Source: Rhodanobacter sp. FW104-R8 (GTDB lineage Bacteria; Pseudomonadota; Gammaproteobacteria; Xanthomonadales; Rhodanobacteraceae). From it: a DNA stretch of 64,000 nucleotides. Of this stretch, positions 1 to 64,000 are shown one piece after another (position 1 is the stretch's first letter; each line of letters opens with the position of its first letter). The notes under the pieces are model-generated. The model saw only the letters and a program-made list of their open reading frames with translations. It ran no database searches and had not been told where the DNA came from. The position numbers and the translations under genes were made by a program. The DNA lies in the NCBI RefSeq assembly GCF_001617365.1, contig NZ_LVJR01000016.1, positions 1-64,000 of the forward strand, written 5' to 3'.

Positions 1-32
1 GGCTTCGCTCCCGCTCTTGATCTGGCTCTTTT

Positions 33-273
33 GAAGAGTGCGCGCCGGGAGCGCGCTGCTCTTCCCGGGGCCCCTCTGAAGCGGCGGGCGGGTGGTGGAT
101 CAGCCCGCAGGGTGGCCGGCACGGAGGCCGGCCAGTTTGTCGTCAGGGCAGGAAGCCCTGTCGACAAACCCCACCGCCTGGACGCGGACCTTGCGGGCAG
201 GAGGCCCGCAAGGCGCGCAAGCGGGGTGGCCTTTCTCTTGGGTTACTTTCTTTTTGGCCACGCAAAGAGAAAG
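33..273 (+). repeat. Tandem multi-hairpin intergenic element
   Basis: Five stem-loops in a row fill this gene-free stretch. Stems are 33-64 (inner arms 40-45/51-56, loop CGGGA), 113-120/127-134 (loop ACGGAG), 136-149/155-168 (loop AGGAA), 189-198/204-213 (perfect 10 bp, loop AGGAG) and 231-239/265-273 (CTTTCTCTT/AAGAGAAAG). The first four all expose GGA in the loop on the + strand. The right end encodes the GHAKRK tail that is often mis-called as a protein in this bacterial group. From general knowledge this resembles a repeat abundant between genes in Xanthomonadaceae-type genomes. Positions 274-339 hold nothing else I can name. Confidence 0.6.
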
Positions 274-339
274 TGACTCGGGCGCCGCAGGCGCACGAAA
301 GCTCTGAAAACAACCTTTACAAGCGAAGCATCAACCAGC

Positions 340-1344
340 TCAGAACGTGCGCTGCACCGAATAATCCGCCAGCGTCCCCAGCGCGTCGCGATGTGCCGAA
401 GGAGCCAGCGCGGCCAGCGCCTCACGGGCGGCGCGGGCGTGCAGCAGGGCGCGGTCGCGGGTGCGCTCCAGCGCGCCGGAGTCGCGGATCGAGGCGATGA
501 TGCGGTCCAGCGAGTCGAGCCCGCCGTGCTCGATCGCGTGGCGCAGCGACTGCACCTGTTCCGGGTTGGCCTTCTCCAGCGCGTAGATCAGCGGCAGGGT
601 CGGCTTGCCCTCGGCGAGGTCGTCGCCGATGTTCTTGCCCAGGGTGCCGGCGTCGCTGGTGTAGTCCAGCAGGTCGTCGGCGATCTGGAACGCGTAGCCC
701 AGTTCCATGCCGTAGCGGCGCAACGCGGTCACTTGCGCTTCCGGCAACCCGCCGAGCAGGCCACCCAGTTCGGTGGCGGCGGCGAACAGCACCGCGGTCT
801 TGCGTTCGATCACCGCCAGGTAGGCTGCCTCGCTCACGTCGGCGTTGCCGATGTTGAGCAACTGCAGCACCTCGCCTTCGGCGATGGTGTTGGTGGTGTC
901 GGCGAGGATGCGCATGATGCGCATATCGTCCAGTTCCACCATCAGCTGGAACGAGCGCGAGTACAGGAAGTCGCCGACCAGCACGCTGGCGGCGTTGCCC
1001 CACAGCGCGTTGGCGGTCTTGCGGCCGCGGCGCAGGTCGGATTCGTCGACCACGTCGTCGTGCAGCAGGGTGGAGGTGTGGATGAACTCGATGATCGCGG
1101 CGAGCTTGGTGTGCTGCTCGCCGCGGTAGCCGGCCGCGCCGGCGGCCAGCACGTGCAGCATCGGGCGCAAGCGCTTGCCGCCGCCGGCGATGATGTGGTC
1201 GGCGATCTGGTTGATCAGCACCACGTCGGAGGACAGCCGCCGGCGGATCAGCCCGTCGACGCGCTGCATGTCGGCGGCGGCGAGGTCGCGCACCTGGGCG
1301 AAGTCGGCGGGGCGGCTGGCGTCGGCGGGCATCGTCGTGGTCAT
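340..1344 (-). CDS. ispB: Octaprenyl/polyprenyl diphosphate synthase
   Basis: Class I trans-isoprenyl diphosphate synthase, 334 aa. It condenses IPP units onto farnesyl diphosphate to make the long side chain of ubiquinone, in the cytosol or at the membrane. The first Asp-rich motif DDVVD is at residues 96-100 and the second, DDLLD, at 223-227. The GGGKRLRP substrate-binding motif is near residue 54, and the length is normal for the family. The start MTTTMP was chosen because similarity to the family begins shortly after it; the much longer upstream open frame is antisense to the neighbouring transporter. A TATAAT -10-like hexamer lies 29-34 bases upstream. The ribosome-binding site is weak. 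Confidence 0.95.
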   Translation of the reverse strand: MTTTMPADASRPADFAQVRDLAAADMQRVDGLIRRRLSSDVVLINQIADHIIAGGGKRLRPMLHVLAAGAAGYRGEQHTKLAAIIEFIHTSTLLHDDVVDESDLRRGRKTANALWGNAASVLVGDFLYSRSFQLMVELDDMRIMRILADTTNTIAEGEVLQLLNIGNADVSEAAYLAVIERKTAVLFAAATELGGLLGGLPEAQVTALRRYGMELGYAFQIADDLLDYTSDAGTLGKNIGDDLAEGKPTLPLIYALEKANPEQVQSLRHAIEHGGLDSLDRIIASIRDSGALERTRDRALLHARAAREALAALAPSAHRDALGTLADYSVQRTF

Positions 1345-1372
1345 GGGGGCTTCGGGGGCGTGAATCGTTCCG

Positions 1373-1443
1373 ATTATAGGGCCTGCAACAACTTGCGCCG
1401 CGACATGTCGCCACAAACCCCGACGCGGGGCGCCCTCTATAAT
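1373..1443. promoter_or_regulatory. Back-to-back -10 boxes between ispB and the yajR-like gene
   Basis: A perfect TATAAT reads on the - strand at 1378-1373, toward ispB. Another reads on the + strand at 1438-1443, toward the transporter. No convincing -35 hexamer is visible at 16-18 bp for either, so the promoter assignment rests on the -10 match and the divergent layout. Confidence 0.4.
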
Positions 1444-1476
1444 GCCGGCCATGCCTTTTCCGACAGCTGTCCCCCG

Positions 1477-2679
1477 GTGAGCAAACTCTCCAGCCTCGAA
1501 CTGCGCAGCGCGCTGACCCTGGCCTGCGTGATCAGCCTGCGCCTGTTCGGCCTGTTCCTGATCATGCCGGTGTTCTCGCTGTACGCGAAGGGGATGCCCG
1601 ACGCCAGCGGTTTCATGATCGGGCTGGCGCTGGGCGTCTACGGCATCGGCCAGGTGCTGCTGCAGATCCCGCTGGGGCTGCTGTCGGACCGGATCGGGCG
1701 CAAGCCGGCGATCACCTTCGGCCTGCTGCTGTTCGCCCTCGGCGGGCTGATCGCGGCGATGTCGCACACGCTCGCCGGCATCGCCGTGGGGCGCGCGGTA
1801 CAGGGCATGGGCGCGGTGGCCGGCGCCGGCATCGCGCTGGCGGCGGACCTCACCGCCGAGGAAAACCGCGGCAAGGCGATGGGCATCATCGGCGTGTCGA
1901 TCGGCCTGGCGTTCCTGCTGGCGCTGATCCTGGGGCCGCCGCTGGAGGCGGTCGCCGGCCTGCCCGGGCTGTTCGCCGCCACCTCGATCCTGGCCCTGGC
2001 CTCGCTGGCGCTGCTGTGGCTGATCGTGCCCACGCCGGCGCGCGCCCGTGCACCGGCCGCGGCGGGCGTCGGCCAGGTGCTGGCGATGCTGCGCGACGGG
2101 CGGATGCTGGTGCTGAACGGCTCGGTGTTCTTCCTGCACGCGCTGCTCACCGCCAGTTTCGTCGGGCTGCCGCTGCTGCTGGCGAACACGCTGCACCTGC
2201 CGGTGAACCGGCACTGGGAGCTGTACCTGCCGGTGATGACGGTTGCCGCGTTCGTGATGGGCGCGAGCCTGCACTACATGCGCGAGGTGGCGCAGAGCCT
2301 GCGCATCGTGACGGTGTGCGTGGTGGCAATCGGGCTGGCCTTGCTCGGCTTCGCGTTGTCCGGCCGTCACCTGGCCGCGTTCGGCGCGGCGGCGGCGGTG
2401 TTCTTCTCCGCCTTCAACCTGCTGGAGGCGGCGCTGCCCAGCCTGGTCTCGCGGCTGGCTCCGGAGCACCTGCGCGGCGCGGCGATGGGCGCCTATTCGA
2501 CCAGCCAGTTCATTGGCGCGTTCGTGGGCGGCACGCTCGGCGGCATCGCGCTGGGCCGGCTCGGCCCCGACGGCGTGTTCGTCTGCGCCGCGGCGCTGAC
2601 CCTGCTGTGGCTGCCGCTGGTGGTGTCCGGCTCGCGCCGGATCGCTCGCGCCGCCATCGCGCAGGTGCAGCCCGTGTAG
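1477..2679 (+). CDS. YajR-like MFS transporter lacking the C-terminal YAM domain
   Basis: Major facilitator superfamily permease of 400 aa with twelve predicted hydrophobic segments. The loop 2-3 motif A reads GLLSDRIGRKP, and the N-terminal half (FGLFLIMPVFSLY, GIYGxxQ-like segment, DLTAEENRGKAMG) resembles Escherichia coli YajR. YajR has an extra cytoplasmic YAM domain after the last helix; this protein ends right after helix 12 with a basic tail. The GTG start at 1477 is preferred because it begins just ahead of the first helix and lies 34 bases after a TATAAT box. An in-frame ATG at 1405 would sit upstream of that box. The substrate is unknown; a drug or metabolite proton antiporter is likely. 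Confidence 0.8.
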   Translation: MSKLSSLELRSALTLACVISLRLFGLFLIMPVFSLYAKGMPDASGFMIGLALGVYGIGQVLLQIPLGLLSDRIGRKPAITFGLLLFALGGLIAAMSHTLAGIAVGRAVQGMGAVAGAGIALAADLTAEENRGKAMGIIGVSIGLAFLLALILGPPLEAVAGLPGLFAATSILALASLALLWLIVPTPARARAPAAAGVGQVLAMLRDGRMLVLNGSVFFLHALLTASFVGLPLLLANTLHLPVNRHWELYLPVMTVAAFVMGASLHYMREVAQSLRIVTVCVVAIGLALLGFALSGRHLAAFGAAAAVFFSAFNLLEAALPSLVSRLAPEHLRGAAMGAYSTSQFIGAFVGGTLGGIALGRLGPDGVFVCAAALTLLWLPLVVSGSRRIARAAIAQVQPV

Positions 2680-2774
2680 GAACGTACCGGCGCGGATCCC
2701 GCGGGGTTTGCAACGGCCGTGCGACGCCCCATGATGGGAGCCTGCGGCCGCGCCGCGCACTGGGTACCGCTTCG

Positions 2775-3755
2775 ATGGCCCAACAGATCATCGCGCTGAT
2801 CGCCGAGTTCGGCGTGCTGCTGGTCTTCCTCAACGTGCTGCTGACCCAGCTCGGCGCGCCGCTGCCGGCGGTGCCGACCCTGGTGGTGGCCGGGGCGCTG
2901 GCGGCGGACGGACAACTGGCGGCGGCGGGCGTGCTGGCGGTGGCGCTGGTCGCCTGCCTGTTCGGCGACCTGGCGTGGTACGCCGCCGGGCGGCGCTACG
3001 GAGGGAGCGTGATGCGCCTGCTGTGTCGCATCTCGCTGTCGCCCGACTCGTGCGTGCAGCGTTCCGAACTGCAGTTCCAGCGCTGGCGCGCCGGCGTGCT
3101 GCTGGTGGCGAAGTTCGTGCCGGGGCTGGCCACGGTGGCGCCGCCGCTGGTCGGCGCGATGGGGCTGCGGCTGCCGGTGTTCTTGCTGTTCGACGGGATC
3201 GGCTCGTTGCTGTGGGCCGGGCTGGCAGTCGCCCTCGGTTACGCTTTCGCCGCGCAGATCGACGACCTGCTGGCGGCGATTGCCGACGCCGGCACGATCG
3301 CGCTGGAGCTGCTCGGCGCCCTGTTGGCGCTGTACGTGCTGGCGCGCTGGTGGCAGCGGCGGCGCCTGCTGCGCACGTTGCGGATGGCGCGCATCACGGT
3401 GGACGAGCTGTACCGCGCGATCGAGGACGGGCGCGCGCCGGTGGTGGTCGACGTGCGCCCGGCGGGGTCGCGCCAGCTCGACACGCGGGTCGTCCCCGGC
3501 GCGCTGCTGGTCGACGATCGCGGTATCGACCATGCGCTGCGCGGCATCCCGCTCGACCGCGAGCTGGTGGTCTACTGCAATTGCCCGAACGAGGTGTCCG
3601 CCGCGAGGGTGGCCAAGACCCTGATGGCGCAGGGTTACCGCCGGGTGCGCCCGCTGCTGGGCGGGCTGGAGGCGTGGGACGCGGCCGGCTACGGCGTCGA
3701 CCGGCTGCCGGCCGGTGCGGCGGCGACCCACGGCCCGGACGGCCATCCGGCCTGA
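2775..3755 (+). CDS. DedA/VTT-domain membrane protein fused to a rhodanese domain
   Basis: A 326-aa two-domain protein. Residues about 1-190 form a DedA (SNARE-associated/VTT) membrane domain. The signature FVPGLATVAPPLVGAMG is visible, with Lys where many DedA proteins have Arg. After a last transmembrane helix and a basic stretch (WWQRRR), residues about 215-305 are a rhodanese domain, with the active-site Cys268 in the loop YCNCPNEVSA. DedA proteins act in envelope homeostasis and lipid scrambling; rhodaneses transfer sulfane sulfur or sense redox. The fused domain would face the cytoplasm. Such fusions exist in proteobacteria, but the biochemical role is unclear. Confidence 0.85.
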   Translation: MAQQIIALIAEFGVLLVFLNVLLTQLGAPLPAVPTLVVAGALAADGQLAAAGVLAVALVACLFGDLAWYAAGRRYGGSVMRLLCRISLSPDSCVQRSELQFQRWRAGVLLVAKFVPGLATVAPPLVGAMGLRLPVFLLFDGIGSLLWAGLAVALGYAFAAQIDDLLAAIADAGTIALELLGALLALYVLARWWQRRRLLRTLRMARITVDELYRAIEDGRAPVVVDVRPAGSRQLDTRVVPGALLVDDRGIDHALRGIPLDRELVVYCNCPNEVSAARVAKTLMAQGYRRVRPLLGGLEAWDAAGYGVDRLPAGAAATHGPDGHPA

Positions 3756-3920
3756 TCCGCACGTGCGTGGCGCGGACCGGCGGGCCGGGCCGCGGCCTAC
3801 GCCCATTCGGGTCCGCGTCCGCTGCACTCGATGCCGGCCATGGTTATGATAGCCAGCCCGGACCACCATTCCGGCCGTGACCACTCCCGAATGCACGGCC
3901 GGCCCAACGAGGACATTCCC

Positions 3921-4421
3921 ATGGCACGTGGCGTCAACAAAGTCATCCTGGTCGGCAACCTCGGCAACGACCCCGAAGTGCGCTACACCACCAGCGGCAC
4001 CGCGATCGCCACGCTGAGCCTGGCTACCTCGGAGAGCTGGACCGACAAGCAGAGCGGCGAGAAGCAGGAACGCACCGAGTGGCACCGCGTGAAGATGTTC
4101 GGCAAGCTGGCGGAGATCGCCGGCGAGTACCTGAAGAAGGGCCGGCAGGTGTACATCGAAGGCTCGCTGCGCACCGACAAGTACACCGACAAGAGCGGCG
4201 TCGAGAAGTACTCCACCGACATCATCGCCAGCGACATGCAGATGCTCGGCGGCGGCGGTGAGGGCGGCGCGGGCGGCGGCGGCTTCCAGCGCGAGCGTCC
4301 GCAGGGCGGCGGCCAGCGCCAGGGTGGCGGCTCCGCCGGCCAGCCGCGCGGCGGCGACGAGCCGCGCCGCGCCCCGCCGCCGGCCGACAACGGCTTCGCG
4401 GATGACGACATTCCGTTCTAG
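3921..4421 (+). CDS. ssb: Single-stranded DNA-binding protein
   Basis: A 166-aa SSB. The N-terminal OB fold (about residues 1-110) carries the family hallmarks [26 protein letters not shown] and [12 protein letters not shown] Gly/Gln/Pro-rich disordered linker follows, ending in the acidic tip DDDIPF that recruits replication and repair partners. The protein coats ssDNA during replication, recombination and repair. The ATG at 3921 is certain from the [12 protein letters not shown] start. A TATGAT -10-like box lies at 3845-3850, with a weak -35. A strong terminator follows the gene. Confidence 0.97.
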
Positions 4422-4442
4422 CGAACACAGGTTGTCGCCCCC

Positions 4443-4473
4443 GAGGGCCTGCTTCCGCAGGCCCTCGTCGTTT
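4443..4473 (+). terminator. Rho-independent terminator of ssb
   Basis: Perfect 10-bp stem, arms 4443-4452 and 4457-4466, with loop TTCC, followed by GTCGTTTCC. It lies 22 bases after the ssb stop and before the convergent AraC gene. Confidence 0.8.
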
Positions 4474-4505
4474 CCGGCAGCCGGTGGTGGTGCTCCTCCG
4501 GCCAG

Positions 4506-5216
4506 CTAGAGCTTTCCCCTGAGCGCGCGGTACTCGCGCGGGGTGATCCCGACGGTGGCCTTGAACTGCCGGGCGAAGGCGCTCTGGTCGGAGAAGCCGC
4601 ATTGCACGCCGATGCTGGCGATGCTGTTGTCGTCATCGTGCAGCAAGCGCATGGCGGCGTCGATGCGGATCTTGGTGAGCTGCTGCTGCGGGGTGAACTG
4701 GAACACGCGGCGGAAGTGCCGCTCGAGCTGGGCCAGCGACAGCCCGGCGAAGGCGGCCAAGTCCTGCACGCGGATGTTCTCGTCGTAGTGGGACTGCATG
4801 TATTCGACGACCTTGTTGAGGCGCTTGATCGCCGAATGCTTGCCGTCCGGCTGGCCCAAGTCGCGCGACACGCCGACCACGCCGACGACCTCGCCCGCCT
4901 CGACCAGCGGGCGCTTGAAGGTGAGGCACCAGCCGGGCAGCCGGTTCGGGTAGAGGTGCACTTCGAGCTGGTTGTCGATCAGCTCGCCGCCGAGCACGCG
5001 GCTGTCCTGGGCCATGTAGTTGCCGCCCAGCGGCAGCGGGAACACGTCCGCCGGCGAGCGGCCGATCACCTCGGCGCGCCGCTGGCGGCCCAGCCGGCGC
5101 ACCAGCGTGAGGTTGCAATGGGTGTAGCGGCCCTCGCGGTCCTTGATGAAGAACACCACGTCCGGCAGCGCATCGAACAGCTTCTGCATCTCGAGGGCGG
5201 GCAGGCTGGGTTGCAT
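4506..5216 (-). CDS. PAS-domain AraC-family regulator, probably of hydroxyproline catabolism
   Basis: A 236-aa cytosolic regulator. Residues about 8-120 form a PAS fold (LPDVVFFIKDREGRYTHCN, VIGRSPADVFP), probably the effector sensor. Residues about 135-232 form an AraC/XylS double helix-turn-helix ending in CGFSDQSAFARQFKATVGITPREYR. It is divergent from the hydroxyproline operon with a 160-bp intergenic region holding direct repeats, so it very likely controls that operon; this link is inferred from context. AraC-type activators accompany hydroxyproline genes in Pseudomonas too, but the PAS sensor domain is distinctive. Confidence 0.85.
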   Translation of the reverse strand: MQPSLPALEMQKLFDALPDVVFFIKDREGRYTHCNLTLVRRLGRQRRAEVIGRSPADVFPLPLGGNYMAQDSRVLGGELIDNQLEVHLYPNRLPGWCLTFKRPLVEAGEVVGVVGVSRDLGQPDGKHSAIKRLNKVVEYMQSHYDENIRVQDLAAFAGLSLAQLERHFRRVFQFTPQQQLTKIRIDAAMRLLHDDDNSIASIGVQCGFSDQSAFARQFKATVGITPREYRALRGKL

Positions 5217-5272
5217 CGTCGCGGCGGCGTGGGTTGCGTAGGGGCGGTGACCGCCGATGGCCCGATGCTAGC

Positions 5273-5332
5273 GCAATCGCAGGCGGCGCAAGCAATCGCG
5301 GATTGTGCCGAATTCCGCATGCGCACTCGGCA
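5273..5332 (+). promoter_or_regulatory. Candidate regulator sites upstream of the hydroxyproline operon
   Basis: The octamer GCAATCGC occurs at 5273-5280 and again at 5292-5299, 19 bp apart in the same orientation. That is roughly two helical turns, typical of AraC-family half-sites. Next to it, TGCCGA (5306-5311) and TCGGCA (5327-5332) form an inverted repeat. No experimental site is known to me. Confidence 0.4.
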
Positions 5333-5376
5333 TTCTCCGCTAGTCGCCGCGGCGACCCGGGTGTGAGCATGGACGC

Positions 5377-6318
5377 ATGCATACCCTCGATGTGATCGAC
5401 TCGCACACCGCCGGCGAACCGACCCGCGTGGTCGTCGCGGGCTTCCCTGATCTCGGCGGCGACAGCCTGGCCCGCTGCCGGGAGCGCTTCGCGGCCGAGT
5501 TCGACCACTGGCGCAGCGCCATCGCGTGCGAGCCGCGCGGCTCGGACGCCATGGTCGGTGCGGTGCTGCTGCCAGCGCGCGACCCGCGCGCCTGCAGCGG
5601 GGTCGTCTTCTTCAACAACGTCGGCTACCTGGGCATGTGCGGCCACGGCACGATCGGTGTGGTGCGCACGCTGCAGCATCTCGGCCGGATCGGGCCGGGA
5701 CGGCACTACATCGAGACGCCGGTCGGCACGGTGGGCGTGGATCTCGACGATGACGGCCGGGTCCACATCGACAACGTCGAGAGCTACCGCCATGCGAAGG
5801 ACGTGGCGGTGCAGGTGCCCGGGCATGGCGAAGTGCGCGGCGACGTCGCCTGGGGCGGCAACTGGTTCTTCATCACCGGGCAAGCGCCGTGCCCGCTCGA
5901 CCTGGCCCACCAGCGCGAGCTGACCGCCTATACCGAGGCGATCCGGCAGGCGCTGGAAGCGGCCGGCATCACCGGCGCGGAAGGCGGTGAGATCGACCAC
6001 GTCGAGGTCAACGGTTCGGCGCCCGACGGCAGTGGCCAGGCGCGCAACTTCGTGCTGTGCCCGGGCCTGGCCTACGACCGCTCGCCGTGCGGCACCGGCA
6101 CCAGCGCCAAGCTGGCCTGCCTGGCCGCCGACGGCAAACTGGCCGAAGGCGAGAGCTGGCTGCAGCAGGGCATCCTCGGCAGCGTTTTCGAAGGCAGCTA
6201 CCGGCGCGGCGCGCGCGGTGTGGCGCCGCGCATCGCCGGCACGGCCCACGTCATCGCGCGCGCGCAGCTGCTGATCGATCCGGCCGATCCGTTTGCCTGG
6301 GGCATCCGCGCCGAATGA
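5377..6318 (+). CDS. lhpA: 4-hydroxyproline 2-epimerase
   Basis: Proline racemase family enzyme, 313 aa, that interconverts trans-4-hydroxy-L-proline and cis-4-hydroxy-D-proline without cofactor. The two catalytic cysteines are visible: Cys88 in MCGHGTIG and Cys238 in [10 protein letters not shown]. The two-Cys form fits the epimerase/racemase rather than the Cys/Thr dehydratase subgroup. The [10 protein letters not shown] start region is typical. It is the first gene of a tightly overlapping operon, with the next gene starting inside its stop codon (ATGA). The downstream dehydrogenase, deaminase and semialdehyde dehydrogenase genes make the hydroxyproline assignment strong. Confidence 0.93.
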
Positions 6319-7427
6319 AAGCTTTCGACCTCATCGTCGTCGGCGCCGGCATCGTCGGCGCGGCCTGCGCCGCGGCGGCGGCGCACGAGGGCCTGACGGT
6401 GGCCGTGGTGGAGCCGGGCCCGGTGGGTGGCGGCAGCACCGCGGCGGCGATGGGACACCTGGTGGCGATGGACGACGACCCGGCCGAGCTGGCGCTGTCG
6501 GCGTACTCGCTGCGGCTGTGGGAACGCTACGCGATGCTGCCGGAGATCGAATTCAGCCGCTGCGGCACGCTGTGGGTGGCGCGCGACGAGCGCGAGCTGG
6601 CCGCGGTGCCGGCCAGGATCGCGCGGCTGGCCGGCGCCGGGTTGCGCGCCGAGCGGGTCGACGCGCGGCAACTGTACGAACTGGAACCGCAACTGGCGCC
6701 CGGCCTGGCCGGCGGCATGCGGGTGCCGGACGAGGCGGTGGTGTATCCGCCGCGGATGGCGCGCCACCTGCTCGACCAGGCGGGCGCCGCCGGTGCGCAG
6801 GCCTGGCTGGGCCGGCGCGTGGTCGAGCTGCTGGAGCACGGCGTGCGCCTGGACGACGGCACGCGGCTGGCCGGCCCGGTGCTGGTCGCCACCGGCGTGG
6901 CCTTGCCGCAACTGCTGCCGGAGTTGCCGTTGTACCCGCGCAAGGGCCAGCTGGCGATCACCGACCGCTACCCCGGCCTGATCCGGCACCAGCTGCTGGA
7001 GCTGGGTTATGCCGATTCCGCGCACGGCGACGCCGAGCGCAGCGTGGCGTTCAACGTGCAGCCGCGCCCGACCGGGCAGATCCTGGTCGGCTCCTCGCGC
7101 GAGTCCGGCGTGGCCGACCGTGAGGTGTCGCTGCCGCTGCTGTGGCAGATGCTGCAGCGTACCTTCGCCTTCCTGCCAATCCTGCGCGGGCTGCAGGGCA
7201 TCCGCATCTGGACCGGGTTGCGTCCGGCCACGCCGGACGGCCGACCGTACCTGGGCCCGCTGCCGGGGCGGCGCGACGTGTGGGTCGCCGCCGGCCACGA
7301 GGGCCTGGGCGTCACCACCGCGCTGGGCAGCGCGCGGCTGATCGTGGACGGCCTGCTCGGGCGCGTGCCGGCGATCGACCCGGCGCCCTACCTGCCGGCG
7401 CGCATGCTGGGTGGGGCGGCGGCATGA
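6315..7427 (+). CDS. FAD-dependent D-hydroxyproline dehydrogenase, DAO-type subunit
   Basis: DadA/glycine-oxidase-like flavoprotein, 370 aa. An N-terminal Rossmann FAD-binding motif ([12 protein letters not shown]) lies at residues about 7-18. The C-terminal region ([27 protein letters not shown]) is the usual DAO-family closure around the flavin. With the next two genes it should form the heteromeric dehydrogenase that oxidises cis-4-hydroxy-D-proline to 1-pyrroline-4-hydroxy-2-carboxylate, as in the Pseudomonas LhpB/E/F complex. It overlaps the epimerase stop by four bases, which implies translational coupling. Confidence 0.88.
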
Positions 7428-7669
7428 GCGGCACGCTGCGCCTGGAAGTGAACGGGCAGCCGGTGGACGTGCCGGACGGCGCCAGCGCGGCGGCCGCGGT
7501 GGCCGTGCTCGGCGTGCCGTTCCGCCGCTCGTGCGGCGGCCAGCCGCGCGCGCCGCTGTGCGGCATGGGCGTGTGCTTCGAATGCCGGGTGCGCATCGAC
7601 GGCGTGGCGCAGCTGCGCGCGTGCATGACGCCGGCGCGCGCGGGCATGCGGGTGTCGACCGATGACTGA
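7424..7669 (+). CDS. (2Fe-2S)-binding subunit of D-hydroxyproline dehydrogenase
   Basis: A small 81-aa ferredoxin-like protein. Its cysteines lie in the pattern RSCGG...PLCGMGVCFECRV...CMTP, the plant-type [2Fe-2S] cluster set seen in the gamma subunit of these dehydrogenases. It would carry electrons between the two flavoproteins encoded on either side. It overlaps its upstream neighbour by 4 bases and its downstream neighbour by 8 bases, so the three subunits are translationally coupled. The usual length for this subunit is about 80-110 aa. Confidence 0.88.
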   Translation: MSGTLRLEVNGQPVDVPDGASAAAAVAVLGVPFRRSCGGQPRAPLCGMGVCFECRVRIDGVAQLRACMTPARAGMRVSTDD

Positions 7670-8972
7670 GCCGGTTCGCCGCTACGACGTGCTGGTGGTC
7701 GGCGCCGGCCCGGCCGGACTCGCCGCGGCGCGTGCCGCGGCCTCGCACGGCGCACGCGTCGGCTTGGTCGACGCGCAGCCGCGGGCGGGTGGGCAGGTGT
7801 GGCGGCACGATGTCAGGCGGGGCATGCCGGCGATGGCGCGGCGCGCGTTCGCGGCGCTCGCCGCCCCCGGCGTCGACTGGCTGCCCGGCACCCAGGCGGT
7901 GCTGGCGCAGCCGGGCTGGCTGCTGGCCGACGGCCCGCGGGGCGCGCTGCAATTGCATTACCGCGCGCTGGTACTGGCCACCGGCGCGCGCGAACTGCTG
8001 CTGCCGTTTCCCGGCTGGACCCTGCCGGGCGTGACCGGCGCCGGCGGTGCGCAGGCGCTGGCCAAGCAGGGCTGGCCGCTGCGCGGCAAGCGCGTGCTGG
8101 TGGCCGGCAGCGGGCCGTTGCTGCTCGCCGCGGCGGCGACGCTGCGCGCGCACGGTGCGCAGTTGCTCGGCATCCACGAACAGGCGCCGCTGCATGCCTT
8201 GCGCGATTTCGCGTTGCGGCTGCCGCGCTGGCCGGGCAAGGCGCTGCAGGCGCTGGCGTTGCGCACGCGACTGGCTGGCGTGGCCTACCGCGCCGGCAGC
8301 GTGGTGGTCGCGGCGCATGGCGACGACGTGCTGCGCGAAGTCGAGATCGACGGCCCGCGCGGGCGCGCACGCCTCGCCTGCGACCAGCTCGCGGTCGGCT
8401 ACGGGCTGGTGCCCGACACCGGGCTGGCCGAGCTGCTGGGCTGCCGCCTCGAAGCGGCCGGCCGGCACCGACGCGTGGCGGCCGACGCGCTGCTGCGCAC
8501 GAGCGTGGACGGCGTGTTCGCCGCCGGCGAGGCGCTCGGCATCGGCGGCCGCGACTGCGCGCGGATCGAGGGCGCGATGGCCGGCCACGTGGCGGCCGGC
8601 GCCGAAGCGCCCGCGCGGGCGCTGTCGGCACGCCGCCGGCACGCGCGCGCCTTCGCCGGCCTGCTGCACGAAACCTTTGCGCTGGACCCGCGCATCCACG
8701 CGCTGGCCCGGCCGGGCACCCTGGTCTGTCGCTGCGAGGACGTGCCGCTCGGCGCGCTGGCGGACCTGCCCGATGCACGCGACGCCAAGCTCGCCTCGCG
8801 CTGCGGCATGGGCGCCTGCCAGGGCCGCATCTGCGGCACCGCGCTGGCCGAGCTGGGCGTGTGCCGCCCCGAGGCTTCCTCCGACGGCGGCCGCCGGCCG
8901 CCGCTGTTCCCGGTCCGCCTCGCGGCGCTGGCCGAATCCTTCACCCACGACCCGCAAGAGAAACGACCATGA
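7662..8972 (+). CDS. NAD(P)/FAD-dependent oxidoreductase subunit of D-hydroxyproline dehydrogenase
   Basis: A 436-aa pyridine-nucleotide-disulfide-type flavoprotein. An FAD motif (VVGAGPAGLAAARAA) lies near residue 12, and a second dinucleotide-binding motif (VLVAGSGPLLLAAA) near residue 145. A C-terminal BFD-like Fe-S region has cysteines in LVCRCEDV...CGMGACQGRICG. This matches the alpha subunit of heteromeric D-hydroxyproline dehydrogenases (octopine/nopaline oxidase type). It starts 8 bases inside the preceding ferredoxin gene, and its stop overlaps the next ATG. It passes electrons onward, probably toward the respiratory chain. Confidence 0.87.
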   Translation: MTEPVRRYDVLVVGAGPAGLAAARAAASHGARVGLVDAQPRAGGQVWRHDVRRGMPAMARRAFAALAAPGVDWLPGTQAVLAQPGWLLADGPRGALQLHYRALVLATGARELLLPFPGWTLPGVTGAGGAQALAKQGWPLRGKRVLVAGSGPLLLAAAATLRAHGAQLLGIHEQAPLHALRDFALRLPRWPGKALQALALRTRLAGVAYRAGSVVVAAHGDDVLREVEIDGPRGRARLACDQLAVGYGLVPDTGLAELLGCRLEAAGRHRRVAADALLRTSVDGVFAAGEALGIGGRDCARIEGAMAGHVAAGAEAPARALSARRRHARAFAGLLHETFALDPRIHALARPGTLVCRCEDVPLGALADLPDARDAKLASRCGMGACQGRICGTALAELGVCRPEASSDGGRRPPLFPVRLAALAESFTHDPQEKRP

Positions 8973-9874
8973 GCCATGCCACTTTCTGGAAGGGCGTCCT
9001 GCCCGCGATCACCACGCCGTTCAAGGCCGACGGCAGCGTCGACCACGAGTTCCTTGCCAGGCACGCCAAGCAGCTGGTCGATGCCGGCTGCACGGCGATC
9101 GTGCCGCTGGGCTCGCTCGGCGAGGCCGCCACGCTGGGTTTCGACGAGAAGCTGGCGATCATCGAGACGCTGGTGCAGGCGGTCGGCCAGCGCGTGCCGG
9201 TGGTGCCGGGCATCGCCTCGCTGTCCACCGCCGAGGCGGTGAAGCTGGCGCGGGCTGCCAAGGCGGCGGGGGCCGGCGGCCTGATGGTGCTGCCGGTCTA
9301 CGTCTACAGCTCCGACTGGCACGAGGCCGCCGCCCATGCCCGCGCGGTGCTCGGCGCCACCGACCTGCCGTGCATGCTCTACAACAACCCGGTGGCCTAC
9401 CGCACCGACATCCTGCCGGCGCAGATCGCGCAGATGGCGGGTGAATTCCCGAACCTGCAGGCGGTCAAGGAGTCCTCCGGCGAGATCCGCCGCTTCGCCG
9501 CGATCAAGGAACTGCTGGGCGACCGCCTGGTGCTGCTGGTCGGCATGGACGACGCCATCGTCGAGGGCCTGGCCATGGGCGCCGAGGGTTGGGTCGCCGG
9601 CCTGGTCAACGCCTACCCGGCCGAGTCGGTGAAGCTGTTCGAGCTGGCCCGCGACGGCGGCTACCGGGCCGCGGCCGGGCTGTACCACTGGTTCCTGCCG
9701 CTGCTGCGGCTGGACACCGTGCCGAAGTTCGTGCAGCTGATCAAGCTGGTGCAGGCCAAGGTCGGCATGGGCAGCGAGGCCGTGCGCGCGCCGCGCCTGG
9801 TGGTCGAGGGCGCCGAGCGCGAGGCGGCGCTGAAGGTGATCGACCGCGCCATCGCCACCCGGCTGGCGCCGTGA
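8969..9874 (+). CDS. lhpC: 1-pyrroline-4-hydroxy-2-carboxylate deaminase (DapA family)
   Basis: Class I aldolase-fold enzyme of the dihydrodipicolinate synthase family, 301 aa. The Schiff-base Lys167 sits in AVKESSGE, and the catalytic Tyr is in the YNNPVAYR segment. In hydroxyproline pathways this family converts 1-pyrroline-4-hydroxy-2-carboxylate to 2-oxoglutarate semialdehyde and ammonia. That role, rather than lysine synthesis, is assigned from its position right after the dehydrogenase subunits (ATGA overlap) and before a semialdehyde dehydrogenase. A perfect 30-bp palindrome follows it. Confidence 0.9.
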   Translation: MSHATFWKGVLPAITTPFKADGSVDHEFLARHAKQLVDAGCTAIVPLGSLGEAATLGFDEKLAIIETLVQAVGQRVPVVPGIASLSTAEAVKLARAAKAAGAGGLMVLPVYVYSSDWHEAAAHARAVLGATDLPCMLYNNPVAYRTDILPAQIAQMAGEFPNLQAVKESSGEIRRFAAIKELLGDRLVLLVGMDDAIVEGLAMGAEGWVAGLVNAYPAESVKLFELARDGGYRAAAGLYHWFLPLLRLDTVPKFVQLIKLVQAKVGMGSEAVRAPRLVVEGAEREAALKVIDRAIATRLAP

Positions 9875-9879
9875 GTCGA

Positions 9880-9909
9880 GGCACCTCTCCCGCGCGCGGG
9901 AGAGGTGCC
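9880..9909. repeat. Perfect 30-bp palindrome inside the operon
   Basis: The 15-base arms 9880-9894 and 9895-9909 are exact reverse complements (GGCACCTCTCCCGCG and its complement). The palindrome starts 6 bases after the deaminase stop and ends 28 bases before the next ATG. A similar CTCTCCC/GGGAGAG palindrome occurs near 51,060. It may partly terminate transcription or stabilise the upstream mRNA segment. Confidence 0.6.
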
Positions 9910-9937
9910 GATCCCCTCAAGTCCCGAGGTATCCGCC

Positions 9938-11536
9938 ATGAACGATGCACTCCAACCCGTCCTGCTGGCCGGCGCCTGGCAGCCCAGCCGCGAGCCGACG
10001 GGCAGCTTCCGTGCCGCCGACCCCGCCACCGGCGCGGCGATCGGCCCGGCCTTCCCGGTCAGCGGCGGCAGCGATGTCGAGGCCGCCGTCGCCGCGGCCA
10101 GCGCTGTCGCCGCCGAGCTGGCTGCGGCGCCGGCCGAACGGATCGCCGCGTTCCTGGAGGCCTACGCCGACGCGCTCGACGCCGATGCCGACACCCTGGT
10201 TGCGCTGGCGCACGCCGAGACCGCGCTGCCGGCGCCGACCCGGCTGCGCGGCAACGAGCTGCCGCGCGCCAGTGGCCAGCTGCGCCAGGCGGCGAAGGCG
10301 GTGCGCGGCTACGCGTGGACGCATCCGGTGATCGACACTGCTGCCGGCCTGCGCTCGCATCTGGCGCCGCTGTCCAAACCGGTGCTGGTGTTCGGCCCCA
10401 ACAACTTCCCGTTCGCCTTCAACGCGGTCGCCGGCAGCGACTTCGCCTCGGCGATCGCCGCGCGCAACCCGGTGATCGCCAAGGCGCACCCGCTGCATCC
10501 GGCGACCAGCCAGCGCTTGGCGCAGCTGGCGCACCAGGCGTTGCGCGACAGCGGCCTGCCGGCCGCGGCGGTGCAGTTGCTGTACCACTTCGACCACGGC
10601 ATCGGGCTGCGGCTGGCCGGCGACGCGCGGCTAGGCGCGATCGGCTTCACCGGCAGCCGCGCCGGCGGGTTGGCGCTGAAGGCGGCCGCCGACGCGGCGG
10701 GCGTGCCGTGCTATGCCGAACTGTCCAGCGTCAACCCGGTGTTCCTGCTGCCCGGCGCGCTGGCCGAGCGCGGCGCGGCGCTGGCGCAGGAGTTCTTCGC
10801 CTCGTGCACGCTGGGCAGCGGCCAGTTCTGCACCAACCCCGGCGTGCTGGTGGTGCCGCACGGCGCCGACGGCGACGCCTTCGCCGCCGCGGCCGCCGCG
10901 CACTTCGCCGCGGCCGCGCCGATGGTGCTGTTCTCGGCGGGCGGCGTGGAGCACGTCGCGCGCGGCGTGGACACGCTGCGCCTGGCTGGCGCCCAGGTGC
11001 TGGCGACGGCGCCGACCGACGGGCAGGGCGGCTTCCGCTATCCGCCCACGCTGCTGGCGGTGGACGCGGCGGACTTCCTGGCGCGTCCGCGCGAGCTGCA
11101 GACCGAGGCGTTCGGCCCGGTCGGCCTGCTGGTGCGCACGGCCGATGCCGGCGCGATGCTCGCGGTGGCGCGCGCGCTCGAAGGCAACCTCACCGGCACG
11201 CTGTACCGCGCCGCCGACGGTTCCGACGACGCGGCGTGGCGGGCGATCGCGCCGGTGCTGCGCGCCCGCGTCGGTCGCCTGATCAACAGCAAGATGCCGA
11301 CCGGCGTGGCGGTCAGCCCCGCGCAGAACCACGGCGGGCCGTTCCCGAGCACCAGCCACCCCGGCTTCACCGCGGTCGGCATGCCGGCGGCGATCCGCCG
11401 CTTCGCCGCGCTGCACAGCTACGACGGCGTGCCCGACGCGCTGCTGCCGGTGGAACTGCGCGACGCCAACCCGGGCGGCGTGCCGCGCCTGCTCGACGGG
11501 CAGTGGACCGTCGCCGACGTGGCCGCACGGGCATGA
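9938..11536 (+). CDS. 2-oxoglutarate semialdehyde (2,5-dioxovalerate) dehydrogenase
   Basis: NAD(P)-dependent aldehyde dehydrogenase, 532 aa, completing hydroxyproline breakdown to 2-oxoglutarate. The catalytic Cys298 is in GSGQFCTNPG and the general base Glu261 in CYAELSSVNP. The cofactor-fold segment VLVFGPNNFPFAF and the ETALPAPTRLRGNE region typify the KGSADH type III group. ATG 9938 is chosen because a GAGG-like ribosome-binding site precedes it and the extra N-terminal residues of a start at 9905 would lie in the palindrome. The peptidase gene starts inside its stop codon. Confidence 0.9.
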   Translation: MNDALQPVLLAGAWQPSREPTGSFRAADPATGAAIGPAFPVSGGSDVEAAVAAASAVAAELAAAPAERIAAFLEAYADALDADADTLVALAHAETALPAPTRLRGNELPRASGQLRQAAKAVRGYAWTHPVIDTAAGLRSHLAPLSKPVLVFGPNNFPFAFNAVAGSDFASAIAARNPVIAKAHPLHPATSQRLAQLAHQALRDSGLPAAAVQLLYHFDHGIGLRLAGDARLGAIGFTGSRAGGLALKAAADAAGVPCYAELSSVNPVFLLPGALAERGAALAQEFFASCTLGSGQFCTNPGVLVVPHGADGDAFAAAAAAHFAAAAPMVLFSAGGVEHVARGVDTLRLAGAQVLATAPTDGQGGFRYPPTLLAVDAADFLARPRELQTEAFGPVGLLVRTADAGAMLAVARALEGNLTGTLYRAADGSDDAAWRAIAPVLRARVGRLINSKMPTGVAVSPAQNHGGPFPSTSHPGFTAVGMPAAIRRFAALHSYDGVPDALLPVELRDANPGGVPRLLDGQWTVADVAARA

Positions 11537-12735
11537 GCGCGCAGATCGGCCAGCTCGGCCTCGCCGAGGCGCAGGCGCAGCTGCAGCCGTGGGCGCGGCG
11601 CGCGCCGGCCATTGCCGGGGCGGAGTACCAGCAGCGGATCGAGCAAGCCCGCGCGCTGATGCGCACGCTGGGCGTGGATGCGCTGCTGGTCAACGCCGGT
11701 ACCTCGCTGCGCTACTTCGCCGGCGTGCCGTGGGGCGCCAGCGAACGGCTGGTGGCGCTGCTGCTCACCGCCGCGGGCGATCCGCTGCTGGTGTGCCCGG
11801 CGTTCGAGGAAGGCTCGCTCGACGCGGTGCTGAAGATCCCGGCGCGCAAGCGCCTGTGGCAAGAACACGAGGACCCATACGCGCTGGTCGCGCAGGCGAT
11901 GGCCGAGCGCGGCGCGCGCACGCTGGCGCTGGACCCCGCCGCGGCGTTCGCGCTGCATACCGGGCTGTGCGCGCACCTGGACCCGCGCGCCATCGTCGAC
12001 GCCGCGCCGGTGATCGACGGCTGCCGCCGGTGCAAGTCGCCGGCCGAGCTGGCGCTGATGCAGCAGGCCTGCGACATGACCCTGCAGGTGCAGCGCCTGG
12101 CCGCCGGCATCGCCCGCGAGGGCCTGGGCACCGACGAGCTGGTGCGCTTCATCGACCAGGCGCACCGCGCGCTGGGCGCCGACCACGGCTCCACCTTCTG
12201 CATCGTGCAGTACGGCCATGCCACCGCGTTCCCGCACGGCATCCCCGGCGTGCAGCAACTGCGCGAAGGCGAGCTGGTGCTGATCGACACCGGCTGCACG
12301 GTGCAGGGCTACCACTCCGACATTACCCGCAGCTGGATCTTCGGCACGCCCGACGACGAGCAGCGCCGCATCTGGGATCTGGAACAGGCCGCGCAGGCTG
12401 CCGCGTTTGCCGCGGTGCGCCCGGGCGTGGCCTGCGAAGAGGTGGACGCCGCCGCGCGCAAGGTGCTGGAGGCGGCCGGGCTGGGCCCGGACTACCGCCT
12501 GCCGGGACTGCCGCACCGCACCGGCCACGGCTGCGGCCTGGCGATCCACGAGGCGCCGTACCTGGTGCGCGGCAACCGCATCGCGCTGCAGCCGGGCATG
12601 TGCGCCAGCAACGAGCCGATGATCGTATTGCCGGGCAAGTTCGGCGTGCGGCTCGAAGACCACTTCCACGTCACCGCGGACGGCGCGCAGTGGTTCACGC
12701 CGCCGTCGCCGTCGATCGACCGGCCGTTCGCGTGA
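11533..12735 (+). CDS. M24-family peptidase (Xaa-Pro aminopeptidase/prolidase-like)
   Basis: Pita-bread-fold metallopeptidase, 400 aa: a creatinase-like N-terminal domain (about residues 30-160) and a C-terminal catalytic domain. Metal ligands are visible as VLIDTGCTV and HSDITRS (two Asp), GLPHRTGHGCGL (His), SNEPMIV (Glu) and VRLEDHF (Glu). M24 enzymes cleave bonds next to proline. Translational coupling to the hydroxyproline genes (ATGA overlap) suggests it frees Hyp or Pro from short collagen-type peptides in the cytoplasm. The precise bond cleaved (Xaa-Pro aminopeptidase or dipeptidase) cannot be decided from sequence alone. Confidence 0.85.
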   Translation: MSAQIGQLGLAEAQAQLQPWARRAPAIAGAEYQQRIEQARALMRTLGVDALLVNAGTSLRYFAGVPWGASERLVALLLTAAGDPLLVCPAFEEGSLDAVLKIPARKRLWQEHEDPYALVAQAMAERGARTLALDPAAAFALHTGLCAHLDPRAIVDAAPVIDGCRRCKSPAELALMQQACDMTLQVQRLAAGIAREGLGTDELVRFIDQAHRALGADHGSTFCIVQYGHATAFPHGIPGVQQLREGELVLIDTGCTVQGYHSDITRSWIFGTPDDEQRRIWDLEQAAQAAAFAAVRPGVACEEVDAAARKVLEAAGLGPDYRLPGLPHRTGHGCGLAIHEAPYLVRGNRIALQPGMCASNEPMIVLPGKFGVRLEDHFHVTADGAQWFTPPSPSIDRPFA

Positions 12736-12799
12736 CGGCCGGGGCATGGCGCTTTCCGCGTGGTTCCGTTCGCCACGATCCTGCCGGAGGGATCGCGTG

Positions 12800-14620
12800 A
12801 TGCCGTTCCGTCCGCTCGCACTTGCCGTCGGCCTGCTCGCTGCCGTGCTCCTCGCCGCTTGCCAGCAGGTCGCACCTCCCGTGACGGGGGCATCGGCGAC
12901 CGCTGCGCCCGCGCAAGACGATGCCGCCGCGCGCTTCAAGGCGTTGTATGAGCGCGAATGGCACTGGCGCCAGGCCCAGTTCGCCGGTGCCGACACCGAG
13001 GACAGCCAGGGCACGCCGGCCGACCACCTGCCGAAGGTCGATCCGGCCAGCCAGCAGCAGCGCACCGCCTACTGGCAGCAGGTGATGGCGGAGCTGGACG
13101 CGATCGCGCCGGCGCAGCTGCCGCCGGCGGAGCAGGTCAACTACCTGGTCTACCGCCAGCAGATCGCGGTGCTGCTGGAGCGGCAGCGCTTCCGCGCCTG
13201 GGAGATGCCGTTCAACAGCGACAGCGCGTTCTGGAGCAACCTCGGCTTCACCGCGCGCGGCAGCTTCCACAGCGACGACGACTACCGGCGCTACCTCGGC
13301 CAGCTGGCCGACATCCCGCGCTATTTCGACGAGCAGATCGCCAACATGCGCGCCGGCCTGGCGCGCGGCTTCAGCCAGCCGCGGGTGACGCTGCAGGGGC
13401 GCGACCGGTCGATCGCCGAGGTCGCCGACGCCGCGGGCGAGGCGAACCTGTTCTACACGCCGTTCCGGCACCTGCCGGCGACCATCCCCGCGGCGCGGCA
13501 GGCCGAGCTGCGCAAGCAGGCGCTGGCGGCCATCTCGTCCAGCGTGGCGCCGGCCTACGCGAAGCTGCTGGCGTTCATGCGCGGGGAATACCTGGCCCGC
13601 ACGCGCACCACGCTGGCCGCCGAGGCGCTGCCGGACGGCGCGGCCTACTACCGCGCGCAGATCCGCGAATACACCACGCTCGACCAGGACCCGCAGCGGA
13701 TCCATGAGCTCGGCCTCGCGGAAGTGGCGCGCCTGCGCCGGGCGATGGACCAGGCCATCGCCGACAGCGGCTTCAAGGCGCCACCGGGTGAGTCGACCTT
13801 CCCGGCGTTCCTGCATTTCCTGCGCACCGATCCGCGCTTCTACCCGAAGAGCGCGCAGGAGCTGCTGAAGGACGCCGCCTGGATCGCCAAGCGCGTGGAC
13901 GGGAAGATCGGCGACTACATCGGGCGGCTGCCGCGCCGCCGCTTCGCGATCGAGCCGGTGCCGGCCGACCTGGCGCCGTTCTACACCGGCGGCCGCGGCG
14001 GCCCTGGCCTCTACCTGGTCAACACCTGGAACCTGCCGTCGCGCCCGCTGTATGTGCTGCCGGCGCTGACCCTGCACGAGTCGGCGCCCGGCCACGCGCT
14101 GCAGATGCCGCTCGCCGCCGAGGACGCCACGCTGCCCGACTTCCGCCGCTACACCTACATCTCCGCCTACGGCGAGGGCTGGGCGTTGTATGCGGAATAC
14201 CTGGGGCAGGAGATGGGCATGTACGACACGCCCTACGAGCGCTTCGGCTACCTCACCTACCAGGTCTGGCGCGCCAGCCGGCTGGTCATCGACACCGGCA
14301 TCCACCACGCCGGCTGGACGCGCGAGCAGGCCATTGCCTACCTGCGCGACAACACCGCGCTGAGCGAGCACGAGATCACCACCGAGGTGGACCGCTACAT
14401 CAGCTGGCCTGGCCAGGCGCTGTCGTACTACCTCGGCGAGCTGAAAATCATCGAGCTGCGCCGTAAGGCCGAGGCGGCGTTGGGAGGGAAGTTCGACCTG
14501 CGCGCCTTCCACGACGCGGTGCTGCAGACCGGCTCGGTGCCGCTGCCGCTGCTGGAGGCGCAGATCGACCGCTTCATCGCGGGCGGCGGCAAGTCGCCGT
14601 GGGCGGGCGCGGCCGAATGA
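12800..14620 (+). CDS. DUF885-family lipoprotein hydrolase
   Basis: A 606-aa protein with a lipoprotein signal peptide: basic start, hydrophobic stretch and lipobox LAAC at Cys21, so it is anchored in the envelope. The DUF885 domain carries the hallmark HESAPGHALQ, a zinc-site-like HExxPGH motif, plus YGEGWALYAE. Family members are thought to be metallo-dipeptidases or carboxypeptidases. ATG 12800 has a GGAGG ribosome-binding site 9 bases upstream; GTG 12797 is an alternative. Its position after the M24 peptidase suggests extracytoplasmic trimming of proline- or hydroxyproline-rich peptides; this is inference. Confidence 0.85.
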   Translation: MPFRPLALAVGLLAAVLLAACQQVAPPVTGASATAAPAQDDAAARFKALYEREWHWRQAQFAGADTEDSQGTPADHLPKVDPASQQQRTAYWQQVMAELDAIAPAQLPPAEQVNYLVYRQQIAVLLERQRFRAWEMPFNSDSAFWSNLGFTARGSFHSDDDYRRYLGQLADIPRYFDEQIANMRAGLARGFSQPRVTLQGRDRSIAEVADAAGEANLFYTPFRHLPATIPAARQAELRKQALAAISSSVAPAYAKLLAFMRGEYLARTRTTLAAEALPDGAAYYRAQIREYTTLDQDPQRIHELGLAEVARLRRAMDQAIADSGFKAPPGESTFPAFLHFLRTDPRFYPKSAQELLKDAAWIAKRVDGKIGDYIGRLPRRRFAIEPVPADLAPFYTGGRGGPGLYLVNTWNLPSRPLYVLPALTLHESAPGHALQMPLAAEDATLPDFRRYTYISAYGEGWALYAEYLGQEMGMYDTPYERFGYLTYQVWRASRLVIDTGIHHAGWTREQAIAYLRDNTALSEHEITTEVDRYISWPGQALSYYLGELKIIELRRKAEAALGGKFDLRAFHDAVLQTGSVPLPLLEAQIDRFIAGGGKSPWAGAAE

Positions 14621-14693
14621 TCCGGCCGCGCGCCCGCCATCCGTACATCGCGCGCCGCGGGGGCGGCGCGTTCGTTTCCACCGGGGGAAATGC

Positions 14694-16265
14694 ATGGCCG
14701 CACAAGGCAAGTTCCACAAGAGTCTGAGTCTGGTCGACCTGACCTTCATCGGGCTCGGCTCGATCTTCGGCTCGGGCTGGCTGTTCGCCGCCAGCCACGT
14801 GGCGGGGATCGCCGGGCCGGCCGGCATTCTGTCCTGGATGATCGGCGGCGTCGCGGTGCTGCTGCTGGGGCTGGTGTATTGCGAGCTGGGCGCGGCGCTG
14901 CCGCGCGCCGGCGGGGTGGTGCGCTATCCGGAGTATTCGCACGGCGCGCTGCTGGGTTCGCTGATGGGTTTCATCACCCTGATCGCGTTCTCCAGCCTGA
15001 TCGCGATCGAGGTCGAGGCCTGCCGCCAGTACGCCGCGGCGTGGTTCCCGTCGCTGAGCCTGCCGGGCAGCACGCATCCGAGCCTGGCCGGCTGGCTGCT
15101 GCAGTTCGCGCTGCTGGTGCTGTTCTTCCTGCTCAACTACTTCAGCGTGAAGTCGTTCGCGCTGGCCAACAACATCATCAGCGTGTTCAAGTTCGTGGTG
15201 CCGGTGCTGGTGATCGTGCTGCTGCTGGCGCACTTCAACCCAGGCAACCTGCACCAGCACGGCTTCGCGCCGTTCGGCGCGGCGGGCGTGGAGGCGGCGA
15301 TCGCGGCCGGCGGCATCATCTTCGCCTACCTCGGGCTGACCCCGATCGTGGCGGTGGCCAGCGAGGTGCGCGAGCCGCAGCGCACGATCCCGATCGCGCT
15401 GATCCTGTCGGTGGCGCTGTCCACGGTGATCTACGTGCTGCTGCAGCTGGCCTTCCTCGGCGGCATCCCGGCCGGGCGGCTGGCGGGTGGCTGGGGCGGC
15501 ATCGAGCAAGTCTTCGCGCTGCCCTACCGCGACATCGCGCTGGCGCTGGGCATGGGCTGGCTGGCGACGCTGGTGGTCAGCGACGCGGTGGTCTCGCCCA
15601 GCGGCACCGGCAACATCTACATGAACGCCACCCCGCGCGTGGCCTACGGCTGGGCGCGCAGCGGCGGTTTCCTGCCGGTGCTGGCCCGGGTCGACGCGAA
15701 GTCCGGCATCCCGCGTCCGGCGCTGTGGCTGAGCCTCGCGCTGTCGGTGTTCTGGACGCTGCCGTTCCCGTCGTGGGAAACCCTGATCAACGTGGTCTCC
15801 GCCGCGCTGGTGCTGAGCTACGCGGTGGCGCCGGTCACCGTGGCGGCGCTGCGGCGCAGCGCGCCGGCGCTGGCGCGGCCGTTCCGGGTCAGCGCGTTCG
15901 GGCTGCTGGGGCCGCTGTCGTTCGTGGTCGCCGCACTGATCGTGTACTGGTCCACCTGGCGGACGCTGTCGTGGCTGCTGGGGCTGCAGGTGCTGATCTT
16001 CGCGGCCTACGTGCTGTACCGCCTGCCGTCGAAGGCTGCGCGACCGCGCCTGCGGCGCCAGGTGCAGGGCTCGCTGTGGCTGATCGGGTTCTACGTGCTG
16101 GTGCTGGGCATGTCCTGGCTGGGCAGCTTCGGCGGCATCGGCGCGATCCCGCAGCCGTGGGATTCGCTGGCGATGGCCCTGCTCGCCCTGCTCGTCTACC
16201 ACTGGGGCGCGCGCACCGGCCTGCGCAGCGACGAGCTGGAGCTGGAGGAAGACGATGGCGAGTGA
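14694..16265 (+). CDS. APC-family amino acid permease
   Basis: A 523-aa integral membrane protein with about 12-14 hydrophobic helices. The APC signature near helix 1 reads FIGLGSIFGSGWLFA, with the unwound GSG ligand-binding stretch, and SVFKFVVPVLVIV lies mid-protein. It ends in an acidic tail (ELELEEDDGE). It is probably a proton-coupled amino acid importer; the preceding genes make proline, hydroxyproline or small peptides good substrate candidates. The gene is separated from the DUF885 gene by 73 bp, so it may be in the same operon. No promoter is obvious in that gap. Confidence 0.8.
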   Translation: MAAQGKFHKSLSLVDLTFIGLGSIFGSGWLFAASHVAGIAGPAGILSWMIGGVAVLLLGLVYCELGAALPRAGGVVRYPEYSHGALLGSLMGFITLIAFSSLIAIEVEACRQYAAAWFPSLSLPGSTHPSLAGWLLQFALLVLFFLLNYFSVKSFALANNIISVFKFVVPVLVIVLLLAHFNPGNLHQHGFAPFGAAGVEAAIAAGGIIFAYLGLTPIVAVASEVREPQRTIPIALILSVALSTVIYVLLQLAFLGGIPAGRLAGGWGGIEQVFALPYRDIALALGMGWLATLVVSDAVVSPSGTGNIYMNATPRVAYGWARSGGFLPVLARVDAKSGIPRPALWLSLALSVFWTLPFPSWETLINVVSAALVLSYAVAPVTVAALRRSAPALARPFRVSAFGLLGPLSFVVAALIVYWSTWRTLSWLLGLQVLIFAAYVLYRLPSKAARPRLRRQVQGSLWLIGFYVLVLGMSWLGSFGGIGAIPQPWDSLAMALLALLVYHWGARTGLRSDELELEEDDGE

Positions 16266-16355
16266 AGCGGCGAGACCAATGCAACGGGCATCGCAGGCTT
16301 TGAGCTGAAGTACAACGGCCGAGCAGTGCACGCGCCCGGCAGGCGCGATGCGCGT

Positions 16356-16574
16356 TCAACGCGCGGCGCGCCGGCGTTGCCGCGAGTAGAACACCAGGCC
16401 GGTGCCGACCAGCAGCGCGCAGCCGCCCGCCACCTTGCCCAGGAACAGCACGGGATCGCCGCCGCCGGGCGGGATCAGCGAGGTGACGATGGCCAGGGCG
16501 ACGAAGCCGAAGCCGGACGGCCCTGCCGGCCAGGCGATGGCCTTGCCGCGCCGTGCACGCGCCCGGCGCCTACC
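16356..16574 (-). pseudogene. Start-less small membrane-protein reading frame
   Basis: On the - strand a 72-codon open frame ends at 16356. It encodes two hydrophobic segments (GFVALAIVTSLI and LFLGKVAGGCALLVGTGLVF) with a basic tail, and looks like a small inner-membrane protein. No ATG, GTG or TTG precedes the first segment: an in-frame TAG lies at 16577-16575, and the only start-like GTG nearby is in another frame. It may be a frameshifted relic or use an unusual start. I do not recognise a family. Confidence 0.3.
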
Positions 16575-16606
16575 CTAGGCGCACGTCCACAGCGCGGAGG
16601 CAGGCC

Positions 16607-17530
16607 ATGAGCGTGAGCGATCCCGGTCCGGCAGCCGGCTCCCTGCCAGAGCGTTCGCATGCGGCGGCGGCGGGCGTGGCGATCACCCACGCCGGGCGCA
16701 TGGTCTATCCGGATGCAGGGATCAGCAAGGGGGACGTGGCGGCCTACTACACGGCGGTGGCGCCGTGGCTGCTGCCCGGGTTGGTCGACCGGCCGCTGTC
16801 GCTGCTGCGTTGCCCGGACGGCGCCGCTGGCGCCTGTTTCTTCCAGAAGCATCATGCGGCGGCGCTCGGTACGCACGTGCGCTCGATCGCCCTGCGCGAG
16901 AAGGACGGCGGGGTCGCCGATTACCTCTACGTGCGCGACCTGCGCGGCGTGCTCGAGCTGGTGCAGATGAACACGCTGGAGTTCCATCCCTGGGGCGCAC
17001 GGGTGGATCGGCCCGAGGCGCCCGACCGGATCGTGTTCGACCTCGATCCGGCCGTCGGCGTGCCTTGGCCGGCGGTGATCGAGGCCGCGCGCAGGATACG
17101 TGCGCGGCTGCAGGACGCCGGCCTGCAGGGTTTCGTGCGCACCAGCGGCGGCAAGGGCCTGCACGTGGTGGTGCCGTTCCGCCGCGGTCCGGACTGGGAT
17201 GTGGTGAAGCGTTTCTGCGCGGCGTTCGCCGAGGCGATGGTGGCCGGGCATCCGCCGGATTACGTCGCCACCGCGGGCAAGGCGCGGCGCAAGGGCCGCA
17301 TCTTCATCGACTGGCTGCGCAATACCCGCGGCGCCACCAGCGTGTGCAACTGGTCGCTGCGCGCACGTGCCGGCGCGCCGGTGGCGATGCCGCTGGGCTG
17401 GGGCGAGCTGGACGAGGTCGCGGGCGGCGCCGCGTTCGGCCTGCACGCCGCGCTCGCGCGGGCGGCAAGCCTGCGTGCCGATCCGTGGCAGGGCATCGGC
17501 GAACTGCGGCAGCGCCTGCCGGGCCGGTAG
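16607..17530 (+). CDS. Stand-alone LigD-type polymerase/primase domain protein
   Basis: A 307-aa protein matching the polymerase (PolDom, archaeo-eukaryotic primase fold) part of bacterial NHEJ ligase D. Visible hallmarks are CFFQKH, the catalytic pair VFDLDPA near residue 145, SGGKGLHVVVPF, and the third catalytic aspartate in RIFIDWLRN. All catalytic residues are present, so it should be active. The ligase and phosphoesterase domains of LigD are absent, and no ku gene lies in this window. A good ribosome-binding site (GGAGG, 6-base spacing) precedes the ATG. The role may be gap filling or ribonucleotide insertion during double-strand-break repair. Confidence 0.88.
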   Translation: MSVSDPGPAAGSLPERSHAAAAGVAITHAGRMVYPDAGISKGDVAAYYTAVAPWLLPGLVDRPLSLLRCPDGAAGACFFQKHHAAALGTHVRSIALREKDGGVADYLYVRDLRGVLELVQMNTLEFHPWGARVDRPEAPDRIVFDLDPAVGVPWPAVIEAARRIRARLQDAGLQGFVRTSGGKGLHVVVPFRRGPDWDVVKRFCAAFAEAMVAGHPPDYVATAGKARRKGRIFIDWLRNTRGATSVCNWSLRARAGAPVAMPLGWGELDEVAGGAAFGLHAALARAASLRADPWQGIGELRQRLPGR

Positions 17531-17544
17531 CCGCGCACCACGGC

Positions 17545-19515
17545 TTATTCCACCTTCAGCGTGTCGTTCGAGCGGTCCGCTTCCGGCAGCGCGTGGGCCG
17601 GGTCCAGCGTGGCCGACTTCACCTTGCGCGTGCCCGCCACCCGCACCACGTAGTCGCGGTGCTGCTGCCAGGTCTCGACCGGGATGCGCACGTCCTGCGT
17701 GCTGCCGTCGTCGTAGCTCACCCGCAGCGTGTTCGGCAGCACCAACTGGCCGAGGTTGGCGACGGTGATCTCCGCGCCGTGCGACCATTGGCCGTCGACC
17801 GGCGCGATCTTGCGTACCGCCATGTCGAACGGCCAGTTGTGCTCGTACCAGCCGCGCCAGAACCAGCCCAGGTCCTCGCCGGTGTCGCTTTCCATGAAGC
17901 GGAAGAAGTCCGACGGGCTTGGGTGCTTGTACGCCCAGGTGGCGATGTAGCGGCGGAACGCGGGGTCGAAGCGCTCCGGCCCGATGATCCGTTCGCGCAG
18001 CAGCACCAGGCCGAACGCGCTCTTGAAGTAGCTGATCGGGTGGCGATACTTCTCCGGCGTCATGTCGGCGCCGTTGAGCAGGGCGGGCGCGGCGGGGTCG
18101 GCGAGCACCTTCGCGATCTCGTCGGCCGGATTGCCGCCGCCGGGCGCGTACTCGCTGTCGCGCTTGGGCGCGTATTCGCCGTGGTTGAAGGCGTCGTCCT
18201 CGTAGACGTCGATGAAGGTGTTGAAGCCCTCGTCCATCCACGCGTCGCGGCGCTCGTTGCTGCCCACGATCATCGGGAACCAGATGTGGCCGATCTCGTG
18301 CGCGATCACCATGTGCAGCTTGCTGCCCTTGGCCAGCTTGTGGTCGAAGGTGATGCCCGGATATTCCATGCCGCCAGCAGTGCCGGCCTCGTTGATCGCC
18401 ACCGGCCACGGGTACGGATACCACTGCTTCGAGAAATACTCGGTGGCGGCCTTGAGGTATTCGGTAGCGCGGCCCCAGGCTTGCTGGCCGCCGCTTTCGG
18501 CGGGATAGACCGACATCGCCAGCGCGGTCTTGCCCTCGGGCAGGTTGATCCGCGCGGCGTCCCACACGAACGCCTTCGAGGCGCCGAACGCGACGTCGCG
18601 GGTGTTGTTCATGCGGAAGTGCCAGGTCAGCGTGCCGCTCTGTTTCGGACGGCTGGACGGCTGGGTGACTTCTTCGGCGTTGCGGATCATCACGGTCTTG
18701 TCGCTGTGCCGCGCCTGTTCCAGCCGCTGCTGCTCGGTCTTGGTCAGCACGTCTTCGGGATTCACCAGTTCACCGGAGCCGGCCACGATCATGTCCCACG
18801 GCACGGTGACCGCGTAGTCGAAGTCGCCGTATTCCAGGTAGAACTCGCTGTTGAGGTAGGGCGCGGTGTCCCATCCGCGCAGGTCGTCGTACACAGCCAT
18901 GCGCGGGTACCACTGCGCGATCTCGAAGATTTCGCCGTTCTTGCTGGGGTTGACGTCGGTGCGGCCGCCAAATTCGCCGGGCACGGTATAGCTCCAGGCG
19001 ATGTGCAGACGCAGGTTGCCGCCGTTGCCCTTCAGCGTCGCGGGCAGTTGCACCTGCATGCGCGTGTCGGAAACCACCCACTTCACCGGCTGCCTGCGGC
19101 CGTGCGCGTCATCCACTTCGACCGAGGCAATCTTGTAGCCGTCGGTGAACTCGGCGGGGAACTTGCTGGTGAACGCGCCGCGGGCGTCGCGGCGGTAGCG
19201 GTTCTGGTCCAGCTGCAGCCACAGCACGTCGAGCGCGTCGGGGCTGCGGTTGGTGTAGCTGATCACCTCGCTGCCGCCGAGCCGGCGCGTGGCCGGATCG
19301 AGCGTGGCGGTGATCGTGTAGTCGGCGCGGTTCTGCCAGAACAGCGGGCCGGGCTTGCCGCTGGCGGAGCGGTACGCGGTGGCCGGCTGCGGGTAGCTGT
19401 AGGGCGCGAACGCCTGCAGCGGGTCGAACTTTGCCGGCACCGGCCCGGCGGCCATGGCGACGGTTGCCAGCAGCATGGCGGCTGCGGCGGCGAGGGAAAG
19501 CGCGGGCTTCTTCAT
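17545..19515 (-). CDS. Secreted M1-family metallopeptidase
   Basis: A 656-aa gluzincin aminopeptidase-like protein with a Sec signal peptide ([24 protein letters not shown]), so periplasmic or secreted. The zinc motif HEIGH is at residues 406-410, with the third ligand Glu in WMDEGFNTF about 20 residues on. The substrate-anchoring motif reads GGMEYPG in place of the classical GAMEN. It lies 25 bp downstream of the AGE isomerase gene on the same strand and could be the last gene of the mannose operon, but it might have its own promoter. It probably trims N-terminal residues from exogenous peptides. Confidence 0.85.
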
Positions 19516-19540
19516 GCGGTGCCTTGGGGAGGGTGGCGGA

Positions 19541-20767
19541 TCACGGCCGGCCGCCGGCGCGCAGCAAGGCCAGCACTTCGTGGCAGGCGCCCATGGTGTG
19601 GTAGTCGGTCTTGCCGGCCGGGCTCTTCTCGTCGCTGTACTTGCGGTTGTCGCGGGTGAGGATGCGGTACCACGCACCGTAACGATGGTCGACGAAATGC
19701 TGCCACGCGTAAGCCCACAGCCTGCCGTACCAGTCGTCATACCCGGCCAGGCCGGTGCGTGCGTGCAGCAGCGCGGCGGCGGCCAGCGATTCGGCCTGCA
19801 CCCAGAAGTACTTGTCGTCGTCGCAGACGCTGCCGTCCGGCGCGAAGCCGTAGCAGATGCCGCCGTGTTGGTTGTCCCAGGCGCGCGCCAGCGCGGTATC
19901 GAACAGGTGCATCGCGGTGGGCAGCAGCCAGTTTTCCTCGCGGCCGCGTTCCAGCAGCAGCGGTTCCAGGATCAGCAGCAGCTTGGCCCACTCGGTCTGG
20001 TGCCCGGGCTGGAAGCCCCACGGCCGGAACAGGTGCTTCGGGTCGTCGCGGTGGTAGTCCCAGTCGATGCGCCAGCCGGCGTCGTAGTGTTCCCACACCA
20101 GCCCGCCGGCCTGGGCCGCCTGGCGGCGGGTCATGTGGTCGGCGAGGGCGAGCGCCCGTTCCAGGTAGCGTGGCTCGTCGCTGGCCTGGTAGGCCGCCAG
20201 CATCGCCTCGCACATGTGCATGTTCGCGTTCTGCCCACGGTAGCCGCTGAACTGCCAGTTCGCGTCCGCTTCGTCGCGGTACAGGCCGGCGTCGGCATCC
20301 CAGAAGCGCCGTTCCAGCAGATTCCAGGTTTCGTCCATCCATGCGGCGGCCTCGCCGATGCCGGCCTTCACCGCGCTGGCGTAGGCGAGCAGCACGAAGG
20401 CTGCGCCGTAGGCGTGGTTGGTGCGGTCTTCCGGCCGCTCGTCGCGGATCGTCCAGGCGTAGCCGCCGGTGTACGGGTCGCGATGCACTTCGCGCAGGTA
20501 GCGCAGGCCATGGCGGGCCGCGTCGAGATATTCGCGCTGGAGTGCCGCGTCGTCGGCGAACTCGATCGCCGCCATCGCGTAGTTGAAGACGAAGCGGGTG
20601 CTGCTGACCAGGTGCCGGTGGCTGCGGTCGTAGATCGTGCCGTCGTCTCTGAAGTAGTGGAAGAAGCCGCCGGCCGGGTCGATCGCGCGGGGGTGGTAGA
20701 ACGCCATCGTCTGCGCGATGTGCTCGCGCAGGAAGGTCGCCGAGCGGAAGTCGGGGGCGCTGTTCAT
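19541..20767 (-). CDS. AGE-family epimerase/isomerase, probable mannose isomerase
   Basis: A 408-aa (alpha/alpha)6-barrel protein of the N-acylglucosamine 2-epimerase family. Aromatic and His signatures include [32 protein letters not shown] and [14 protein letters not shown], matching YihS/mannose isomerase-type members. The expected reaction is D-mannose to D-fructose (or a 2-epimerisation). Next to a fructokinase and a GH92 alpha-mannosidase, mannose isomerisation is the most coherent role. The start codon overlaps the kinase stop (ATGA), so the two are co-translated. GlcNAc 2-epimerase or cellobiose epimerase activity is less likely from context. Confidence 0.85.
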
Positions 20768-21744
20768 GCCTGCTGCTCCATGAAGGCGAGTACCTCGTCG
20801 CCGCGCGGCATCGCGGCGAACGAGCCTTGGCGCGTCACGGTGAGCGCGCCGCAGGCGGCGGCGAAGCGCAACATGGCGTGCAGGCGCGGCAGGGCGGCGA
20901 CCAGCCGGTCGAGCCGGTCGGGGGCGGCTTCCAGTTCGGCCAGGCAGCACAGCAGGCCGCCCACGAAGGCATCGCCGGCGGCGGTGCTGTCGACCACCGC
21001 GACGGGATAGCACGGCAGCTCGCCTTCGGCCTCGGGGTGGAACCAGCGCAGCGGCCGCGCGCCGTCGGTCACCACCACCAGCCGGGTGCGCCCCAGCCAC
21101 AGCCGGTCCAGCGTGGGCTGTTCGCCGTCGACCGCCAGCCAGGCAAATTCCTCGGCCGACAGCTTCACCACGTCGGCCAGGTGCAGCGCCGGCCACAGCA
21201 GCGGGCGCGGATCGGCATCGGCCGGCCACAGCGCCGGGCGCAGGTTGAGGTCGAAGCTGACCAGCGCGCCGGCGCCGTGCGCGCGCTGCATGCCTTCGCG
21301 GGTGGTCGCAGCCAGCGCCGGGTCGGTCATGCTGTTGGAGCAGACGTGGAACACGGCGATGTCGCGGAACGTCTCGGCGCGGAAATCGGCCGGCCGGAAG
21401 CGCAGGTCGGCCGTGCCGTCGCGGTAGAAGCTGAAGCTGCGTTCGCCGTGGGCATCCAGCGTGACGAACGCGAGCGCGCTGTTCGCCGCCTCGGTACGCA
21501 CCACGTCGGCGGTGCCGACGCCGGCCTGCTGCAGGCTGTCGAGCAGGAAGTCGCCAAAGCGATCGCATGCGAGCATGCCGGCGAAGCGGGCCTGCCCGCC
21601 CAGCCGCGCCGCGGCTACCGCTACGTTGGCCGGCGCGCCGCCGGCGAACGGTACGAAGCGGGCGGCGAAGCCGCGCCCGTCGAGGCCGTCGGCGTGCAGG
21701 TCGATCAGCGCCTCGCCGAAGCACAGGATGGATCGCATGGCCAT
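20764..21744 (-). CDS. PfkB-family sugar kinase, probable fructokinase
   Basis: A 326-aa ribokinase-fold kinase. N-terminal ILCFGEALIDLHADG and FAGGAPANVAVAAARLG are the sugar-binding parts. The C-terminal PfkB signature reads VDSTAAGDAFVGGLL, with the catalytic Asp in GD and Ser where Asp is commoner (DTxxGD). It probably phosphorylates fructose to fructose-6-phosphate, feeding mannose-derived fructose into glycolysis. It begins 2 bases after the transporter stop. MAMRSI (21744) and MRSI (21738) are both possible starts. Its stop overlaps the isomerase start. Confidence 0.87.
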   Translation of the reverse strand: MAMRSILCFGEALIDLHADGLDGRGFAARFVPFAGGAPANVAVAAARLGGQARFAGMLACDRFGDFLLDSLQQAGVGTADVVRTEAANSALAFVTLDAHGERSFSFYRDGTADLRFRPADFRAETFRDIAVFHVCSNSMTDPALAATTREGMQRAHGAGALVSFDLNLRPALWPADADPRPLLWPALHLADVVKLSAEEFAWLAVDGEQPTLDRLWLGRTRLVVVTDGARPLRWFHPEAEGELPCYPVAVVDSTAAGDAFVGGLLCCLAELEAAPDRLDRLVAALPRLHAMLRFAAACGALTVTRQGSFAAMPRGDEVLAFMEQQA

Positions 21745-21746
21745 GC

Positions 21747-23075
21747 TCAATCGTTTCCGCCGGCATCCGGCGCCGAGAGGCTGCGGATGCGCGAGCCGCG
21801 CAGGCCGTAGAACACGATGTACAGGTAGCACAGCAGCGGCAGGAAGAACGCATGCTGCAGGCCGATCCGGTCGGCGAACACGCCCTGCACGAACGGCACG
21901 ATCGCGCCGCCCACGATGGCCATGATCAGCAGGCTGGACGCCTTGCTGGTCATCGGGCCCAGCCGCTCGATGCCGAGCGCGAAGATGGTGGGGAACATGA
22001 TCGAGTTGAACAGGCCGATCGCGATGATGCTGTACATCGCCACCGCGCCGCTGCCGAGCATGGTGGTCAGCACCAGCAGCGCGTTGATCGCGGCGAACAG
22101 GGCGAGCAGCTTGCGCGGCGAGAACTTCGCCATCAGCGCCGAACCGACGAAGCGGCCGACCATCGCGCCGCCCCAGTACCACGACACGTAATGCGCGGCC
22201 TGCTGCTCGCTCAGGTGGCCGATCTCGGGCATCGACAGGTAGTTGACCATGAAGCTGCCGATCGCCACCTCGGCGCCGACGTAGAAGAAGATGCCGAGCA
22301 CGCCGAACAGCACGTGCGGATGGCGCAGCACCTCGACGAAGCCGTGGCGGTCATGATCGCCCCTGTCGGTGGCTTCGGTCAGCGCCGGCAGGCGGAACAG
22401 CCACACGAAGACCGCCAGCAGGAACAGCACCATGGCCAGCCCGATGTACGGGAACTGCACCGCCTGCGCCTGCTGGGTGTCGTAGAGCAGGCGCTGCGCC
22501 GGCGCCAGCGCGGCCAGTTCGGCCGGGCTCTTCACCACGTTGGACAGGATCAGCAGGCCGCCGAACAGCGGCGCCAGCGTGGTGCCCAGCGAGTTCAGCG
22601 CCTGTGCCAGGGTCAGCCGGCTGGAACTGGTCCGTTCCGGACCGAGCAGGGCCACGTAGGGGTTGGCGGCCACCTGCAGCACGGTGATGCCGGTGGCCAG
22701 CACGAACAGCGCGCCGAGGAACGCCGGGTACAGGTGCAGGCTGGCCGCCGGCCAGAAGCCGAGCGCGCCGACGCCGGCAATCGCCAGTCCGGCCACGATG
22801 CCTTTCTTGTAGCCCAGCGCGGCGACCAGCCGGCCAGCCGGCATCGCCATCAGGAAGTACGCGCCGAAGAAGGTGAACTGCACCAGGATCGCCTGGGCGT
22901 AGTTGAGCTGGAAGATCGACTTCAGGTGCGGGATCAGGATGTCGTTGAGGCAGGTCAGGAAGCCCCACATGAAGAAGATCGTGGTGAGCACACCCATCGC
23001 CATCGGGTAATCGGTGTAATGCTCGCCGCGGGCGGGCGCGTCGGGTGTCGGTGCGGGCGGTTGGGCGAAGGCCAT
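21747..23075 (-). CDS. FucP-family sugar MFS transporter
   Basis: A 442-aa proton-sugar symporter of the FucP/GluP branch. Twelve hydrophobic helices are visible, with family segments FFMWGFLTCLNDILIPHL near the N-terminus, FGAYFLMAMPAGRL, VLQVAANPYVALLGP and SRLTLAQALNSLGTTLAP. Given the GH92 mannosidase and the mannose isomerase/fructokinase pair, mannose is the likely cargo; fucose or glucose/galactose are alternatives. It lies 23 bp after the LacI-type regulator gene on the same strand and is coupled to the kinase gene. Confidence 0.88.
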   Translation of the reverse strand: MAFAQPPAPTPDAPARGEHYTDYPMAMGVLTTIFFMWGFLTCLNDILIPHLKSIFQLNYAQAILVQFTFFGAYFLMAMPAGRLVAALGYKKGIVAGLAIAGVGALGFWPAASLHLYPAFLGALFVLATGITVLQVAANPYVALLGPERTSSSRLTLAQALNSLGTTLAPLFGGLLILSNVVKSPAELAALAPAQRLLYDTQQAQAVQFPYIGLAMVLFLLAVFVWLFRLPALTEATDRGDHDRHGFVEVLRHPHVLFGVLGIFFYVGAEVAIGSFMVNYLSMPEIGHLSEQQAAHYVSWYWGGAMVGRFVGSALMAKFSPRKLLALFAAINALLVLTTMLGSGAVAMYSIIAIGLFNSIMFPTIFALGIERLGPMTSKASSLLIMAIVGGAIVPFVQGVFADRIGLQHAFFLPLLCYLYIVFYGLRGSRIRSLSAPDAGGND

Positions 23076-23098
23076 GGAGCTCCCCTGGGACGTGTTGG

Positions 23099-24148
23099 TC
23101 AGGCGATGGGTGGACAGCTGCTTTCGCGAACCACCAGTTCCACCGGCGCCAGGACCTGGCGGCCGGCGGCCCGCGGTTGCTGCAGCCGCTGCAGTACGAG
23201 TTCTGCGGCCTGCCGCCCACGCTCGCGCGGTGCGGCCGACAGGGTGGTCAGCGGCGGCGTGCCGAGTGCCGCCTCGGCGATGCCGTCGAAGCCGGTCAGC
23301 GCGAAATCGCGGCCCGGCTCCAGCCCGCGCCGGCGCAGGCCCAGCATCAGCCCCAGCGCCACCGCATCGTTGTAGCAGACCGCCGCGGTCGGCGGCAGTG
23401 CGCCGGTAAACAGGGCAGGCGCATGGTGGGCGGCGTCGAGCCGGGTCGGCGCGCATTCGACGCGCCCGTGCGGCTCGGTGCGCAGCCCAGCCGCGCGCAT
23501 CGCCTCGAGGTAGCCGGCATGGCGCTGCCGGCACGAACTGGAATCGTGGTGGCCGCCGAAGAACGCGATGCGGCGGTGGCCGCGCTCGATCAGGTGCTCG
23601 GTAGCCAGGCGGGCGCCGTGCTGGTTGTCCAGCATCAGCCGGTCCCAGGGTTCCGCTTCGGCCACGGCGCCGTCCAGTTCGCGGTTGAACAGCAGCAACG
23701 GCGCGCGCCGGCCGACGGCGGCCAGCACGTCCGGCGCCCGGCTGTGTTCGGCCGGCGACAGGATGATGCCGGCCGGGCCGTGCTCCAGCAGCGAGCCGAG
23801 CACCGCCAGCTCGCGCGCGGCCGACTCGCCGGTGCAGCCGAGCAGGGTGACGAAGCCGGCGGCGGCCAGCGACTCGTCCACGCCGGCGGCGAATTCGGCA
23901 AAGAACGGGTTGGCCAGGTCGTTCAGCACCAGCGCGATGCTGGACGAGGTGCGCCGGCGCAGGTTGGCGGCGGCGCGGTTGTAGACGTAACCTTGGCGGC
24001 GCAGCTCCTCCTCGACCCGGGCGCGGGTGTGCTTGTTCACCAGCGGGCTGCCGCGCAGCACCAGCGAGACCGTGGCGCGCGATACGCCGCAGCCGGCGGC
24101 GATGTCGTTCAAGGTGACCTTGCGCCCGATCGGGGTATAGCTCGACAT
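23099..24148 (-). CDS. LacI-family repressor of the mannose locus
   Basis: A 349-aa regulator. The N-terminal helix-turn-helix (VTLNDIAAGCGVSRATVSLVLRG) and hinge (YVYNRAAANLRR) occupy residues about 11-70, followed by a periplasmic-binding-protein-like effector domain. It heads the operon regulator-fucP-kinase-isomerase and faces the GH92 gene. The intergenic region has two copies of the palindrome TTGGAACGATCCAA, one 15 bp upstream of its ATG, so it probably represses both directions and itself until mannose or a derivative is present. The effector identity is inferred. Confidence 0.88.
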   Translation of the reverse strand: MSSYTPIGRKVTLNDIAAGCGVSRATVSLVLRGSPLVNKHTRARVEEELRRQGYVYNRAAANLRRRTSSSIALVLNDLANPFFAEFAAGVDESLAAAGFVTLLGCTGESAARELAVLGSLLEHGPAGIILSPAEHSRAPDVLAAVGRRAPLLLFNRELDGAVAEAEPWDRLMLDNQHGARLATEHLIERGHRRIAFFGGHHDSSSCRQRHAGYLEAMRAAGLRTEPHGRVECAPTRLDAAHHAPALFTGALPPTAAVCYNDAVALGLMLGLRRRGLEPGRDFALTGFDGIAEAALGTPPLTTLSAAPRERGRQAAELVLQRLQQPRAAGRQVLAPVELVVRESSCPPIA

Positions 24149-24162
24149 GCAGTTTTACCGAG

Positions 24163-24176
24163 TTGGAACGATCCAA
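24163..24176. promoter_or_regulatory. LacI-type operator copy 1
   Basis: TTGGAACGATCCAA is a near-perfect palindrome with a central CG, typical of LacI-family operators. It lies 15 bp upstream of the regulator's start codon. The second copy lies 88 bp away in inverted orientation. Confidence 0.65.
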
Positions 24177-24250
24177 AACTAGCTTATCGACGATTTTAAG
24201 CACGTCGCGGCGCAACATGCCTTGTCCGCCCACGGGTGTTAGCGTGCGGC

Positions 24251-24264
24251 CTGGATCGTTCCAA
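24251..24264. promoter_or_regulatory. LacI-type operator copy 2
   Basis: CTGGATCGTTCCAA equals the reverse complement of copy 1 at 13 of 14 positions. It ends 12 bp before the GH92 start codon, so a bound repressor would block that gene's promoter or early transcript. The rest of 24,177-24,276 shows no clear -35/-10 pair. Confidence 0.65.
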
Positions 24265-24276
24265 AAGGTAGCCCAG

Positions 24277-26619
24277 ATGACTGTCCGCTTGCGTGCCCCG
24301 CTTTCCCTTCTGCTCGCTGCCGCGTTCGGCGTCGTTGCTCTCGCGCCGGTCGGCGCGCATGCCGCGACGGGCCATGCCGGCGAGGTGGACCCGCGCATCG
24401 GCAGCGGCGGCGACGGACACACCTTTCCCGGCGCCACCGTGCCGTTCGGCATGATCCAGCTGTCGCCGGACACCGCGATGCCGGACTTCAAGCACGCTTA
24501 CAAGTGGGCCGCCGGCTACCAGTACGGCGACCCCACCATCATGGGCTTCTCGCACACGCACTTTTCCGGCTCCGGCCACTCGGACCTGGGCGACGTGCTG
24601 GTGATGCCGATCGCCGGCGACGTGCGGCTGGAGCCGGGCGACCCGGCCACGCCCGGCAGCGGCTACCGCTCGCGCTTCTCGCATGACGGCGAGGTGGTGC
24701 AGGCCGGCTACTACGCGGTGACGCTGAGCGACTACGGCGTGCGCGCCGAACTCACCGCCGGCCGCCGGATCGGCTGGCACCGCTACACCTTCCCCGCCGG
24801 CAAGCCAGCCCACGTGCTGCTGGACCTGCGCCCGAGCATCTACGACTACGCCGGCAAGGTGCTGTGGGCCAGCCTGCGCGTGCACGCCGACGGCACCGTC
24901 ACCGGCTGCCGCACCACCCGCGGCTGGGCGCCGGGGCGCGAGCTGTGCTTCGCGATGCGTTTTTCGCAACCGATGAGTTCGCGCGAGCTGTACAACCGCG
25001 AGACCGACATCGCCTACAAGGGCTTCAAGGGGCCGGGCCACCAGGCCGAGGACCGCGACGCGCAGGACGGCCGCGCGCTGGTCGGCGTGTTCGATTTCGG
25101 CCGGTTGGAAACGCCGCTGGAGGTGAAGGTGGCGATCTCGCCGGTGAGTGAGGCGAACGCCGTGGCCAACCTCGACCACGACGGCGCCGGCTGGGACTTC
25201 GACGCCCGCCGTGCCGAGGCGACCGCGGCCTGGGACAAGGCGTTGGCGGTGATCGACGTGGACGCGCCGAAGACCGCGAAGACCCAGTTCTACACCGCGC
25301 TGTACCACGCCATGCTGTCGCCCACGCTGAGCATGGACGTCAACGGCGACTACCGCGGGCCGGACCGCGCGGTGCACCGCGCGGACGGCTTCGAGTTCCA
25401 TTCCACCTGGTCGCTGTGGGACGTGTACCGCGCGCAGCAGCCGCTGATGGCGCTGCTGCAACCGGCGCGCAGCACCGACTTCATCCGCTCGCTGATCGCC
25501 GCGCGCGAGGCGAGTCCGTTCGGCATCCTGCCGGTGTGGGCGTACCAGGGGCTGGAGACCTGGTGCATGATCGGCTACCACGCGGTGCCGGTAATCGCCG
25601 ATGCGTACATCAAGGGCGTGCGCGGCTTCGACGCGGACAAGGCGCTGGCGGCGATGGTGGCCAGCGCCAGCTACGGCCCGTACGGCGACCTGGCCGACTA
25701 CATGAAGCTCGGCTACGTGCCGATCGACAAGGAGCCCGAGGCCGCCTCCAAGACGCTGGAATACGCCTACGACGACTGGTCGCTGGCGCAGATGGCCAGG
25801 GCGATGGGCAAGGCCGACGTCGCCGCCGCGTTCGGCAAGCGTGCCGGCAACTGGCGCCATGCCTGGGACGCGAAGACCGGCTTCATGCGTGCACGACTGA
25901 GCGACGGCAAATTCCGCGAACCGTTCGACCCGGAAGCCGCCGGCTACGGCAGCGACTACACCGAGGGCAATGCCTGGCAGTACTCCTGGTACGTGCCGCA
26001 GGACGTGGCCGGGCTGATCGCCGCGATGGGCGGCGACGCGAAATTCGTGGCCAAGCTCGACGCGCTGTTCGAGGCGAAGGTCGACCCGAGCCACTTCAAG
26101 AACGTCGAGGACATCACCGGCCTGATCGGCTGGTACGCGCACGGCAACGAACCCAGCCACCACATCGCCTACCTGTACGACTACGCCGGCGCGCCGTGGA
26201 AGACGCAGGCCAGGCTGAAGCAGATCATGGACAGCCAGTACGCGCCGCGCCCGGACGGCCTCAGCGGCAACGACGACCTCGGCCAGATGTCGGCCTGGTA
26301 CGTGTTCACCGCGCTGGGCTTCTACCCGGTGACGCCGGCCAGCGACGAGTACGCGATCGGCCGGCCGTTCGTGGCGAAGGCGGCGATCCACCTCGCCAAC
26401 GGCCGCACGTTCACGGTCAGCGCCGCGCCGCTGGACGGGGCGCATCCCTACGTCGGCGCGGTGACTCTCAACGGCAAGCCGCTGGAGCGCACCTACCTGC
26501 GCCACGGCGAGATCATGGCCGGCGGCGAGCTGCACTTCACCATGCAGGCCGAACCGAACCGGGAGTGGGGCCGTGCGGCGGCGGCGCGGCCGGCGGCCAT
26601 GAGCCGCTACGGCGGGTGA
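24277..26619 (+). CDS. Secreted GH92 alpha-1,2-mannosidase
   Basis: A 780-aa calcium-dependent inverting exo-mannosidase of family GH92. It has a Sec signal peptide (residues about 1-29, ending AHA), so it acts in the periplasm or outside. Family hallmarks are VDPRIGSGGDGHTFPGATVP near the mature N-terminus, MGFSHTHFSGSGHSD, FHSTWSLWDVYRAQQPL, EGNAWQYSWYVPQD, GNEPSHHIAYLYDYAG and GNDDLGQMSAWYVFTALGFYPV. It strips terminal mannose from N-glycans or mannan-type chains. It is divergent from the mannose uptake and catabolism operon and shares its LacI operator pair. Length is normal for the family. Confidence 0.94.
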   Translation: MTVRLRAPLSLLLAAAFGVVALAPVGAHAATGHAGEVDPRIGSGGDGHTFPGATVPFGMIQLSPDTAMPDFKHAYKWAAGYQYGDPTIMGFSHTHFSGSGHSDLGDVLVMPIAGDVRLEPGDPATPGSGYRSRFSHDGEVVQAGYYAVTLSDYGVRAELTAGRRIGWHRYTFPAGKPAHVLLDLRPSIYDYAGKVLWASLRVHADGTVTGCRTTRGWAPGRELCFAMRFSQPMSSRELYNRETDIAYKGFKGPGHQAEDRDAQDGRALVGVFDFGRLETPLEVKVAISPVSEANAVANLDHDGAGWDFDARRAEATAAWDKALAVIDVDAPKTAKTQFYTALYHAMLSPTLSMDVNGDYRGPDRAVHRADGFEFHSTWSLWDVYRAQQPLMALLQPARSTDFIRSLIAAREASPFGILPVWAYQGLETWCMIGYHAVPVIADAYIKGVRGFDADKALAAMVASASYGPYGDLADYMKLGYVPIDKEPEAASKTLEYAYDDWSLAQMARAMGKADVAAAFGKRAGNWRHAWDAKTGFMRARLSDGKFREPFDPEAAGYGSDYTEGNAWQYSWYVPQDVAGLIAAMGGDAKFVAKLDALFEAKVDPSHFKNVEDITGLIGWYAHGNEPSHHIAYLYDYAGAPWKTQARLKQIMDSQYAPRPDGLSGNDDLGQMSAWYVFTALGFYPVTPASDEYAIGRPFVAKAAIHLANGRTFTVSAAPLDGAHPYVGAVTLNGKPLERTYLRHGEIMAGGELHFTMQAEPNREWGRAAAARPAAMSRYGG

Positions 26620-26669
26620 GCGACGCCGGCCGGCCCGTGGGCGCGGCGTGAATGAATCATGCAAGAATG

Positions 26670-26688
26670 CCCCGGAGACCTTCCGGGG
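26670..26688. terminator. Short hairpin after GH92
   Basis: CCCCGGA (26670-26676) pairs with TCCGGGG (26682-26688) across a 5-base loop. No T tract follows. It lies 50 bases after the GH92 stop and just before the preferred start of the kinase gene, so it may attenuate read-through. Confidence 0.3.
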
Positions 26689-26713
26689 TGAACCTGCCGA
26701 TGCGGCGAGCGGC

Positions 26714-28498
26714 ATGAAAACCAGGGGCATCATGCGCTGGCGTACCGCCGGGCTGCTGCTGGCGATGCTGATCATCGTCGGCCTGCCCTACTTCGTCACG
26801 CGCGAGAGCGCGCGCAGCACCGAGCGCGCCACGGACTGGGTGGCCCATTCGGTCGCGGTGAAATCGCTGGTCTACCGCGTGGCCTACGTCGTGCGCGACA
26901 GCGAGGCCGCCACCTACCGGCTGCTGGCCGGCGACGAGAGCGACGCTGCCCGCAAGCGTGCCGTGCGCGCCAGCGAGGAGGCGCCGCCGCTGATGCAGCA
27001 GTTGCGCCTGATGACGCGCGACAACGCCGACCAGCAAGCCATGCTCGGTGCGTTGGACGGCAGCGTCGCCGGCCGCATCGCCTTCATGAATCGGGCGCTG
27101 GACAGGCTGCGGCACGGCGACCCCGCCGGCGCGCGGCAATCGCTGCGCGACAGCGACGACCTGTTCGGCATGAACGACAAGATCGCCGGCATCGCCAAGA
27201 GCGAGGAGGACCTGCTGAAGGCACGCCAGGCCGAGGTCGCGCGGCAGTCCTTCAACGGGCATGTCGCGCTCGCCATCACCGCGCTGGCGCAGCTCGTGCT
27301 GCTGATCATCATCGTGATCACCTCCGAGCGGCAGATCGGCCGGCGCCAGCTGGCCGAAACCCGCGAGGGTCGCGCGGTGCTGCGTTCGCAGATGATCTTC
27401 CAGTCCGTGCGCGAACCGATCGCGCTGTTCGACGAGGAGCTGAACAGCCTGCTGGTGAACAATGCGTTCGGCGAGCTGTACGGCGTCGATCCGCGGCAGC
27501 GGGCGATGCCGCTGGCGCAGATCGGCAAGGGTGCCTGGGACGACAGCGTGCTGCTGCAGCGCCTGAGCGACGTGCTGCTGCGCGACCGCGAGCTTTGGGA
27601 TTACGACATGGTCCAGCGCACCGTCGACGGGGTCGACCGGCACGTGGTGATCAACGCGCGGCGCCTGCAGCAGGACACCAACGCGCATGCGCTGCTGCTG
27701 ACGGTGAGCGACGTCACCGCGCGCGCACTGGCCGAGCAGCGGGTCCTCGAGCTGAACCACCAGCTCGAGGGCAAGGTGGCGCAGATCTCCGACGTCAACC
27801 GCGAGCTGGAGGCGTTCAGCTACTCGGTCTCGCACGACCTGCGCGCGCCGCTGCGCCACATCGCCGGGTTCGCGCGCAAGCTGGAGCAGCACCTCGGCGA
27901 CCACGTCGACGAAAAGGCCAGCCACTACATCGAGGTGATCGCCAGCTCGGCCCAGCGCATGGCCCTGCTGATCGACGACCTGCTGGTGTTCTCCCGGCTC
28001 GGCCGCGGCGCGCTGCGGCTGCAGGCGGTGGACATGCAGTCGCTGGCCGAGGAGGCGCGGGCGCTGGCCGAGGCTGGCGTGGAGAACCGGCGCATCGTGT
28101 GGAACATCGCACCGTTGCCGATGGTGATCGGCGATGAGAACATGCTGCGCACGGTATGGCAGAACCTGCTCGGCAATGCGGTCAAGTACACCGGCCACTG
28201 CGAGGTGGCGCAGATCGGGGTGAGCGTGCGAAGAGGGCGCAACGGCGACTACGAATTCACCGTGACCGACAATGGCGCGGGGTTCGACATGCAGTACGCG
28301 GACAAGTTGTTCGGCGTGTTCCAGCGCCTGCATCGCGCCTCGGAATTCCCGGGCAACGGGATCGGCCTGGCCAACGTGCGGCGGATCGTGGTCCGCCACG
28401 GTGGCCGCGTCTGGGCCGAGGCCGAGCCGGGTCAGGGAGCCCGTTTCCACTTTTCGCTGCCGGCCACTGATGCGACCGGGGCACATACCGAGAGTTGA
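26714..28498 (+). CDS. Membrane sensor histidine kinase (CHASE3-like, PAS, HisKA, HATPase)
   Basis: A 594-aa kinase. Transmembrane helix 1 is at residues about 9-27 and helix 2 at about 182-204, enclosing a helical extracytoplasmic domain that resembles CHASE3. A PAS-like region (about 225-345) comes next, then HisKA with the phospho-His in YSVSHDLRAPLRH near residue 373, and a HATPase with NLLGNAVKY, DNGAGFDM and GNGIGLA. The kinase core resembles that of bacteriophytochrome-type kinases, but no chromophore domain is present. ATG 26714 is preferred because it directly precedes the first helix; GTG 26648 would add 22 residues across a hairpin. The response regulator starts 2 bases after the stop. 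Confidence 0.87.
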   Translation: MKTRGIMRWRTAGLLLAMLIIVGLPYFVTRESARSTERATDWVAHSVAVKSLVYRVAYVVRDSEAATYRLLAGDESDAARKRAVRASEEAPPLMQQLRLMTRDNADQQAMLGALDGSVAGRIAFMNRALDRLRHGDPAGARQSLRDSDDLFGMNDKIAGIAKSEEDLLKARQAEVARQSFNGHVALAITALAQLVLLIIIVITSERQIGRRQLAETREGRAVLRSQMIFQSVREPIALFDEELNSLLVNNAFGELYGVDPRQRAMPLAQIGKGAWDDSVLLQRLSDVLLRDRELWDYDMVQRTVDGVDRHVVINARRLQQDTNAHALLLTVSDVTARALAEQRVLELNHQLEGKVAQISDVNRELEAFSYSVSHDLRAPLRHIAGFARKLEQHLGDHVDEKASHYIEVIASSAQRMALLIDDLLVFSRLGRGALRLQAVDMQSLAEEARALAEAGVENRRIVWNIAPLPMVIGDENMLRTVWQNLLGNAVKYTGHCEVAQIGVSVRRGRNGDYEFTVTDNGAGFDMQYADKLFGVFQRLHRASEFPGNGIGLANVRRIVVRHGGRVWAEAEPGQGARFHFSLPATDATGAHTES

Positions 28499-28500
28499 GC

Positions 28501-28947
28501 ATGAACAAGAGAGACCTGCGCACCATCCTGCTGGTCGAAGACAGCGTGGCCGACGCCGAGATGGCGATCGACGCGCTGAGCGAGGCACATCTGGCCAACC
28601 CGGTGGTGCACGTGGAAGACGGCGTGGAATGCATGGACTACCTCTACAGCCGCGGCGCATGGGATTCGCGCGAGCCGGGTGATCCGGCGGTGGTGCTGCT
28701 GGACATCAAGATGCCGCGCATGAACGGGCTGGACGTGCTGACCGCGATGCGCGGCGACGAGCGGCTGCGGCGGATTCCGGTGGTGATCCTGTCGTCTTCG
28801 CGCGAGGAAAGCGATCTGGCGCGCAGCTGGGACCTGGGCGCCAATGCCTATGTGATCAAGCCGGTCGACGTGGACCAGTTCTTCGACGCGGTGCGCACGC
28901 TGGGGCAGTTCTGGGCGGTGCTCAACCAGGCACCCGAGCAAGAGTGA
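28501..28947 (+). CDS. Single-domain response regulator (Rcp1/CheY-like)
   Basis: A 148-aa receiver-only protein. The acidic pocket is in LLVEDS, the phospho-acceptor is Asp68 in VVLLDIKMPRMNG, the Thr/Ser switch is in VVILSSSREESD, and the Lys is in AYVIKPVD. The extra loop after helix 2 (YLYSRGAWDSREPGDP) is typical of Rcp1-type regulators that partner with phytochrome-like kinases. It has no output domain, so it probably acts by protein contact or relays phosphate to the next gene's product. It is in an operon with the upstream kinase. Confidence 0.9.
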   Translation: MNKRDLRTILLVEDSVADAEMAIDALSEAHLANPVVHVEDGVECMDYLYSRGAWDSREPGDPAVVLLDIKMPRMNGLDVLTAMRGDERLRRIPVVILSSSREESDLARSWDLGANAYVIKPVDVDQFFDAVRTLGQFWAVLNQAPEQE

Positions 28948-29026
28948 GCGAATGGAACGCGGCGACCCGCGCCGGCCCATGAGCCGCAAGCGGGCGGCGA
29001 AATCGGGCAGGGCAGCAGGTAACCAT

Positions 29027-30595
29027 ATGCCAAACGGGCAAATTCGGGTGATGCCGACCATCCGGGTGCTGCAGGTCGAGGACAGCCAGCTCGATGCCGA
29101 GCTGGTGTTGGCCGAGCTGGATGCCGACGACATCGGCTACGAGGTGCGCCTGGTCGACGACGAGTCGGGCTTCCTCGCGGCGCTGGACGAATTCAATCCG
29201 CACATCGTGTTGTCGGATCTCAGCATGCCGGGGTTCTCCGGCCAGCACGCGCTGGAGCTGCTGCGGCGGCACGACGAGGATCTGCCGTTCATCTTCGTCT
29301 CCGCCACGCTGGGCGAGGAGGCGGCGATCGAGGCGCTGCGCAACGGCGCCACCGACTACATCCTGAAGCAGAACCCGGCCCGGCTGGCCAGCGCCGTGCG
29401 GCGTGCCCTCAATGAGGCCGAGGCGCGCCGGGCCAGGCGCCGTGCCGAGACGGAACTGGTCCGCGCACAGCGTTTCGAGAGTCTGGCGATGCTCGCCGGC
29501 GGCCTCAGCCACGACCTGCGCAACCTGCTGCAGCCGCTACTGCTCGCCGGCGACAGCCTGCAGGATTACCAGGACGACCCGCGCCTGGCGCGGCTGGGCA
29601 AGCTGGTGCGCGACTGCGGCAAGCGCGGCCTGGACATGGTGCACTCCATGCTGTCGTTCGCCAGCGGTGCGCGTCGCGCGGAACAGGTGCGGCTGGGTGC
29701 GTTGTTCAGCGCGTTCGACCTGCTGATGCAGGGCAGCGTGCCGCGCACGGTGACGATGGAGCTGGCCATCGACGACCCGGAACTGACGTTCGAGGGCAAC
29801 CACACCGAGTTGCAGCAGTGCCTGCTCAACCTGTGCCTCAATGCGATCCAGGCCATGCCGGATGGCGGCCACCTGCGCGTCGAGGCGGCGCGGGCGCAGC
29901 TGCCGAAAGACTTCTTCCAGGCCGAAGAGCGGTCGTGGCAGTGCGACTACCTCTGCATCAGCGTGATCGACGACGGCCCGGGCATGCCGCCGGCGGTCAA
30001 GGCGCGCCTGTTCGAGCCGTTCTTCACCACCAAGGAGGCCGGCACCGGGCTCGGCCTGCTCTCGTGCAAGCGCATCGTCACCAGCCATGGCGGCGTGATG
30101 CGGGTGGACAGCGGGCCGGGCCGCGGCAGCCGTTTCGACCTGTACCTTCCGCTGGAGGCGCCGCCGGCCGTCGACGAGCAACTGGGCGAACAGGAAAGCC
30201 TGGAGGGCGCCGCCGAGCGCGTGCTGGTGGTGGTGGAGGAGGCCGGCCAGCTGTCCCTGCTGGCCGACACGCTGGATGCCTGGGGCTACCAGGCCCACGC
30301 CAGCCAGAGCGGCACCGCCGCGCTGCAGTGGATCGAGGCCGCCGGCCTGCCCGACCTGGTGGTGCTGGACGCGGACATGAACCTGTTCACCGGCGTGCGT
30401 ACACTGGCCGCGCTGATCGAGCAGGGCTACAGCGGCGCGGTGATCCTGCTGGCGCGCCCCGGCGCCACGCCCGACCTGCACGAACTCCCTCCGCTGCAGC
30501 ACCTGTACGTGATCGACAAGCCGGTCACCACCCAGGTGCTGCTGCGCACCTTGCGCAAGGCGTTGGACACGGCCGGTAACGCGGCGGATGCGTGA
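29027..30595 (+). CDS. Hybrid REC-histidine kinase-REC protein
   Basis: A 522-aa soluble protein. An N-terminal receiver (LQVEDSQLDAE, phospho-Asp in VLSDLSMPGFSG) occupies residues about 8-130. The kinase core has the H-box GGLSHDLRNLLQPLL, the N-box NLCLNAIQAM, DDGPGMPP and GTGLGLLSC. A C-terminal receiver-like domain (about 400-515) keeps an Asp (VVLDADMN) and Lys (IDKPVT), but its acidic pair is Glu-Glu and its switch Thr is missing. No transmembrane segment is visible. ATG 29027 has AGG 7 bases upstream; ATG 28952 and ATG 29051 are alternatives. It probably receives phosphate from the upstream kinase/regulator pair. Confidence 0.85.
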   Translation: MPNGQIRVMPTIRVLQVEDSQLDAELVLAELDADDIGYEVRLVDDESGFLAALDEFNPHIVLSDLSMPGFSGQHALELLRRHDEDLPFIFVSATLGEEAAIEALRNGATDYILKQNPARLASAVRRALNEAEARRARRRAETELVRAQRFESLAMLAGGLSHDLRNLLQPLLLAGDSLQDYQDDPRLARLGKLVRDCGKRGLDMVHSMLSFASGARRAEQVRLGALFSAFDLLMQGSVPRTVTMELAIDDPELTFEGNHTELQQCLLNLCLNAIQAMPDGGHLRVEAARAQLPKDFFQAEERSWQCDYLCISVIDDGPGMPPAVKARLFEPFFTTKEAGTGLGLLSCKRIVTSHGGVMRVDSGPGRGSRFDLYLPLEAPPAVDEQLGEQESLEGAAERVLVVVEEAGQLSLLADTLDAWGYQAHASQSGTAALQWIEAAGLPDLVVLDADMNLFTGVRTLAALIEQGYSGAVILLARPGATPDLHELPPLQHLYVIDKPVTTQVLLRTLRKALDTAGNAADA

Positions 30596-30627
30596 GCCGC
30601 GCGGATGCAACGACCGGGAGGACAGGG

Positions 30628-31959
30628 ATGTTCGCGTATTACCTTGATCTGGCCCTGCGCAGCTTCCGTCGCAGCAAGGCGCTGACGGCACTCGTGGTGG
30701 TGCTGATGGGCTGCGGCGTGGCCACCTGCATGGTCGCCTTCGCGGTGTTCCGCGCCGCCGCGGCCGATCCGATACCGTGGAAATCGAACCAGCTGTTCGT
30801 GCCGCAGATCGACAACTTCGGGCCGGTGCACAACTGGAAGGGTCAGCCGCCGATCCTGCTCAGCTATAACGATGCCGAGGCGTTGCTGCATGCGCGGCAG
30901 GCGCGGCGTCAGGTGCTGATCTACGGCAGCAAGTGGACGGTGCTGCCGGATGACGCGCGGCAGCAGCCGTTCCCGCAGGAAGGCGATGCGGTCAGCAGCG
31001 ATTTCTTCGCCATGTTCGACGCGCGGTTCCGCTACGGCGGCGGCTGGTCGGCCAACGATGACGACCAGCGCGCGGCGGTGGCCGTCATCAGCAGCGCGCT
31101 CAACCGGAAGCTGTTCGGCGGCGACGACAGCGTGGGGCGCGAGATCAACCTGGATGCGCACGTCTATCGCATCGTCGGTGTGCTGGACGACTGGGATCCG
31201 CGCCCGCGCTTCTTCGACGTGACGAGCACATTCGATGCCTTCGGCCATCCGCGGCAGATCTATCTCCCGTTCAGTCGCGCCATCGATCTGCAGAAAGCCG
31301 CCAGTGGCCAGTTCTATTGCAGCACGAATACCGTCGATCCCCACCTGCCGGACTGGAGCAGCATCCTGCACAGCGAATGCGCATGGATCGTGGCCTGGGT
31401 GGAGCTGCCCACGCGCGCCGACGTGGCGCATTACCACGACTGGCTGCGCAACTACGCGGCCGAACAGCGACGCCTCGGCCGCCTTGACTGGCCACCGAAC
31501 GTGCGCCTGTCCAATGTCATGCAGTGGCTGCACCAGGATGGCTTCAACGTGATACCGAAGTCGTCGGCGCTGTCGCTGATCGTCTCGGTGAGTTTTTTGC
31601 TGATATGCCTCGTCAACGTGGTCGGCCTGATGCTGGCCCGCTTCATGCGTCGCGCGCCGGAGATCGGCGTGCGTCGCGCGCTGGGTGCGTCGCGCGGGGC
31701 GATCTATCGTCAGTTCCTGGTCGAGGCGGCGGCGATCGGGTTGGCCGGCGGTGTATTGGGAGTGCTGCTGACGGCGCTGGGCATGGCCGGCATCGGCAAG
31801 GTGTTCGAACCGGAGATCGCCCGGCTGGCGCGGCTGGATGCGTCGTTGTTTCTGCTGGCCGTGCTGGTCGCGGTGGCCGCCACGTTGATCGCGGCGCTGT
31901 ATCCCACCTGGCGCGCCGCCCAGGTGCAGCCGGCGTGGCAGTTGAAGTCGAACGGATGA
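30628..31959 (+). CDS. MacB/FtsX-type ABC transporter permease, first of a pair
   Basis: A 443-aa permease. An N-terminal helix (ALTALVVVLMGCGVATCMVAF) precedes a large extracytoplasmic MacB-PCD-like domain (residues about 45-300), and three C-terminal helices form an FtsX domain. The conserved ARFMRRAPEIGVRRALGASRG coupling segment follows the second helix. Such proteins work in tripartite export or mechanotransmission with an ATPase and an HlyD-type adaptor, neither of which is encoded here. A good ribosome-binding site (GGGAGG) precedes the ATG. It sits 32 bp downstream of the hybrid kinase and overlaps the second permease by ATGA. Confidence 0.87.
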   Translation: MFAYYLDLALRSFRRSKALTALVVVLMGCGVATCMVAFAVFRAAAADPIPWKSNQLFVPQIDNFGPVHNWKGQPPILLSYNDAEALLHARQARRQVLIYGSKWTVLPDDARQQPFPQEGDAVSSDFFAMFDARFRYGGGWSANDDDQRAAVAVISSALNRKLFGGDDSVGREINLDAHVYRIVGVLDDWDPRPRFFDVTSTFDAFGHPRQIYLPFSRAIDLQKAASGQFYCSTNTVDPHLPDWSSILHSECAWIVAWVELPTRADVAHYHDWLRNYAAEQRRLGRLDWPPNVRLSNVMQWLHQDGFNVIPKSSALSLIVSVSFLLICLVNVVGLMLARFMRRAPEIGVRRALGASRGAIYRQFLVEAAAIGLAGGVLGVLLTALGMAGIGKVFEPEIARLARLDASLFLLAVLVAVAATLIAALYPTWRAAQVQPAWQLKSNG

Positions 31960-33221
31960 ACGCGGCCATGCAGATACGCCCGATCCTCGCCGCGCTGCGC
32001 CGGCACAAGATGGCCACGCTGCTCATCGTGCTGCAGATCGCATTGACTCTCGCCGTGGTCAGCAACGCGCTGTTCATCGTCAAGACGCGGGTGGTGCACT
32101 TGTCGCGCCCGAGCGGCACCGACGAGGCGCATCTGTTCGCGATCAACAACCAGTGGATCGGCCGGCCGGAGGTGCCGCATGTTCATGCGCAGATGCGCGC
32201 CGACCTGGCGACCTTGCGCAAGTTGCCGGGCGTGCGCAACGCGTTTGCCAGCCAGGCCTATCCGCTGGAAGAAGGCGGCGGCGGGTTGGTGCGCATCAAG
32301 CATCGGGTCGAGCAGAAGAAGCTGCAGCTGGCGCTTTCCTATTTTGCCGACGAGCACGCGATCGACACGTTCGGCATCGCGCTGGTGGCCGGCCGCAACT
32401 TCCGCGCCGACGAGATCGGCAGCCTCGGCCCGTACGACAAGGTAGTGCCGGCGGTGATCATCATCACGCGCGACCTGGCCCAAAAACTTTTCCCCGATGG
32501 CGCGGCCGTGGGCCAGCGCGTCTATCTCAGCGATGACGGCCCGAGCACGATCATCGGCGTGGTCGATCGGCTGGAAGGCAGTTACGCGGGCAGCAGCACG
32601 CGCTCGATCGATGAGTACACCGTCCTGGTGCCGGCGCGTTACGCCAGTGTCGACGACGGGGCGGCCTACGCCGGCGGGGTGGTCTATCTGGTGCGCGCGC
32701 AGCCGGGCCAGCTGGCCGCGTTACTGCGCTCGGCGCCAGCGGCACTGGTGGCGCAGAACCGCATGCGCTTGATCAGCCCGGAGGACGGCGTGGTCACGCT
32801 GGCACAGGCACGCACAAAGGCTTATGCCACGGATCGCGGCGTGGCGATCATGATGGCCGCGATGTGCGTTTTGCTGCTGCTGGCGACGGCCGGCGGCATC
32901 GTGGGCCTGAGCAGTTTCTGGGTCGGCCAGCGGCGGCGCTCCATTGGCGTGCGGCGCGCGCTGGGCGCGACGCGCGGCGACATCCTGCGTTATTTCCAGG
33001 TCGAGAACGCCCTGATCGTCGGCGTCGGCGTGGTGCTGGGCGTGGCACTCGGCATCGCCGCGAACCTGTCGCTGATGACGCACCATGAACTGCCACGGAT
33101 GCCGCTTTGGGTGCTCGGCGTCGGCGCGGTGCTGCTGTGGCTGCTAGGCCAGCTGGCCGTGCTCGATCCGGCGCGGCGCGCCGCCGCCGTGCCGCCGGTG
33201 GAGGCGACGCGCTCGGTGTGA
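31956..33221 (+). CDS. MacB/FtsX-type ABC transporter permease, second of a pair
   Basis: A 421-aa paralogue of the preceding permease with the same layout: helix 1 (MATLLIVLQIALTLAVVSNALFIV), an extracytoplasmic domain, then an FtsX domain with the coupling segment QRRRSIGVRRALGATRGDIL. Translational coupling and the shared architecture suggest a heterodimeric membrane part of one transporter. No ATP-binding protein gene is adjacent on either side, so the ATPase must come from elsewhere or the pair acts without it. The substrate is unknown; family members export macrolides, peptides or lipoproteins. Confidence 0.86.
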   Translation: MNAAMQIRPILAALRRHKMATLLIVLQIALTLAVVSNALFIVKTRVVHLSRPSGTDEAHLFAINNQWIGRPEVPHVHAQMRADLATLRKLPGVRNAFASQAYPLEEGGGGLVRIKHRVEQKKLQLALSYFADEHAIDTFGIALVAGRNFRADEIGSLGPYDKVVPAVIIITRDLAQKLFPDGAAVGQRVYLSDDGPSTIIGVVDRLEGSYAGSSTRSIDEYTVLVPARYASVDDGAAYAGGVVYLVRAQPGQLAALLRSAPAALVAQNRMRLISPEDGVVTLAQARTKAYATDRGVAIMMAAMCVLLLLATAGGIVGLSSFWVGQRRRSIGVRRALGATRGDILRYFQVENALIVGVGVVLGVALGIAANLSLMTHHELPRMPLWVLGVGAVLLWLLGQLAVLDPARRAAAVPPVEATRSV

Positions 33222-33235
33222 GCAGGACGGGTTAT

Positions 33236-33260
33236 GTAGGGCGGGCAATGCCCGCCCTAC
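33236..33260. repeat. GTAGGGCGGGCA palindrome between convergent genes
   Basis: The 25-bp stem-loop has arms GTAGGGCGGGC (33236-33246) and GCCCGCCCTAC (33250-33260) with a 3-base loop. It lies between the second permease and convergent pilR, where it can serve as a bidirectional terminator. Short GTAGG-type palindromes of this style are common intergenic repeats in this bacterial group (general knowledge). Confidence 0.6.
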
Positions 33261-33287
33261 GAGATGTTGCGCGCCTGTTGCGGCGGC

Positions 33288-34673
33288 TCAGTCGATGCCG
33301 AGCTTCTTCAGTTTGTAGCGCAGCGCGCGGAAGGTGATGCCGAGTTTGCGCGCGGCGGCGGTCTTGTTGTAGCGCGATTCTTCCAGCGCCTTGACGATGG
33401 CGGTGCGCTCGAGGTTGCTGATGTAGTCGTCGAGGCCGCCGTTCGCGCTCGCTGGCGGCGGTGCCGCCGCAGCGATGCCGGCGAGCGGCGCGTCGGCGCC
33501 GGTGCGCGCGTTGCGCTGCGGCAGCATCAGGTCGGCGGCCTCGATGGTGCTGCCGTCGCACATCGCCATCGCGCGCTCGAGGATGTTCTCCAGCTCGCGC
33601 ACGTTGCCGGGGAAGTCATAGGCTTCCAGCGAGTCGCGCGCGGACGGCGACAGCTGGCCGACGCTTTCGCCGCTCTTGCCGGCCAGTGCCTTGAGGATGA
33701 AGTCGGACAGCTGCGGCACGTCGCCGCGGCGCTCGCGCAGCGGCGGCACGCGCAGCTCGATCACGTTGATGCGGTAGAACAGGTCCTGGCGGAACTGCCC
33801 CTGCTCGACCAGCTGGCCGAGGTTCTTGTGGGTGGCCGAGAGGATGCGCACGTCGACCGGGATCTCGTCGCGGCCGCCGATCGGGCGCACCGCCTTTTCC
33901 TGGATCGCGCGCAGCAGCTTCACCTGCATGTGCAGCGGCAGCTCGGCCACTTCGTCGAGGAACAGCGTGCCGCCCTGGGCCGCCTGGAACAGGCCTTCCT
34001 TGTCTACGCTGGCGCCGGTGAAACTGCCCTTGCGGTGGCCGAAGAACTCGCTTTCCATCAGCTCGGATGGAATTGCGCCACAGTTGACCGGCACGAACGG
34101 GCCGCTGGCGCGCGGGCCCTGCTCGTGGATCAATCGCGCCACCAGCTCCTTGCCCACGCCGGATTCGCCGGCGATGTAGACCGGCGCCTGGTTGCGCGCC
34201 AGCTTGGCGATGGTGGCGCGCACCTGCTGCATTGCCGGCGAGCTGCCGATCAGGCGATCGCCGGATTCGCCGGTCTTCGCGGCGGCGGCACCGGTGCGCC
34301 TTTCCTCGGCCAGGCGCAGCGCGGTGCGCACCAGGCCGCGCAGCATCTGGATGTCGACCGGCTTGGAGACGAAGTCGAACGCCCCGGCCTTCAGCGCATT
34401 CACCGCGGCGTCGACGTTGCCGTAGGCGGTGATCATCGCCACCGGCATGTCGGGATGGTCCGCGGCGATCAGTTCGATGATCTCGTGGCCGGTGCCGTCG
34501 GGCAGCCGCATGTCGGTGAAGCACAGGTCGTAGCTGCGTTCGGCCAGTGCGCGGCGTGCCTCGGCGACGGTGCCGACGGCGTCGACCTGCAGGTCCATCC
34601 GCCCCAGCGTGATGGTCAGCAGTTCGCGGATGTCGCGTTCGTCGTCGATGACCAGGACGGTCTGTGGATTCAT
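33288..34673 (-). CDS. pilR: Type IV pilus response regulator PilR (sigma-54 activator)
   Basis: A 461-aa NtrC-family regulator that activates sigma-54-dependent pilin transcription. The receiver domain has Asp54 in LCFTDMRLPDG. The AAA+ domain has Walker A GESGVGKE, the sigma-54 contact loop GSFTGA and Walker B GGTLFLDEVAELP. The C-terminal Fis-type helix-turn-helix reads YNKTAAARKLGITFRALRYKLKKLG. Its whole-length character, including AFDFVSKPVDI and the ITFRALRYK tail, matches PilR of Xanthomonas. Its kinase partner pilS is found 8.7 kb away rather than adjacent, with a sugar locus between. It may have its own promoter at 34703-34731. Confidence 0.92.
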   Translation of the reverse strand: MNPQTVLVIDDERDIRELLTITLGRMDLQVDAVGTVAEARRALAERSYDLCFTDMRLPDGTGHEIIELIAADHPDMPVAMITAYGNVDAAVNALKAGAFDFVSKPVDIQMLRGLVRTALRLAEERRTGAAAAKTGESGDRLIGSSPAMQQVRATIAKLARNQAPVYIAGESGVGKELVARLIHEQGPRASGPFVPVNCGAIPSELMESEFFGHRKGSFTGASVDKEGLFQAAQGGTLFLDEVAELPLHMQVKLLRAIQEKAVRPIGGRDEIPVDVRILSATHKNLGQLVEQGQFRQDLFYRINVIELRVPPLRERRGDVPQLSDFILKALAGKSGESVGQLSPSARDSLEAYDFPGNVRELENILERAMAMCDGSTIEAADLMLPQRNARTGADAPLAGIAAAAPPPASANGGLDDYISNLERTAIVKALEESRYNKTAAARKLGITFRALRYKLKKLGID

Positions 34674-34702
34674 GGCACGGCGCGTGGCAAACGATGCGAC
34701 AG

Positions 34703-34731
34703 AGAATACCCGGCCCCGTGCTGCGGGGCAA
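34703..34731 (-). promoter_or_regulatory. Candidate promoter for pilR
   Basis: On the - strand TTGCCC (34731-34726), a 17-bp spacer and TATTCT (34708-34703) form a sigma-70-like pair, four of six matches each, starting 30 bases upstream of the pilR ATG. A local promoter would be needed because pilS is no longer directly upstream. Confidence 0.35.
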
Positions 34732-34762
34732 AGACCGCCGATGCCGCAGGCAGTCCTCGGAA

Positions 34763-34909
34763 GCCCGTCGCCGCGGCATGCGACGGGCGCGATCCGGGCG
34801 CCGTCCGGTCCGGCAAGCCGGCCGTGGTATCCGGACAGTCGCCGCCGCCGGACGGCGCGGCCGGTGATGGCCGCCGGGCACGCGCGAGGGGCGTGGTGGC
34901 CCCCTGGCG
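34763..34909. repeat. Cluster of inverted repeats between pilR and the sugar locus
   Basis: Three stem-loops are visible: arms 34763-34771/34780-34788 (GCCCGTCGC), 34801-34808/34848-34855 (CCGTCCGG) and a GGGGC/GCCCC stem near 34895-34909. No T tract follows any of them on either strand. The 34,674-34,928 stretch holds no recognisable gene; these hairpins may end the sugar operon transcript. Confidence 0.4.
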
Positions 34910-34928
34910 GCGTCGGCAGGGCACGGTT

Positions 34929-34991
34929 TCAGCGCGCCTTGCGGATCAGCCGCGGCTTGCCGTCAGCGCCGCGGTCGATGCGGGGTTTCAT
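34929..34991 (-). CDS. Possible 20-residue basic peptide
   Basis: A 21-codon frame (MKPRIDRGADGKPRLIRKAR plus stop) begins 19 bases after the MFS transporter stop, with GGA 7 bases before its ATG. Half the residues are charged, mostly Arg and Lys. I recognise no family. It could be a true small protein of the operon, a remnant of a larger gene, or chance. Confidence 0.3.
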   Translation of the reverse strand: MKPRIDRGADGKPRLIRKAR

Positions 34992-35010
34992 GGTCGTTCC
35001 GGGCGGAAGG

Positions 35011-36279
35011 CTATTTCGTAGCGAGCCGGATCGCCGCCGGGGTAGCGGCGCAGACACGATCGGTTTCGCGCTTGAAGAGGAACAGGGTGACCAGGATCAG
35101 CGTCATCGGCAGCAGCGAGAAATAGAACGCGTGGATGCCGTCGAAGCTGGCGAACACCCGCGCCGTGATGTACGAGCCCAGCGTGCCGCCGAGCGCGGAG
35201 AACACCACGATCAGCCCGGTCATCGCCGCGTGCATCGGCTTGGGCAGCGAGCTCAGCGCCACCGAGTTGATCACCGGGTAGATCGGCGCCATCAGCAGGC
35301 CGAGCAGCGGGATCAGGTACGCCGCGAGCGGCGCGTCGAACCAGCCGACGTCTGGCCGCGCCACCACGCCGCGCGCCAGCGGCAACACCGCGACCACCAG
35401 CACGCCCATGCCGAGCACGCACGCGTTGAGCAGCGCGTACCAGCGCACCCGCTTGAGCACGAAGCCGGCGCCGATGCGGCCGAGCGCGGTCATCCCGGCG
35501 AGGATGCTGGCGAACTGGATGCTCATCGCGTTCGGCAGCTTCAGGATCTCGTTGTTGAAGGTGGGCAGCCAGGTGCCGAAGCTCTGCTCGATCAGCACGT
35601 ACAGGAAGGCGGAGGCGAGGAACACGTAGACCAGCGGGCGCACGAACAGGCGCAGCATCTCCATGACCGCGCCGGTGAACGAATTGTTGTGTCCCTGCGC
35701 GTGGGCGGCGCTTTCGTCCATCCGGCTGGCGGCCAGCAGCGCGATCGTCAGCGCGCAGGCGCCGGCGAGCAGCCAGTACACGTTGAACCACACCGGGTCG
35801 CCCGGGCTCGCCGGGTCGATGTAGGCGCTGAAGATCCAGTTCCCGGCGAGCACGCCGACCATGAACAGGCCTTCGATGGTGTTGGTCAGCCGCGAGTGCG
35901 CGGTCTTGTCGGCGGTGAGCAGGCCGATCGAGGAATACACGCCGACCTTGGCCAGCGCAAACGAGAACCCCACGCAGGCGAACAGCAGCCGCGTGGCCAG
36001 GAAGCTGGGGTACAGCGGCATCAGCATGCAGGCGCCGCCGACGATGGCCAGCGCCAGCATCATCGAGCGCCGGTAGCCGAACAGCGGCAGGAACGAGGCG
36101 ACCAGGAACGAGGTGAACGCGATCGTCAGGTCCTTGTAGCGCTCCAGCGCGCTGGCCGTGGGCTTGTCGATGCCGAACGTGGCGATCGACTGCAGGATCA
36201 CCGTGCCGACGCTGTTGAGCAGGATCGCGAAGATCATGTAGATCAGCGCCAGCGCGAGGATCATGCGGATTCGGTTCAT
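35011..36279 (-). CDS. MFS transporter of the alpha-glucoside locus
   Basis: A 422-aa permease with about twelve hydrophobic helices. The loop after helix 2 carries LFGYRRSMML in place of a strong motif A, and helices 10-12 include APIYPVINSVALSSLP and SALGGTLGSYITARVF, recalling FucP/sugar-type MFS members. As the inner-membrane transporter in a locus with a TonB receptor and a GH65 phosphorylase, it probably imports maltose or another alpha-glucoside. The MNRIRMIL start lies right before helix 1, with a GGGGGTG purine stretch upstream. A strong terminator separates it from the TonB receptor gene, so it may have separate expression. Confidence 0.8.
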   Translation of the reverse strand: MNRIRMILALALIYMIFAILLNSVGTVILQSIATFGIDKPTASALERYKDLTIAFTSFLVASFLPLFGYRRSMMLALAIVGGACMLMPLYPSFLATRLLFACVGFSFALAKVGVYSSIGLLTADKTAHSRLTNTIEGLFMVGVLAGNWIFSAYIDPASPGDPVWFNVYWLLAGACALTIALLAASRMDESAAHAQGHNNSFTGAVMEMLRLFVRPLVYVFLASAFLYVLIEQSFGTWLPTFNNEILKLPNAMSIQFASILAGMTALGRIGAGFVLKRVRWYALLNACVLGMGVLVVAVLPLARGVVARPDVGWFDAPLAAYLIPLLGLLMAPIYPVINSVALSSLPKPMHAAMTGLIVVFSALGGTLGSYITARVFASFDGIHAFYFSLLPMTLILVTLFLFKRETDRVCAATPAAIRLATK

Positions 36280-36318
36280 GTCACCCCCGGCGCCGCAGCG
36301 CATGAAGTTTCGGAAAAA

Positions 36319-36360
36319 GCGCGATCCGGGTCGCTCTTGGGGGTACGACCCGGACCGCGC
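36319..36360 (-). terminator. Rho-independent terminator after the TonB receptor
   Basis: On the - strand a 15-bp stem with one mismatch (arms 36346-36360 and 36319-36333, 12-base loop) is followed immediately by TTTTTCCG. It lies 20 bases after the receptor stop and before the MFS gene on the same strand. Confidence 0.8.
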
Positions 36361-36380
36361 GCCCTGCAACAAGCCCAGGC

Positions 36381-38924
36381 TCAGAACAGGTACTTCACCG
36401 TCACGTTGACCTCGCGGCCTTCCATCGGGCGGGCGAGGATCACGCCATCAGTGCCGGCGGCGGAGCCGAAGATGCGCGAGTTGCTCTCGGTCAGGCCCAG
36501 TTCGTTGGTCATGTTGGTGCCCTGCAGGCGGATCTGCCAGCTCTTTTCCACGTTGGCGACGATGCCGAAGTCCCAGGTGTCGTAGCTGCCGAGCTGCTGC
36601 AGGCCGGACTGGTCCTGGGTGTGCGGGCCGACGTGGGTGTAGGTCACGAAGGCGGTGATATCGCCCCAGGCGAACGGCAGGCGGTAGCTCGGCGTGAGCA
36701 TGTAGCGCACCTTCGGCTGGCGCTGCAGTTGCTTGCCGTTGATGCCGATGCATTGGGTGGAGCCGCTGGCGAGGTCGGTGTACAGGAAACAGGAGTTGTT
36801 GTGCGAGTAGTGGCCGTCGAGGTAGTTGGCGACCACCTGCACCTTGAAGTTCTCGAACGGCGTGACCGCGCCGGCGAGGTTCACGCCCTTGGAGTCGGAG
36901 CCGTACAGCGCCTGCGCGCCGACCGGCACGCCCTGGTTGTTGGTGGGCTGGTAGGTCAGGCCGTTGAACTGGCGGTGGTACACGCTGATGTCGGCATAGA
37001 GCAGGTCGGACTGGTACTTGAAGCCGCCCTCGAAGTTCTGCACCTTCTCCAGCGGCGGGGTATTGCCGGTGGTGTTGCCGCGCAGCGCGTTGTCGAAGTC
37101 GCCGAAGTGCGCGCCGCGGTTGGCGCGGACGTAGACGCTCATGTTGTCGGCCAGCTCGTAGTTCACGCCGACGGTCCACGACGGGTGGGTCTTGTCATAG
37201 CGGGTCTGCGCGTAGGTGCCGTTGCACACCGGCACGCTGTTGTCGTACAGCGTGTTCGGGTTGCCGTCAAGGTTGACGTTGGTGAGGTTGCAGACGTTGT
37301 TGGTGGCGTTTTCGTTCTCGATGCGGCCGGACACGTCGATCAACCACTTGCCGATGCGCCACACGTCGGACAGGTAGAACGCCTTGTTGGTGGCGTCGCC
37401 GTGCTGGGCGATGTTGTAGCCGCCGTAGTCGAGGAAGCCCTGGCCGTCGGTGAGGTACTTGGTCTGGCCGTTGTCAACGTAGCTGACCCGGATCGGCTGC
37501 GCGTTGGGCGTGTTGGTCATCAGCATCTGGTTGCCCAGTGCCCACTTGTCGTCCATGGTGTAGTGGGCCACGTAGAGGCCGCCGGTGAGCGTGTTGCCCT
37601 CGAACAGCTCCTTGCTCAGGCGGAAGTCGTTGCTCATGTTCTTCAGGTGCTTGTGGATGTACCACCAGCCCTGATAGATCACGCTCTGGTTCGGGTCGAC
37701 CGCGCCGCCGCCGTTCACGTAGCTGGCGGTGGCCGAGCCGGCGGGCAGGTTGAAGGCGCCCATGCTCGCGGTATCGGTGTACAGCATGTCGTTCATGCGG
37801 CCGGGGTTGTTGCCCGAGAACAGCGCGTTGGTGTCGACGTCGCCGCCGTCGAGCAGGAACTTGTCCGACAGGTTCCAGCCGTTGCCCAGGTCGTAGTCGA
37901 AGTTGCCGCCGAAGAAGCTGAACTTGGTGCCGCGGCCGTTGGCCAGGTTGGCGTCGGTGCCGCCGCCGGGGTAGCCGGGCAGGTGCACGTGCTGGATCGC
38001 CTTGCTGTAGTAGGTGTCGGTCAGCGGGTCGAAGCCGGGGTAGGCGCTGAACTGGTCGGTGCCGTGCTGGAGCAGAGGGATCGGCGTGATGAACTGGTTG
38101 CGGTCGTTGAGCTGGCGCGCGTACAGGGTCATGCTGCCGTTGTCGCTGTCGTGGCTCAGCGTGGCGGTGAGCTGGCCGCCCTTGTCCGCGGCGAACTGCG
38201 GGTCGCGCACGCCGTCGGAAGTGCGCCAGAAGCCGCCGACGCTGCCGTACCAGTTCTTGGCGATCGGGAAGCCGAAGAAGCCGTCGACGCGGCGCAGGTT
38301 CTCGCTGCCGTAGGTGACGCCGACGCTGCCGCCGGGCACGTCGGTGCCGGTCTTGAGCATGAAGTTCGCGGTGGCGCCGATCTGGCCGTCGCCGAACACC
38401 ACCGACGGGCCGCCCTGCAGGATCTCCACGCGCTCGACGGTATCGTCGAGGCGGAAGATCGAGGTGGTTTCGAAGAACGACAGCGTGGGCATGCCGTACA
38501 GCGGCGAGCCCATCAGCTGGGTGGAGAAATAGGGAGCGTCGCCGCCGCCCGGAAAGCCGGCGATCTCGATGTTGGCGCCGGTCTGGCCGCCGGTGGATTC
38601 CGGCCACATGCCGGGCGAGATCTTCAGCAGGTCCGCCGTGCTCTTCGGGTTGGCCATCTTGATCTGCTCGGCCGAGGCGGCGGTGACCGAGTAGCTGGTG
38701 TCGATCTTCTTCAGGCCGCCGGTGGCGGTGTTGCCGGTTACCACCACCTGCTCGAGGTTTTTGGCCTGGCCGACATCGGCCTTCTTCTGCTGGGCCGTGC
38801 TCTTCCTCGCCGGCGCCTGGGTGCCCTGCGCCGGCGTGGTGTCCTGGGCCATGGCCGTGCCGCAGAACAGGATGGCGGCTATCGCCACCGGAAGACTCAG
38901 TCTGGACAGCTGCTTGCTCTTCAT
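36381..38924 (-). CDS. TonB-dependent outer-membrane receptor of the alpha-glucoside locus
   Basis: An 847-aa receptor. It has a signal peptide (MKSKQLSRLSLPVAIAAILFCGTAMAQ), a Gln/Lys-rich spacer, a TonB box-like LEQVVVTGN near residue 57, a plug domain to about residue 200 (ADLLKISPGM, VERVEILQGGPSVVFGDG) and a 22-strand barrel ending in the required C-terminal Phe (VKYLF). It carries substrate across the outer membrane using TonB energy. Position after the GH65 gene (76-bp gap) suggests alpha-gluco-oligosaccharides as cargo; siderophore uptake cannot be excluded from sequence alone. Confidence 0.87.
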   Translation of the reverse strand: MKSKQLSRLSLPVAIAAILFCGTAMAQDTTPAQGTQAPARKSTAQQKKADVGQAKNLEQVVVTGNTATGGLKKIDTSYSVTAASAEQIKMANPKSTADLLKISPGMWPESTGGQTGANIEIAGFPGGGDAPYFSTQLMGSPLYGMPTLSFFETTSIFRLDDTVERVEILQGGPSVVFGDGQIGATANFMLKTGTDVPGGSVGVTYGSENLRRVDGFFGFPIAKNWYGSVGGFWRTSDGVRDPQFAADKGGQLTATLSHDSDNGSMTLYARQLNDRNQFITPIPLLQHGTDQFSAYPGFDPLTDTYYSKAIQHVHLPGYPGGGTDANLANGRGTKFSFFGGNFDYDLGNGWNLSDKFLLDGGDVDTNALFSGNNPGRMNDMLYTDTASMGAFNLPAGSATASYVNGGGAVDPNQSVIYQGWWYIHKHLKNMSNDFRLSKELFEGNTLTGGLYVAHYTMDDKWALGNQMLMTNTPNAQPIRVSYVDNGQTKYLTDGQGFLDYGGYNIAQHGDATNKAFYLSDVWRIGKWLIDVSGRIENENATNNVCNLTNVNLDGNPNTLYDNSVPVCNGTYAQTRYDKTHPSWTVGVNYELADNMSVYVRANRGAHFGDFDNALRGNTTGNTPPLEKVQNFEGGFKYQSDLLYADISVYHRQFNGLTYQPTNNQGVPVGAQALYGSDSKGVNLAGAVTPFENFKVQVVANYLDGHYSHNNSCFLYTDLASGSTQCIGINGKQLQRQPKVRYMLTPSYRLPFAWGDITAFVTYTHVGPHTQDQSGLQQLGSYDTWDFGIVANVEKSWQIRLQGTNMTNELGLTESNSRIFGSAAGTDGVILARPMEGREVNVTVKYLF

Positions 38925-39000
38925 TTACGTCACTCCCCACCAATAGTTGGATTGGATTATTTTCGCCGCGAAGCCCATGCCGGCCGCGCGGAATGGCCGC

Positions 39001-42000
39001 TCATGCAATGAAACGGCTGATGTCGAACGCGGCAATGTCCGGCAACAGCACATCCGCTTTGTCCAGCTCCTGGGCGCGGCCGATGCCGACCGCCGCCATG
39101 CCCGCCGCGTGCAGCGCGGCGATGCCCGCCGCGGCGTCTTCCACGCCGAGGCATTCCTCCGGGGCCACGCCCAGCCCGCTCGCCGCCGCCAGGAAGATTT
39201 CCGGGTCGGGCTTGGAGCGGGCGATGCGGCCGGCATCGACCGCGTAGTCGAACAGCGCGGCGATGCCCAGCCGGTCGAGCAGCTGCGGCGCGTTGCGGCT
39301 GGCCGAGGCCAGCGCGGTCTTCAGCCCGGCGCGGCGCACGGACTCCACCGCGGCGCGCGCGCCGGGCAGCAGGTCCTGCGGGCCGAGGCGCCCGATCAGT
39401 TCGACGTAGTAGCTGTTCTTGCGCGCGGCGAGCGCTACCTTCTCCGCTTCGCTGTAGGAGCGCGGCGCGCGCTCCAGCAGGATGTCCAGCGAACCGCGGC
39501 GGTCCACGCCCTTCATGCGCCCGGCGGTGGCCTCGTCGAGCGGCGCGCCGATCTCGTCGGCCAGCTGCTGCCACGCCGCGCGATGCAGCACGGCGGTGTC
39601 GGCGAGCACGCCGTCGAGATCGAACACCACTGCCTTCAACGGCGTCGGCGCGACGACGCCCGCGCAGGGCAGGCGCAGCGGCTGGCCGGCATGCAGGCGT
39701 TGCGGCAGGCCGTCGTGCAGGAAGGTGAGCGCGCTGCCTTCGGTAAGCGTGTACTGCACGCCGTCGCCGTCGACCTCCACGCGCAGGTGCGCGTCGCGCC
39801 AGCGCAGGCCGAAGCGGTAGCTGCGCCATGCCGCCGGCAGCCGCGGCGCCAGCGCGGGCAGGCCATCGTGCACGCGCAGGCCGCCGTAGCCCCAGGTCAG
39901 CGCCAGCCAGCTGCCGGCCATCGCCGCCATGTGCAGGCCGTGCGCCGCGTTGCCGTGCAGGTCGTCCAGGTCGACCCGCAAGGTGTCGAGGAAATAGCGA
40001 TGCGCCTTGTCGGCGTAGCCCACCTCGGCCGCGATCACCGCGAAGGTGGAGGCGGACAGGGTGGAGTCGTGCACGGTGATGGCTTCGTAGTAGTCGAAGT
40101 TGCGCCGCTTGGCGGCCACGTCCACCTGCTCGCCGGCCAGCATCAGGGCGAGCAGCGCGTCGGCCTGCTTGCAGACCTGGTGGCGGTAGATGCCCAGCGG
40201 ATGCATGCGCAGCAGCAGCGGGCGCTTGTCCGGCGTGGTGGCGAGCGCGGCGGGCAGCCGCGGCTTGTCGAGGAAGCCGTCGTCCTGCGGGAAGATGCCC
40301 AGCGCGGCGTCCACCGGCAGGTGCATCGCCTGGGCCGCGGCCAGCCACTGCGTCGGTTCGTCGGCCTGCAGGCCGATCCGTGCGGCCAGCGCGGCGTAGT
40401 CGGCCGGGTGGCTCAGCGCCATCCATTCGGCGGTGGCCGCCGCGTCGCGCAGGTGCCGCTGCGCCATGCGGTTGGTGTAGTGGTTGTTGTCGACCAGGGC
40501 GGAGTACTCGTCCGGGCCGGTGACCTCGTGGATGCAGAACGCGCCGCCGCGGCGCGGATTGAAATGGCCGATCTCCAGCCAGATGCGCGCGGTCTCGAAG
40601 ATCATCTCGGCGCCGCATTCGAGCAGGAACGCCTGGTCGCCGCTGGCGTCGACGTAGAGGCGGACCGCCCAGGCCACCGCGGCGTTGATGTGGTATTGCG
40701 CCGAGCCGCCGGGGAAGTACGCGGAGCATTCGTCGCCGCTGATCGTGCGCCAGGCGTACAGCGCGCCGCGCAGATGATTGAGTTCACGCGCATGCCGGCG
40801 CGCATGGCCCAGCGTGCGGTGGCGGTACGCCAGCATGGCGCGCGCCAGTTCCGGGGCCAGGGTGACCAGCGCCGGCAGCATGAAGGCTTCGGCGTCCCAG
40901 AAGTAGTGGCCTTCGTAGCCCTCGCCGGTGAGTCCCTTGGCGGCGGTGCTGCTGTGGCCGTCGCGGCCGCTGGACTGGAACAGGTGGAACAGGTTGAGGC
41001 GCAGCGCCCGCTCGGTCGCCGGGTCGCCCGCGATGGCCAGGTCGGCCTGCGCCCAGAATCCGGCCAGCACCCGCGCCTGCCGTTCGAGCAGGGCCGGGTA
41101 GCCGAGTGCGATCGCCGCGGCGAGCGTGGCCTCGGCCCGGGCCGGCAGGGTGTCGGCGGAATCCGTGGCGAATGGCGCGGTGAAGGCGTAGGCGACGTAC
41201 TTGTCCAGGCCCACGCTCTGGCCCGGCGCCAGCGTGCCGGCATAGGCCTGCATCACGCCATCCGTGGTCCGGCCGGCGTTGCGGAAGACGAGGCCGGCGG
41301 CCTGTTCGTGGCGCTGCACGCAGGCCAGCCGGATGCCGCTGTGGGTGGTCTGCTGGCCGACCCAGGCCGAGGCCTCGTTCGCCTGCGCGGCCCAGGTGGT
41401 GAGGCCGCCCGCGAGGCGGCTGCCGATGCGCGGGTCATCGCCCTGCCCGACGGCCTCGCGCCCGCAGCCGATCGACGACTCCAGCGTGACCGGGCCGCGG
41501 TAGTCGATCGAACGCACGCGGTAGCGGATCGCCAGCAGCCCGGCCTCCGCCAGGCTGACGAGGCGTTCGGCCTCGATCTCCAGCGTGGCGCCTTGCGGCG
41601 AGCGCCAGCGCAGCCGCCGCCGGTAGCAGCCGTGGCGCAGGTCGAGGATGCGCTCGAACTGCAGCCACTCGCCCTGGTCCAGCCGCACCGGCGTGTCGCC
41701 CAGGCGCAGCCGAATGTGCGTGGCGTCGGCGACCGGGATGCGCGTGTCGGTATGGCTGGCGAAACCGGGAAAGCGCTCGTGGTACTCGATCGGGGTGCGT
41801 TCCCATACTCCGGACAGCAGGGTGGCCTGGCTGGCGCTGTCGGCTTCCTCCAGGTTGCCGCGCACGCCGAGCGTGCCGTTGGCGAGGGCGAACAGGCTCT
41901 CGTCCCGGGCGAAGCCGGCCGGGTCGGTGCCATGGCGGACCAGCAGCCACGGATCGTCCACGGCCTGCCTCTCGGGCGGCCGGGCATCGAGGCCCGCTGC

Positions 42001-42021
42001 TGCCGTCATCTGGTGTTCCAC
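39001..42021 (-). CDS. GH65 glycoside phosphorylase fused to beta-phosphoglucomutase
   Basis: A 1006-aa two-enzyme fusion. Residues about 1-780 form a GH65 phosphorylase (maltose, trehalose or kojibiose type). The catalytic Glu is in HEVTGPDEYS, with HYFWDAEAFMLPAL and HPLGIYRHQVCKQAD also visible. Residues about 795-1006 form a HAD beta-phosphoglucomutase, with nucleophile region VFDLDGVLADT, SASRNAP, KPDPEIF and GVEDAAAG. Phosphorolysis gives beta-glucose-1-phosphate, which the fused mutase turns into glucose-6-phosphate without ATP. GTG 42021 is chosen as the start because GGGGAG lies 7 bases upstream; ATG 42048 and ATG 42009 are alternatives. No signal peptide, so cytosolic. Confidence 0.92.
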   Translation of the reverse strand: MEHQMTAAAGLDARPPERQAVDDPWLLVRHGTDPAGFARDESLFALANGTLGVRGNLEEADSASQATLLSGVWERTPIEYHERFPGFASHTDTRIPVADATHIRLRLGDTPVRLDQGEWLQFERILDLRHGCYRRRLRWRSPQGATLEIEAERLVSLAEAGLLAIRYRVRSIDYRGPVTLESSIGCGREAVGQGDDPRIGSRLAGGLTTWAAQANEASAWVGQQTTHSGIRLACVQRHEQAAGLVFRNAGRTTDGVMQAYAGTLAPGQSVGLDKYVAYAFTAPFATDSADTLPARAEATLAAAIALGYPALLERQARVLAGFWAQADLAIAGDPATERALRLNLFHLFQSSGRDGHSSTAAKGLTGEGYEGHYFWDAEAFMLPALVTLAPELARAMLAYRHRTLGHARRHARELNHLRGALYAWRTISGDECSAYFPGGSAQYHINAAVAWAVRLYVDASGDQAFLLECGAEMIFETARIWLEIGHFNPRRGGAFCIHEVTGPDEYSALVDNNHYTNRMAQRHLRDAAATAEWMALSHPADYAALAARIGLQADEPTQWLAAAQAMHLPVDAALGIFPQDDGFLDKPRLPAALATTPDKRPLLLRMHPLGIYRHQVCKQADALLALMLAGEQVDVAAKRRNFDYYEAITVHDSTLSASTFAVIAAEVGYADKAHRYFLDTLRVDLDDLHGNAAHGLHMAAMAGSWLALTWGYGGLRVHDGLPALAPRLPAAWRSYRFGLRWRDAHLRVEVDGDGVQYTLTEGSALTFLHDGLPQRLHAGQPLRLPCAGVVAPTPLKAVVFDLDGVLADTAVLHRAAWQQLADEIGAPLDEATAGRMKGVDRRGSLDILLERAPRSYSEAEKVALAARKNSYYVELIGRLGPQDLLPGARAAVESVRRAGLKTALASASRNAPQLLDRLGIAALFDYAVDAGRIARSKPDPEIFLAAASGLGVAPEECLGVEDAAAGIAALHAAGMAAVGIGRAQELDKADVLLPDIAAFDISRFIA

Positions 42022-42082
42022 GATAAATCTCCCCGATTCGCATGGCATGGGCCGTCCCGCACCAGGCTGGCGGGGAGCTTGG

Positions 42083-42124
42083 CATCAAATGTTATCGGTA
42101 TCAAGATACCGATAACATTTGATG
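42083..42124. promoter_or_regulatory. 42-bp perfect inverted repeat, tandem LacI-type operators
   Basis: Arms 42083-42102 and 42105-42124 are exact 20-base reverse complements separated by AA. Within them TGTTATCGGTATCA (42090-42103) and its mirror copy (42104-42117) each look like a LacI-family operator centred on CG, placed end to end. The repeat lies 62 bp upstream of the GH65 start and about 210 bp before the lacI start, well placed to control both. The rest of 42,125-42,334 shows no clear feature. Confidence 0.7.
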
Positions 42125-42334
42125 CGGCAGACTTGTCCAAACCGTTCCGGGGCGAGGGAGAAGGGCCATGGGTGCGTGCTTTCCGCTTGCCTCGGCGCGC
42201 TGCCGGCGCGCGCGCGGGGCGAGGTTGCATCGGCAAGGCGAATGTCGACACACTGCGGGCGCCGGTGCCGGCCATTGCCGTAGCCCGGCGGCGCCACGTC
42301 ACCGGATCGGCCAGACCAACAGGGAATCGGATAG

Positions 42335-43339
42335 TTGAGCAAGAAGGGCACGCGCAGGCACGCGTCGGGCGGCCCGACCATGGCCGACCTGGCGCAACTG
42401 GCCGGGGTTTCCAAGATCACCGTCTCGCGGGCGCTGGGCGACAGCCCGCTGGTCAATCCGGAAACCCGCGAGCGGATCCAGGCGCTGGCGTGCGAGCACG
42501 GCTACAAGCTCAACATCAGCGCGCGCAACCTGCGCCTGCGCCGCAGCCATACCGTGGCGGTGATCGTGGAGATGAAGCCGTCCACCGACCGCACCATGTT
42601 CGATCCGTACCCGCTGGTGCTGCTGGGCGGCATCTCGCAGGAACTGACCGCGGCCGGCTACAGCGTGCTGCTGACCACCCGCCAGGGCGCCAGCGCGGCG
42701 GCGGTGCAGGCCGCCGACGGGCTGATCCTGCTGGGCCAGGGTGCGCACCAGGACGCGGTGCGCCGGTTCGACAAGCTGAACCTGCCGATGGTGGTATGGG
42801 GCGCGCAGTCGGCCAGCGACACGCATGTGGTGGTGGGCAGCGACAATCGCCTCGGCGGCGCGGTGGTGGCACGGCATTTCATCGCGCTTGGCCGGCGCCG
42901 CCCGGTGTTCATCGGCAATCCCAGCCACCCGGAGATCTTCGAGCGCTTGAACGGCTTCATCGACGCGCTGGCGGTGCGCGGGATCAAGCCGCTGCTGATG
43001 CGGCGCGACGAGTTCACCATGGACTCGGGCATGGACGCGGTGCGCTCCCTGAATGAGCGCAAGGTCGGCTTCGACGCGATCTTCGCCTGCAACGACCTGC
43101 TGGCGATGGGCGCGATCCGCGCCACGCTGGACCTGGGGCGCTCGGTGCCGGCCGACGTGTCGGTGGTGGGTTACGACGACATGCCGCTCGGCGCCAGCTT
43201 CCTGCCGCCGCTGAGTTCGGTGCGGCAGGACTGGCAGGAAGGCGGCATGCTGCTGGCGCGCAAGGTACTGGCGCTGATCGAGGGCGAACCGGCCAGCTCG
43301 GAATCCCTGCCGGTCAGCCTGATCTTGCGTTCGACCTGA
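42335..43339 (+). CDS. LacI-family regulator of the alpha-glucoside locus
   Basis: A 334-aa repressor or activator. The helix-turn-helix TMADLAQLAGVSKITVSRAL and hinge (YKLNISARNLRLRR) occupy residues about 15-72; the rest is a sugar-binding-protein-like effector domain (GYDDMPLGASFLPPLSSVRQD near the end). It is divergent from the GH65 gene across the 42-bp inverted repeat. The TTG start at 42335 keeps the basic tail that usually precedes the LacI headpiece; an internal ATG at 42380 would cut into helix 1. Its stop is only 7 bp from that of convergent pilS. Confidence 0.87.
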   Translation: MSKKGTRRHASGGPTMADLAQLAGVSKITVSRALGDSPLVNPETRERIQALACEHGYKLNISARNLRLRRSHTVAVIVEMKPSTDRTMFDPYPLVLLGGISQELTAAGYSVLLTTRQGASAAAVQAADGLILLGQGAHQDAVRRFDKLNLPMVVWGAQSASDTHVVVGSDNRLGGAVVARHFIALGRRRPVFIGNPSHPEIFERLNGFIDALAVRGIKPLLMRRDEFTMDSGMDAVRSLNERKVGFDAIFACNDLLAMGAIRATLDLGRSVPADVSVVGYDDMPLGASFLPPLSSVRQDWQEGGMLLARKVLALIEGEPASSESLPVSLILRST

Positions 43340-43346
43340 GGGCGGC

Positions 43347-44996
43347 TCAGCGCGCGGCGGCTTCGGCGGTCTCGGCGGGATCGGCCGGGCTGCGCGCCGG
43401 CGGCGTCAGCACCAGCCGGAAGCAGCTGCCGCCGCCGGCCACGCGCACGTACTCCAGCGCGGCCTGGTTGGCCTCGCTCATCTGCCGGGCCAGGTACAGG
43501 CCCAGGCCGGTGCCGTATTCGTGGGTGGTATAGAACGGCTCGAAGATCTGCGCAGCCACCTTCGGCGCGATGCCGGGGCCGCGGTCGATCACCTCCAGGA
43601 TCGGCACGCCGTGCTCGCCCTGGCGGGTGACCACCATCACCCGCGCCGGTTCGCCGGGCAGGCGGCCGTAGCGCAGCGCGTTCTGCACCAGGTTCCACAC
43701 CACCTGCTGCAGCTGCTGCGGATCGGCCACCGCCGCCACCGGGCTGCCGCTGCCGGCGATCGCGCGCAGCGAGTCGGCGCCGAGGTCGTTGCCCTGCTGG
43801 TATTCGTCGACGAAGTTCTTCGCCCAGTGGCCCAGGTCCAGCGTCTCCGGGCGCGAACGTTCACGCCGCGACAGCTGCAGGATGTTCTCGATGATCTCGT
43901 TGAGCCGGATGCAGTGGTTGTTGATGATCTCGACCATGCGCTGGTCGGTGGCGTCCATGCTGCGGGACTCGGCGAGCAGTTGCGCCGAGTAGCGGATCGC
44001 CGCCAGCGGGTTGCGGATCTCGTGCGCGATCGAGGCGGACAGCCGGCCCAGCGAGGTCAGCGTGAGTTCCTCGGCACGGCGCGACAGCAGCGAGGTGTCG
44101 TCGAGGAAGATCAGCACGTGCGAGTCGTCGTTCGGCGCCAGCCGGGTGAAGCGCGGCACCACCTCGGGCACCCCGTCGGCGAGCTGGGTGGCGGTCTCGT
44201 CCAGCTTGCCCGAGGTCATCCAGTGGTACAGCCGGCGCGACAGTTCCGGCGCCAGCTGGCCGAGGTCGCGCTGGTCGGCGCCGGGGTTGCCCAGCAGCAT
44301 CCACGCCGACTCGTTGATCTGGTGGATGCGGTTGGCATCGTCCACCAGCAGCACGCCGGTCTTCATGCGGCGGATGATCAGTTCGTTGACCTGGGCCAGG
44401 TTGGCCAGGTCGGTGCTGCGCTGCTCGGCCAGCGCCTCGGTGGCGCGCAGCTGCCGGCCCAGCACGTGGCACAGCGTGGTGGTGGCGAAGTAGGCGAGGC
44501 CGAACAGCGCGGCCTCGAGCAGGTCGCGGTCGCCGGGGCTCTCGGCCGACTTGCCGAAGAAGGTATGCCCGAGCATGCCCAGCGTGGCCAGCGCGGCGAA
44601 GAAGCTGGACAGCCGCAGCGGCAGGATCAGCGCGCCGGCGCTGAGGTTCACCGCCAGCATCATCGCGATGCCGATGCGCGCGTCGTGCATGGCGACGATC
44701 GCCAGCACCGCGGCGGTGATGTCCACGGCCAGGGTCGAGGCCACCACCGCTCGCGCGTACGGCATGCTGCGCCGGTTGAACAGCAGCATGAGCAGCGCGA
44801 ACACCAGGTACAGCATGGCCATGCCGCGGGCGAAGTCGGGCACGGCCAGCACCGGCCAGCCCAGGCCCGGCGGGCTGAAGGCCAGGCCGACGTAGACCAG
44901 CGCCTGCACCAGCCGGAAGGCATTGAGGAAAGACAGCTCGTGGCGAACCGTCGCGGTACCCGCGCGCGCGCTGGTTGGAGAGGGTGTGCTGGACAT
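43347..44996 (-). CDS. pilS: Type IV pilus sensor kinase PilS
   Basis: A 549-aa histidine kinase. An N-terminal RHELSFLNAFRLVQALVYVGL segment leads into six transmembrane helices (residues about 25-200), as in PilS. A PAS domain (about 215-320) follows, then HisKA with SIAHEIRNPLAAIRYSAQLL, and a HATPase with NLVQNALRYG, DRGPGIAP and GTGLGLYL. It senses pilin levels and phosphorylates PilR. Its divergent neighbour sucC is the usual one in Xanthomonas, but pilR, normally directly downstream, is 8.7 kb away. A TATACT -10-like box lies at 45054-45049. Confidence 0.92.
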   Translation of the reverse strand: MSSTPSPTSARAGTATVRHELSFLNAFRLVQALVYVGLAFSPPGLGWPVLAVPDFARGMAMLYLVFALLMLLFNRRSMPYARAVVASTLAVDITAAVLAIVAMHDARIGIAMMLAVNLSAGALILPLRLSSFFAALATLGMLGHTFFGKSAESPGDRDLLEAALFGLAYFATTTLCHVLGRQLRATEALAEQRSTDLANLAQVNELIIRRMKTGVLLVDDANRIHQINESAWMLLGNPGADQRDLGQLAPELSRRLYHWMTSGKLDETATQLADGVPEVVPRFTRLAPNDDSHVLIFLDDTSLLSRRAEELTLTSLGRLSASIAHEIRNPLAAIRYSAQLLAESRSMDATDQRMVEIINNHCIRLNEIIENILQLSRRERSRPETLDLGHWAKNFVDEYQQGNDLGADSLRAIAGSGSPVAAVADPQQLQQVVWNLVQNALRYGRLPGEPARVMVVTRQGEHGVPILEVIDRGPGIAPKVAAQIFEPFYTTHEYGTGLGLYLARQMSEANQAALEYVRVAGGGSCFRLVLTPPARSPADPAETAEAAAR

Positions 44997-45306
44997 CGTG
45001 CCGCCTGCAGCTGGATGGATTTTTGGAGCGTCCCCGACGGTTCACGGCGAGTATAGACGGGCCGGCCGGCGCCGTGCGGAGCGGCCGAAAGCGCATGAAA
45101 CCGCGCCACGCGGGCTTCCGGGCGGGCGACACTTTCCATCGGCGCCCGCTTCCGCGAAAATAGGCGGCCATGTTGCGTAGATGTTGCCGGTTGTATGGCA
45201 GGCGCATGCATCCCGGCGGCGCATTCATCCGCTGTCCGACCTCCTGACCCACGCTGCTGTGTCCGCGTGCGGCCGTCACCCGTTTCCCGTTCGCTCGAGG
45301 TATCGA

Positions 45307-46467
<1,161 letters not shown>

Positions 46468-46470
46468 CCA

Positions 46471-46545
46471 TGTAGGAGCGCACCTCGTGCGCGATGCTTT
46501 CCGTCACGTGACGAAGAGCGGTCGCGCACAGGGTGCGCTCCTACA
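46471..46545. repeat. REP-like inverted pair between sucC and sucD
   Basis: TGTAGGAGCGCACC (46471-46484) pairs with GGGTGCGCTCCTACA (46531-46545), and the adjacent GTGCGCGA/TCGCGCAC segments also pair. A smaller CGTCACGTGACG palindrome sits in the centre. The TAGGAGCGCACC sequence is a well-known scattered repeat in Pseudomonas and Lysobacterales genomes. Here it fills most of the sucC-sucD gap without separating their reading direction. Confidence 0.75.
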
Positions 46546-46563
46546 CGAACACAGGACATTCCC

Positions 46564-47439
46564 ATGAGCGTTTTGGTCAACAAAAACACCAAGGTGATCG
46601 TGCAGGGCTTCACCGGCCAGCAGGGCACCTTCCATGCGCAGCAGTGCCTCGACTACGGCACCAAGGTCGTCGGCGGCGTGACCCCGGGCAAGGGCGGCTC
46701 CGAGCACATCGGCCTGCCGGTCTTCAACTCGGTCGATGAGGCCGTGCAGGAAACCGGCGCCGACGCGTCGGTGATCTTCGTGCCGCCGCCGTTCGCGGCC
46801 GACTCCATCCTGGAAGCGGTCGACGCCGGCATCCGCGTGATCGTGGCGATCACCGAGGGCATCCCGGTGCTCGACATGCTGCGCGTGAAGAACGTGCTGG
46901 CGCAGCATCCGGAAACCATCCTGATCGGGCCGAACTGCCCCGGCATCATCACCCCGGGCGAATGCAAGATCGGCATCCAGCCGGGCCACATCCACCAGCC
47001 GGGCAAGGTCGGCATCGTGTCGCGTTCCGGCACGCTGACCTATGAAGCGGTGTTCCAGACCACCAACGAGGGCCTGGGCCAGTCCACCTGCATCGGCATC
47101 GGCGGCGACCCGATCAACGGCCTCAACTTCATCGACTGCCTGAAGCTGTTCCAGGACGACCCGCAGACCGAGGGCATCATCATGGTCGGCGAGATCGGCG
47201 GCAGCGCCGAGGAAGACGCCGCCGAGTTCATCGGCGAGTACGTGACCAAGCCGGTGGTGTCGTTCATCGCCGGCGCCTCGGCCCCGGCCGGCAAGCGCAT
47301 GGGCCACGCCGGCGCGATCATCTCCGGCGGCAAGGGCACCGCCGCGGCGAAGTTCGCCGCGCTGGAGAAGGCCGGCGTCACCACGGTGAAGTCGCCGGCC
47401 GACCTGGGCAAGACGCTTGCGAAGCTGATGAAGAAGTAA
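46564..47439 (+). CDS. sucD: Succinyl-CoA synthetase alpha subunit
   Basis: A 291-aa CoA-binding subunit that carries the phosphohistidine. [24 protein letters not shown] is the standard N-terminus with the CoA-binding fold, [15 protein letters not shown] follows, and the active-site His lies in [13 protein letters not shown]. It works as a heterodimer or heterotetramer with SucC. The repeat-bearing 96-bp gap after sucC could tune subunit ratio. A 13-bp-stem terminator follows. Confidence 0.97.
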
Positions 47440-47460
47440 CCGGGTCGACACGACCGACCG

Positions 47461-47494
47461 GAAAAGGGCCGCGGCGACGCGGCCCTTTTCCTTT
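47461..47494 (+). terminator. Rho-independent terminator after sucD
   Basis: Perfect 13-bp stem, arms 47461-47473 and 47478-47490 (GAAAAGGGCCGCG), loop GCGA, with the arm ending in TTTTCCTTT. It can also act on the convergent LysR gene because the opposite arm gives CTTTTC on the other strand. Confidence 0.85.
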
Positions 47495-47509
47495 GCCGCG
47501 GCTCCGCGG

Positions 47510-48415
47510 TCAGGCCCGCTGCGGGTTTCGCAGGCCCTGCCGGGCGGCGCGCAGCAGCATCGCGGTCACCGTCGACAGTGTGGCGGAGCGGATCGACCAG
47601 TGCTGCCAGTACAGCGGCACGTCCAGCCAGCGGCCGGGAACGATCGCCTCGAGCGTTCCCGCGGCGAACGGTTGCCCGAGCATGCTCTCCGGCGCCATCG
47701 CCCAGCCCATGCCGAGCGCCGCGCCTTCCACGAAGGCCGTGGCGGAGGGCAGGTAATGCATCGGCGGCGCCAGCCGGGCGCGCGTCACGCCATGGATGAA
47801 GCGCCATTGCAGGGTGTCCTTGCGGTTGAACACCAGCATCGGCGCCCTGCCCAGCGAGGTGGCGTCGACGCCGCGCGCGAAGTGCCGCTCGACGAAGGCG
47901 GGCGAAGCGACCGGCAGGTAGCGCATCACGCCCAGCTTCTGCACGCTGCAGCCCTGCACCGGCCGGGCGATGGCGGTGACGGCGCCGAGCACCGAACCGT
48001 CGCGCAGCAGGTTGGCGGAATGGTCCTGGTCTTCCACGCGCACGTCGAACAGCATCCCGTGCTGCGCGTGCAGGTCCGCCAGCGCGGATACGAACCAGGT
48101 GGCGAGCGAATCGGCATTGACGGCGATCGCGACGGAGCCCGGCCCGGCGCTGGCCGGCTCCACGTGGAAGGCCTCCAGCGTTTCGGCCTCCAGCAGCCGC
48201 ATCTGCTGCACGCTGCGCAACAGCCGCTCGCCGGCGGCCGTGGCCGTGCAAGGCGCTCGGCGCAGGAGCAGCACCTGGCCCAGGCGATCCTCCAGCGCCT
48301 TAATCCGTTGCGAGATCGCCGACGGCGTCAGCGAGAGCCGCCGGGCGGCCCCGTCGAAGCTGCCCTCCTCGAGCACGGCGGCGAAGGCGGCGAGTTGCGG
48401 ATTGAGGAGGCTCAT
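47510..48415 (-). CDS. ArgP/LysG-like LysR-family regulator
   Basis: A 301-aa LysR-type regulator. The N-terminal winged helix (NPQLAAFAAVLEEGSFDGAARRLSLTPSAISQRIKALE) is followed by a co-inducer domain. The pairing with a divergent LysE exporter gene, the SLLNPQ start and the W-rich C-terminal VPLYWQHW segment match ArgP (IciA)/LysG proteins, which activate amino acid export in response to lysine or arginine. The start MSLLNPQ at 48415 fits the family; longer frames run into the promoter region. Confidence 0.87.
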   Translation of the reverse strand: MSLLNPQLAAFAAVLEEGSFDGAARRLSLTPSAISQRIKALEDRLGQVLLLRRAPCTATAAGERLLRSVQQMRLLEAETLEAFHVEPASAGPGSVAIAVNADSLATWFVSALADLHAQHGMLFDVRVEDQDHSANLLRDGSVLGAVTAIARPVQGCSVQKLGVMRYLPVASPAFVERHFARGVDATSLGRAPMLVFNRKDTLQWRFIHGVTRARLAPPMHYLPSATAFVEGAALGMGWAMAPESMLGQPFAAGTLEAIVPGRWLDVPLYWQHWSIRSATLSTVTAMLLRAARQGLRNPQRA

Positions 48416-48532
48416 GGGCGGTACCCGCCAGTGTGGAGGAATTCGCCCGCTGCGCGACCGGCCGCCGGAGCGGGGCATCCGTCGCCGCGCCCGTGCAGCG
48501 GGCACGCTTCCACGGCGACGTCTTCAAGCACA

Positions 48533-48576
48533 TTAGCAAAACTGAACACACTTAAGGATATTTAGTTTTACTGAAG
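48533..48576. promoter_or_regulatory. AT-rich regulator/promoter region between argP-like and lysE
   Basis: The region is markedly AT-rich within GC-rich DNA. AAAACT (48537-48542) and AGTTTT (about 48562-48568) form an inverted repeat around TTAAGGATATTT. This is a plausible LysR-type binding region for the divergent regulator/exporter pair; the exact -35/-10 boxes are not clear. Confidence 0.4.
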
Positions 48577-48620
48577 CACGGGCCTGCGCCAGAGTGGCCG
48601 CCTTTCCCGAGGGCATCCGC

Positions 48621-49238
48621 ATGTTTACTTCGGCTTACCTGGCCGGGCTCGGCGCCGGCGCGGGCTTGATCGTCGCTATTGGCGCGCAGAATGCCTTCGT
48701 GCTGCGGCAGGGGTTGCAGCGCAACCACGTCGCTGCCGTGGTGCTGGTGTGCATCCTGGCGGACATCTGCCTGATCCTGCTGGGCGTGACGGGCATGGGC
48801 CTGGCGGTGCAGCAGCATCCCGGCTTGCTGCAATGGCTGCGTTATGCCGGCGCGACGTTCCTGGCCGCCTACGCGACACTGGCGCTGTGGCGCGCCTGGC
48901 GCGGCGAGAGCGGCCTGCAACCGGCCAGCGACGGCGCGGGGAGCCGCCGGCGCGTGGTGCTCGCCTGCCTGGGCTTCACCCTGCTCAACCCGCACGTGTA
49001 CCTCGACACGGTGGTGCTGCTGGGCAGCCTGTCGACCCAGTACGACGGCGACGGCCGCTGGGCATTCGCCGGAGGCGCATCCACGGCCAGCGTGCTGTGG
49101 TTCCTTTCGCTGAGCTACGGCGCGCGCGCGCTGCTGCCGGTGTTCCGCAGCCCCGTGGCATGGCGGCTGTTCGACGTGGCCGTGGGCGTCCTCATGCTCG
49201 CGCTGGCGGCGCTGTTGCTGGCCCGGCGGATAGGCTGA
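48621..49238 (+). CDS. LysE/ArgO-family amino acid exporter
   Basis: A 205-aa inner-membrane protein with about six hydrophobic helices. Family features are IVAIGAQNAFVLRQGLQRNH near the N-terminus, with the conserved GAQNxFVLRQG core, and GFTLLNPHVYLDTVVLLG. It exports basic amino acids (lysine or arginine) when internal levels rise. The divergent LysR-type regulator next door fits the classic lysEG/argO-argP pairing. GAGGG sits 7 bases before the ATG. Confidence 0.9.
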   Translation: MFTSAYLAGLGAGAGLIVAIGAQNAFVLRQGLQRNHVAAVVLVCILADICLILLGVTGMGLAVQQHPGLLQWLRYAGATFLAAYATLALWRAWRGESGLQPASDGAGSRRRVVLACLGFTLLNPHVYLDTVVLLGSLSTQYDGDGRWAFAGGASTASVLWFLSLSYGARALLPVFRSPVAWRLFDVAVGVLMLALAALLLARRIG

Positions 49239-49303
49239 TGCCCGGGGGCGCGCGGGCGCCTCGGGTATCATAGGGAGCTACCCCGAAACACGGATTCGTC
49301 GGC

Positions 49304-50989
49304 ATGCCCTCCCTACGCTTCGCGCTTGCGCAGTTCGATTTTCCGGTCGGTGCGGTGGCGGCGAATGCCGCGAAGGCCGGCGAGCTGATCGCGCGCGCGC
49401 GCCGCGGCGGCGCCGCGCTGGTGGCGTTTCCCGAGCTGACCCTGAGCGGCTACCCGCCGGAGGACCTGCTGCTGCGGCCCAGTTTCCTGGCCGCCTGCGC
49501 CGGCGAGCTGGCCGCGCTGGCGACGACGGCCCGCGGCATCGCCGCGCTGGTCGGCCATCCGCACAGCGAGGGCGAGGTGTTCAACGCGGCCAGCCTGCTG
49601 CGCGACGGCCGGGTGGAGTGCACCGCGCACAAGCAGGCGCTGCCGAACTACGGCGTGTTCGACGACAAGCGCTATTTCCGCCCCGGCCACGAGTCGACCA
49701 CCGCGGTGGTCGACGGGGTGCGGATCGGCCTGCTGATCTGCGAGGACGTGTGGCAGCCCGAACCCGCCGCGCAGGCGGCGGCCGAAGGCGCGGAGCTGCT
49801 GCTGGTGATCAATGCCTCGCCGTGGGATGGCGCGAAGCAGGCCGAGCGCGAGGAAGTGCTGCAGGCGCGGGCGCGCGAAACCGGCTGCGCGGTCGCCTAC
49901 CTCAACCTGGTGGGCGGCCAGGACGAGGTGGTCTACGACGGCGGCTCGCTGCTGGTGAACGGCGACGGCTCGGTCGCTGCGCGCGCGCCGGCCTTCGTCG
50001 ATGCGCTGCTCTGGGCCGAATTCGATCCGGCCACGCGCACGTTGTCGGCGCAAGACTGGCCGGTCGCCGCCGACCAGGCGCCCGAGGCCGTGCTGTATGC
50101 CGCGCTGCTGCGCGGCACCCGCGACTACATCGACAAGAACGGTTTCGGCGGCGTGCTGCTGGGGTTGTCCGGCGGCATCGACTCGGCGCTGACCCTGGCG
50201 CTGGCGGTCGACGCGCTGGGTGCCGGGCGGGTCACCGCGGTGATGATGCCCACCCGCTACACCTCGCAGCTGTCGCTGGACGGCGCGCGCGCCCAGGCGG
50301 AGCGGCTCGGCGTGGCCTACCACGTGATCCCGATCGAGGCGACCTGCCAGGCCTTCCTCGATGCGCTGACCCCGGCGTTCGCCGGCAAGCCGGCCGACAC
50401 CACCGAGGAAAACCTGCAGTCGCGCATCCGCGGCACGATGCTGATGGCATTGTCCAACAAGCACCGCCTGTTGCTGCTGGCGACCGGCAACAAGAGCGAG
50501 ATGGCGGTGGGCTACGCCACGCTGTACGGCGACATGTGCGGCGCCTACGCACCGCTGAAGGATGTCTACAAGACCGTGGTGTACCGGCTGGCGCGTTGGA
50601 GGAACGGGATTCGGGATTCGGGATCCGGGATTGGGGAAGAGCAGCAGTTCCGCGAGAACGAGCTTCTCCGAATCCCGAATCTCCAGTCCCCAATCCCGGA
50701 AGAAGTCATCGACCGCGCTCCATCGGCTGAACTGCGCGACAACCAGACCGACCAGGATTCGCTGCCGCCGTACGACGAGCTGGACGCGATCCTGGCGCGC
50801 TTCATCGAGGGCGAGCAGTCGCAGGCGGAAATCGTGGCGCAGGGTTTCCGCGCCGACACCGTGCGCCGGGTGGTGCGGCTGGTGCTGCTGAACGAGTTCA
50901 AGCGCCGCCAATCGGCACCGGGACCGCGGGTGACCACCCGCGCGTTCGGCCGCGAGCGGCGTTATCCGATTACTTCAGGATGGCATTGA
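49304..50989 (+). CDS. nadE: Glutamine-dependent NAD+ synthetase with an internal repeat insertion
   Basis: A 561-aa two-domain enzyme making NAD+ from deamido-NAD+, ATP and glutamine. The N-terminal nitrilase-type glutaminase has the Glu-Lys-Cys triad in FPELTLSGYPPEDL, HKQALPNYGVFDDKRYF and ICEDVWQPE. The C-terminal synthetase has the P-loop GLSGGIDSALTLAL and ATGNKSEMAVGYATLYGDM. Residues about 434-465, between ARWRN and EEVIDRAPSAEL, are encoded by a G-rich inverted-repeat element and are not found in normal NadE. Reading frame is kept, so the protein is probably functional with a longer surface loop. A TATCAT -10-like box lies at 49266-49271. Confidence 0.93.
   Translation: MPSLRFALAQFDFPVGAVAANAAKAGELIARARRGGAALVAFPELTLSGYPPEDLLLRPSFLAACAGELAALATTARGIAALVGHPHSEGEVFNAASLLRDGRVECTAHKQALPNYGVFDDKRYFRPGHESTTAVVDGVRIGLLICEDVWQPEPAAQAAAEGAELLLVINASPWDGAKQAEREEVLQARARETGCAVAYLNLVGGQDEVVYDGGSLLVNGDGSVAARAPAFVDALLWAEFDPATRTLSAQDWPVAADQAPEAVLYAALLRGTRDYIDKNGFGGVLLGLSGGIDSALTLALAVDALGAGRVTAVMMPTRYTSQLSLDGARAQAERLGVAYHVIPIEATCQAFLDALTPAFAGKPADTTEENLQSRIRGTMLMALSNKHRLLLLATGNKSEMAVGYATLYGDMCGAYAPLKDVYKTVVYRLARWRNGIRDSGSGIGEEQQFRENELLRIPNLQSPIPEEVIDRAPSAELRDNQTDQDSLPPYDELDAILARFIEGEQSQAEIVAQGFRADTVRRVVRLVLLNEFKRRQSAPGPRVTTRAFGRERRYPITSGWH
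50606..50699 (+). repeat. G-rich inverted-repeat element inserted in nadE
   Basis: Five G tracts (50606-50608, 50613-50615, 50620-50622, 50627-50629, 50633-50636) spaced by ATTC, ATTC, ATCC and ATT form a canonical G-quadruplex motif. The right part (50668-50699) has the complementary CCGAATCCCGAAT and CCCCAATCCCGG segments, so the element can also fold as one long hairpin. GGGATTCGGGATT repeats are scattered between genes in Xanthomonadaceae (general knowledge). Confidence 0.8.
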
Positions 50990-51047
50990 GCCTCGACGCG
51001 GACGATCTCGTCGACATGTCCGAAGCCGAACCCGCATGGCACATTTA

Positions 51048-51072
51048 CCCCTCTCCCCCTGGGGGGAGAGGA
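51048..51072. terminator. Inverted repeat between convergent nadE and bamD
   Basis: CCTCTCCCC (51050-51058) pairs with GGGGAGAGG (51063-51071) in the 106-bp gap between the two stop codons. It is a likely bidirectional terminator and belongs to the same CTCTCCC/GGGAGAG style as the 9880-9909 palindrome. Confidence 0.55.
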
Positions 51073-51095
51073 GGCAACAGGCGCAGCCGGCCTGG

Positions 51096-51929
51096 TCAGT
51101 GGTGCCCCGAGAACGGCACCAGCTTGCGCAGCGTGGAGGGCGCGCGCGGCCATTTGGGGTCGGTCAGGTAGGGGTGGTTCGGGTAGTTCAGTGCCAGCAC
51201 CTGGCGGCTCTGGTCGGCCAGCGCCTTCTGGTCCAGCGCCAGGTAGCTGCGGCTGAGGATGGCCAGCGCGTCGCCGGTCTGCGGCGACTGCTGGTAGTGC
51301 TCGATAACGTACTGCGCGCGATCGGCAGAGGCGATATAGGCCTTGTTGCGCAGGTAGAATTCGGCCACGTTGATCTCGAACTGGGCCAGCACGTTGCGCA
51401 GGTAGATCATGCGCTGGCGCGCATCCGCCGTGTAGGCGCTGTCCGGGAAGCGTCGCGACAGCTCGGAGAAGTCGTCGAACGACTGCAGGTTGTAGCCCTG
51501 GTCGCGGCGCGCGTTCGAGGTGGAGCGGGGGATGTAGCGCTCAAGGAACGTGCTGGTGCGGTCGAAGTTGATCAGGCCGCGCAGGTAATAGGCATAATCG
51601 ACGTGCTTGTTGGCCGGATACGTCTTGATGAAGCGGTTCACGGTCGACAGGGCATCATCCGGCTGGTTGTCCTTGTACTGCGCATAGGCCAGCTCGAGCT
51701 GGGCCTGTTCGTTGTAGTCGCCCGACGGGAAACGCGCGATCAGGCGCTGGTAGGCCTTGGTGGCGGCGGCGTAGTCGGCGTTTTCCAGCGAGTTGTGCGC
51801 GTTGTTGTACAGCGCGTCCACCGGCATCGTGTCGATCGAATCGCCTTTGGACTTGAACATCGAGCACGCGCCGATCGACACGGCGAGCATGAGCACCACA
51901 AGCACTTTCAAGACAGGCAACGGGGACAT
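51096..51929 (-). CDS. bamD: Outer membrane assembly lipoprotein BamD
   Basis: A 277-aa essential lipoprotein of the BAM complex that inserts beta-barrel proteins into the outer membrane. The signal peptide ends in lipobox SIGAC (Cys22). Five TPR-like repeats follow (AYQRLIARFPSGDYNEQAQLELAYAQY, NRFIKTYPANKHVDYAYYLRG, LSRRFPDSAYTADARQRM). MSPLPVLK is taken as the start because it gives a standard signal peptide; MRPTID at 51962 adds 11 residues. It is divergent from rluD, the same arrangement as in E. coli. Confidence 0.94.
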   Translation of the reverse strand: MSPLPVLKVLVVLMLAVSIGACSMFKSKGDSIDTMPVDALYNNAHNSLENADYAAATKAYQRLIARFPSGDYNEQAQLELAYAQYKDNQPDDALSTVNRFIKTYPANKHVDYAYYLRGLINFDRTSTFLERYIPRSTSNARRDQGYNLQSFDDFSELSRRFPDSAYTADARQRMIYLRNVLAQFEINVAEFYLRNKAYIASADRAQYVIEHYQQSPQTGDALAILSRSYLALDQKALADQSRQVLALNYPNHPYLTDPKWPRAPSTLRKLVPFSGHH

Positions 51930-52033
51930 CGGCAGCTTGGGCGGGTCGATCGTTGGGCGCATAAGGAAGGAATTCGGATGTTTGAGCGAAAAGGCATGAT
52001 AGCCGAAACCGGCCGCCGGCCGCGGTGGACGGC

Positions 52034-53008
52034 ATGACCACGGTCCGGCACGAGGCGGAAGTCCCGCTGGGCGCGGCGGGACGCAGGTTCGACCAGGCTT
52101 TGGCCGAGATGTTCCCCGACTACTCGCGCTCGCGGCTCAGTGGCTGGATCAAGTCCGGCGCGGCGACCCTGGACGGCGCGCCGGCACTGCCGCGGCAGCT
52201 GCTGCGCGGCGGCGAGCGTGTGCGCCTGCAGGTGGAACTGGAAAACGAGGTATCCAGCGCGCCGGAGGACATCGCGCTGGCGGTCGTGCACGAGGACGCG
52301 CACCTGCTGGTGCTGGACAAGCCTGCCGGGCTGGTGGTCCACCCCGGCGCCGGCAACCCGGCCGGCACCCTGCTCAACGCGCTGCTGCACCACGACCCGA
52401 GGCTGGCCGAGCTGCCGCGGGCGGGCATCGTGCACCGGCTGGACAAGGACACTTCGGGCCTGATGGTGGTGGCGCGGACCCTGCCCGCCTACACCGCGCT
52501 GGTCGACCTGCTGTCGCGGCACGAGGTGGAGCGCCAGTACGAGGCGGTGGTGCTGGGCACGCTGGTGGCCGGCGGCACGGTGGACGCGCCGATCGGCCGC
52601 AGCATGGGCGATCGCCTGCGCCAGGCGGTGCGCGACGAGGAGGACGGCAAGCATGCCGTGACCCACTACCGGCTGCGCGAGCGCTTCCGCGCGCACAGCC
52701 TGCTGCAGTGCCAGCTGGAAACCGGCCGCACCCACCAGATCCGGGTGCACATGGCGCACATCGGCCACCCGCTGGTCGGCGACCCGCTGTACGGCGGCGG
52801 GCTGAAGCTGCCCAAGGGCGCCACCGCGGGACTGGCCGCCGCGCTGCGCGGCTTCCGCCGGCAGGCGCTGCACGCCGAGAAGCTGTCGTTCGTCCACCCG
52901 GCCACGGGCGAGGCGCTGTCGTTCGACGCGAAGCGGCCGGCCGACCAGCAGGCGCTGATCGAGGCGCTGCGCGCGGACCTGGCCGAGCACGGCCCGGACC
53001 ATTACTGA
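52034..53008 (+). CDS. rluD: 23S rRNA pseudouridine synthase RluD
   Basis: A 324-aa RluA-family enzyme that makes pseudouridines 1911, 1915 and 1917 in helix 69 of 23S rRNA. An N-terminal S4-like RNA-binding domain (residues about 15-75, [22 protein letters not shown]) precedes the catalytic domain, with the catalytic Asp137 in [37 protein letters not shown] is the expected C-terminal motif. ATG 52034 is used; GTG 52025 adds three residues. It forms an operon-like run with pgeF and clpB. Confidence 0.95.
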
Positions 53009-53078
53009 CGGCAACTGCGAGGAACGCCGCCGGCGCATGTGCGATGCTTGCCGTTCCCCATTCTCATGCCCTGAAACC

Positions 53079-53828
53079 ATGACCGATACCTGGATCTTCC
53101 CCGACTGGGCCGCCCCGTCGCGGGTCCATGCGGCGATCACCACGCGGCAGGGGCCGGGCATCTCGGCGGCGCCGTTCGACCGCTTCAACCTGGGGCTGCG
53201 CAGCGGCGATTCGATCGATGCGGTCGAAGCCAACCGCAGCGCCCTGCAGCAGGCACTGCGCCTGCCGTCCGCGCCGCGCTGGCTGCACCAGGCGCATGGG
53301 GTCGGCGTGGCCCAGCTGGGGCCGCTGCCCGGCGCGAGCGAGCCGCAGGCGGATGCGGCGGTGTCGCATATTCCCGGCACGGTGCTGGCCATTCTCACCG
53401 CCGACTGCCTGCCGGTGCTGTTCTGTGCTGCCGACGGCAGCGAGATCGGCGCGGCCCATGCGGGCTGGCGCGGGCTGGCCGCCGGCGTGCTGGAGGCCAC
53501 CCTGACCCAGCTGGAAACCCCGCCGGCGCGGCTGCTGGCATGGCTGGGGCCGTGCATCGGCGCGGCTTCGTACGAGGTGGGCGAGGAGGTGCGCGAGGCC
53601 TTCGTGGCCCCCGATGCCGCGGCCGCCGCCCATTTCGTGCCGACCCGGCCCGGCCACTGGCGCTGCGACCTCGCCGCGCTGGCGCGGCGCCGGCTGCAGG
53701 CGGCCGGCGTGCGGTACATCCATGGCAGCGACTGCGACACGCTGGCCGACGCGCGTTTCTACTCCTACCGCCGCGACGGCGCCCGCAGCGGCCGCTTCGC
53801 CAGCCTGATCTGGTTGGCCGACGGCTGA
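53079..53828 (+). CDS. pgeF: Peptidoglycan editing factor PgeF (YfiH family)
   Basis: A 249-aa member of the former laccase-domain/DUF152 family. It hydrolyses mis-made UDP-MurNAc-L-Ser so that only L-Ala enters peptidoglycan; family members have also been credited with polyphenol oxidase or purine nucleoside activity. The zinc-site residues are visible: [13 protein letters not shown] (Cys), [10 protein letters not shown] (His) and [12 protein letters not shown]. It lies between rluD and clpB, the classic order. The ATG at 53079 is the best start; an upstream frame start at 53037 lacks similarity. Confidence 0.92.
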
Positions 53829-53868
53829 GCCGCGGCCGGCCCTTGACGCCGCGTCGTCATGCTGTTTG

Positions 53869-53896
53869 CTTGAATCGCTCCCTGTTGTCCGCATTT
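53869..53896 (+). promoter_or_regulatory. Sigma-32-type heat-shock promoter of clpB
   Basis: CTTGAAT (53869-53875), a 13-bp spacer and CCGCATTT (53889-53896) closely fit the sigma-32 consensus (CTTGAAA, then CCCCATNT). It lies 59 bp upstream of the clpB start. Confidence 0.75.
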
Positions 53897-53954
53897 AGCC
53901 GGGCAGTGGCGGCATCGTCCGCCGGAACCTTTCACCTCTTGCGGGGGCCTACTC

Positions 53955-56546
<2,592 letters not shown>

Positions 56547-56722
56547 GGAAACGCCGGCGGCCGGCCGGGGTCGTGGCGCAGGACGCCGCCGCGATCCCGG
56601 CCCTGCCGGGGCTCACCCGAGGTCGAGCACCGTCTTGTCGCCCTCGCGCCAGCGCTGTTCTTTCTTCCGGTAGCGGGCTTCGCAGCCGTCGCGCTTGCGC
56701 CTGGCGACGCCCGCAAAACAAG

Positions 56723-56747
56723 GAAGCCCCGGCATGGCCGGGGCTTC
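56723..56747 (-). terminator. Rho-independent terminator of the TonB receptor at 56.8 kb
   Basis: An 11-bp stem (arms 56723-56733 and 56737-56747, GAAGCCCCGGC) with a 3-base loop, followed on the - strand by CTTGTTTTGCG. It lies 20 bases after the receptor stop. Confidence 0.75.
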
Positions 56748-56767
56748 GGGCCTTTCGGTGCAGCTGC

Positions 56768-59245
56768 TTACCAGCGGTACGCCACCTTGCCGTAGACGTA
56801 GGCGCCGTTGTAGCCGAACGGCGAGAAGGTGGAGTACGGCAACGTGCCGTGGTTGTTGTTGTTGGCGATGTTCTTGTCGGGGTGGGTGTTCAGCACGTTG
56901 TCCGCACCCAGCGTGAAGGTCCAGCCCTGCCAGCGGTAGTTGCCCGCCAGGTCGAGGATCCACTTGGGGCTGAAGGTCTGGTCGACGATGCCCTTCGCCG
57001 GGTTGTAGCTGGCCAGGCTGCTCACGTAGCTGGTGTAGCTCCCGTAGCGGGTGAGCGTACCGACGAAACCCCAGTTGCCGATGTCGTACTGCTCGCCGAG
57101 GATCAGCTTGCTGCGCGGCGAGGAATTGGCGAGGTAGCCCTTGATGTCCTGGCGGTTGAGGCGCGTGAAGCTCACGCCGAGGTTGGCCAGCACCGCGGGG
57201 TTGGGTTTGACGCTGGTGACCTTGTTCTGGTTGTAGTTCGCGCTCAGCGTCGTGGTCAGGGTGCCGGCGCTGCCCAGGTCGGCGAGGTAGGTGCCCACGA
57301 AGTCGACGCCGCGGGTGCGCGTGTTGGCGGCATTGGTGAAGTAGCTGATGCTGCTGTAGTCGAGGTTGCTGATGCCGTTGGCCGCCAGGTAGCTGACCAC
57401 CGACGGGGTGGTGGTGGAGATGGCGCCCGACAGCGCGATGCGGTTGCGGATGTTGATCTGGTACAGGTCCAGGCTCAGATTGAGCGCGTCGGTGGGGTTC
57501 CACACCGCGCCCAGCGTGAAGTTCTTCGACTTCTCCGGCTTCAGCGCTTCCGCGCCCAGCAGGGTGGCGATCGGGCTGCCCACCGGCACCAGGCCCCGGT
57601 TGTAGATGCCGGCGGGGAGGCCGGGCAGGGCGCCGGCGCCGTAGAACAGCGACGAGATCTGCGAGAAGTATTCCTGCCCCAGCGAGGGCGCGCGGAAGCC
57701 GGTGGACGCGCCGCCGCGCAGGGCGAAGCGGTCGGTGAAGTCGTAGCGCGCGGACAGCGCGCCCGAGGTGGTGCTGCCGAAGTCGGAGTAGTCCTCGTGG
57801 CGCACCGCCAGCGAGGTGCCGAGCTTATCGGTGAGGTTGGTCTCGAAGTCGAGGTATTCGGCTACGTCGTGGCGGGCGGCGTTCACCGCGTTGGCCGGCT
57901 GCCAGCCGGCGAAGCCCTGCGCGCCGCCGGACCTGCCCGAAGTGCCCACGTACCAGGAAGGCAGGTCGCCCGCCACGATGCGGTAGGTCTGGCGCAGGTA
58001 CTCGGTGCCGAAGGCCACCGTGAGCGGGTTGGGCAGCCAGCCGGGGCGGAAGTCCTTGGCGACGTCGATGTCGAAGGACTGCTGCGTGGCCTTCAGGATG
58101 CCGTCGCGGAACGTGGTCGGCGTGGTGCCGAAGTCGTGCAGGTAGGCGTAGTTCAGGCTGTTGAATGTCTCGTAGCGGACGCGGTTGCCGCCGTAGTTGC
58201 CGCTGACGTCCCAGCGCCAGCCATCGACGGTGCCGCGCAGGCCGGCCACCAGCGATGCGTCGTTGGAGTCCGAGCGTTCCAGCGGCAGGAAGCCGTTGGG
58301 GTAGACGCCGGCGATGAGCGGGTTGTTCGGGGTCGGCGCGTTCGTGCCGTAGCGGAAGAACGCCGGCGAAGTGCTGTTGCGCTTGCCGAAATGGCCGAAG
58401 GCGTAGAACTCCACGTTGGGCGTGATGTCGTACTGCGCATTGAGCAGCAGGTTGTTGCTGTGCACCGATGGGTCGCCCTGGCGGAAATTGACGCCGAGCG
58501 CCGCCCATGCCGGCGAGCGGTTGTCCGGGCCGGCGCGGTTGGTGTGGTCCTCGTTGCCGCTTTCCAGCGCGAAGCGCAGCCAGCCGCGGCCGCCGCTCAG
58601 GGGAATGCCGAAGTTGGCCGAGCCCTGCCACTGGCGGCCGTCGCCGGCCGAATACTGGCCGCCGCTCACCTCCACGCCGCCGCCGCTGGCGCCCTTTTTG
58701 AGGATCACGTTGATCACGCCGGCGATGGCATCGGAGCCGTACTGCGCCGAGGCGCCGTCACGCAGCACCTCGATGTGGTCGATGGCCGAGATCGGGATCG
58801 TGTTGAGATCCACCGGCTGCGAGCCGCGGCCGATCACGCCGTTGTTCAGCAGGATCGCGCCCGGGTGCCAGCGCTTGCCGTTGACCAGCACCAGCACCTG
58901 GTCGGGAGAAAGGCCGCGCAGTTGCGCGGGGCGCTGGGTGTCGGCGGTATCGGCGGCCGCGGGGCGCGGAAAGTTCAGCGAGGGAATGATGCGCGCCAGC
59001 GCGGTCGGCAGGTCGGTGGTGCCGGTCTGCTGCAGCACCTTGGCCGAGACCACGTCGATCGGCGTCAGCGAACTGCTTTCGGTGCGGCTGTCGGAGCGGG
59101 TGCCGGTGACGATCACCTCGCTGAGGTTCTTGGCCTTGGCCGGCGCGGGCTGGGCGGCGTCCTGCGCGGCGACATTGCCGGCCAGGGCCAGCAGCACCGC
59201 AGCGGGAAGCCATGCCGGGGCGATCGGGCTGGAACGTTTGCTCAT
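56768..59245 (-). CDS. TonB-dependent outer-membrane receptor with met-box promoter
   Basis: An 825-aa receptor with a signal peptide (residues about 1-27, ending VAAQ), TonB box-like LSEVIVTGTR near residue 41, plug domain (LPTALARIIPSLNFPRP, VLVLVNGKRWHPGA, IEVLRDGASAQYGSDAIAGVINV) and a barrel ending in an aromatic residue (KVAYRW). It imports an unidentified ligand. The promoter on the - strand (-35 at 59350-59345, -10 at 59327-59322) overlaps two MetJ-like met boxes, pointing to control by methionine supply. The cargo could therefore be cobalamin, methionine or a related compound; this is inference. Confidence 0.88.
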   Translation of the reverse strand: MSKRSSPIAPAWLPAAVLLALAGNVAAQDAAQPAPAKAKNLSEVIVTGTRSDSRTESSSLTPIDVVSAKVLQQTGTTDLPTALARIIPSLNFPRPAAADTADTQRPAQLRGLSPDQVLVLVNGKRWHPGAILLNNGVIGRGSQPVDLNTIPISAIDHIEVLRDGASAQYGSDAIAGVINVILKKGASGGGVEVSGGQYSAGDGRQWQGSANFGIPLSGGRGWLRFALESGNEDHTNRAGPDNRSPAWAALGVNFRQGDPSVHSNNLLLNAQYDITPNVEFYAFGHFGKRNSTSPAFFRYGTNAPTPNNPLIAGVYPNGFLPLERSDSNDASLVAGLRGTVDGWRWDVSGNYGGNRVRYETFNSLNYAYLHDFGTTPTTFRDGILKATQQSFDIDVAKDFRPGWLPNPLTVAFGTEYLRQTYRIVAGDLPSWYVGTSGRSGGAQGFAGWQPANAVNAARHDVAEYLDFETNLTDKLGTSLAVRHEDYSDFGSTTSGALSARYDFTDRFALRGGASTGFRAPSLGQEYFSQISSLFYGAGALPGLPAGIYNRGLVPVGSPIATLLGAEALKPEKSKNFTLGAVWNPTDALNLSLDLYQINIRNRIALSGAISTTTPSVVSYLAANGISNLDYSSISYFTNAANTRTRGVDFVGTYLADLGSAGTLTTTLSANYNQNKVTSVKPNPAVLANLGVSFTRLNRQDIKGYLANSSPRSKLILGEQYDIGNWGFVGTLTRYGSYTSYVSSLASYNPAKGIVDQTFSPKWILDLAGNYRWQGWTFTLGADNVLNTHPDKNIANNNNHGTLPYSTFSPFGYNGAYVYGKVAYRW

Positions 59246-59318
59246 GGAAACTCTCCGGATTCATGGACTGCTGCGGCGCAGCAACTGCAGACTAGTGGCG
59301 CGACCTGCCTCCGTCAAT

Positions 59319-59350
59319 AGACGTATAGACGTCTAATTGACAAATCACAA
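59319..59350 (-). promoter_or_regulatory. Sigma-70 promoter overlapped by tandem MetJ-like met boxes
   Basis: Tandem octamers AGACGTAT (59319-59326) and AGACGTCT (59327-59334), the second a perfect palindrome, match the MetJ met box AGACGTCT. On the - strand TTGTGA (59350-59345), a 17-bp spacer and TATACG (59327-59322) form a promoter for the receptor gene that the boxes cover. Confidence 0.55.
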
Positions 59351-59468
59351 AAAGCGCATTCCCTGGATGTGCATGAGGGTTTCGCAGGGGACCGGCGATC
59401 GGCCCGTGTGGCCCCTGGTCCGCAGGCTACTACCACGCCACGGTCGCCACCATGCGCCGACGGGCACG

Positions 59469-59496
59469 TTGAAATCCGCCCTGGCACCCCGATAAT
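59469..59496 (+). promoter_or_regulatory. Sigma-70 promoter of the fmdB-like gene
   Basis: TTGAAA (59469-59474), a 16-bp spacer and GATAAT (59491-59496) make a good sigma-70 promoter 43 bp upstream of the start codon. Confidence 0.65.
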
Positions 59497-59539
59497 GACC
59501 TGTTGCCGGCCCACGATGGCCGACGTGTCCGGAGTTTCC

Positions 59540-59845
59540 ATGCCCATCTACGAATTCGAATGCGGCCATTGCGGCCATCGTTTCGACCGCCTGCAGAAGT
59601 TGTCCGATACCGATCCCGCCGTCTGTCCCGCCTGCGATGCCCCGCACCTGCGGCGGATGGTCAGCGCGCCGTCGTTCCGTTTGGCCGGCAGCGGCTGGTA
59701 CGAGACTGACTTCAAGAAGAGCGGCGAGAAGAAGCACAACCTGGCCGGCGATGGCAGCCAGCCCGGCGGCACTCCCGCGGCGGCCCCGGCGCCTGCGCCG
59801 GCCGCCGCGCCCGCGCCCGGCGGCTCCAGGGACAGCGCCAGCTGA
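59540..59845 (+). CDS. FmdB-family zinc-ribbon protein
   Basis: A 101-aa small protein. Residues 1-45 form a CxxC...CxxC zinc ribbon (MPIYEFECGHCGHRF, AVCPACDAP) of the FmdB family, whose members are named after a putative formamidase regulator but have no firmly established role. The C-terminal third is Ala/Pro-rich and probably disordered. GGAG lies 5 bases before the ATG. fmdB-like genes commonly precede aspS; here a DUF3011 gene lies between them. Confidence 0.88.
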   Translation: MPIYEFECGHCGHRFDRLQKLSDTDPAVCPACDAPHLRRMVSAPSFRLAGSGWYETDFKKSGEKKHNLAGDGSQPGGTPAAAPAPAPAAAPAPGGSRDSAS

Positions 59846-59949
59846 ACCGGCAAAACGCCCGCGCGGTTCCCGCTTTCTGACGCGGGATATGCTGATCCCG
59901 AAGACGCTGGCGCCGGTGCCGGGTCCGGTGTGGATCGAGGAGGCGGGTG

Positions 59950-60576
59950 ATGGGCGCAATCGGCGGATGGGCGGGCGGGATCGTCGTGGCCGGGCTCGTG
60001 GGCGGCCTGCTGGGGCTGGCGCCGCCGGTCCGGGCGCAGTCGGATGCGCCGGTGCGCTGCGTGAGCAGCGATGGCCATTACGCGCGCTGCGCCGTGCCGT
60101 GGCAGTACGTCGAGCTGTACAAGCGGGAGTCGAAGGCCGACTGCATCCGCGGCCAGAGCTGGGGCATGGATGGCGATACCCTGTGGGTCGATCGCGGTTG
60201 TCGCGGCCTGTTCGGTCCGGCCGACCGCGGCGGCTACGGCGATCGCTATGACGGCCGTTACGACAACGGCCGTTACGACAACCGCGATGGCGACCGCTAC
60301 GACGACGATTACCGCGACCGCGATCGTGGCTATGGCGATCAGGGCGGCTGGCGGCCCGGTCCGGGCTGGAATCGCCGGATCAGCCTGCAGTGCGACAGCA
60401 ACAAGAAGAAATACCAGATGTGCCAGGTCGACGTGGGCCGCAACGGCAGCGTGCGGCTGGGACGGCAGCTCTCCGATGCCCGCTGCACCGAGGGCTACAG
60501 CTGGGGCTGGAACCGCGCCGGCGTGTGGGTGGCGCACGGCTGCCGCGGCGAGTTCCTGGTCGACCGGCGCTGGTAG
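59950..60576 (+). CDS. DUF3011-domain exported protein
   Basis: A 208-aa protein. A signal peptide (hydrophobic residues about 5-28, ending VRAQ) sends it to the periplasm. Two Cys-rich DUF3011 units ([15 protein letters not shown]...CRGLF and [15 protein letters not shown]...CRGEF) flank a low-complexity linker of Asp, Arg, Tyr and Gly, with repeated GRYDN and DRYDD units. The paired cysteines probably form disulfides. Function is unknown. A strong GAGGAGG ribosome-binding site lies 6 bases before the ATG. Confidence 0.85.
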
Positions 60577-60694
60577 GTCCGGCCAGGACGGCCTGCGGCG
60601 GCGGCGTGCCAGCCCGCCGTGCCGTGCCGCGGTGGTAAACTTCGCAGCCTTTTCCACGCCTGAAGTCGCCGCGGCGACGCCGGAGTTCCAACGC

Positions 60695-62467
<1,773 letters not shown>

Positions 62468-62544
62468 GCCTGCCTCGTCGTCCGGGCGATGCCGCGCTGG
62501 GCGCGCATGGCCGTTTCTTCGCCACGCGTCGGATGTGATCCCCC

Positions 62545-63180
62545 ATGCCTGACCATGTGATCCTGCTGCACGGCCTGTGGATGCGCGGCTTCGCGCTGTC
62601 CATGCTGCATCATCGGCTGATGGAGGCGGGTTTCCGCGTGCACCGCTTCGACTACCTCAGCGTGGCGGCCACCCAGCAGCGCATCCTGGACCGGTTGCAG
62701 GCGCGGATGGCCGCGCTGGCCGGGGAAGCCGACGCGGTGCACCTGGTCGGGCACAGTCTCGGCGGCCTGCTGGCCCTGCGTGCCTGCCTCGACGGCGCAC
62801 CGCCGCCCGGGCGCATCGTCTGCCTCGGTTCGCCGCTGAAGGGCAGTGCCGCCGCGCGCGGGTTCGCCGCATGGGGGCGGGGCGGCGAAGTGCTGCTGGG
62901 GCACAACCGCGACCTGCTGGAGCAGGGCTTCGAGCGTTGGGACGGCCGCCGCGAGGTCGGCGTGATCGCCGGTCGCCTGCCGCTGGGCCTGGGCGCGGTG
63001 CTGGGCCATTTCGAGGGCGAGCACGACGGCACCGTGGCGGTGGCGGAAACCCGCCTGCCGGGCCTGACCGACCATTGCGTGGTCGAGGTCAACCACACCG
63101 GCCTGCTGTTTTCGCAGGAAGTGGCCCGGCGGGTGGCGGAATTCCTGCGCCACGGCCGCTTTCCGCCCGCCGCGCACTGA
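62545..63180 (+). CDS. Small alpha/beta-hydrolase
   Basis: A 211-aa lipase/esterase-like alpha/beta-hydrolase. The oxyanion region is HVILLHGLWMRG, the nucleophile Ser lies in VGHSLGGLLAL, the acid is probably the Asp in EGEHDGTVAV, and the His is in VEVNHTGLLF. All triad residues are present. No signal peptide is visible, so it is cytosolic. It resembles the PGAP1/triacylglycerol-lipase-like group found beside aspS-yebC in Xanthomonadaceae. The substrate is unknown. Confidence 0.85.
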   Translation: MPDHVILLHGLWMRGFALSMLHHRLMEAGFRVHRFDYLSVAATQQRILDRLQARMAALAGEADAVHLVGHSLGGLLALRACLDGAPPPGRIVCLGSPLKGSAAARGFAAWGRGGEVLLGHNRDLLEQGFERWDGRREVGVIAGRLPLGLGAVLGHFEGEHDGTVAVAETRLPGLTDHCVVEVNHTGLLFSQEVARRVAEFLRHGRFPPAAH

Positions 63181-63278
63181 GGCGTCATGTCGCGGCACGG
63201 CGGGACGCGGCAGCCGGCACGGTGGCGGAATTCGGGTAAAATCGCCCGCTTGTCCAATCGCTGCGTGCAGGAATCGCC

Positions 63279-64000
63279 ATGGGTAGAGGCCCGTCCATCG
63301 AAGGTCGCAAGAACGCCGAAGACGCCAAGCGCGCCAAGGTGTTCACCAAGCTGATCCGCGAGATCACGGTGGCCACCCGCGCCGGCGTCGCCGACCCGGC
63401 CGGCAACCCGCGTCTGCGCGCGGCGGTGGACAAGGCGCTGTCGGCGAACATGACCAAGGACACCATCGAGCGCGCGATCAAGCGCGGCTCCGGAGCCGAC
63501 GGCGGTGCCGACATGCAGGAGCTGCGCTACGAGGGCTATGGCCCGGCTGGCATCGCGCTGATCATCGAATGCTTCACCGACAATCCCACCCGCACCGTGG
63601 CCGACGTGCGCCATGCGCTGGCCAGGCACGGCGGCAATCTCGGCACTTCCGGCTCGGTGGCGTTCCAGTTCACCCGTTGCGGCGAGCTGGTGTTCGCCAC
63701 CGGCGGTGACACGGCGGCCGAGGAAAAAGTGCTGGAGGCGGCGCTGGAAGCCGGCGCCGACGACGTGCTCAACGAGCACGGCGAAAGCATCGTGCTGTGC
63801 TCGCCGGAGAACTTCGAGATGGTGCAGCAGGCGCTGATCGACGCCGGCCTGGCCGCCGAGCACGCCGGCGTGGTGATGCGCCCGAACAACCGCGTCGAGG
63901 CGCCGGCCGAGGCGCTGGAGTCGCTGCTCGACCTGCTCGAGCGGCTCGACGCGCTGGACGACGTGAGCGAGGTGTCGCACAACGCCTTGCTGCCCTCCGG
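63279..64000 (+). CDS. yebC: YebC/PmpR family protein, cut by the window end
   Basis: The first 240 codons of a YebC-family protein. It starts [25 protein letters not shown] and contains [27 protein letters not shown] and [12 protein letters not shown], the family core. Members bind nucleic acid or ribosomes; some act as transcription regulators, and recent work ties others to easing translation of proline stretches. Typical length is about 240-250 aa, so only a few residues lie beyond the window. The aspS-hydrolase-yebC order usually leads into ruvC. Confidence 0.95.

Follow-up and report, generated by a model that had tools for sequence, protein, structure and literature searches.

CsrA/RsmA proteins usually grip a GGA triplet displayed in a hairpin loop. 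A tandem arrangement of two hairpins whose loops read A(N)GGA(N), found in gamma-proteobacteria, is common to the TwoAYGGAY motif (RF01731) and to the element described here, and the proposal that TwoAYGGAY binds CsrA is said to have come from Gardner and Eldai. In the accessible part of one source, validation of this proposed binding is pending (PMC4333381). Weinberg et al. considered TwoAYGGAY to be probably an RNA and probably not cis-regulatory, and listed it for Clostridiales too (PMC2864571, accessible part); R-scape work gave the motif additional covarying pairs (PMC7657543 and PMC11701678, accessible parts). For RsmE, the high-affinity rule is a hexaloop ANGGAX placed directly on the stem. 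Loops without N bind less tightly; RsmZ SL3 and SL4, with their five bases, are of this kind, and variations of this sort reduce the affinity 10- to 1000-fold (PMC4005645, accessible part).

Layout and distribution of the element

We analysed a stretch of 64,000 nucleotides (the window), which begins at base 1 of contig C16 of a 3.72-Mb Rhodanobacter genome. Positions 1–306 of the window make up half of an inverted element that is dispersed in this genome and whose halves lie head-to-head. An earlier note, made from the sequence of the window, had described four tandem hairpins with loops CGGGA, ACGGAG, AGGAA and AGGAG at 33–213 of the forward strand, and all four are confirmed at that place and with those loops (Table 1). 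The repeat unit spans about 1 to 306 and contains extra conserved structure at 226–294, namely a pseudoknot formed with hairpin H5, followed by hairpin H6.

Table 1. Features of the half element and its neighbouring gene (window coordinates)
Feature	Position	Strand	Details
Inner (centre-side) end of the half element, type A	1–32	+	Same sequence as the inner end of copy L006 at the end of contig C22
Hairpin H1	33–64	+	Inner hairpin 40–56, loop CGGGA 46–50, outer stem 33–64
Hairpin H2	113–134	+	Loop ACGGAG 121–126, GGA 123–125; folding, covariation
Hairpin H3	135–169	+	Inner hairpin 144–160, loop AGGAA 150–154, GGA 151–153, outer stem 135–169
Hairpin H4	189–213	+	Loop AGGAG 199–203
Pseudoknot strand GTGGC	226–230	+	Pairs with GCCAC 257–261; most variable pair GC18/CG6/UA3
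Pyrimidine tract Py1	232–239	+	Predicted third (Hoogsteen) strand, parallel to purine arm 264–273
Hairpin H5	242–277	+	242–256 pairs with 263–277, loop 257–262
Hairpin H6 (282–294) and outer end ACGAAAGCTCT	279–305	+	Alignment of copies; outer ends persist in scars
Neighbouring gene, polyprenyl-diphosphate-synthase-like	340–1344	−	DDVVD motif, named by eye; start codon by eye

Hairpins were counted when they had a perfect stem of at least 6 and GGA inside a loop of 4–6. By this rule there are four in 33–213; among 5000 dinucleotide shuffles, 4868 contain none, 128 contain one and 4 contain two. The remainder of the 64-kb window contains three on the forward and two on the reverse strand. Folded as RNA, the forward strand of 33–213 reaches −116.5 kcal/mol, compared to −90.55 kcal/mol (sd 4.45) in 200 shuffles (z −5.83). 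The minus strand folds equally well (z −6.16), and folding energy alone therefore cannot pick the strand. A coding reading would use the open reading frame at 31–276, which overlaps the hairpin array; element lengths vary among copies. The 3′ end of the polyprenyl-diphosphate-synthase-like gene points toward the element.

A BLAST search with the stretch 1–330 finds 21 places in its own genome, some of which are pieces of one copy, and about 20 copies are present. The stretch 36–306 matches all 35 other genomes of the same genus in our sample and 39 of 60 genomes overall. Many copies within the genus are 70–90% alike, and the aligned copies fall into two types, A and B. The inner sequence shared by the window copy and the end of C22 would be explained by a break of the assembly at the palindrome centre.

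Among the 63 model matches in four complete genomes, 9 are singles and the others lie in 27 head-to-head (−,+) pairs within 6 kb; none of these 63 copies belongs to a tail-to-tail (+,−) pair. The GGA strands of head-to-head pairs face outward. The centre between close halves measures 43–228 bases, with one of 285, and the units mostly combine one A half with one B half as judged by eye (exceptions include L068 and L071). Of 25 close neighbour pairs formed by RF01731 matches of five genomes (copied by hand), 24 also have the (−,+) order, as do 23 of 24 neighbour pairs of matches to model R2 (see below), which were picked mainly for having a neighbour. Family f2 of the order shows reversed, tail-to-tail (+,−) close pairs in G136, G175, G047, G206, L109 and L114; L118 of the same family has the (−,+) order.

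Copy L018 (G000 C73:5587-5926) has its H5 module split by an insert of about 70 bases, which itself seems to carry a GGA hairpin on the opposite strand. Other dispersed repeats lie beside or inside some units (flanks of L005, L006 and L007; centres of L056, L064 and L086). They comprise TGTAGGAGC..GGGCGATGC hairpins as well as C-rich/G-rich tracts that, by eye, resemble the BoxC/TM triplex motif.

Within the order, model R1 has matches in 67 of 200 genomes (29 of 69 genera). Model R2, built from 53 matches (alignment A3), has matches class-wide in 86 of 369 Gammaproteobacteria genomes (70 of 272 genera). The exact H5 pattern occurs in 94 stretches; carriers among the 80 listed include Xanthomonas, Dyella, Pseudomonas, Azotobacter, Solimonas and Thalassocella. 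When 24 of these stretches were viewed by eye, two GGA hairpins preceded H5 in most of them, with L220, L245 and L215 having no GGA hairpin and L256 and L202 having one. An H5 module was also seen in a Firmicutes-labelled bin (L268, a Selenomonadaceae MAG); this could reflect mis-binning or a genuine occurrence, TwoAYGGAY being listed for Clostridiales too.

Among 30 weak-match genomes that were viewed, many have the same H5 module with a TGTYTGAGCG...CGAGTT hairpin replacing the GGA hairpins; these modules often form inverted pairs. In L358, L377, L384 and L331, for example, a hairpin of the TGTYTGA...CGAGTT type precedes the same predicted triplex pseudoknot. This GGA-less branch also occurs in genomes encoding CsrA, and 12 GGA-less or similar loci gave no credible match in Rfam 15. 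Relatives share the 3′ module and differ in the interior. Since the GGA-less branch keeps the same 3′ knot, the constant core of the element consists of the pair and the 3′ knot, and GGA is a trait of one branch.

RF01731 has no match in window 1–1500 at E values up to 1 (model cut-off 43 bits), and nothing in Rfam exceeds its cut-off in that stretch. Six of 14 genomes tried (G215, G317, G389, G499, G471 and G592) have RF01731 matches, and in each of these six the matches overlap those of R1 or R2; the other eight, including the Rhodanobacter genomes G000 and G024, have none. The best RF01731 scores on class relatives are 58.2 and 65.5 bits in two scans, and in the overlaps checked the RF01731 matches stop before the H5 module. 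The window loops of H2 (ACGGAG) and H3 (AGGAA) are not exactly AYGGAY, whereas other copies have ATGGAT or ATGGAC. We conclude that the element is very probably a structured, dispersed and paired homolog of TwoAYGGAY.

Stem covariation, loop conservation and the 3′ pseudoknot

At 90% identity, the 84 genus copies are represented by 35, of which 29 diverse ones make up alignment A1. With the structure including the pseudoknot, 96.0% of its cells are paired and double changes occur in 30 of 48 pairs. There are 220 double-changed cells, compared to 65.2 in shuffles and at most 33 in slid controls, and the covariation is 0.456, compared to 0.174 in shuffles. The closing pair of H2, H3 and H4 is C-G in 27–28 of the 29 copies. 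The compensatory stem changes with kept GGA loops for which the earlier note had proposed to search are thus present; since the stems vary with compensation and the loops keep GGA, the opposite pattern (loops varying freely on stems conserved as DNA) did not occur.

In A3 (53 matches from 20 genera), the H2 loop contains GGA in 49 rows, the H3 loop in 52 and the H4 loop in 20, the last being divided into 11 of 12 genus rows and 9 of 41 rows beyond the genus. The class-wide alignment A4 (57 of 63 rows, the 6 weakest being dropped) has GGA in H2, H3 and H4 in 55, 54 and 20 of its 57 rows; as the model used to find these rows was itself built from GGA copies, they are biased toward GGA. Of 81 hairpins at the H1 position within the genus, 37 have the loop A[GGA]T and 29 have A[CGA]T. 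A count of loops of the form A(N)xxx(X), covering 78 elements from 75 of the 86 genomes, gave GGA 92 times and each of seven control words 2–8 times. The H2 stem has a mean column identity of 0.51 in A3 and is 98.6% Watson-Crick.

Cells with G·T outnumber those with A·C by 82 to 5 in A3 and by 92 to 23 in A4, indicating that the GGA strand is the folded strand. In A4, H5 has 61 G·T versus 1 A·C, and the bias is reversed for H4 (15 A·C versus 10 G·T). G·T accounts for only 1.0% in H2 and 0.2% in H3 of A3, and this scarcity in much-changed stems suggests that the palindromes of H2 and H3 are corrected at the DNA level.

Upstream of H5 lies a GTGNNN strand, followed by Py1, and GTGNNN pairs and covaries with the H5 loop. 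At least four complementary bases between the two are found in 89 of 108 elements, compared to a mean of 33.9 and a maximum of 46 in 500 permutations. Py1 mirrors the 5′ arm of H5 and hence matches the purine arm in the parallel Hoogsteen sense. Among 101 genus copies, the fit of Py1 is better in parallel orientation in 57 and in antiparallel orientation in 2, with 38 ties and 4 untestable copies, many of the wins being by one base of eight. Class-wide, parallel is better in 72, antiparallel in 12 and the two tie in 22 of 106. The third-strand match of Py1 is 0.957 observed and 0.844 (sd 0.0065) permuted; as the elements are related sequences, neither the Py1 nor the pseudoknot counts are p-values. 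The predicted third strand would stay parallel to the purine strand across sequence changes. The stems and the pseudoknot are backed by covariation, and we infer the triple helix from the mirror tract.

We propose that the GGA strand folds single-stranded, most likely as RNA, into two to four GGA hairpins, an H-type pseudoknot and a last hairpin, in this order. The first loop of the pseudoknot would be the pyrimidine tract, lying in the groove of the second stem and forming a U•A-U / C+•G-C triple helix.

RsmA/CsrA as candidate ligand

H2 mostly fits the strong ANGGAX form, and H3 and H4, where GGA is kept, have the strong or the weaker form. The five-base A-GGA-X loops of H3 and H4 are of the same kind as those of RsmZ SL3 and SL4 (PMC4005645, accessible part). 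Judged from the form of its loops, RNA of the element is likely bound by RsmA; whether such binding is the reason for the GGA is, in our estimate, evenly balanced.

CsrA was found in 313 of the 369 genomes, including G000. It was not found in 12 of the 86 element carriers and in 44 of the 283 others (hand comparison of lists). Counted as genomes with and without CsrA, those with GGA hairpins number 44/9 and those lacking them 20/2 (p 0.49); for good genomes the values are 40/3 and 20/2 (p 1). There is no co-occurrence beyond chance, and this comparison therefore neither supports nor excludes CsrA as the ligand. Of the good genomes, 28 of the 60 that encode CsrA and none of the 5 without it have at least two GGA hairpins, by hand count and with a threshold set post hoc. 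Nine genomes have a GGA hairpin and no CsrA match; six of these are less than 90% complete or more than 5% contaminated, and the remaining three (G338, G354 and G508) have one GGA hairpin each under a loose loop rule. The idea that GGA hairpins are lost together with CsrA (G338, G454, G508 and G490) was rejected, because weak-match genomes with CsrA hold the same GGA-less branch.

For the promoter types covered by our scan, there are no promoter-like sites in window 1–400. A central promoter for two divergent RNAs was not seen in the one pair that was scanned with its centre. Terminator-like sites number 2 in window 1–400, compared to 0.9 in shuffles, and 1 in one pair, compared to 0.7. Among 20 of the 84 matches of G215 that were fetched, the tandem contexts comprise 2 sense and 4 antisense cases and show no sense preference.

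The earlier note had interpreted the array as a dispersed RsmA-binding 3′ UTR or sponge element. Part of this interpretation stands, in that the element is dispersed, its stems covary, GGA is kept in H2 and H3, and the C-G-closed A(N)GGAX loops have the form bound by RsmE/CsrA. Other observations weaken it: H1 often has CGA, H4 mostly lacks GGA outside the genus, the hairpins do not track CsrA, and neither a promoter-like site nor a sense preference in tandem contexts was seen.

Since the GGA strands face outward, the GGA array would form the end of any transcript that starts in the centre or leaves an enclosed gene, and RNA reading through from outside would include one half in sense orientation. 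The GGA hairpins would most likely bind RsmA/CsrA in such 3′-UTR or readthrough RNA, with the scattered sites jointly acting as a sponge, and the triplex knot may protect the 3′ side of the RNA. The conserved outer modules and the pair layout, in turn, would most likely let the element spread, sometimes carrying foreign genes. The explanation that we put first, and to which we give about half of our confidence, is that the locus is half of a TwoAYGGAY-related inverted element specifying an RsmA-binding RNA with a triplex knot.

Possible mobility, enclosed genes and comparison with known systems

The site orthologous to G000 C22:88649-89286 was matched in 40 genomes, and 16 loci were inspected. 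Four contain an element pair, three contain scars, six are without the element and three contain other DNA. The scars (L152, L160 and L163) are about 35 bases long and consist of the outer ends AGAGCTTTCG and CGAAAGCTCT (with variants) fused end-to-end. No target duplication was seen by eye at this one site. Inverted ends, dispersed copies and insertion polymorphism at an orthologous site are MITE-like traits.

Seven of the 27 pairs in the complete genomes enclose 1.1–5.4 kb. In 15 enclosed intervals (12 from the genus and 3 from G102, which belongs to another genus), the GC content is 0.49–0.64, compared to 0.63–0.70 in the surroundings, and it is lower in all 15. We scanned 20 enclosed proteins against Pfam and 10 of these with PADLOC; open reading frames were partly covered, with none from L134 and L135. 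TIR_2, CAP12/Pycsar TIR (PADLOC PDC-S35), Abi_C, NERD, zinc ribbon, AraC, SDR, MAM and DUF4826 are above the Pfam cut-offs, as is an SMC-like ATPase that matches 78 PADLOC families (best LmuB, 1.7e-19). Trypsin_2 and DUF2127 are below the cut-off, and 8 of the 20 proteins have no family. Genes for TIR, Pycsar-TIR, Abi_C, SMC-like ATPase or NERD proteins lie between inverted halves at L132, L140, L071, L072 and L068. The lower-GC genes in pairs are possible defence-gene cassettes; the domain tally covers these inserts and does not imply enrichment over low-GC inserts in general.

These observations bear on the alternative that survives best, which we regard as plausible without favouring it: the element could be MITE-like or fold-back mobile DNA whose folded strand is read during movement, CsrA being irrelevant. 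The GGA hairpins and the triplex knot would mark an ssDNA or RNA intermediate for a postulated enzyme. This would explain why one orthologous site is occupied in some genomes and empty in others, and why three genomes have end-to-end scars there, although palindrome deletion can also produce scars and target duplication is not apparent by eye at that site. The inverted pairs are very constant, also in the GGA-less branch, but their order is reversed in several f2 genomes. The conserved 3′ module with its variable interior, the few G·T in H2 and H3 and the enclosed foreign genes, whose GC content lies below that of the surroundings in each interval, point to mobile DNA as well; against this stand the loop form, which closely equals the CsrA-bound form, and the fact that no transposase tied to the family was met incidentally.

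It is improbable that the element is a neutral DNA repeat, with hairpins kept perfect by palindrome template switching and loops that are alike through a recently spreading ancestor. The H2 stems have an identity of 0.51 and yet present GGA loops across genera and other orders, G·T is preferred over A·C, and both the mirror tract and the pseudoknot follow the changes of their partners. In favour of this explanation are the few wobble intermediates in H2 and H3 and the similarity of many genus copies.

The flanking genes of 33 pairs, called with a simple GC-by-codon-position rule, are convergent in 10, tandem in 22 and divergent in 1 case (4 pairs without two flanking genes were dropped), and 12 of the 20 singles fetched from the 84 matches of G215 are convergent. 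A replication-strand bias had been suspected for G215, where the gene context instead points to convergent placement. Least probable of all is a bidirectional terminator or mRNA-end stabiliser between genes with incidental GGA loops: it would fit these positions at gene ends, but any tolerated insertion is expected there, no clear U-run terminator is present, and the GGA loops would be left unexplained.

The RsmA-binding reading and mobility may both apply, the element being an RsmA-binding RNA and a mobile element at once. As a more tentative and rather doubtful generalization, there could be a mobile fold-back family throughout the Gammaproteobacteria with outward triplex-pseudoknot ends, in which the GGA branch (including TwoAYGGAY) adds RsmA sites and the pairs carry single foreign genes, often with anti-phage roles. 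The unexplained TwoAYGGAY motif would become part of something larger, namely a dispersed element with inverted halves and a conserved, predicted triple-helix knot. Should its loops be bound by RsmA, a global regulator would be rewired or buffered by a mobile repeat; otherwise, this would be a new kind of structured mobile element that moves foreign genes, some of them for defence.

What is new beyond TwoAYGGAY is the 3′ pseudoknot with its mirror tract, the inverted pairs, the class-wide spread, the site polymorphism with scars and the enclosed genes. In the accessible parts of the papers naming TwoAYGGAY, we saw no mention of inverted-pair dispersion, H5, H6, scars, enclosed genes or mobility, and no description of such a repeat beyond TwoAYGGAY was found in the literature searched, which was mostly open to non-subscribers.

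REP/BIME, ERIC and other MITE-like repeats differ from the element in size, ends and loops. Like the element, they are dispersed intergenic palindromes that occur in pairs (see also PMC2817692). CsrB/RsmZ/RsmY-type sRNAs share with the element several GGA-loop hairpins on one RNA strand, and RsmU of Xanthomonas campestris stems from a 3′ UTR (PMC7694677, accessible part). These RNAs, RsmU included, are single expressed genes that bind protein, whereas the element is a repeat of up to tens of copies known from sequence; its roughly 20 copies differ from the one or few loci per genome of CsrB/RsmZ.

In telomerase-type triple-helix pseudoknots, loop 1 lies in the major groove of stem 2. The predicted knot of the element would place Py1, its first loop, in the groove of the second stem and is similar to them in this geometry. 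A triplex formed by one strand is also common to the element and to the intrastrand triplex repeats (PIT/BoxC/TM), and the strand order Hoogsteen, pyrimidine, purine of the element corresponds to class IV in the accessible part of that work (PMC4666352). The motif studied there is tied to unstable sites. It is a 37-nt G/C-rich purine triplex, whereas the element has a pyrimidine motif within a pseudoknot that is joined to GGA hairpins (PMC4666352, accessible part).
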